IMG/VR virus record: IMGVR_UViG_3300042146_000125 | Span: 1-22,797 of that record | DNA from: a virus | Reading direction: 5' to 3' (one strand) | Length of the DNA stretch: 22,797 bases | In this document: piece after piece, positions 1 through 22,797 of the stretch | How positions within the stretch are numbered: position 1 is the stretch's first letter | Layout: the number at the start of each line of letters is the position of its first letter | Notes under the pieces: generated by a model | What the model saw: only the letters and a program-made list of their open reading frames with translations | Database searches by the model: none | What the model was told of the DNA's origin: nothing | Translations under genes and position numbers: made by a program

Positions 1-2
1 AC

Positions 3-404
3 TGCGTTGCCGTACTGGAAGCACTCAACATTCGCAAAATGCCCAGAATCTGGCTATGTGGCGACATGCAAGTGCTTCTGGTATCCGGCCATGCAGGAAA
101 GGTCTGTCCTGAGCTGAAAGCGGCGGGTATTTCGTTCAACTTTGCGACATACCCGGTCAAAGACTCAATGCAGGCTAATCAGGCCGGTCAAGTGCGTTAT
201 GGCCACGACGGTACCTATATGTACTCCAATTTGGTGCCTGACCCACAACTGGCTGCTGTATACAGCCGATTCCTTCCCGGTGATTCCGTAGTGGACGATG
301 TGATGCGATTTCGCATCTGCCATGTCTGCTGCGGCCAAGAGTCGTGGGAGGATCGCGAAGCACACGGGCAGATGCACAAACTGCGCATTCTGCTCTCTCA
401 ATAA
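3..404 (+). CDS. 5'-partial protein with C-terminal CxxC...HxxxH zinc-like motif
   Basis: The reading frame is already open at the left edge of the window, so the true start lies upstream. An internal ATG at 39 has no Shine-Dalgarno site and the frame reads through it from position 3. Counting from that ATG, the last 30 residues carry C94-x2-C97 followed by H109-x3-H113, the spacing pattern of a small C2H2-type zinc site. The rest is a mixed alpha/beta-like sequence that I do not recognise. It ends 25 nt before the start of the VWA/metallopeptidase gene and is on the same strand, so it is probably in the same operon. In many genomes a MoxR-type ATPase precedes VWA genes, but no Walker motif is visible here, so I do not call it that. 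Function unknown. Confidence 0.6.
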   Translation, partial: CVAVLEALNIRKMPRIWLCGDMQVLLVSGHAGKVCPELKAAGISFNFATYPVKDSMQANQAGQVRYGHDGTYMYSNLVPDPQLAAVYSRFLPGDSVVDDVMRFRICHVCCGQESWEDREAHGQMHKLRILLSQ

Positions 405-429
405 CCATACCTGCCTTGGAGGCAAACCA

Positions 430-1602
430 ATGGAACAACATACTGATTTCTGGAAGGCTGTCACCAAGGCGCGTCTGGACCTGATGCAAATGCCTGCGGC
501 TACGTTCGTGACTACCCTGGCTCTGATGATGAAACAGATCGTCGATGACACGCCGCAGAATATGACGGCAGCTACCGACGGGCTGGCGATCTTCTACAAC
601 ACCGGGTTCTTCCTCGGCCTGACGCGCAAGCAACGGCCGACCCTGATTGCCCACGAGGCCATGCACGCGGCACTCGATCACATGGAACTGGCCAAGGCAC
701 ACAACATCTCGGCTGAGAACCATATGCGCTTCAACCGCGCCGCTGACTACGTGATCAACGACTTCCTTGTGCTGGCCGGCTTCGAGCCGTTGCCCAACTG
801 GTGCCATGACGTGAAATATCGCGGCATGAACACGCTGGAGGTCTACCGGCTGTTGCAGGAAGACTCAAGCGAAGACAGTAGCGGTGGCCTTCCGATGGAC
901 GATCTACGCAAGCCTGGGGAATCCGAACCGGGTCTGTCCGACTCGGAGGTCAAGCAAGCGGTCAAGGCCAACATCACCTCGGCAGCGGTCGCGGCCAAGA
1001 TGAAAGGCGGCAGTGCGGCGGGTTCGATCCCGGCCGACGTGCAAGTCTTCCTCGACAGCCTGCTGAAGCCGAAATTGCCGATGGCAGCGCATTTGCGCAA
1101 GTTCTTCAACGCCATCGACAAATCCAACTACAGTTGGCAAAAACTCAACCGTCGGTTCCACCCGATGCTGATGCCCGGGTTACAAGGCAAGAAGCTGGGT
1201 CATATCGCGTTCGCCTTCGACATGTCGAGTTCGGTCAGCGATAAGGACATTCAGCGCTACGTCAGTGAGCTGATGGGTGTAATCCGTAACCTCAAACCAG
1301 AAAAGATAACCCTGGTGCAGTTCACCTGCGAGATCAAGTCCGTCCACCGGCTCAAGACCCTTCGCGAGCTAGCAGCACTGGAATTGCGTGGACGTGGCGG
1401 TACCGACATCGAACCGCTGATGGCATGGGCGAAGCTCAATAAACCGACAGCGCTCTGCGTCTTCACGGATGGTGAATACTCACATCCTTCCTTCAACCCC
1501 GGGTGCCCGGTCATGTGGATGATCCACGGATATTCCAAGGACATGTTCCACTGCGACTTCGGTACCACAATCAGGTTCGACGTTGATGACGATCCCTTTT
1601 GA
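430..1602 (+). CDS. Metallopeptidase-like (HExxH) plus VWA domain protein (DUF2201 type)
   Basis: This 390-aa protein has two recognisable parts. The N-terminal half contains H75-E76-x2-H79 inside an AHEAMHAALDH segment, followed by NRAADYVIND with D106 as a likely third zinc ligand. This is the pattern of the DUF2201 putative metallopeptidase domain. An acidic, low-complexity linker lies at about residues 144-175. The C-terminal half is a von Willebrand A-like fold with the metal-site motif D264-M-S266-S-S268, then GGTD (about 323-326) and FTDGE (about 345-349). The frame is open back to 322, but I chose the ATG at 430 because GGAGG lies just upstream (about 418-422) and the preceding gene ends at 404. 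Such proteins are usually partners of MoxR ATPases, but none is visible in this window. The biological role in phages is unknown. Family call is confident; proteolytic activity is not shown. Confidence 0.85.
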   Translation: MEQHTDFWKAVTKARLDLMQMPAATFVTTLALMMKQIVDDTPQNMTAATDGLAIFYNTGFFLGLTRKQRPTLIAHEAMHAALDHMELAKAHNISAENHMRFNRAADYVINDFLVLAGFEPLPNWCHDVKYRGMNTLEVYRLLQEDSSEDSSGGLPMDDLRKPGESEPGLSDSEVKQAVKANITSAAVAAKMKGGSAAGSIPADVQVFLDSLLKPKLPMAAHLRKFFNAIDKSNYSWQKLNRRFHPMLMPGLQGKKLGHIAFAFDMSSSVSDKDIQRYVSELMGVIRNLKPEKITLVQFTCEIKSVHRLKTLRELAALELRGRGGTDIEPLMAWAKLNKPTALCVFTDGEYSHPSFNPGCPVMWMIHGYSKDMFHCDFGTTIRFDVDDDPF

Positions 1603-2836
1603 TCTCACTCCCAGTCAGGAGCGGGGCTACGACACGTTCCTCTCCTTCTACCTTGACCCCAACCAGACGGTGATGGTGCTCAAGGGCTACAGCGGTACCG
1701 GCAAAACGACTCTTGTTCGCCGGCTACTGGCCGATCTTCCAGAAATGGATGCCATGGCCAAACTATGTGCCCCGGAGTACGTTCCGCCCCAGATTGTCCT
1801 GACGGCAACCACCAACCAAGCGGCCGAGGCGTTTGCCCTGGCCGTCGGTTACAAGCAGGAGGTCAAGACCATTCACAGCGCTTGCGAACTGCGTTTGGTT
1901 ACCGACTACAAAACCAAGGAGAAATACCTCACCGAGTACGGCGATGGGCTGGAAAACTCGTTGGTGTTCATCGACGAGGCCAGCTTTGTCGACAAGAAAT
2001 TGTTGGCGAAGATCCTCAAGCAAACCAAGCGCTGCAAGCTGGTGTTCATCGGCGATCCTGCACAGCTCACCCCCATCGAAGACGATTTCATGCCTGCGTT
2101 CGAAATGAACGCCTGCGAGATCGAACTGACCGATCTGGTCCGCTTTGAAGGGGGCATTCTGCAAACGCTTATGGGTAACCTGCGCGCTGCGGTAATGGAA
2201 GGCAATTGGTCGAAGTTCCCACTCACCCCGGGTGTTATCGACCGTCTGAGTCAAGAAGACTTCAACGCTGAAGCTTACCGGCTGTTTACCAAAGAGCCGA
2301 ACAAGCAGGTGAAGATCCTGGCTTACACCAACAACTGTGTCACCCAGTACAACAACTTCTTGTCAAAGAAGGTGCTGGGTACCACCGTACCGCAACCGGG
2401 TCAGCGTATGCTGGTCAACGAGGCGGTACAGAACAACGGCAGCAAGTGCAGCGCCAACGAAGAGGTCACCCTCGAAGAAGTCGAGCTGACCAAAGAATAT
2501 GGCGTGGAAGGCTACCAGATCCTCTTGCGAGGCAAGGGCAGCTACTATTTCATGCCCAAGCATCGCGGGCAGAAGGATAAGGCACACGCTCAGGCCGTCC
2601 GTGAGGACGATTACAGCGCGATGAAGATCATCCTCGACACTTGGATCGATCTGCGCCCATCGTTCGCCCAGACCGTCAACAAGTCCCAGGGTTCGACCTA
2701 TGACATCGTCATGATCGACCTGAACGACATTTGTTCCAAATGCCGGACACTGGAGCAGCTTGCCCGCATCTTGTATGTGGCACTGAGCCGGGGCCGGAGC
2801 CGAATCATCATGACCGGAGATTTACGGAGGAAATAA
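1586..2836 (+). CDS. SF1 DNA helicase, Dda/RecD-like
   Basis: A 416-aa ATP-dependent helicase. Visible motifs in order: a Q-motif-like LTPSQ near residue 7; Walker A GYSGTGKTT (34-42); motif Ia LTATTNQAAE; Walker B FIDEAS with D130-E131; motif III FIGDPAQLTP with Q160; an LVRF segment at about 184-187; a UvrD_C_2-type TVNKSQGSTYD near 370; and motif VI VALSRGRSR near 398. Length and layout fit T4 Dda-like helicases, which remodel origins and clear proteins from DNA during phage replication. The gene overlaps the end of the VWA gene by 17 nt. A TTG at 1583 is in frame directly before ATG 1586. I prefer ATG with AGG at 1573-1575. The stop TAA shares its last A with the next ATG (TAATG), which suggests translational coupling. 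Its position next to the polymerase gene supports a replication role. Confidence 0.93.
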   Translation: MTIPFDLTPSQERGYDTFLSFYLDPNQTVMVLKGYSGTGKTTLVRRLLADLPEMDAMAKLCAPEYVPPQIVLTATTNQAAEAFALAVGYKQEVKTIHSACELRLVTDYKTKEKYLTEYGDGLENSLVFIDEASFVDKKLLAKILKQTKRCKLVFIGDPAQLTPIEDDFMPAFEMNACEIELTDLVRFEGGILQTLMGNLRAAVMEGNWSKFPLTPGVIDRLSQEDFNAEAYRLFTKEPNKQVKILAYTNNCVTQYNNFLSKKVLGTTVPQPGQRMLVNEAVQNNGSKCSANEEVTLEEVELTKEYGVEGYQILLRGKGSYYFMPKHRGQKDKAHAQAVREDDYSAMKIILDTWIDLRPSFAQTVNKSQGSTYDIVMIDLNDICSKCRTLEQLARILYVALSRGRSRIIMTGDLRRK

Positions 2837-3360
2837 TGGATCGCCGCGCCAAAGCACAGTTCAAACTGAAAGTTCGTGACGCATTGCTGGCATTTGTCTA
2901 TGCGCCAGTCGATGAACGTCACAAGCGACAGCTTGCCGAGATAATTGCGGAGAACGACGCTTTGGTCGGCATCCAATATTTCGGATTCATGTACCGCAGC
3001 AAGTTCCACACGCAGTCGCGCTATGTGAGGCCGCCGCAGAACATCCCCAAGCTGTTTGACAGCCTAAAACCAGCAATGGACAAGATTCTATTCGAACAGC
3101 TCTTCATTGAGCGTGAGGAACGTCCGCTGGTGGCCGGCTACATCCAGAAGTGGTTGAATTCGTCGGACGATGCTGAAGTTCTCTTTCAGCGTTTGCCGAC
3201 GGCACTACGTGCACCGTTCCAGCAAGTTCTGGCGACTGAGGGTCTGCAACTGACCGATGTTGACATGGACGACGCCGCGCACGAAATGGGCATCGGAGAA
3301 AAGTCGTTAGACGCTCTCAAGGTGCGTTTAATGACAAACCTAATCCAAGGAGATAGCTAG
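2836..3360 (+). CDS. Uncharacterised phage protein (174 aa)
   Basis: The start is fixed by GGAGG at 2826-2830 and by the TAATG overlap with the helicase stop. The frame itself is open further upstream, but only inside the helicase gene. The product is mostly charged and helical, with a basic N-terminus (MDRRAKAQFKLKVRD), a middle FLFM-like aromatic patch around YFGFMYRSKFH, and an acidic stretch TDVDMDDAAHE near the C-terminus. I see no signal peptide, membrane segment, metal motif or nucleotide-binding motif. The stop TAG at 3358-3360 shares its G with the GTG start of the polymerase, and the polymerase ribosome site AAGGAG lies inside this gene's end, so both are likely translated together. 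Being between helicase and polymerase suggests a replication accessory role, which is inference from position only. Confidence 0.75.
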   Translation: MDRRAKAQFKLKVRDALLAFVYAPVDERHKRQLAEIIAENDALVGIQYFGFMYRSKFHTQSRYVRPPQNIPKLFDSLKPAMDKILFEQLFIEREERPLVAGYIQKWLNSSDDAEVLFQRLPTALRAPFQQVLATEGLQLTDVDMDDAAHEMGIGEKSLDALKVRLMTNLIQGDS

Positions 3361-5993
3361 TGCGCCATCATCTCTTCTTTCAGAAGAACACAAGCGGTCA
3401 CTACCCGGTGGCCGTCCTGATGAAGCAATACACGTTTGATCAGGCATTGATCCACAAAAACTACATCCAACCGCTGAAAGATCGAGGGATTCCGCAGGAA
3501 GACTGCATCGCCTTCACCCTATCGTACGAAAGTGCAAAAAAGGTGTCAGCGGCACAGGTAAAGTCGTATTCGGCGAACTTGCTGAAGGTGCTGGAGCGTG
3601 CACATGTGAAATACATCTATTGCACCGACGGCACCTATTTCAAATACCTCACCGGGCAGAAGAAGGCAGAGGTTCACCTCGGTTATTCCCTGCCCTGTGC
3701 GGTACCAGGCTTCGAGCACATGCAAGTCGTGCTTGGCGTCAATTATCAGGTGCTGGTTTACGCACCGGACAAGAAGGCGCACCTCGACCAAGGTCTGGAC
3801 GCACTGTGCAGTGTGTACAAGGGCAACTACGTGCCGCCCGGGGATCAGATCATCCATTCGGAGTTCTACCCGAAGACGGCCAACGAAATCCGCAACGCGC
3901 TGATGGAACTGCACAAGTTCCCACACTTGGCGATGGACATTGAGGGCTACAGCCTTCGTCTGGATGATTCCGGCATTGCGACCTTCGCACTGGCCTGGAC
4001 CAAGCATGACTTCGTGGCTTTCCCGGTCGACTTGCACAATCTGGGTGAGAAGGACGACGAAGGCAACTTCCATTACCGGAAGGACAACAAAGAGGTTCGT
4101 GAGATCCTCAAGGACTTCCTCCGGCAGTACATGGGGGGCAAACGCTTCCACAGTGCCACCTATGACGTAAAGCACCTGATCTACAACCTCTGGATGCGTG
4201 ATCCGCTCGATTACAAGAGCTGTCTGGAAGGTTTGGACATCATGACCCGCAATCTGGACTGCACCAAGGTGCTGAGCTATCTGGCGGTCAATTCTTGCTC
4301 CGGTAACACCTTGGGCCTGAAGTATCAGTCGCAGGAGTTCACCGGAAACTATGCACAGGACGATATCAAGGACATCCGTAAAATCGACCTGCCAAACCTG
4401 CTCCGATACAACGGAGTGGACTGCATGGCGACGAACTATGCCTACGACAAGCACATGCCGACGGTGGTAGCCGATCAACAGCTTGAGTTGTACAACGGGC
4501 TGATGAAGGACTCGATGCGGCTGATCATCAACGTCGAGTTGGTGGGTCTGCCGATGGACCCTAAAAAGGTCACCGAAACCAAGGAAAAACTGGAGAAGCT
4601 GCAAGAGCAATACTTGCTGACCATCCAAAATGATCCGATGGTGACAAAGCTGAACTATCTGCTGCAAGTCTCGGCGATGGAGGCGGCAAACGCTAAGTTG
4701 AAGGTCAAACAGCACCCACTGGAGAAATTCGCGGATACCGTGTTCAACCCAGGGTCGCCGTTGCAATTACAGCGTCTGCTGTACGAATTGATGGATTTAC
4801 CCATCCTCGCGAAGACCAAGACCAAGCAGCCGGCTACTGGTGGCAAGATCATCAAGCAGTTGCTCGATCACGAACGGGCGAAGCCATATCTGGCCTTGTT
4901 ACAGGCTCTGATCGACTATTCAGCGGTGACCAAGATCCTTCAGGCGTTTATGCCTGCATTCGAGAATGGAATCCTCAAAGCCGACGGCATGCGTTATTTG
5001 CATGGCGTATTCAACATCGGCGGTACCGTTTCGGGCCGGCTGTCTTCCAGCGACCCAAACATGCAGAACCTGCCCGCTGGCTCTGCTTACGGCAAGCTGA
5101 TCAAGGAACTGTTCATGGGGCCACCCGGATGGATCTTTGCCGGGGCCGACTTCAACAGTTTGGAAGATTACATCTCTGCCTTGACTACCCGCGACCCGAA
5201 CAAGCTGAAGGTGTACATCGACGGCTACGACGGTCACTGCTTGCGGGCTTATGCGTACTTTGGCGACCAAATGCCTGACATCGATCCGACTTCGGTTGAT
5301 TCGATCAACAGCATCGCCAAGAAGTACCCGGAACTGCGTCAAGATTCGAAAGCTCCAACATTCGCCCTGACTTATCAGGGAACCTTCGCTACGCTGATGA
5401 AAAACCTCGGTTGGCCAGAAGAGAAGGCGAAGCGCATCGAAGCGAACTTCCACGAACTGTACAAGGCCTCCACCGAGTACATTATGGATCGCTTGCACCA
5501 AGCTACTCGCGACGGCTACGTCACTGTGGCCTTTGGTTTGCGTTTACGCACGCCAATGCTCGGCCGGTCCTATCTGGGCCTGGATTGCACCCCGAAAGAG
5601 GTGGCAGCCGAAGGTCGTACCGCAGGCAACGCAATGGGCCAGTCTTATGGTCTGTTGAACAACCGTGCGGCTGCAGCGTTCATGAAACGTGTCCATGCAA
5701 GCCCGTTCCGCTACGACATCAAACCAGTTGCATTGATTCACGACGCCATTTACATCCTGATCAAAAATGATCCGGTTGTGGTGGAGTTTGCGAACCGTGT
5801 GCTGATCGAAGAGATGTCTTGGCAGGAACTGCCTGAATTGCACCACGATACGGTCAAGATCGGTGCTGCACTCGATCTGTTCTACCCGAACTGGGCTACC
5901 CCAGTGACATTGCCGGTTAACGCCGACATCCCTACCATCAAGGCCGTGTGCAAAGCGCATATGGACAAAATTCGTGAAAAGGAGGCTGCATGA
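3360..5993 (+). CDS. DNA polymerase, family A, with 3'-5' exonuclease domain
   Basis: An 877-aa replicative polymerase. The proofreading exonuclease is complete: ExoI DIEGY with D193 and E195, ExoII with D269 in HSATYDVKHL, and ExoIII YNGVD with D354. The polymerase domain shows motif A with D597 (ADFNSLED, E602 at the steric-gate position), motif B R660-x3-K664-x3-F668-x3-Y672, and motif C L-I-H794-D795-A796. In E. coli Pol I motif C is HDE, so the Glu is replaced by Ala. There is no 5'-3' exonuclease domain; about 180 N-terminal residues before ExoI are of unknown role. GTG start chosen because AAGGAG (about 3347-3352) is well placed and GTG overlaps the upstream TAG. The first in-frame ATG (3420) lacks such a site. 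F668 at the Pol I F762 position predicts discrimination against dideoxynucleotides. Confidence 0.97.
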   Translation: MRHHLFFQKNTSGHYPVAVLMKQYTFDQALIHKNYIQPLKDRGIPQEDCIAFTLSYESAKKVSAAQVKSYSANLLKVLERAHVKYIYCTDGTYFKYLTGQKKAEVHLGYSLPCAVPGFEHMQVVLGVNYQVLVYAPDKKAHLDQGLDALCSVYKGNYVPPGDQIIHSEFYPKTANEIRNALMELHKFPHLAMDIEGYSLRLDDSGIATFALAWTKHDFVAFPVDLHNLGEKDDEGNFHYRKDNKEVREILKDFLRQYMGGKRFHSATYDVKHLIYNLWMRDPLDYKSCLEGLDIMTRNLDCTKVLSYLAVNSCSGNTLGLKYQSQEFTGNYAQDDIKDIRKIDLPNLLRYNGVDCMATNYAYDKHMPTVVADQQLELYNGLMKDSMRLIINVELVGLPMDPKKVTETKEKLEKLQEQYLLTIQNDPMVTKLNYLLQVSAMEAANAKLKVKQHPLEKFADTVFNPGSPLQLQRLLYELMDLPILAKTKTKQPATGGKIIKQLLDHERAKPYLALLQALIDYSAVTKILQAFMPAFENGILKADGMRYLHGVFNIGGTVSGRLSSSDPNMQNLPAGSAYGKLIKELFMGPPGWIFAGADFNSLEDYISALTTRDPNKLKVYIDGYDGHCLRAYAYFGDQMPDIDPTSVDSINSIAKKYPELRQDSKAPTFALTYQGTFATLMKNLGWPEEKAKRIEANFHELYKASTEYIMDRLHQATRDGYVTVAFGLRLRTPMLGRSYLGLDCTPKEVAAEGRTAGNAMGQSYGLLNNRAAAAFMKRVHASPFRYDIKPVALIHDAIYILIKNDPVVVEFANRVLIEEMSWQELPELHHDTVKIGAALDLFYPNWATPVTLPVNADIPTIKAVCKAHMDKIREKEAA

Positions 5994-6043
5994 TTCTCGC
6001 TAGCACCTGGTTCTACTTCGTTTACGTCAGACCGTTCGTATGA
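5990..6043 (+). CDS. 17-aa mini-gene coupling polymerase to the next gene
   Basis: A tiny reading frame encoding MILASTWFYFVYVRPFV. Its ATG overlaps the polymerase stop (ATGA at 5990-5993) and its own stop overlaps the ATG of the zinc-ribbon gene (ATGA at 6040-6043). A near-perfect Shine-Dalgarno AAAAGGAGG sits at about 5977-5984, which has no other ATG to serve. The next gene has no good site of its own, so translation of this mini-gene probably delivers ribosomes to it. The peptide is hydrophobic and aromatic, long enough for at most one short membrane segment. Alternatively it has no function as a peptide and acts only as a coupling device. Confidence 0.5.
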   Translation: MILASTWFYFVYVRPFV

Positions 6044-6252
6044 GTGCCGTTCTCGGCTACAAAAGCGACGGAACACCAATTCACCCAATTAAGCCCGGGA
6101 TGATCGCCACTGCGTGCGTCATCTCATGTGTGAGCTGCGGATTCTACATCCGTGGCATGGGTGGCCCTATGCGCGGCGCCAAGTGCGTCCCCTGCTATGA
6201 AAAGGAGCAAACCAATGCAAGTAGTGATCCAAGTAATCCTGAACGTACCTGA
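6040..6252 (+). CDS. Small zinc-ribbon-like protein (70 aa)
   Basis: The product carries two CxxC pairs, C-V-S-C at about residues 30-33 and C-V-P-C at about 49-52, with a basic glycine-rich loop between them. This is the layout of a small zinc ribbon. The first 29 residues are uncharged to weakly basic and the last 15 are polar and disordered-looking. The start shares ATGA with the upstream 17-aa gene. The 3' end overlaps the next gene by 38 nt and contains that gene's ribosome site. Zinc ribbons of this size in phages often bind nucleic acid or host polymerase, but nothing here shows the partner. Confidence 0.7.
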   Translation: MSAVLGYKSDGTPIHPIKPGMIATACVISCVSCGFYIRGMGGPMRGAKCVPCYEKEQTNASSDPSNPERT

Positions 6253-6382
6253 AGGCTCCGGTAAAGAGCTGGAAGGTCACGAATACGAAACCATCGTGAA
6301 TGATCTGATTGAAGATCAGGTTGAACGTGGCCTCATCAGTGGCGTGTCCCACGTCACCACGACGTTCGAGGACATCGTATGA
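6215..6382 (+). CDS. Uncharacterised small acidic protein (55 aa)
   Basis: The start ATG at 6215 follows AAAGGAG at about 6201-6207. The frame is open upstream but only across the zinc-ribbon gene, so the shorter form is preferred. The protein begins with a beta-strand-like MQVVIQVILNVPEG and continues with an acidic helix (YETIVNDLIEDQVERG) and a final strand-like segment. No cysteine or known motif is present. It overlaps the zinc-ribbon gene by 38 nt and the deaminase gene by 4 nt (ATGA), so it belongs to the same translationally coupled run. The first residues resemble those of the 77-aa protein at 7073, which also starts with a strand and a short acidic body, but the similarity is too weak to call them paralogues. 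Confidence 0.7.
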   Translation: MQVVIQVILNVPEGSGKELEGHEYETIVNDLIEDQVERGLISGVSHVTTTFEDIV

Positions 6383-6834
6383 GCCCACTGCGTGACAAAT
6401 ACCTGAACCTGTTCATGGCTCAGGCCTATGCCGCCGAGGCTCAGTCTGAGGCTAAACGGGAACAGGTCGGCTGCGTGATCGTGTCCCCTTCGGGGGCAAT
6501 GGTCACCGGCTGGAATGGACAGCCCGCAGGCCACCACACCAACCGCTGCGAAAACACCCCAGTCGAGGAAGACGGCGTGCCTCGCATGAAGACCGATCGT
6601 TCGGTGCTTCACGCCGAAAACAACGCCATGGGTTGGGCACTACGTAGCGGAACTTCGCTACAAGGTGCCTGGATGTTCACCACTGTCGCGCCCTGCGACG
6701 TCTGCGCCCGCACCATTATCCCATCCGGCATTGCCCGGGTGTTCTTCCACCGTTTCCACGACGATATGACCGGCATTGAGCTATTAGCTGAAGCCGGTAT
6801 CGACGTACGTAGTCTGCCGCACTTCAAGGAGTAA
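6379..6834 (+). CDS. Deoxycytidylate (dCMP) deaminase family protein
   Basis: A 151-aa zinc-dependent cytidine/deoxycytidylate deaminase. The catalytic H78-A-E80 (in VLHAENNA) and the P105-C106-x2-C109 motif (APCDVCA) provide zinc ligands and the proton-shuttling Glu. GWNG at 44-47 matches the conserved GxNG segment of dCMP deaminases that contacts the substrate. The expected reaction is dCMP to dUMP, feeding dTTP synthesis during phage replication. Length is typical of phage dCMP deaminases. The start shares ATGA with the preceding gene's stop. No thymidylate synthase is visible in the window. A cytidine or tRNA deaminase is less likely because of the GWNG and the 30-residue insert before HAE. 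Confidence 0.92.
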   Translation: MSPLRDKYLNLFMAQAYAAEAQSEAKREQVGCVIVSPSGAMVTGWNGQPAGHHTNRCENTPVEEDGVPRMKTDRSVLHAENNAMGWALRSGTSLQGAWMFTTVAPCDVCARTIIPSGIARVFFHRFHDDMTGIELLAEAGIDVRSLPHFKE

Positions 6835-6836
6835 AA

Positions 6837-7301
6837 ATGGCCAAGTCTCTGCATGCACCCGGCAAGTTCGGTAACGCACCGGTCAACGGCCGGTATTTCT
6901 TCGTTCATCGTACCAGCCGCTGCGTGCGGAGCTGGGACATGGACTCGTTGCCGGTACCCGGAAACTGGGAACAGGTTTCCCTCGAAGAATGGGTAGCGTT
7001 CCGTAAGGAAACGCTGAAGATCCCCCTCAAGAAGCGTAAAGCGCTTCATGCCACGCTGTATCAGGAGGTTCCATGCAAGTCCGACTCACCACCACCATCA
7101 GCACCATCATCGACATCGATCCCGAAAACACCACGGAATTCGCCACCGCGAAAGCTGAAATCTTCGGCACCTACAATACCAACCTCGGTATTGACGCCCG
7201 CCAAGAGCAAAGCATCGAAGCCGTCCAAGCGCTCCAAAGCGGCTCCGTCATCTACGACCGTATCGTCGGCACCGAGGTCACGCACTCGTTCGAGGAAGTG
7301 A
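6837..7301 (+). CDS. Uncharacterised protein with probable stop-loss extension
   Basis: The start follows AAGGAG at 6826-6831 with 5 nt spacing. The first 79 residues look like a normal globular domain: basic N-terminus, aromatic YFFVHRT, and a WEQVSLEEWVAFRKE helix. From codon 80 the frame runs inside the next gene (7073-7306) and gives a Pro/Ser/Lys-rich string without the look of a folded domain. In that stretch the other frame has strongly G/C-ending codons, so this tail is probably fortuitous. Codon 7074-7076 is TGC where TGA would produce the same ATGA junction used at 5990, 6040, 6379, 7303, 8815, 17160 and 17537. I therefore infer that the original stop was lost and the protein gained about 75 residues. 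Function unknown. Confidence 0.6.
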   Translation: MAKSLHAPGKFGNAPVNGRYFFVHRTSRCVRSWDMDSLPVPGNWEQVSLEEWVAFRKETLKIPLKKRKALHATLYQEVPCKSDSPPPSAPSSTSIPKTPRNSPPRKLKSSAPTIPTSVLTPAKSKASKPSKRSKAAPSSTTVSSAPRSRTRSRK

Positions 7302-7306
7302 AATGA
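7073..7306 (+). CDS. Uncharacterised 77-aa protein
   Basis: The start ATG at 7073 has a strong CAGGAGG site at about 7062-7068. Codons in this frame end almost entirely in C or G, as in neighbouring real genes, which makes this the coding frame of the region shared with the upstream gene's tail. The product has a strand-like start (MQVRLTTTISTIIDID), then an Ala/Glu/Gln-rich helical body and a final strand. No catalytic or metal motif is visible. It overlaps the upstream frame by 229 nt and the downstream small gene by 4 nt (ATGA). Confidence 0.75.
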   Translation: MQVRLTTTISTIIDIDPENTTEFATAKAEIFGTYNTNLGIDARQEQSIEAVQALQSGSVIYDRIVGTEVTHSFEEVK

Positions 7307-7464
7307 GCGAGCCAGAAGAAGTCGCGCTGCGCATCAAAGAGCAGCATCCCGAATACTTCCCGCTCTCTTCCCGTCACCAGGCTGTTAGCATTGCTACCGG
7401 CCAGATGCCCGAAGAGAGCATCACCATTATCCAGGCGGTGGCCGACGCCCTGTTGGAGCTGTAA
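7303..7464 (+). CDS. Uncharacterised 53-aa protein
   Basis: A short gene that is easily missed. ATG at 7303 overlaps the preceding stop (ATGA), and GAGGAAG at about 7292-7298 is a suitable ribosome site. The frame ends at TAA 7462-7464, three bases before the next ATG. The peptide is acidic and probably helical (MSEPEEVALRIKEQ, then an ITIIQAVADALLEL helix at the end). Codon use matches the neighbours. The last helix is amphipathic, suggesting a protein-protein contact. Function unknown. Confidence 0.65.
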   Translation: MSEPEEVALRIKEQHPEYFPLSSRHQAVSIATGQMPEESITIIQAVADALLEL

Positions 7465-7467
7465 ACC

Positions 7468-7989
7468 ATGAAGGTAAGTATCCGCAAGATTGAAGACCTG
7501 CGCATTGAAGACGAAGCCACCGCGGAAGTCATCATTGTGTCGTTGGTCGATGAATCGCCCGGTGTTGGGCGCATTGTTGTGCAAGGCGGTGGGCAGACCA
7601 ATAGCTGCTACTGGAGCAACATGGGCAAGCTGTCTACACGGGAATTCTTCCTCGCCGCGACAGATCGCTACATTGTTGGCTGTCTCGACCCGTTTGGCAC
7701 CCTGCACCGCAAGATTGACCCCAAAACACTGGCCGGCATCGTGATGCTGGACATTGAGGCAGCGGAAAACATCGACGATGAGCAGAAACTCGTGTTAACC
7801 GCACGAACGCAGGAGTTCACGCCTATTTCTGACGTAAATGGTCTTTACGCACTGAACAACGAACTGTTGACCAAAATCTACGGGCCAATGTGGACGATTC
7901 AGGTAAGTGAACGCTTCCTCGGACAACATCCGTTGTACACAGGATTGTTTGCACGAATAGCTACGATTCGACAGGTTCTGTTGGGCTGA
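7468..7989 (+). CDS. Uncharacterised phage protein (173 aa)
   Basis: ATG at 7468 follows GGAG at 7455-7458. The product starts with strand-rich acidic sequence, then has GGGQTNSCYWSNMG at about residues 40-53 followed by a REFFLAATDRYIVGCL segment. I associate the YW-x-NMG ... FF ... Y-(I/L) pattern with uncharacterised proteins of several Gram-negative phages, but cannot name a family. The second half is helical and polar, ending in LFARIATIRQVLLG. No membrane segment or nucleotide-binding loop. It is the last gene before the short gap with the holin inverted repeat, so its mRNA may run into the holin leader. Confidence 0.75.
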   Translation: MKVSIRKIEDLRIEDEATAEVIIVSLVDESPGVGRIVVQGGGQTNSCYWSNMGKLSTREFFLAATDRYIVGCLDPFGTLHRKIDPKTLAGIVMLDIEAAENIDDEQKLVLTARTQEFTPISDVNGLYALNNELLTKIYGPMWTIQVSERFLGQHPLYTGLFARIATIRQVLLG

Positions 7990-7996
7990 GTGTATC

Positions 7997-8054
7997 TCTC
8001 CGGTCAATTTGCCACTATTATGTGCGCTGGCCAGATTGGGCCTCTGACCGGAGA
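7997..8054 (+). promoter_or_regulatory. Inverted repeat able to sequester the holin ribosome site
   Basis: Two perfect 10-bp arms, TCTCCGGTCA at 7997-8006 and TGACCGGAGA at 8045-8054, are separated by 38 nt. The right arm contains GGAGA, the ribosome binding site of the holin ATG at 8061. In an mRNA that includes both arms the site would be paired and translation reduced. A TATTAT box lies in the loop, so a transcript starting there would lack the left arm. That arrangement is known for phage T4 lysozyme gene e; its use here is inference. It could instead be a protein-binding dyad in DNA. Confidence 0.55.
8016..8021 (+). promoter_or_regulatory. Candidate -10 box inside the holin leader
   Basis: TATTAT matches five of six bases of the sigma70 -10 consensus. 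No convincing -35 box is found 16-18 nt upstream, so the promoter would be weak, activator-dependent or recognised by another factor. A start near 8028 would place the left arm of the leader inverted repeat outside the transcript. Confidence 0.25.
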
Positions 8055-8060
8055 TTCGCT

Positions 8061-8390
8061 ATGCCATGGAAACACGATCCTACCGTATCCGGTACGATTT
8101 TCGCCGTAGTCCTCAGCTTGCTCTCTGGTTTCTTGTCCGTGGCTTCTGCCTTGGCCAAGGGCCAGAAATTCTCGCTGTTGTGGCTCTCTGCTCAACTGAC
8201 CGGCGCAGTATTGGCCGGCTGGCTTGTTTGGGACATGTACCCAGTCATTGCCGACAGCGTGCCGGGCTGGTTCACCCAACCGATTGCAACGTCGGTCGCT
8301 GCGCACTACGGGGGCAAACTCTTCTCGATTGTCGAGGGGGTGCTAGGAAAACGCTGGGGAGTGGAGACACCGCCCCCGGCTCAACAATAA
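8061..8390 (+). CDS. Holin, LydA-like (holin superfamily III)
   Basis: A 109-aa small membrane protein. Segments compatible with membrane spans are at about residues 10-27 (GTIFAVVLSLLSGFLSV), 37-56 (LLWLSAQLTGAVLAGWLVWD) and possibly a weaker third one at about 68-88. The AAHYGGKLFSIVE segment near residues 80-92 matches the conserved GG-x-x-(F/L)...E region of LydA-type holins. Charged C-terminus (GKRW...PPPAQQ). Holins form inner-membrane lesions that let endolysin reach the peptidoglycan and set lysis time. I chose ATG 8061 with GGAGA at 8050-8054; an in-frame ATG at 8022 lacks a ribosome site and lies within the leader. It is followed directly by a terminator. The endolysin and spanin genes are on the opposite strand, downstream and convergent. 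Confidence 0.82.
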   Translation: MPWKHDPTVSGTIFAVVLSLLSGFLSVASALAKGQKFSLLWLSAQLTGAVLAGWLVWDMYPVIADSVPGWFTQPIATSVAAHYGGKLFSIVEGVLGKRWGVETPPPAQQ

Positions 8391-8395
8391 CCACC

Positions 8396-8420
8396 AAGCC
8401 TCGCACTGCGGGGCTTTTTT
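8396..8420 (+). terminator. Rho-independent terminator after the holin
   Basis: The stem AGCCTCGC / GCGGGGCT (8397-8404 and 8408-8415, one T-G pair) closes a 3-nt loop and is followed by six T residues at 8415-8420. It begins 6 nt after the holin stop. It would end transcription of the left replication operon, leaving the two following genes to read-through or an unseen promoter. Confidence 0.85.
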
Positions 8421-8431
8421 ACGGGTGCCGT

Positions 8432-8818
8432 ATGGCAAGAGACCGAAATAGCAACCCAATGGGGCTGCTGCATGGTGACATCGTCATCGCTACGGCGATC
8501 TCCCACTACCCGCCGCACATTGGCGGGGGTAAACAGTCACAGGACATCGGCGATATGCTGATAGTCAACAATCCGCATCCGTCTGGTTTTGTTCAAGGAC
8601 AAAGTCTGATGCCTGGGGCTGAAGGGTTAGGTACCAGCCTGCATGCAGGCACCTACCGGCTGGCCAAGCCGTCGGACAAGTATTACGTCATGACGGTGCA
8701 GGAATGGGACCGTTATCAACCAGAGCGCGCTGTGCGTGCGCTTTACAACCTCAACTTTGGCACTCAGCTCGCTATTGCGTGCGGGATTGCCATGATGCTC
8801 ATAAAGGCATTCGCATGA
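8432..8818 (+). CDS. Uncharacterised protein with C-terminal hydrophobic segment (128 aa)
   Basis: The frame is open far upstream, but only across the holin gene, so I start it at ATG 8432 just after the terminator. A weak GGG at 8423-8425 is the only ribosome-site candidate; ATG 8459 is an alternative. The product has no clear signal peptide. It has a Gly/His/Pro-rich first half (HYPPHIGGGKQ), a middle polar part with YYVMTVQEWDRYQ, and a C-terminal hydrophobic helix TQLAIACGIAMMLIKAF that could anchor it in a membrane. Its place between the holin and the convergent spanin genes and the hydrophobic end make a lysis-related role (for example an antiholin or second membrane factor) possible, but nothing proves it. 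The stop overlaps the next ATG (ATGA). Confidence 0.6.
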   Translation: MARDRNSNPMGLLHGDIVIATAISHYPPHIGGGKQSQDIGDMLIVNNPHPSGFVQGQSLMPGAEGLGTSLHAGTYRLAKPSDKYYVMTVQEWDRYQPERAVRALYNLNFGTQLAIACGIAMMLIKAFA

Positions 8819-9096
8819 GTAACGACAAACCAGTAAAAAGATACTTCACCGTGGTCTTCGAGATCACCAACGAAGAAAACTTCACCGGCATGTTTGCCGG
8901 CCCGTTCACCAAGTCATTGGCCGAGGATTCGGACATCATTGAAGGGGTGAAGGTAGTTTCTTGCGGGCGCGGCGACACCATGACCGCCTATGACGCGCTG
9001 GCCCACAATCTGGAAGCCAACGGCCAGGATGCAGATGATTGCGTACGGGAATACTGCGAAGAGAACGAAATTGATGCCAAGTCAATTATCGGTTGA
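8815..9096 (+). CDS. Uncharacterised acidic protein (93 aa)
   Basis: ATG at 8815 overlaps the preceding stop (ATGA) and follows AAAGG at about 8803-8807. The product begins MSNDKPVKRYFTVVFEITNEE, with strand-like segments and an acidic second half (ANGQDADDCVREYCEENEID) holding two cysteines. No motif recognised. It is the last rightward gene of the left block and ends 8 nt before the bidirectional terminator hairpin that separates it from the convergent spanin genes. Confidence 0.65.
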   Translation: MSNDKPVKRYFTVVFEITNEENFTGMFAGPFTKSLAEDSDIIEGVKVVSCGRGDTMTAYDALAHNLEANGQDADDCVREYCEENEIDAKSIIG

Positions 9097-9128
9097 AAAA
9101 GAAGCGGGGCCTATTGGCCCCGTGCTTT
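9097..9128. terminator. Bidirectional terminator between convergent operons
   Basis: CGGGGCC (9105-9111), loop TATT, GGCCCCG (9116-9122) form a perfect 7-bp stem. On the - strand it is followed by a T-rich stretch (complement of AAAAAGAAG at 9096-9104), giving a strong terminator for the tail/lysis operon. On the + strand only CTTTA follows, so termination there is weaker. The stem overlaps the last codons of the Rz gene. Confidence 0.8.
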
Positions 9129-9617
9129 ATCGTACATCTGCTCGACTTTTAAGGCTCGGTTGCGAGATTCGTCAAACGATCCCGCGAGATCTTGTCGCTC
9201 TGTGCTACAGCTTGCAAGCAAGTCGGTGAGCACCATTGCGGCGCGGGTAACTGACGAAACTGTGCTGGAATTGCCGGAAGCATTACTGGTTCGCTGTAAA
9301 CGTAGCTGGAGGGAAGAGATTTCCCCGTGCAAGCCGTTAAGAGCAGCATCAGCGTCAGATTTAACGCGCTGGCTTTCAGCCCGTTGTTTATCGTTGATTT
9401 CCAGTTGATTTGCGAGGTCATCGCGTAATCCCCGTTCTGTTTCACGTTGCTTAGTTTCGAATGCTGCCTTGGCCGTCGCTTCATCCGCATTGCGTGATTC
9501 CCAACGGGCTAGCCAGCCCTTGTCGTTATAGTCGACGCCTTGAGCGAAACCTACGCCCAAAGCCCCGACGACGAGCACTATAGCAATCCAGTGCGCGCCG
9601 AGGAAGGCTTTGATCAT
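9111..9617 (-). CDS. Rz: Rz-like i-spanin (inner membrane spanin subunit)
   Basis: A 168-aa protein with a single N-terminal membrane anchor (about residues 9-28, WIAIVLVVGALGVGFAQGV) and a long, charged, mostly helical periplasmic domain (about 35-165) of Rz type. With Rz1 it would fuse inner and outer membranes at the last step of lysis. Support comes from the position right after the endolysin and from a complete lipoprotein frame embedded within it (9149-9421), the hallmark of Rz/Rz1 pairs. ATG 9617 abuts the endolysin stop TAA (9618-9620), and a GGGGG site lies within the endolysin's last codons. The C-terminal codons overlap the terminator stem at 9105-9122. Confidence 0.85.
   Translation of the reverse strand: MIKAFLGAHWIAIVLVVGALGVGFAQGVDYNDKGWLARWESRNADEATAKAAFETKQRETERGLRDDLANQLEINDKQRAESQRVKSDADAALNGLHGEISSLQLRLQRTSNASGNSSTVSSVTRAAMVLTDLLASCSTERQDLAGSFDESRNRALKVEQMYDKARGQ
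9149..9421 (-). CDS. Rz1: Rz1-like o-spanin lipoprotein, embedded in Rz
   Basis: A 90-aa lipoprotein encoded wholly inside Rz in a different frame. The signal sequence runs MTSQINWKST..., with a hydrophobic core ALNLTLMLLLTA and a lipobox LLTAC at C31; the mature part is 60 residues. It is relatively proline-rich near its start (LPSS, EPVMLPAIPAQ, LPAP), typical of Rz1. It would be lipidated, sorted to the outer membrane, and pair with the Rz periplasmic domain. The frame is open further upstream to 9490, but ATG 9421 gives a normal-length signal sequence and has GGGGA about 8 nt before it. Two extra cysteines (WCSPTC) in the mature part may form a disulphide. The embedding is complete: both start and stop lie within Rz. 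Confidence 0.82.
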   Translation of the reverse strand: MTSQINWKSTINNGLKASALNLTLMLLLTACTGKSLPSSYVYSEPVMLPAIPAQFRQLPAPQWCSPTCLQAVAQSDKISRDRLTNLATEP

Positions 9618-10118
9618 TTAGACCCCCAATTCTGTACGGGCATTCGCGTATGCGGTAGCCCATGTGTCTTTGTGCGGTTTACCCGGGCGCCAGTTCTTGA
9701 TGTAGGTCGCCCAACCTGCTTCAGCATCACCGATCTTAGGCAATTTGCCCATATCGGTCAGTAGGAGCAGTCGAGCGAAACCAGCGCCAAGAACATCATC
9801 GTGTTCCATCGCAGACCAGACAGCAGCCGACGTTGGTGCCACATCCCGTACCGCACAGAGACGTTTGGCCAGGGTAGCGGAGCTGGCGTGCGTAAGCACA
9901 CCTTTGACACCACCGCCCTGCTCAAACTGCCAGAAACTGGTAGCCGGACCCAAAGGGACCAACTTGCCATCCTTCTTGATGATTTGACGTCGGGCAGTGA
10001 ATTTAGTTTCCTGCCCCCCGATGGCCAACACTTCCAATTTGGATTCGTTGCTGCCGTATTTGTCGCCGAGGATCTCGATGGCGATGTTCAGTGCGGTGTG
10101 TGCCAGCTTAATGCTCAT
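9618..10118 (-). CDS. Endolysin (lysozyme-like muralytic enzyme)
   Basis: A 166-aa protein without signal peptide or membrane span. Visible features: an early GGQETKF segment with Glu at about residue 36 in the position expected of a catalytic Glu in lysozyme-fold enzymes, then GPATSFWQFEQGGG at about 57-70 and a C-terminal W-x-Y-x-x-NWRPGKP region. I associate the FWQFE(Q/K)GGG and WRPGKP pattern with putative phage lysins that cut the glycan strand; the exact bond is not shown. The location directly upstream of Rz/Rz1 gives independent support. ATG 10118 is preceded by AAGGAA, partly overlapping the stop region of the 152-aa tail-tip gene. Without its own signal, export depends on the holin, encoded on the other strand at 8061. 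Confidence 0.8.
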   Translation of the reverse strand: MSIKLAHTALNIAIEILGDKYGSNESKLEVLAIGGQETKFTARRQIIKKDGKLVPLGPATSFWQFEQGGGVKGVLTHASSATLAKRLCAVRDVAPTSAAVWSAMEHDDVLGAGFARLLLLTDMGKLPKIGDAEAGWATYIKNWRPGKPHKDTWATAYANARTELGV

Positions 10119-10130
10119 GTGTGTTATTCC

Positions 10131-10145
10131 TTAGAACCAACGGCC
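10131..10145. repeat. 15-bp tip repeat (copies also at 10630-10644 and 11416-11430)
   Basis: TTAGAACCAACGGCC is present at 10131-10145 and 11416-11430, and with one change (G for A) at 10630-10644. It encodes the GRWF-stop end of the three tail-tip proteins. It could serve as a homology point for exchange between them, but may simply reflect shared ancestry. Confidence 0.8.
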
Positions 10146-10589
10146 AATAGCGACCAGAGAAATAGTTAAAGCCGCAGATGCAAATGAAGATGCACTGACA
10201 ATTGTCAGCCCGCCCGAACCTGTGGTGGTTGCCAGGACACCTGCGCCCCACATAACTGCCCCTACGCCGTATACGGAGGCAATGGTGCAAATAGGTGCGG
10301 CTATAAAAGTGGCGGCGAAAGCTTGCGAGGCAATGTTCGCGTACCACATCGAACCAAAAGCGTTGTTGACGTTATACGTCCCCGAAACTACTCGTGTGCA
10401 TATCATGGTGCCATCAGCATATTTGATGTAATTGCCGTTGGCATTAGAACCTGACTCGATGATCGCCCCGGTCGGAATACCCGCTGCTTGTGCTACTGCT
10501 CCAACCGCACCAGCTCCCGTGGAAGTTGCACCGGTACCACCTTCAGCAATCCCCAAGATATTCTTTGACTTCAATCGCGCTTTAGACAT
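10131..10589 (-). CDS. Short tail-tip/receptor-binding-type protein (152 aa)
   Basis: The third and shortest member of a nested series. It begins with LKSKNILGIAEGGTGAT, related to the HGGTGGNTQ segment of the 737-aa fibre, then has the G(I/V)PTGAII.S...Y.KYADGTMIC segment shared by all three, and ends in AIGRWF. Between them is a Gly/Ala-rich strand-forming region (residues about 75-145) specific to this copy. Such YADGT...GRW modules are found at the C-terminus of phage tail fibres, where they form the distal receptor-binding tip. AAGGAG at about 10597-10602 gives a clear start. With no N-terminal anchor domain it could be a trimerising add-on, a chaperone-like tip or a reserve cassette; which is not known. 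Confidence 0.7.
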   Translation of the reverse strand: MSKARLKSKNILGIAEGGTGATSTGAGAVGAVAQAAGIPTGAIIESGSNANGNYIKYADGTMICTRVVSGTYNVNNAFGSMWYANIASQAFAATFIAAPICTIASVYGVGAVMWGAGVLATTTGSGGLTIVSASSFASAALTISLVAIGRWF

Positions 10590-10605
10590 GTGTTACTCCT
10601 TGGTT

Positions 10606-10621
10606 TGCCCCTTGCGGGGCA
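10606..10621 (-). other. Intergenic stem-loop with GCAA tetraloop
   Basis: Read on the - strand, TGCCCC-GCAA-GGGGCA forms a 6-bp stem with a GNRA-type loop, between the 247-aa and 152-aa tail-tip genes and about 4 nt before the AAGGAG of the latter. No T-run follows, so it is not a classical terminator. It may protect mRNA ends or limit translation coupling. Confidence 0.55.
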
Positions 10622-10629
10622 GTAATTAG

Positions 10630-11373
10630 TTAGAACCAGCGGCCTTCTGCTCGGTAGACGATGGTATAAGATGAGCTGGCACGAGTGATAGCACTGTACA
10701 AGAACCCTGCTTGGGTTTGCGTTACAGTCCCGTAACCGACACCGGCCCACCAGCAGGAGAGGGATTCACCAATGACTGAAGCCGTCTCAAAAACCAAGGA
10801 AACAAACGGAATAGGCCAGTTTTGTGCGGCTTCAGCAGCAGGGGTGATAAACATACTGCCATAGGCTTGGTTGATATCACGAGTAACCACCCGTTTAATC
10901 ACCTGAATCATTGTTCCGTCGGCATACTTGATATAACCACCGCCAGCACCCCAGCTCGATTGTAAAATGGCTCCTGTGGGGATGCCACCAGACTGGCTAA
11001 CCACACCAACAATGTTAGCTTTCTGTACAAACCGTGCATCATCTTCAGCTTTAGTATAAACGTCAGCCACGGCAAAAGTACCGAAGGCATACATGCGCAC
11101 CAAAGCCCCCACTTCAGCGCCCGAAGTCAGCGTCAGGACACTGGAACTGGTAGTGGCGTAGTCCACGGTCTTCTGCAACACACCTTCGTTGTAAACGACC
11201 AGGGTGTTGGCCGGGATGTAGTTCAAGGTCAGGCCATTGTTGTCCGCGCCGCTGAACACAGTCTGGCCGGCAGTCGCGGTGTATTCGTAAACAATCAGTG
11301 TGCTGCTGGATGCCGCGGCCAGAGCATCCAACTCTTTGGCTAATCCTGACAGTCGTTGTGCTTTAGATGTCAT
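10630..11373 (-). CDS. Tail-tip protein, partial copy of the large fibre (247 aa)
   Basis: The protein starts with a short helix (MTSKAQRLSGLAKELDAL), then a beta module of about 85 residues (LIVYEYTATAGQTVFSG ... MYAFGTFAVADVYTK) that is clearly homologous to residues of the 737-aa fibre (LVVYEFLATAGQTVFSG ... VMAFGTFSVANHYTK). It continues with YTKAEDDARFVQK, the G(I/V)PTGAI segment, KYADGTMI, and a C-terminal tip ending EGRWF. It therefore resembles the distal half of the fibre without its anchor and coiled coil. I prefer ATG 11373 (GGGGA 6 nt upstream) to ATG 11385. The middle of the tip (about 160-240) differs strongly from the other copies, as expected for host-specificity determinants. 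Confidence 0.75.
   Translation of the reverse strand: MTSKAQRLSGLAKELDALAAASSSTLIVYEYTATAGQTVFSGADNNGLTLNYIPANTLVVYNEGVLQKTVDYATTSSSVLTLTSGAEVGALVRMYAFGTFAVADVYTKAEDDARFVQKANIVGVVSQSGGIPTGAILQSSWGAGGGYIKYADGTMIQVIKRVVTRDINQAYGSMFITPAAEAAQNWPIPFVSLVFETASVIGESLSCWWAGVGYGTVTQTQAGFLYSAITRASSSYTIVYRAEGRWF
11020..11058. repeat. 39-bp duplicated segment (second copy 11917-11955)
   Basis: The two stretches are identical at 36 of 39 positions and encode the YTKAEDDARFVQK motif of the 247-aa and 737-aa tail proteins. A third, more diverged copy lies at about 12010-12040 within the large fibre gene. The close match at DNA level points to a relatively recent duplication or conversion. Confidence 0.8.
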
Positions 11374-11388
11374 GCAAATCCCCATAAC

Positions 11389-11404
11389 CGCCCTTTTCAG
11401 GGCG
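11389..11404 (-). other. Intergenic stem-loop with GAAA tetraloop
   Basis: On the - strand CGCCCT-GAAA-AGGGCG forms a perfect 6-bp stem with a GNRA loop, located 11 nt after the stop of the 737-aa fibre gene and upstream of the next start. No T-run follows. It mirrors the GCAA stem-loop at 10606-10621. Confidence 0.55.
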
Positions 11405-11415
11405 ATTGTTAAAAG

Positions 11416-13629
11416 TTAGAACCAACGGCCCCAAGCGATACAGTCAATTTCAAGCGTGGTGGATACCGATGCAAGAGTAATAACATGCGCTGGTACCCAG
11501 GCTGTGAGTGTACGGGTACCTGCAACTAGGCCGGGAAATCCGTACCAGCTATCCATACGCACCGTATAACTCAGTTTGGGCAGCTCGCCAACAAAGGCTT
11601 TGAGGTAGTTAACGCCGCTCACCAAAATGGCTGTATCACGCGTGCGCCACATCGGCCCTACTGCAACATCCAAGGCGTATACAGTGGGTGAACGAAAGCG
11701 ATAGGTGCACACTTGTGTACCGTCTGCAAAGCGGGTGCAGGTACTTCCTGCGCCATCAGTTGTGTATTCGATAATGGAGCCCGTTGGGACACCTCCAGTC
11801 TGCGTAACGGTTCCCAGAATGTCAGCAACAGCAGCCGTTTTAAGCCCCAGCCCAGTACGTGCCGTTTCCTGTGTGTTGCCACCGGTACCACCATGAGCAA
11901 CATCGATAACGTCGGTTTTCTGCACAAACCGGGCATCATCTTCAGCTTTGGTATAGCGATCCGCGAAACCAGCATCAGTACTGGTTTTGTTGGCTTTGGT
12001 CAGCAGTAGCGCGTCGTCTTCAGCCTTGGTGTAGTGGTTGGCCACCGAGAACGTGCCGAACGCCATGACTTGGATCAGATCGTTCAGATCGTTGGCCGTC
12101 ACGAAGGTCACAGAGCTGCCGTCGGTAGCTGTGTAATCGACGGTCTTTTCCAGTTGCACACCGTTGCGCAGCACAATGGTGCCCGTGCCTGCGGTGTACA
12201 ACAGTGTCAGGCCATTGGCGTCGACACCCGAGAATACAGTCTGCCCAGCCGTGGCCAAGAACTCGTAAACCACCAGAGTCACGTTGTTGGCTTGGATCAG
12301 ATCGTAAAGCGACTTGCCCTGCTTGGCCGACAGCACTTTAGTGGCGTCGGTGCTGGTCAGGTCATCAACGATGCTGGTTTTGTCGATTTTCAGGTCCAGC
12401 GCGTTCTGTTGAGGCGTGCTGACAGGTTTGGCCGAATCCGCTGTGTTATCTACCAGAGGCAAGCCCACATCCGATTTAACCAGCGTCACGACACCGGTTT
12501 TGCCCGCTACCGACGACACGTTCTCAGTGTTGTCGATTTTGTAAAACAGGTCTTGGTCTTTGGCGTAGAACAAGGAATCGCCAATGCCGTAGGTATCGCC
12601 TTGCGGGCCAGACACGGTACCGCCAACAGTGACCTTCCACATGGTCGAGTGAGTCGGTGCAGTCGGATACGTACCGCCAGACAAGTCGATAGGCCCACCG
12701 TCCTGGATGATTGCCCCGAGAGTGCCCACCGCGGCCATCGCGTCATCGCGGTAACCCAAGGTTTCATCCTTGAGGGCCGTCACGTCAGTCTTCAAACCAG
12801 TGATGGTGACGACATCCGCTGCCGTAGCCACCTTGTCCGCTTCCGTAGCAACAGCGTCGGCAGCCGTGGCAACCCGGTCCGCGGCAGTCAGCGCAGCGTT
12901 GGCAGTCGAAGTGTTCGCCGCAGTAGTGGCGATGCCTGCTTGCGCAGTGGCTTCATCGACCTGCGCCTGCATATCCACGACGGCACCAGCCGCGAAATCA
13001 GCAGAGGCTTGCGCTGCCAGGGCACTACCTGCGGCAGCATCCTCAGAGGCCTGCGCTGCAACTTCGGAGGCCAGGGCAGCCACTTGCGAAGCACTGGCTT
13101 GAGCTGCCTTGTCGATAGCCACCAGTTCGCTGGCCTTGGCCGCGTTTTCGCTGAGCTTGGCATTGTCCTCAGAGGTCTTGGCCGCCAGCTCACTCGCGTC
13201 GGCTGCTACAGCCGAAGCTTCGGCGCGGTCGGCAGCGTCGGTCGCAGTGACCTTGGCGTCGATGATGATCTGTAAAGCGACCTCATCCCACGGCCGCGAC
13301 CATGTAGGGGTCGTGACAATCAGGTCTTCCACATGCAGTGTGGTTGCGGACTCAACGACCATGAAGCGGTAGCGCAAACCAGCAGTGCAACCATCATCAC
13401 CCGGTACCGCGCCGGGATTATTCATAATCAGGTAATACGTGGCGAATCCCGCCATCAATTCGAGGGTTGCCTCGCCTTGAGCGTCAGTGGTGCCGTTAAC
13501 ATCACCCGACACCTGAATACCGTTGTTGAGCGTCTCATCGAAGCTCGGTTTCCGCGTTGTAACGAGAAACGGCGCATCAACTACCGGAGTCCCGTCAGGA
13601 TGCGAAAATTTGAACAAAACAGCAGTCAT
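11416..13629 (-). CDS. Large tail fibre protein (737 aa)
   Basis: The N-terminal ~125 residues form a beta-rich, Ig/carrier-type domain (MTAVLFKFSHPDGTPV ... DLIVTTPTW) that would attach the fibre. Residues about 125-290 are an Ala/Ser/Glu-rich heptad-like coiled coil with repeated ASE/AAQAS/ATAADxVAT units. A linker with a VAGKTGVVTLVKSDVGL motif, common in fibre shafts, follows near 370. Then come an LVVYEFLATAGQTVFSG module, two YTKAEDDA repeats, AHGGTGGNT, GGVPTGSI, RFADGTQVC and a terminal tip ending AWGRWF. AGGAGA before ATG 13629 sets the start. It follows a terminator hairpin at 13643-13668, so its expression may need read-through or a local promoter. Trimeric fibre and receptor binding are inferred from family architecture. 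Confidence 0.88.
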   Translation of the reverse strand: MTAVLFKFSHPDGTPVVDAPFLVTTRKPSFDETLNNGIQVSGDVNGTTDAQGEATLELMAGFATYYLIMNNPGAVPGDDGCTAGLRYRFMVVESATTLHVEDLIVTTPTWSRPWDEVALQIIIDAKVTATDAADRAEASAVAADASELAAKTSEDNAKLSENAAKASELVAIDKAAQASASQVAALASEVAAQASEDAAAGSALAAQASADFAAGAVVDMQAQVDEATAQAGIATTAANTSTANAALTAADRVATAADAVATEADKVATAADVVTITGLKTDVTALKDETLGYRDDAMAAVGTLGAIIQDGGPIDLSGGTYPTAPTHSTMWKVTVGGTVSGPQGDTYGIGDSLFYAKDQDLFYKIDNTENVSSVAGKTGVVTLVKSDVGLPLVDNTADSAKPVSTPQQNALDLKIDKTSIVDDLTSTDATKVLSAKQGKSLYDLIQANNVTLVVYEFLATAGQTVFSGVDANGLTLLYTAGTGTIVLRNGVQLEKTVDYTATDGSSVTFVTANDLNDLIQVMAFGTFSVANHYTKAEDDALLLTKANKTSTDAGFADRYTKAEDDARFVQKTDVIDVAHGGTGGNTQETARTGLGLKTAAVADILGTVTQTGGVPTGSIIEYTTDGAGSTCTRFADGTQVCTYRFRSPTVYALDVAVGPMWRTRDTAILVSGVNYLKAFVGELPKLSYTVRMDSWYGFPGLVAGTRTLTAWVPAHVITLASVSTTLEIDCIAWGRWF

Positions 13630-13642
13630 TGGCTGTCTCCTA

Positions 13643-13668
13643 TAAAAAACCGCCCGAGTGTGGGCGGT
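13643..13668 (-). terminator. Rho-independent terminator within the tail operon (- strand)
   Basis: On the - strand ACCGCCC (13668-13662), loop ACACTC, GGGCGGT (13655-13649) is followed by TTTTTT (through 13643). It lies between the 297-aa tail gene and the large fibre gene, and the fibre's AGGAGA site starts only a few bases later. It would reduce fibre and lysis expression relative to the tail-tip genes unless antitermination occurs. Confidence 0.8.
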
Positions 13669-13715
13669 AGGGCGAACTTTATCACTAATGGCGGATTACG
13701 TCCGCAAACAGGGCA

Positions 13716-14609
13716 TCAGTTGTACGGAAAGATCAAACCAGCCGTATGAATAATCAAAGCTACCGGATAACGGTCAGTTGGTAGATTGCTGAAGGAAATG
13801 CCAGCACTATAGCCAGTCGTGTTAAGACTGCCACTGGTAGTCCCGGCAGAAGCGCCAAACAGGAAAGAGATACCCCCAAACCGCCCATAGGCACCTTCTT
13901 GCCCGCCGTACTGAGATGCGTTGAAGAAACCGTTGAAATCGTTGAAGTCGTTGAATATGACCGACCGACTCCAAGGCAAGTAAACAGCGTACTCAACTGC
14001 GCTCAATCCGATGTCAACACGCGAAGTTGCACGCTTACGGCGCCAAGGGGACGCTGGACCCAACTCCGGCTCACTTTGTGTGTAGCCACCCGCATAGGTT
14101 TCCTTGTAACGCCCAAACTGATCAACACTCCCCGGCCCCGGCGCTTGGTAGGCAGCCACGACGTTCAACGGAGGCTGCAACGAGTTGAATGTGATACGCC
14201 CGGTGGTATCCCACGTCTTCAGGAAGGTCGAACCCCCTAAGTTGTCGGCCATCAGGTCGAAGCAGAAGAACTTGGTGGAGGTACCGGCATTGGAATACAG
14301 GAACGTCATGGAACCATCCCCATTTATGCGGGTACCGTTCAAGCACCCTGGCCCCGTGATGAAACAGATCGGCGAGATCCAGCCCCACACGGTAAACCCA
14401 TGCAAAGTGTCAGTGTGCGTCGGATCGTAGTGAACCTGCACCGGCGACCAATTAGCCCCGTTATTCGGGTCTTGGTTGTTGTTCAGGTACTCACGACGTA
14501 TCCATGATTCGAGATAAACCATGTACCCGGACTTGATCAAGCCATAGCTGATCAAGTTGGTGTCAAACAGCAGCTCCCCGGTGTCTTTGTAAACCAGCAG
14601 ATTGGACAT
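13716..14609 (-). CDS. Putative tail-tip accessory protein (297 aa)
   Basis: I start it at ATG 14609, which overlaps the stop of the upstream gene (TGATG); the frame extends to 14684 only inside that gene. The product begins MSNLLVYKDTGELLFDTNL, a pattern seen in small tail-tip proteins that describe a property, a gene-like 'value' segment and strand repeats. An internal LKTWDTTGRITFNS resembles LQTWDSAGRLTVDM at the start of the neighbouring 100-aa protein. The body is rich in aromatic residues, Gly and Asn, with no membrane segment, and ends in a beta-like stretch with LIIHTAGLIFPYN. It follows the gpJ-like gene and precedes the fibre, so a tail role is likely; the exact part is unknown. 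Confidence 0.68.
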   Translation of the reverse strand: MSNLLVYKDTGELLFDTNLISYGLIKSGYMVYLESWIRREYLNNNQDPNNGANWSPVQVHYDPTHTDTLHGFTVWGWISPICFITGPGCLNGTRINGDGSMTFLYSNAGTSTKFFCFDLMADNLGGSTFLKTWDTTGRITFNSLQPPLNVVAAYQAPGPGSVDQFGRYKETYAGGYTQSEPELGPASPWRRKRATSRVDIGLSAVEYAVYLPWSRSVIFNDFNDFNGFFNASQYGGQEGAYGRFGGISFLFGASAGTTSGSLNTTGYSAGISFSNLPTDRYPVALIIHTAGLIFPYN

Positions 14610-14911
14610 CAGTAATACCCGTAGAAAATGCGGCAGTTCGCCGAAAAGTAGCCCCAGCCGTTGGTAGCGTAGGAGTAGGCCCATGACAGCACACCACCGG
14701 AAAGGGTCACCCCGGGGCGTTTACCTTTCTCGTTCTGCATGTCCTGCAAGGGCACCACAATAAAGAACTGAGTCTTGCCCCCGGGCGGTCCCGGGATGCC
14801 GATAGCCCCATTGCCACCCCCGGTATCCACATACCCCTGCATCTGGCTGATATGCATGGTCATATCAACAGTCAGGCGCCCGGCGCTATCCCACGTCTGT
14901 AAACCAGCCAT
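14609..14911 (-). CDS. Small putative tail protein (100 aa)
   Basis: ATG 14911 lies one base after the TAA stop of the gpJ-like gene and has no strong ribosome site, so translational coupling is likely. The product starts MAGLQTWDSAGRLTVDMTMH, has a collagen-like GIPGPPGG turn near residue 40, then strand-forming segments ending in CRIFYGYY. The TWD-x-x-GR-x-T element is repeated in the next gene. Small proteins with this opening are found beside tail-tip genes in several siphoviruses, where they may sit at the tip. No enzymatic motif. Confidence 0.7.
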   Translation of the reverse strand: MAGLQTWDSAGRLTVDMTMHISQMQGYVDTGGGNGAIGIPGPPGGKTQFFIVVPLQDMQNEKGKRPGVTLSGGVLSWAYSYATNGWGYFSANCRIFYGYY

Positions 14912-14912
14912 A

Positions 14913-16193
14913 TTAGATACTCAACGCAAAGGCCATGACACCGTTGGAGTGATACCCGTAAACGCCGCTGCTTTGAATCAGCAAGCGCCCGGCACCACCA
15001 CGACCGTTGATTTGGAAGTCACCGTTGGCAGCCAACGACCAACCGGTGGAGGCATTTACATAGTTGTTCGATTGCGCTGCCCGCACCACCAAAGTGTCCA
15101 CTTCAATGTACTGTGCCTTCACCTTGCCATTGGCCACAACGAAGCTGCCTGATTCATCACGCAGCTTGCTGAAGGTCAGCTTGTTGATCGCAGCATCGTC
15201 GATGTACACCACATCGTTCTGAACAATGAAAGGCTTGCGCTTGTTGGCGCCAGTGCGACCTATCCAGAAGCGATCCACGTCAAAGCCGGCCTCCACCTCG
15301 GTACCATCGTTATAGATACCGAAGCCGCCAATTAAACCGTTCACGTTGACTTTTGCCGTGTACAGGGCACCGATGGACACAACCTTGCCATCTACCACGT
15401 CAATCTTGGTTTCCAGCGTTTGGGAGACTTGAGCCAAGTCTTCACCGAACTGGGTTTCCAAAGTGGTGATTTGCTGCGCGAGTGCTTGCACATCGTCCAC
15501 AACAGCTGTGATTTGGGTCTGTACCGCAGCAATGTTGCCGTTCACCTCAGCCCACAGCGTGTTCACCGTCGAGACGAACGCCTCGTTCGAAGAGGTACGC
15601 GCAAGAACCTCAGTTTGCAGAAGTGCGCGAGTCTCGTCGGAATACGCACCCACCACAGTGATTTGTGCTGCAAGTGCATCATCTTCGCCTTGGCGATCCA
15701 ATTGCTCCTGCGTGATGTTCAGGTGGTTCAATTCGATGCGGGCGATCTCAGATTTCAACGAAACTGCCAGAACGCCAGCGTCAATCTTCCCGGTCAGCTC
15801 TTCGATCATCTCTTCGATGCGAGGCTTAGCAGTTGCCCAGGCCGGTCCGATTAATCGTGAAGGTGTGCCGTAAACGGAGTGAACGATGATCCAGTAGTAG
15901 AACTGGGTCACAACACCGTATTCGATGCGGTCGTAGAAGAAATTGCCGGACGCTGCTGCAACATGCACCGCTGCACCGTTGAAGTCAGCCGAAAGACCAC
16001 GATAGATCGTGGTGTAGGCTACAGCTTCAGGAAAGGTGTCAGGCCACGTCCAAGTCAGGTCAATACCGCCAAATGCAGGCACTGCATGCAGCAATAGGTC
16101 AGATGTGTTCGGATCTCCGGGCTTTGGGCCACCCCAACCCCCGGTACCACAAACATAGTCACCGGATGCGGTGATGGAACAAACTTCGCTCAT
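14913..16193 (-). CDS. Tail-tip protein resembling the C-terminal part of gpJ (DUF1983 region)
   Basis: A 426-aa protein. Residues about 33-122 resemble a fibronectin type III fold (IDLTWTWPD ... YTTIYRG ... FYYWIIVHSVYG). Residues about 128-280 are a long helical, coiled-coil region with repeated QIT/QTQI heptads. Residues about 280-370 match the DUF1983-type segment of lambda gpJ-like central tail proteins (YTAKVNVNGLIGGFGIYNDG, then FDVDRFWIG, PFIVQNDVVYID). The end is strand-rich. Typical gpJ proteins exceed 1000 residues, so the upstream part is either a separate gene elsewhere or missing. AAGGGGG at about 16197-16203 gives a good start. It is the first gene of the leftward operon, directly after the divergent control region. 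Confidence 0.8.
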   Translation of the reverse strand: MSEVCSITASGDYVCGTGGWGGPKPGDPNTSDLLLHAVPAFGGIDLTWTWPDTFPEAVAYTTIYRGLSADFNGAAVHVAAASGNFFYDRIEYGVVTQFYYWIIVHSVYGTPSRLIGPAWATAKPRIEEMIEELTGKIDAGVLAVSLKSEIARIELNHLNITQEQLDRQGEDDALAAQITVVGAYSDETRALLQTEVLARTSSNEAFVSTVNTLWAEVNGNIAAVQTQITAVVDDVQALAQQITTLETQFGEDLAQVSQTLETKIDVVDGKVVSIGALYTAKVNVNGLIGGFGIYNDGTEVEAGFDVDRFWIGRTGANKRKPFIVQNDVVYIDDAAINKLTFSKLRDESGSFVVANGKVKAQYIEVDTLVVRAAQSNNYVNASTGWSLAANGDFQINGRGGAGRLLIQSSGVYGYHSNGVMAFALSI

Positions 16194-16219
16194 AAAGCCC
16201 CCTTAACATAAGTTGGCCG

Positions 16220-16225
16220 ATTCTA
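16220..16225 (-). promoter_or_regulatory. Candidate leftward promoter -10 (TAGAAT)
   Basis: On the - strand TAGAAT (five of six bases of TATAAT) lies 26 nt before the ATG of the gpJ-like gene. The sequence 16-17 nt upstream (GTGTTT/TGTTTG) is a poor -35, so an activator or a phage-specific factor may be needed. This is the only plausible promoter I see for the tail/lysis operon. Confidence 0.35.
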
Positions 16226-16240
16226 CACCCCTTTTCCCTA

Positions 16241-16318
16241 GCAAACACCAGTCGTCGTCGCGCCCGAGCTGGGAGCGCAGCGAGCAGCGACAGGATGCGA
16301 AAGACGACGGGGGTTTGC
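16241..16318. repeat. Three-tier inverted repeat (structured RNA or DNA element)
   Basis: Outer arms 16241-16256 and 16303-16318 pair over 16 positions with two mismatches (GCAAACaCCaGTCGTC against GCAAACcCCcGTCGTC). Inside, GTCGC (16257-16261) pairs with GCGAC (16287-16291), and GCTG (16268-16271) with CAGC (16278-16281). An 11-nt bulge lies on the right side. No T-run follows on either strand, so it is not an ordinary terminator. Confidence 0.55.
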
Positions 16319-16323
16319 GACAC

Positions 16324-16353
16324 TTGACGTACGTCTATTCCCCAAACTACTAT
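16324..16353 (+). promoter_or_regulatory. Candidate sigma70 promoter
   Basis: TTGACG (16324-16329) matches five of six -35 bases; TACTAT (16348-16353) with an 18-bp spacer matches four of six -10 bases. Start expected near 16360. It points to the right, toward the helix-turn-helix gene, but a terminator follows within about 80 bp. Confidence 0.5.
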
Positions 16354-16359
16354 CGCGGC

Positions 16360-16440
16360 CGGTCAGCAGCAGAATCCATCACTTATAATTGGTTAAAAAG
16401 TGCTCAAGACCAAAAACCTCCATTCCTCTGGGGGTTTTTC
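16360..16440 (+). ncRNA. Possible short transcript (small RNA or attenuated leader)
   Basis: The stretch between the candidate promoter (16324-16353) and the strong terminator (16412-16439) would give an RNA of about 80 nt with an AT-rich single-stranded middle. No start codon with a ribosome site is found in it. Either it is a stand-alone small RNA or the leader of the rightward operon, which would then need antitermination. Existence rests only on the promoter and terminator signals. Confidence 0.3.
16412..16439. terminator. Strong bidirectional-type terminator
   Basis: AAAAACCTCC (16412-16421), loop ATTCCTCT, GGGGGTTTTT (16430-16439): a 10-bp stem with one T-G pair, A-run before and T-run after, then further T-rich sequence to 16460. 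It should stop rightward transcription. On the - strand the A-run also gives a T-tail, so leftward transcripts would stop as well. Confidence 0.85.
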
Positions 16441-16588
16441 TTTGTTTGTATGTTTTTTGTTCAATTCTCTGGTCACTCCACACCTACGCTCTCGTGCGGC
16501 AGTCCGCGCGCCGCTGCGCGTCGTGCTCCCTTGCACTTCGCTCGGCGTGTCGTGCCCGGGTGGGGTTTGGTGGGGGTGAGGTGACGTT

Positions 16589-16606
16589 GCTCCCTCCGGG
16601 AGCCTT
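16589..16606 (+). other. Hairpin before the rightward operon
   Basis: GCTCCC (16589-16594), loop TCC, GGGAGC (16598-16603), followed by CTTT. The short T-run makes it a weak terminator or a leader hairpin of the transcript running into the gene at 16696. Confidence 0.45.
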
Positions 16607-16661
16607 TGCGATTGCTGAGGCAAATCGGGGAGGTGAGTCCCCTCTTATATACATGGGTCCG

Positions 16662-16677
16662 TTTCGATCGATCAAAA
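16662..16677. promoter_or_regulatory. Candidate operator palindrome with two GATC sites
   Basis: TTTCGATCGATCAAAA is a 16-bp palindrome matching at seven of eight positions per arm, centred on GATCGATC, 18 nt before the ATG at 16696. It lies just after an AT-rich TTATATACAT stretch (16645-16654) that could include a -10. A likely binding site for a regulator, possibly the helix-turn-helix protein encoded next, or a Dam-methylation-sensitive site. Confidence 0.3.
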
Positions 16678-16695
16678 ATTAACCAAGGAAGGCCG

Positions 16696-17163
16696 ATGTA
16701 TATCCAAACCCGGTACCCGAATCTGGCTGCATCTTTAGGGACGTCTCGGACGGACCGAGTGAACATGGCAATACGACCAAAGTACATTCCAAGCACCAAC
16801 CGTGTGCGGACGTTGCATAACCCTCACCAGCAGCGCTGTGCGTACTTCCTACGCCTCAGCGACAACAAGTTGATAGAAGACATCGTCGTTGGTGTGTGCA
16901 CCCTGGATCACGGCTCAGGGGGCAACCTGTCCCCGACCCGTCTGTTTGCGGTCATGTCTTATATGGAGTCCATCTCCAGTGAGCACATCGCTGACGTGCT
17001 GAATCTGTCAGACCGGCAAGCTCGCCGTTACATGGCAGCCGTAAAGCTGATAATCATCCGCTTGACCCAGCATTTGAAACCTCGTGTTCTCATTCATCGG
17101 GAACCAACGCTTGCGGAGCTGCGTCAGCGACTTAAAAACCAAACCCAACAGGAGTGCGCATGA
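16696..17163 (+). CDS. Helix-turn-helix DNA-binding protein, first gene of the rightward operon
   Basis: A 155-aa basic protein. Residues about 98-128 (ISSEHIADVLNLSDRQARRYMAAVKLI) form a plausible helix-turn-helix: helix, turn around LNLS, then a recognition helix DRQARRYMAA. The N-terminus (about 1-45) is basic and probably flexible, with an HNPHQQRC segment following. AAGGAAGG at 16685-16692 fixes ATG 16696; upstream in-frame codons to 16606 cover the hairpin region and are not likely translated. The stop shares ATGA with the next gene. Its location next to the divergent control region with promoters and a palindrome suggests it regulates one or both operons. That is inference; the family is not identified. 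Confidence 0.7.
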   Translation: MYIQTRYPNLAASLGTSRTDRVNMAIRPKYIPSTNRVRTLHNPHQQRCAYFLRLSDNKLIEDIVVGVCTLDHGSGGNLSPTRLFAVMSYMESISSEHIADVLNLSDRQARRYMAAVKLIIIRLTQHLKPRVLIHREPTLAELRQRLKNQTQQECA

Positions 17164-17540
17164 TTGCCTCATTAAAGAACATTCGCGACACAGATGGTAA
17201 CGAACTGCACGAAGATCACATCTACCGCGTCAACAACGATGGTGGACTGGTAAATTACGGGCTTTTTGCCGCTAAGGCCCGACAAGGTGATACCGAAGCT
17301 GAGCAACTGGCCAAGGACTTCCCAGCTTACTGGAAACCTCTGCCGGAGCACTGGCGGGCCATCGACACCTATCGGGTAGATGACCTGTTCCCATTGCCTT
17401 CCTCGCGCCTGTATCACGCACGCAAGAAGCTTCTGGTGCCTGGCTGTCGCACTGGCGGCAAATCCGTCTACCACGACCTTAAAGAAGCCCACCGCACCCT
17501 TGGGGCGTGGCTTGCCGAACAACCGGAGCATCAAGCATGA
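17160..17540 (+). CDS. Uncharacterised protein (126 aa)
   Basis: ATG 17160 overlaps the preceding stop (ATGA), with CAGGAG at about 17149-17154. A GTG at 17154 is in frame but inside that ribosome site. The protein begins MIASLKNIRDTDGNELHEDHIYRV, has an aromatic middle (AYWKPLPEHWRAIDTYRVDDLFPLPSSRLYHARKK split by turns) and a C-terminal GGKSVYHDLKEAHRTLGAWLAEQ helix. The DLFPLPSSRLYHARKKL segment looks like a short helix-turn-helix of the kind that reads DNA in excisionase-like or HTH_17 proteins, but this is uncertain. It overlaps the nuclease gene by 4 nt. Confidence 0.65.
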   Translation: MIASLKNIRDTDGNELHEDHIYRVNNDGGLVNYGLFAAKARQGDTEAEQLAKDFPAYWKPLPEHWRAIDTYRVDDLFPLPSSRLYHARKKLLVPGCRTGGKSVYHDLKEAHRTLGAWLAEQPEHQA

Positions 17541-18520
17541 AATTCACCAACAACACTGGTTTGTCGCTCTTCGCGCAGGTTTACCTCGCGCATGAGACGT
17601 ATGACCGGGAAGAAGCCGGCCTGTCGGTCACCACACTGCTGAAACCAGTGAAGCAAGTGATCCTGGCCCGCCGTGTACCGCCTGGGATGCTGTCTCAGGA
17701 CGTTGCCGACATGATCCCGAGCAGTAACGGCACCGCGATCCATGACGCCTTCGAGGCAGCGTGGAAGTCGCCCAAGCTGGTTGATACCTTGATTGCCCTG
17801 GGTAACCCACCCGGCGTAGCGCGCAAGGTCCGGGTTAACCCGACCGCGGAAGAAGTTGCAGCCGGTGGCATCATTCCGGTCTACACCGAGATCCGTAGCA
17901 AGAAGGACGTGCTCGGTATCACCGTATCCGGGAAGTTTGACTTCATCGGTGACGGTGCCGTCGAGGATTTGAAGAATACGTCGGTATGGAAGTACCTCAA
18001 CGCAGACTTCGAGAATTACGTCCTACAAGGCAGTATGTACCGCTGGCTCAACCCAGAATTGGTAACGAAAGACTGGATGAACCTCACCTTCCAGTTCACC
18101 GACTGGAATGGCCGGGATCGCAACATGAACCCGGACAATTACCCACCGGCGCGCATGCATACGCGCAAGCTGCAGCTCCTGTCGCTCGAAGAGACGCAAG
18201 TCTACGTCGAAGGCAAGGTTCAGCAGCTCATTGACCTTGAGCATGCGCCGGAAGAAGATATGCCCCCCTGTTCCGACAAGGATCTGTGGAGAAAGCCGGA
18301 CACCTATCGTTATTTCGCCAAACCGGAGAAAGCACACGAACCCGGTGCCCGATCTACCAAAAACTTTGACAACAAAGCCGATGCTGATCTTCTTGTCGCC
18401 ACAAAGGGTGGCGTCGTAGTCACCAAACGCGGCGGTGTCACAGGATGCAAATATTGCGCGGGATTCCTCGCATGCAAACAGAAAGACGCGCTCATTGCGT
18501 GCGGCGATCTGGTCCTGTAG
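17537..18520 (+). CDS. PD-(D/E)XK nuclease, Cas4/RecB-like with four-cysteine cluster
   Basis: A 327-aa protein. The nuclease core is visible: H69 in GTAIHDAFE, catalytic D135 in GKFDFIGDG, E143-D144-L-K146 (the (D/E)xK motif), and Q164-x3-Y168 (the RecB-type QxxxY motif). Four cysteines, C245, C304, C307 and C313, with the last three as C-x2-C-x5-C, match the iron-sulphur cluster pattern of Cas4 and AddB nucleases, except that the first cysteine is also in the C-terminal half. The expected role is DNA end resection for recombination or replication. ATGA overlap with the upstream gene, GGAG at 17525-17528. Genes for a primase-helicase, Sak4-like ATPase and SSB follow. No Cas1/Cas2 nearby, so it is not part of CRISPR adaptation here. 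Confidence 0.85.
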   Translation: MKFTNNTGLSLFAQVYLAHETYDREEAGLSVTTLLKPVKQVILARRVPPGMLSQDVADMIPSSNGTAIHDAFEAAWKSPKLVDTLIALGNPPGVARKVRVNPTAEEVAAGGIIPVYTEIRSKKDVLGITVSGKFDFIGDGAVEDLKNTSVWKYLNADFENYVLQGSMYRWLNPELVTKDWMNLTFQFTDWNGRDRNMNPDNYPPARMHTRKLQLLSLEETQVYVEGKVQQLIDLEHAPEEDMPPCSDKDLWRKPDTYRYFAKPEKAHEPGARSTKNFDNKADADLLVATKGGVVVTKRGGVTGCKYCAGFLACKQKDALIACGDLVL

Positions 18521-18538
18521 CCAAACACGGAGAAATCA

Positions 18539-20695
18539 ATGAAAGCTGTCGAAGACATGTCGTATAACCCCGAAGTGGAGGACGTGGTGCGCATTCTGTG
18601 TGAAAAGACACAGAGCTCGAACCATTTGTTCTTCCGCGTGTTGACGACGTTCCACCTGTGCATGATTGCTTCACAGATGCGGGTATTGATCCGCACCCAT
18701 GATCGGGGTGACATCCCGGTCAACATGTACGCGCTGAACCTCGCCACATCCGGTGCCGGTAAAGGCTTCTCGACGAACATTCTGGAAAAGGAGATCACCA
18801 ACCAATTCCGTACCCGTTTCCTCGAAAACTTCCCGTTCACTGCTGAACCGAACCTCGAAAAGCTGGCGCTGCGTCGCTCGTCCCGGGATTCGACGGAATA
18901 CGACTTCGAACTGGAGAAAATCAAGAAGGAGTTCGCTTCCCTTGGTCCTCTGGTTTATAGCTTCGACTCCGGTACCCCGGCTGCGGTAAAGCAGATGCGT
19001 CACAAGCTGTTGCTCGCAGATGCGGGCGCAGTCAACCTGATCATCGACGAAATCGGTTCCAACCTGTCGTCCAGCTCCGAAGTGCTCACAACACTGCTGG
19101 AATTGTTCGACATGGGTGGCATTCGTCAGAAGATCACCAAAGTGACTGCCGAGAACGTCCGTCACGAGGAAATCGACGGTAACACGCCGACGAACCTCAT
19201 GATGTTCGGCACACCGTCGAAATTGCTCGATGGTGGCAAGACGGAAGACGAGCTGATCTCATTGCTCGATACCGGCTACGCTCGCCGCTGTTTCTTCAGC
19301 TATGGCAAAGAAAGCACCCGCGATCTGACCCTGTCGGCTGAAGAAATCTACGACCGCATGACGAACAAGGTTTCGTCCACGTTCGTGGAAAACTTCAGCG
19401 AAAAACTGGGTTACTTGGCTGATTCGCACAACATGAACACTGTGTTGACCATGACCAAGGAAACCAGCTTGCTGGTGATCCAGTACAAGATCGACTGCGA
19501 GCGTTTGGCCGATGCCCTGCCCGAACACGAAGAACAACGCAAAGCGGAAATTTCTCACCGATATTTCAAAGCCCTGAAGGCTGCTGGTGCCTATGCATTC
19601 ATCGACGGCTCCCCGGAGCTGACGGAGACGCATTTCTACCAAGCAGTTCGACTGGCTGAAGAAAGCGGTAAGGCCTTCGAGCTTCTGCTGTCTCGTGAAC
19701 GCCCATACGTCAAGCTGGCGAACTATCTGGGCAACTGTGGCACGGAAGTGACCGAGCCGGACCTGATGCAAGACTTGCCCTATTACAAGGGCAGTCAGGC
19801 ATCGCGGGCCGACATGGTCAAGATGGCCATCGCCTGGGGCTACAAGAACAACGTCATCATCAAGAAAGCTTTCACCGACGGGATTGAGTTCCTGCGCGGC
19901 GAGAAGCTGAAGGTCACTGACCTGACCAAGATGGTGGTGTCGTATGCCCGTGGCGGTGCCGGTGAACACCCGGCGCATGGTTACGCAAACAAGACTGCCC
20001 CATGGACTCAACTGGAACGTCTTGTCACAGGAACTGACCTGCACTGGCTTAATCACCATGTTCACGGCGGCCATCGCACCGAGGATACCTGTATCCCCGG
20101 CTTCAACATGATCGTGTTGGATATCGACGGGACGATGAACTTGTCCACGGCGAAGATGCTGATGAAAGATTATTCGGCGATCTACTACACGACCAAGCGT
20201 CACACCGACGATGCAAACCGGTTCCGTATTGTTCTTCCAACGAACTACGTCCTGCAAATGGACGCGAAGGAATACAAGGAATTCATGAAGAACGTGCTGG
20301 AATCCCTGCCGTTCGAAGTGGATGAGTCCTGTACTCACCGGAGCAAGAAGTGGATGTCGCATGGCGCTCACTTCGAGCAAACCGAGGGCGAGCTGTTTGA
20401 TGTCCTGCCCTTCATCCCGAAAACCAGTAAGAACGAAGAACGTCTTCAGCGGCTGGGCTCCCAGCAGCAAATGGACAATCTGGAACGCTGGATCATCAAC
20501 AACACGGGTGATGGCAACCGTAATGTCATGCTGCACCGCTATGCCCGTTTGTTGATCGAAGCCGGGAAGAACTGGGCGGAGATCAAGGACTGCGTCACGT
20601 CGCTCAACGATAAGTTGGCCGACAAGCTGTCCGAAGCCGAGATCCTGGGCTCTATCATGGTCACTGTCGGCAAAGAGCTGGCAGCCCGTCCTTAA
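18539..20695 (+). CDS. Primase-helicase with N-terminal ATPase and C-terminal AEP primase
   Basis: A 718-aa replication protein. N-terminal ATPase: Walker A-like SGAGKGFS (about 71-78), Walker B LIIDE with D170-E171, then a GTPSKLLDGG and YARRCFF segment of the kind found in DUF3987-type phage helicases. C-terminal part: LDID with D528 and D530, TTKRH555 with R561-F-R-I, and D595 in FEVDES, consistent with the three motifs of archaeo-eukaryotic-type primases. The last ~75 residues (GDGNRNVMLHRYARLL ... EAEILGSIM) resemble a primase C-terminal (PriCT) helical domain. Most primase-helicases carry the primase first; here the ATPase comes first. ATG 18539 has GGAG at 18529-18532. The family A polymerase at 3360 would extend its primers. 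Followed by a hairpin and the Sak4-like gene. Confidence 0.82.
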   Translation: MKAVEDMSYNPEVEDVVRILCEKTQSSNHLFFRVLTTFHLCMIASQMRVLIRTHDRGDIPVNMYALNLATSGAGKGFSTNILEKEITNQFRTRFLENFPFTAEPNLEKLALRRSSRDSTEYDFELEKIKKEFASLGPLVYSFDSGTPAAVKQMRHKLLLADAGAVNLIIDEIGSNLSSSSEVLTTLLELFDMGGIRQKITKVTAENVRHEEIDGNTPTNLMMFGTPSKLLDGGKTEDELISLLDTGYARRCFFSYGKESTRDLTLSAEEIYDRMTNKVSSTFVENFSEKLGYLADSHNMNTVLTMTKETSLLVIQYKIDCERLADALPEHEEQRKAEISHRYFKALKAAGAYAFIDGSPELTETHFYQAVRLAEESGKAFELLLSRERPYVKLANYLGNCGTEVTEPDLMQDLPYYKGSQASRADMVKMAIAWGYKNNVIIKKAFTDGIEFLRGEKLKVTDLTKMVVSYARGGAGEHPAHGYANKTAPWTQLERLVTGTDLHWLNHHVHGGHRTEDTCIPGFNMIVLDIDGTMNLSTAKMLMKDYSAIYYTTKRHTDDANRFRIVLPTNYVLQMDAKEYKEFMKNVLESLPFEVDESCTHRSKKWMSHGAHFEQTEGELFDVLPFIPKTSKNEERLQRLGSQQQMDNLERWIINNTGDGNRNVMLHRYARLLIEAGKNWAEIKDCVTSLNDKLADKLSEAEILGSIMVTVGKELAARP

Positions 20696-20706
20696 CCTTC
20701 ACACTG

Positions 20707-20725
20707 GCCCCGTCCCGGGGCTTTT
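20707..20725 (+). terminator. Terminator-like stem-loop before the Sak4-like gene
   Basis: GCCCCG (20707-20712), loop TCC, CGGGGC (20716-20721), then TTTT. The stem starts 12 nt after the primase-helicase stop and ends 13 nt before the AGGAG of the next gene. A short T-run suggests partial termination, which would lower transcription of downstream genes, or an mRNA-stabilising end. Confidence 0.6.
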
Positions 20726-20749
20726 GTGATCTCATTCAGGAGTATTCCT

Positions 20750-21463
20750 ATGAACGAACATTTGGCGCTCATTTGCGGTAAGTCGGGTAGCGGCAAGTCT
20801 GCTTCCCTGCGCAATTTGCGCGATCCCGAGTCGGTTCTGTATTTGAACTGTGAAGCGGGCAAGCGACTGCCTTTCCCGGCGAAGTTCACCCAGAAAACGG
20901 TGACCAACCCAAACCAAGTGAAAGAAGCTTTCGCGTGGGCTGAGAAGCAGGACCACATCAAGGTCATCATCGTTGACACCTTGACCTTCTGGCTTGATAT
21001 GTACATCAGCCAGTACGTTCGCACCGCCGTTGACGGCCGTGCCGCGTGGGGCAACTTCGCTGAATTCTTCCGCTCGACCATGCAGGTCGATGTCGCCAAG
21101 TCCTCCAAGAAGGTCATCTTCCTGGCTCACGTCCTCGACGTGTACAACGAAACCGCCATGGTCATGGAAACCGCGATCCCGGTCGCCGGCTCCCTGAAGA
21201 ACCAAGGCATCGAAGCCTACTTCTCCATGGTGCTGATGTGCCAGAAGATCAAGTTGGACGACCTCACCGAAGAGAACGACCTGCTGAAGATCACCGACCG
21301 CGAGAAAGTCGTCGGCTTCAAACACGTCTTCCAGACTCAGGTCACCAAGGACACGATCAACACCCGTATCCGTGGCCCGATGATGCTCTGGGGCGACAAC
21401 GAAACGTTTATCGACAACGACATCCAGATGGTCATCGACCGTCTCGATTCCTACTATAACTGA
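20750..21463 (+). CDS. Sak4-like RecA-fold ATPase (recombination)
   Basis: A 237-aa single-domain P-loop protein. Walker A GKSGSGKS (10-17) and Walker B VIIVDTLTFW with D76 are clear; further features are KKVIFLAHV (a sensor-like strand ending in His) and IPVAGSL, which together fit the Sak4/Rad55-like AAA_24-type phage ATPases that promote strand annealing with a cognate SSB. Length is typical of that family. AGGAG at 20738-20742 sets ATG 20750. The neighbouring gene encodes a probable SSB and the upstream operon a Cas4-like nuclease, so a nuclease/annealase/SSB recombination set is likely. An alternative is a terminase- or DnaC-like loader, less fitting because of the AHV segment and context. 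Confidence 0.8.
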   Translation: MNEHLALICGKSGSGKSASLRNLRDPESVLYLNCEAGKRLPFPAKFTQKTVTNPNQVKEAFAWAEKQDHIKVIIVDTLTFWLDMYISQYVRTAVDGRAAWGNFAEFFRSTMQVDVAKSSKKVIFLAHVLDVYNETAMVMETAIPVAGSLKNQGIEAYFSMVLMCQKIKLDDLTEENDLLKITDREKVVGFKHVFQTQVTKDTINTRIRGPMMLWGDNETFIDNDIQMVIDRLDSYYN

Positions 21464-21471
21464 GTAACTGT

Positions 21472-21488
21472 GGCCCCCTCCGTGGGCT
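21472..21488 (+). other. Weak intergenic stem-loop
   Basis: GGCCC (21472-21476) and GGGCT (21484-21488) pair with one G-T across a 7-nt loop, followed by GTTGTG rather than a T-run. It lies in the 62-nt gap before the SSB gene. A CATAAT -10-like box at 21505-21510 follows without a good -35, so a separate promoter for the SSB gene is possible but weak. Confidence 0.35.
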
Positions 21489-21525
21489 GTTGTGAATTTC
21501 CTTCTCATAATTTTGGAGCAACACC

Positions 21526-22320
21526 ATGAGCCTCAACCCTTTTGCCAACACCGCTAACACCACCAACGAATCCATCGAAACCGACAGCGACCGCTTGGGC
21601 GGCAGCTTCATCTGGGATTCGGCTGCCGTACTGGTCACCATCCTGTCTGCCTATGCAGGCAAGTCCAAAGGTGGCGCCGGTTCCATGAACCTCGAAGTTC
21701 AAGGTCCGGACGGCCGCAAGTTCAAGTTCACCGAGTGGGTTACCTCGGGCGATGCCAAAGGCAACAAGCCGTACTATGAAAAAGACGGCAAAAAGTCCTA
21801 CCTGCCTGGCTTCAACAACATGAACGCCATCGCAATGTTCTGCGCTAAGAAAGAGCTGAATGCTCTGACCTTCGAAACCAAAATCGTCAAGCTGCGCAAC
21901 TTCGACACCAAGACCGACGTTCCGACTGAAGTGCCGATGGCCACCGAGCTGTTGGGCAAGCAATTCATCCTGGGCGTCGTCAAGGTTGAAGAGAACAAGA
22001 CCAAAAAGGTCAGTGTGAATGGCAAAGACGAATACCTGCCAGTTTGCGATGCTACCGGCGCACCGATCACCCGCTTCACCAACGAAGTCAGCAAGATCTT
22101 CTACGCTGACAACAAGTGCACCATTGCTGAGCTGCGCGAAGCCAAGCAGAAAGGCATCACTCCAGTTGCTGACTTCTACCCGAAATGGGTCGAAGCCAAC
22201 GAAGGCAAGGTCGTCAACAAAGTCAAAACCGACAAGTTGGTGCCTGAAGCTGGCGGTGCTGGTCCTGCTGGTACCCCGACCGACGCTTCCGGCGCCGAAG
22301 TCGATTCGCTGTTCGACTGA
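21526..22320 (+). CDS. Probable single-stranded DNA-binding protein
   Basis: A 264-aa protein. It has a strand-rich body with many aromatic and Lys residues (residues about 25-215; GGSFIWDSAAVLV, KFKFTEWV, KQFILGVVKVEENKTKK), then a Gly/Ala/Pro-rich flexible linker and the acidic ending GAEVDSLFD. An acidic tail with a late Phe is the signature of phage and bacterial SSBs, used to recruit partners. The N-terminal 20 residues are polar and low-complexity. GGAG at 21515-21518 fits ATG 21526. Position after the Sak4-like ATPase supports the call, since Sak4 proteins work with their own SSB. It may belong to the group of DUF2815/Enc34-type or another phage SSB family; I cannot decide which from sequence alone. 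Confidence 0.65.
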   Translation: MSLNPFANTANTTNESIETDSDRLGGSFIWDSAAVLVTILSAYAGKSKGGAGSMNLEVQGPDGRKFKFTEWVTSGDAKGNKPYYEKDGKKSYLPGFNNMNAIAMFCAKKELNALTFETKIVKLRNFDTKTDVPTEVPMATELLGKQFILGVVKVEENKTKKVSVNGKDEYLPVCDATGAPITRFTNEVSKIFYADNKCTIAELREAKQKGITPVADFYPKWVEANEGKVVNKVKTDKLVPEAGGAGPAGTPTDASGAEVDSLFD

Positions 22321-22330
22321 ACACCACCAT

Positions 22331-22353
22331 GGGTCGGGTAACCGGCCCCTTTT
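22331..22353 (+). terminator. Terminator-like stem-loop with GTAA tetraloop
   Basis: GGGTCGG-GTAA-CCGGCCC (22331-22348) is a 7-bp stem with one T-G pair and a GNRA-type loop, followed by CTTTT. It begins 11 nt after the SSB stop and ends just before AGGAG (22354-22358) of the next gene. It may attenuate transcription after the SSB gene or protect its mRNA. Confidence 0.6.
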
Positions 22354-22364
22354 AGGAGCTGTCC

Positions 22365-22797
22365 ATGTCTACACCCGCTGAACAAGCGCTGGAATCCGTG
22401 ATTCAAGCCAAAGGCCTGACTACCGCCCCACGCGTCACCCCGGCCATGATTGATGGCATGGTGAAAGAAACCGAACTGATCAAGGTCGGCGATTCCATCA
22501 TTTTCTGCATCCTCACTCTGCATAACGGCCTGAAGGTCGTTGGCAAGAACCTCGGCAGCGTCTCCCCGGAGAACTATGACGAAGGTTTGGCGAAGCAGCT
22601 CAGCCATCGTGATGCGCGTGACCAACTGTGGCCGCTGGCCGGCTTTATGCTGGCTGAAGACATCCACCGTGGTAATCGCCCACTGACTCAGGAACAGCGT
22701 GAGCTTCCTGACCATGTGCAGCGTGTTATCACCGAGATGTATCAGGTTGCCGCTCGTCTGATGGGTCTTTCCGAATTCCTTGTGAAGTTGGATGCTG
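22365..22797 (+). CDS. N4 gp49/Sf6 gp66-family protein, 3'-partial
   Basis: ATG 22365 follows AGGAG at 22354-22358, and the frame stays open to the end of the window (144 codons seen). Residues about 22-105 match the N4 gp49/Sf6 gp66 pattern: TAPRVTPAMIDGMV, then IFCILTLHNGLKVVGKN, SPENYDEGLA, and DQLWPLAGFMLAEDIHR. After this, residues about 106-144 (ELPDHVQRVITEMYQ and following) form a helical segment with a QRV-x2-E...L...L-x-x-F pattern seen in other small phage proteins; the domain continues beyond the window. The function of gp49/gp66 proteins is not established. It is encoded after the SSB gene and a stem-loop, in the same direction. A fusion to a helical C-terminal domain is unusual for the family as I know it. 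Confidence 0.8.
   Translation, partial: MSTPAEQALESVIQAKGLTTAPRVTPAMIDGMVKETELIKVGDSIIFCILTLHNGLKVVGKNLGSVSPENYDEGLAKQLSHRDARDQLWPLAGFMLAEDIHRGNRPLTQEQRELPDHVQRVITEMYQVAARLMGLSEFLVKLDA

Follow-up and report, generated by a model that had tools for sequence, protein, structure and literature searches.

We found no description in the literature of how N4-like phages, with a holin gene placed last in a replication operon, prevent its expression until virions are ready. The locus discussed here is part of a Schitoviridae (N4-like) phage record of 22,797 bases, referred to below in its entirety as the window; among the products of the window are a DUF2201 metallopeptidase/VWA protein, a Dda-like helicase, DNA polymerase A, a primase and SSB. 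The holin gene is located on the plus strand downstream of the replication genes, and its assignment to the Schitoviridae holins of PHROG 6854 is based on the profile match together with the gene context, phage phCDa having the same neighbours. The closest named relatives at this locus are the Pseudomonas phages phCDa, Littlefix, 98PfluR60PP, LUZ7 and LIT1. The relevant features are as follows:

7468..7989, plus strand: upstream gene, 173 aa, PHROG 3451 (unknown function), from the list of open reading frames
7984..7992, plus strand: left strand of an outer helix, GGC at 7984-7986 and AGTG at 7989-7992, from minimum free energy (MFE) folds
7997..8006, plus strand: left (anti-RBS) arm TCTCCGGTCA, from the inverted repeat, with pairs kept and covarying in relatives
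8011..8022, plus strand: conserved box GCCACTATTATG, including the -10-like hexamer TATTAT (8016-8021), from the alignment and a positional test
8028, plus strand: predicted transcription start, 7 nt past the hexamer (+/-2), inferred from the box position
8029..8042, plus strand: small hairpin GGCC-AGATTG-GGCC with which the predicted local transcript would begin, from folds
8045..8054, plus strand: right arm TGACCGGAGA with the Shine-Dalgarno-like GGAG at 8050-8053, from the inverted repeat, with GGAG in 9/9 aligned leaders
8061..8390, plus strand: holin, 109 aa, PHROG 6854 holin (E 7.8e-31), RefSeq homologues named holin
8396..8420, plus strand: intrinsic terminator AAGCCTCGC-ACT-GCGGGGCTT followed by a T run, just 3' of the holin gene, from the fold
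9111-9617, minus strand: spanin, same strand as the tail genes
9618-10118, minus strand: probable endolysin, PHROG 3108 (function unknown), same strand as the tail genes

Within the spanin gene, an embedded frame (9149-9490, minus strand) with a lipobox-like LMLLLTACTG gives the usual Rz1-inside-Rz layout. Three consecutive tail-fibre-like frames at 10131-13629, also on the minus strand, resemble one another in their C-terminal part (GG.PTG.I...ADGT) and each terminate in GRWF, a pattern that looks like a duplication of the fibre tip. Regarding the holin gene itself, the annotated start in phCDa (gp85, L001 2926-3324) is placed 75 nt 5' of the conserved MPW start, taking in the locked leader, and in KPP21 (L015 1636-1818) and DL64 (L021 1618-1818) the annotated starts lie downstream of it.

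The first-pass annotation had described perfect 10-bp arms that hold the holin Shine-Dalgarno sequence in a stem, with a TATTAT box in the 38-nt loop between them, and both elements were borne out—the arms are paired at 10/10 positions, the GGAG is contained in the right arm ahead of the holin ATG at 8061, and the hexamer lies within the loop. The leader RNA (7988-8085) folds with -33.3 kcal/mol compared to a shuffle mean of -24.0 (z -3.0). The outer helix is formed by pairing of AGTG (7989-7992) with CGCT (8057-8060) and of GGC (7984-7986) with GCC (8062-8064); hence, the start codon is also enclosed and the structure is larger than first noted. The TGA stop of the upstream gene (7987-7989), located 7 nt 5' of the left arm, overlaps this outer helix. 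In L023, both sides of the outer helix are altered (AGTA/TGCT), and at the equivalent of 8029-8042, hairpins of other sequence are present in L024 (CGGCT/AGCCG) and L029 (CTGTC/GACAG).

The length of the arms was rejected as evidence, since chance alone yields, on average, 1.4 perfect 10-mer inverted repeats (loop of at most 60 nt) in simulated sequence matched to the window in size and composition, and the window contains two; the significance of the element derives from its conservation and position instead. Also rejected were a known RNA family, on account of an Rfam search that returned no match at E values up to 1, and a transcription attenuator, given that the right arm has no U run on its 3' side.

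Covariation of the arms in related phages had been proposed beforehand as a check, which the element passed. In an alignment of nine distinct leaders, comprising the window and eight relatives, nine consecutive pairs are standard throughout, and one stem pair switches between G-C (five leaders) and A-U (four leaders); the tenth, loop-side pair is A-U in six leaders, G-C in two, and broken (A-C) only in the window. The arms are retained even in L029, whose holin identity of 50% is the lowest within the aligned set. The covariation reflects few independent events, perhaps one to three, and is, thus, supportive rather than overwhelming. Among more distant leaders, Littlefix and 98PfluR60PP possess RBS-sequestering arms of new sequence in the same place (CTCCGT/ACGGAG), L032, with 37% holin identity, has the arms AGACUUUUUCGU/ACGAAGGAGUCU forming a 12-bp helix with two G-U pairs, and in LUZ7, an upstream segment spanning the box pairs with the start codon and the first codons.

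The predicted effect of removing the sequence 5' of the predicted start was assessed for every gene as the free energy needed to open positions -20 to +3 in read-through RNA versus RNA cut at -36. Gene lists were taken as deposited, except that the holin start of phCDa was shifted to the conserved MPW start; for the window, we used our own reading of the list of open reading frames. The gain from the cut is highest at the holin gene, which ranks first among 98 genes in phCDa, 82 in LUZ7 and 24 in the window. In the window, opening the ribosome-binding site is predicted to cost 22.2 kcal/mol in the read-through RNA versus 10.2 kcal/mol in the local RNA, the latter being near the mean of about 9 kcal/mol per gene in these phages. 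The right arm can also pair with ATCCGGT within the window's holin gene, which may partly mask the ribosome-binding site in the local RNA. Upon shuffling the upstream 64 nt only (300 times), the observed value was reached by none of the shuffles in the window, L022, L023, L024 and L027, and by at most 7/300 in L025-L027, phCDa, L029, Littlefix, L032, LUZ7 and LIT1. Opening cost, first rank and covariation together predict that the ribosome-binding site of the read-through RNA is held in a helix, as in leaders of the T4 gene e type.

The lock is clade-limited. Evidence for it is weaker in LUZ7, where 7/300 shuffles match the observed value, and the lock is weak in its relative KPP21 (28/300) and in L043 (17/300); it is absent, according to the same upstream-shuffle test, from the leaders of CB4, FBKp27, Presley and L044-L046, and is, therefore, not essential to the whole family. 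The L045 leader contains a strong hairpin (GCTGCTC...GAGCAGC, approximately 1461-1500) entirely downstream of the -10-like box and ahead of the start codon, which would sit on both mRNA forms and constitutes a different kind of holin leader.

The box in the loop is conserved in sequence as well as in position. GCCACTATYAT is shared by eight of the nine aligned leaders, in which the box takes the form TATTATG or TATCATG, and the hexamer variants of relatives (TATCAT, TACAAT, TAGAAT) are still found 30–45 nt 5' of the ATG. Requiring at least five of six matches with T1, A2 and T6 fixed, a -10-like hexamer is present at this distance in 19/21 holin leaders versus 3/81 other genes of LUZ7, a count that overstates the number of independent cases, since the 21 leaders are partly of recent common descent and represent roughly eight to ten lineages. 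The three LUZ7 genes—two tail fibre genes and the major head gene—are all late structural genes. phCDa is less clean, with a similar box at 4/97 other genes, only one of which (a tail gene) is late. In the window, only one further gene has such a box, namely the first of the minus-strand tail-fibre operon (GGTGTAGAATCGG). The gene at 14913-16193 is preceded by the extended -10-like box GGGGTGTAGAATCG (16220-16225, minus strand), which is also found in phCDa gp93 and is a candidate for the late promoter of the tail-fibre operon.

Assuming a start 7 nt after the hexamer, the predicted transcription starts lie 33–39 nt 5' of the ATG in 14 of 15 leaders computed and 26 nt 5' of it in L032. For the holin-leader box, no -35 element is recognisable, the -35 region being poor, and a generic sigma-70 scan of 6500-9500 listed nothing, the box included. 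A poor -35 would suit an activator-dependent late promoter, which it does not prove. The exact 12-mer box occurs once per genome, and the 12-mer was rejected as a repeated promoter of a phage RNA polymerase on this basis. What lies between the arms is a candidate promoter with a positionally conserved -10-like box and no -35 element; by its resemblance to the boxes before tail and head genes, it is also a putative late promoter of the N4 type.

The terminator is predicted to fold with -13.8 kcal/mol (z -2.5) in the window, and all 20 leaders examined carry a hairpin plus T run 3' of the holin stop codon. Together, box and terminator make the holin gene look like a one-gene transcription unit within a longer operon. 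Both are present in the leaders of CB4, FBKp27, Presley and L044-L046, which have no lock; such distant relatives include phages of Pectobacterium, Klebsiella and Acinetobacter. This pattern points to an older promoter, to which the lock was added as a further layer.

In N4, middle genes are transcribed by the phage's T7-like RNAP II, and late genes by the host sigma-70 RNA polymerase, which is recruited by N4 SSB (PMC4496689). Considering the arms, their covariation, the position of the box, the terminator and the top-ranked predicted release of the ribosome-binding site, all of which are contained in the sequences, it is likely that the holin leader is a cis-acting RNA lock on the read-through mRNA, similar to that of T4 gene e, which is bypassed by a local late promoter in the loop. 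Read-through transcripts from the upstream replication-gene operon, made by the phage's own RNAP II as in N4-like phages, would carry both arms; the paired arms would bury the holin Shine-Dalgarno sequence and the outer helix would enclose the AUG, resulting in poor holin translation. Late in infection, the host sigma-70 RNA polymerase, redirected by the phage SSB as in N4, would start at the TATTAT box in the loop, near 8028. The local mRNA would be missing the left arm, begin with the small hairpin and end at the terminator 3' of the holin gene, with a Shine-Dalgarno sequence approximately as open as that of an average phage gene. In this way, the local late start would tie holin production to late, replication-coupled transcription. 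The resemblance to T4 gene e, already proposed in the first-pass annotation, is supported by the covariation of the arms and the conserved box at a fixed position; from these, we infer promoter activity, the polymerase involved and its timing as well as the difference in translation, so that the dynamic part of the model is a prediction.

Four other explanations have to be weighed. The same lock could be combined with a local start that is a middle promoter of RNAP II, in which case it would set the holin level within the middle phase and there would be no late switch; the N4 RNAP II recognises a short AT-rich element spanning -7 to +2 (PMC4496689), and the holin box is AT-rich and located in a middle-type operon. 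We consider this unlikely, because the family's box variants follow the TAnnAT hexamer pattern also seen before tail and head genes, and the replication genes upstream in the window do not have the holin box.

Less probable again is a purely translational damper that lacks an internal promoter, i.e., a fold that cuts holin synthesis on one operon mRNA and is, perhaps, modulated by ribosomes at the upstream stop. Conservation of the fold would agree with such a role, as would the upstream TGA, which overlaps the outer helix just 5' of the left arm; however, a ribosome terminating there would melt the main stem at most in part, GCCACTATYAT is conserved (8/9 leaders) beyond what a mere loop needs, and the -10-like hexamer persists in relatives without the lock.

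A stem preceding a phage gene could plausibly serve as a substrate of RNase III, and the arms might be a processing site at which RNase III or another nuclease cuts the read-through stem to free the ribosome-binding site; yet, a main stem of about 10 bp is short for RNase III, and the conserved -10-like box would be left unexplained, which makes this explanation very improbable. Equally remote is a DNA operator, in which the inverted repeat flanks the promoter as a repressor site and no RNA element exists, given that—while DNA half-sites would covary, too—the two G-U pairs of L032 are compatible with RNA pairing and disrupt the symmetry of the DNA, arm spacing is variable, the Shine-Dalgarno sequence is always within the right arm, and LUZ7 pairs different segments.

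Building on the lock with its local late promoter, a more far-reaching proposal can be made tentatively, its chances being somewhat short of even: the leader may be a lysis timer that responds to the RNA polymerase by which the message was transcribed—locked if made by RNAP II, open if made by the SSB-recruited host enzyme—so that lysis would be coupled to DNA replication. According to this proposal, the timer would have originated independently of T4, and its arms would have been replaced by different ones in the LUZ7 branch, whose left arm extends over the promoter box. If true, lysis timing would be linked to SSB-driven late transcription.

Concerning known systems, the leader shares with the dual-start leader of lambda S an RNA structure close to the start of the holin and a GTG at 8022 that lies upstream and in frame; however, this GTG has no Shine-Dalgarno sequence and is out of frame in L022, the loop of which is 1 nt longer, and a dual-start holin was rejected for these reasons. 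With N4 late promoters it has in common a -10-like element, there before late genes, and an SSB gene in the window, whereas the holin box is on the plus strand at the end of the replication operon and N4 late transcripts run leftward (PMC4496689).

The closest known systems are T4 gene e, soc, gene 49, I-TevI, segB and Aeh1 mobE. In T4 gene e, long early transcripts hide the ribosome-binding site in a helix, and a late promoter between the arms gives rise to short mRNAs without the 5' arm (PMC3014915, PMC2988022), the longer e mRNA yielding about 100-fold less lysozyme (PMC3014915); this arrangement is used for gene e and I-TevI, and inhibitory structures are also found at soc and 49 (PMC3014915, PMC2988022). 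A homologue of the gene e leader RNA was rejected, as there is no shared sequence, no TATAAATA promoter and no Rfam match. In contrast to gene e, the holin lock is a sequence-based prediction; it belongs to an unrelated phage family with unrelated sequence and guards a holin instead of an endolysin; its box is of the sigma-70 type, while the T4 late promoter is TATAAATA; two different polymerases would make its two mRNAs; and the holin gene has its own terminator. If the model is true, the trick of T4 gene e has evolved more than once, here on a holin.
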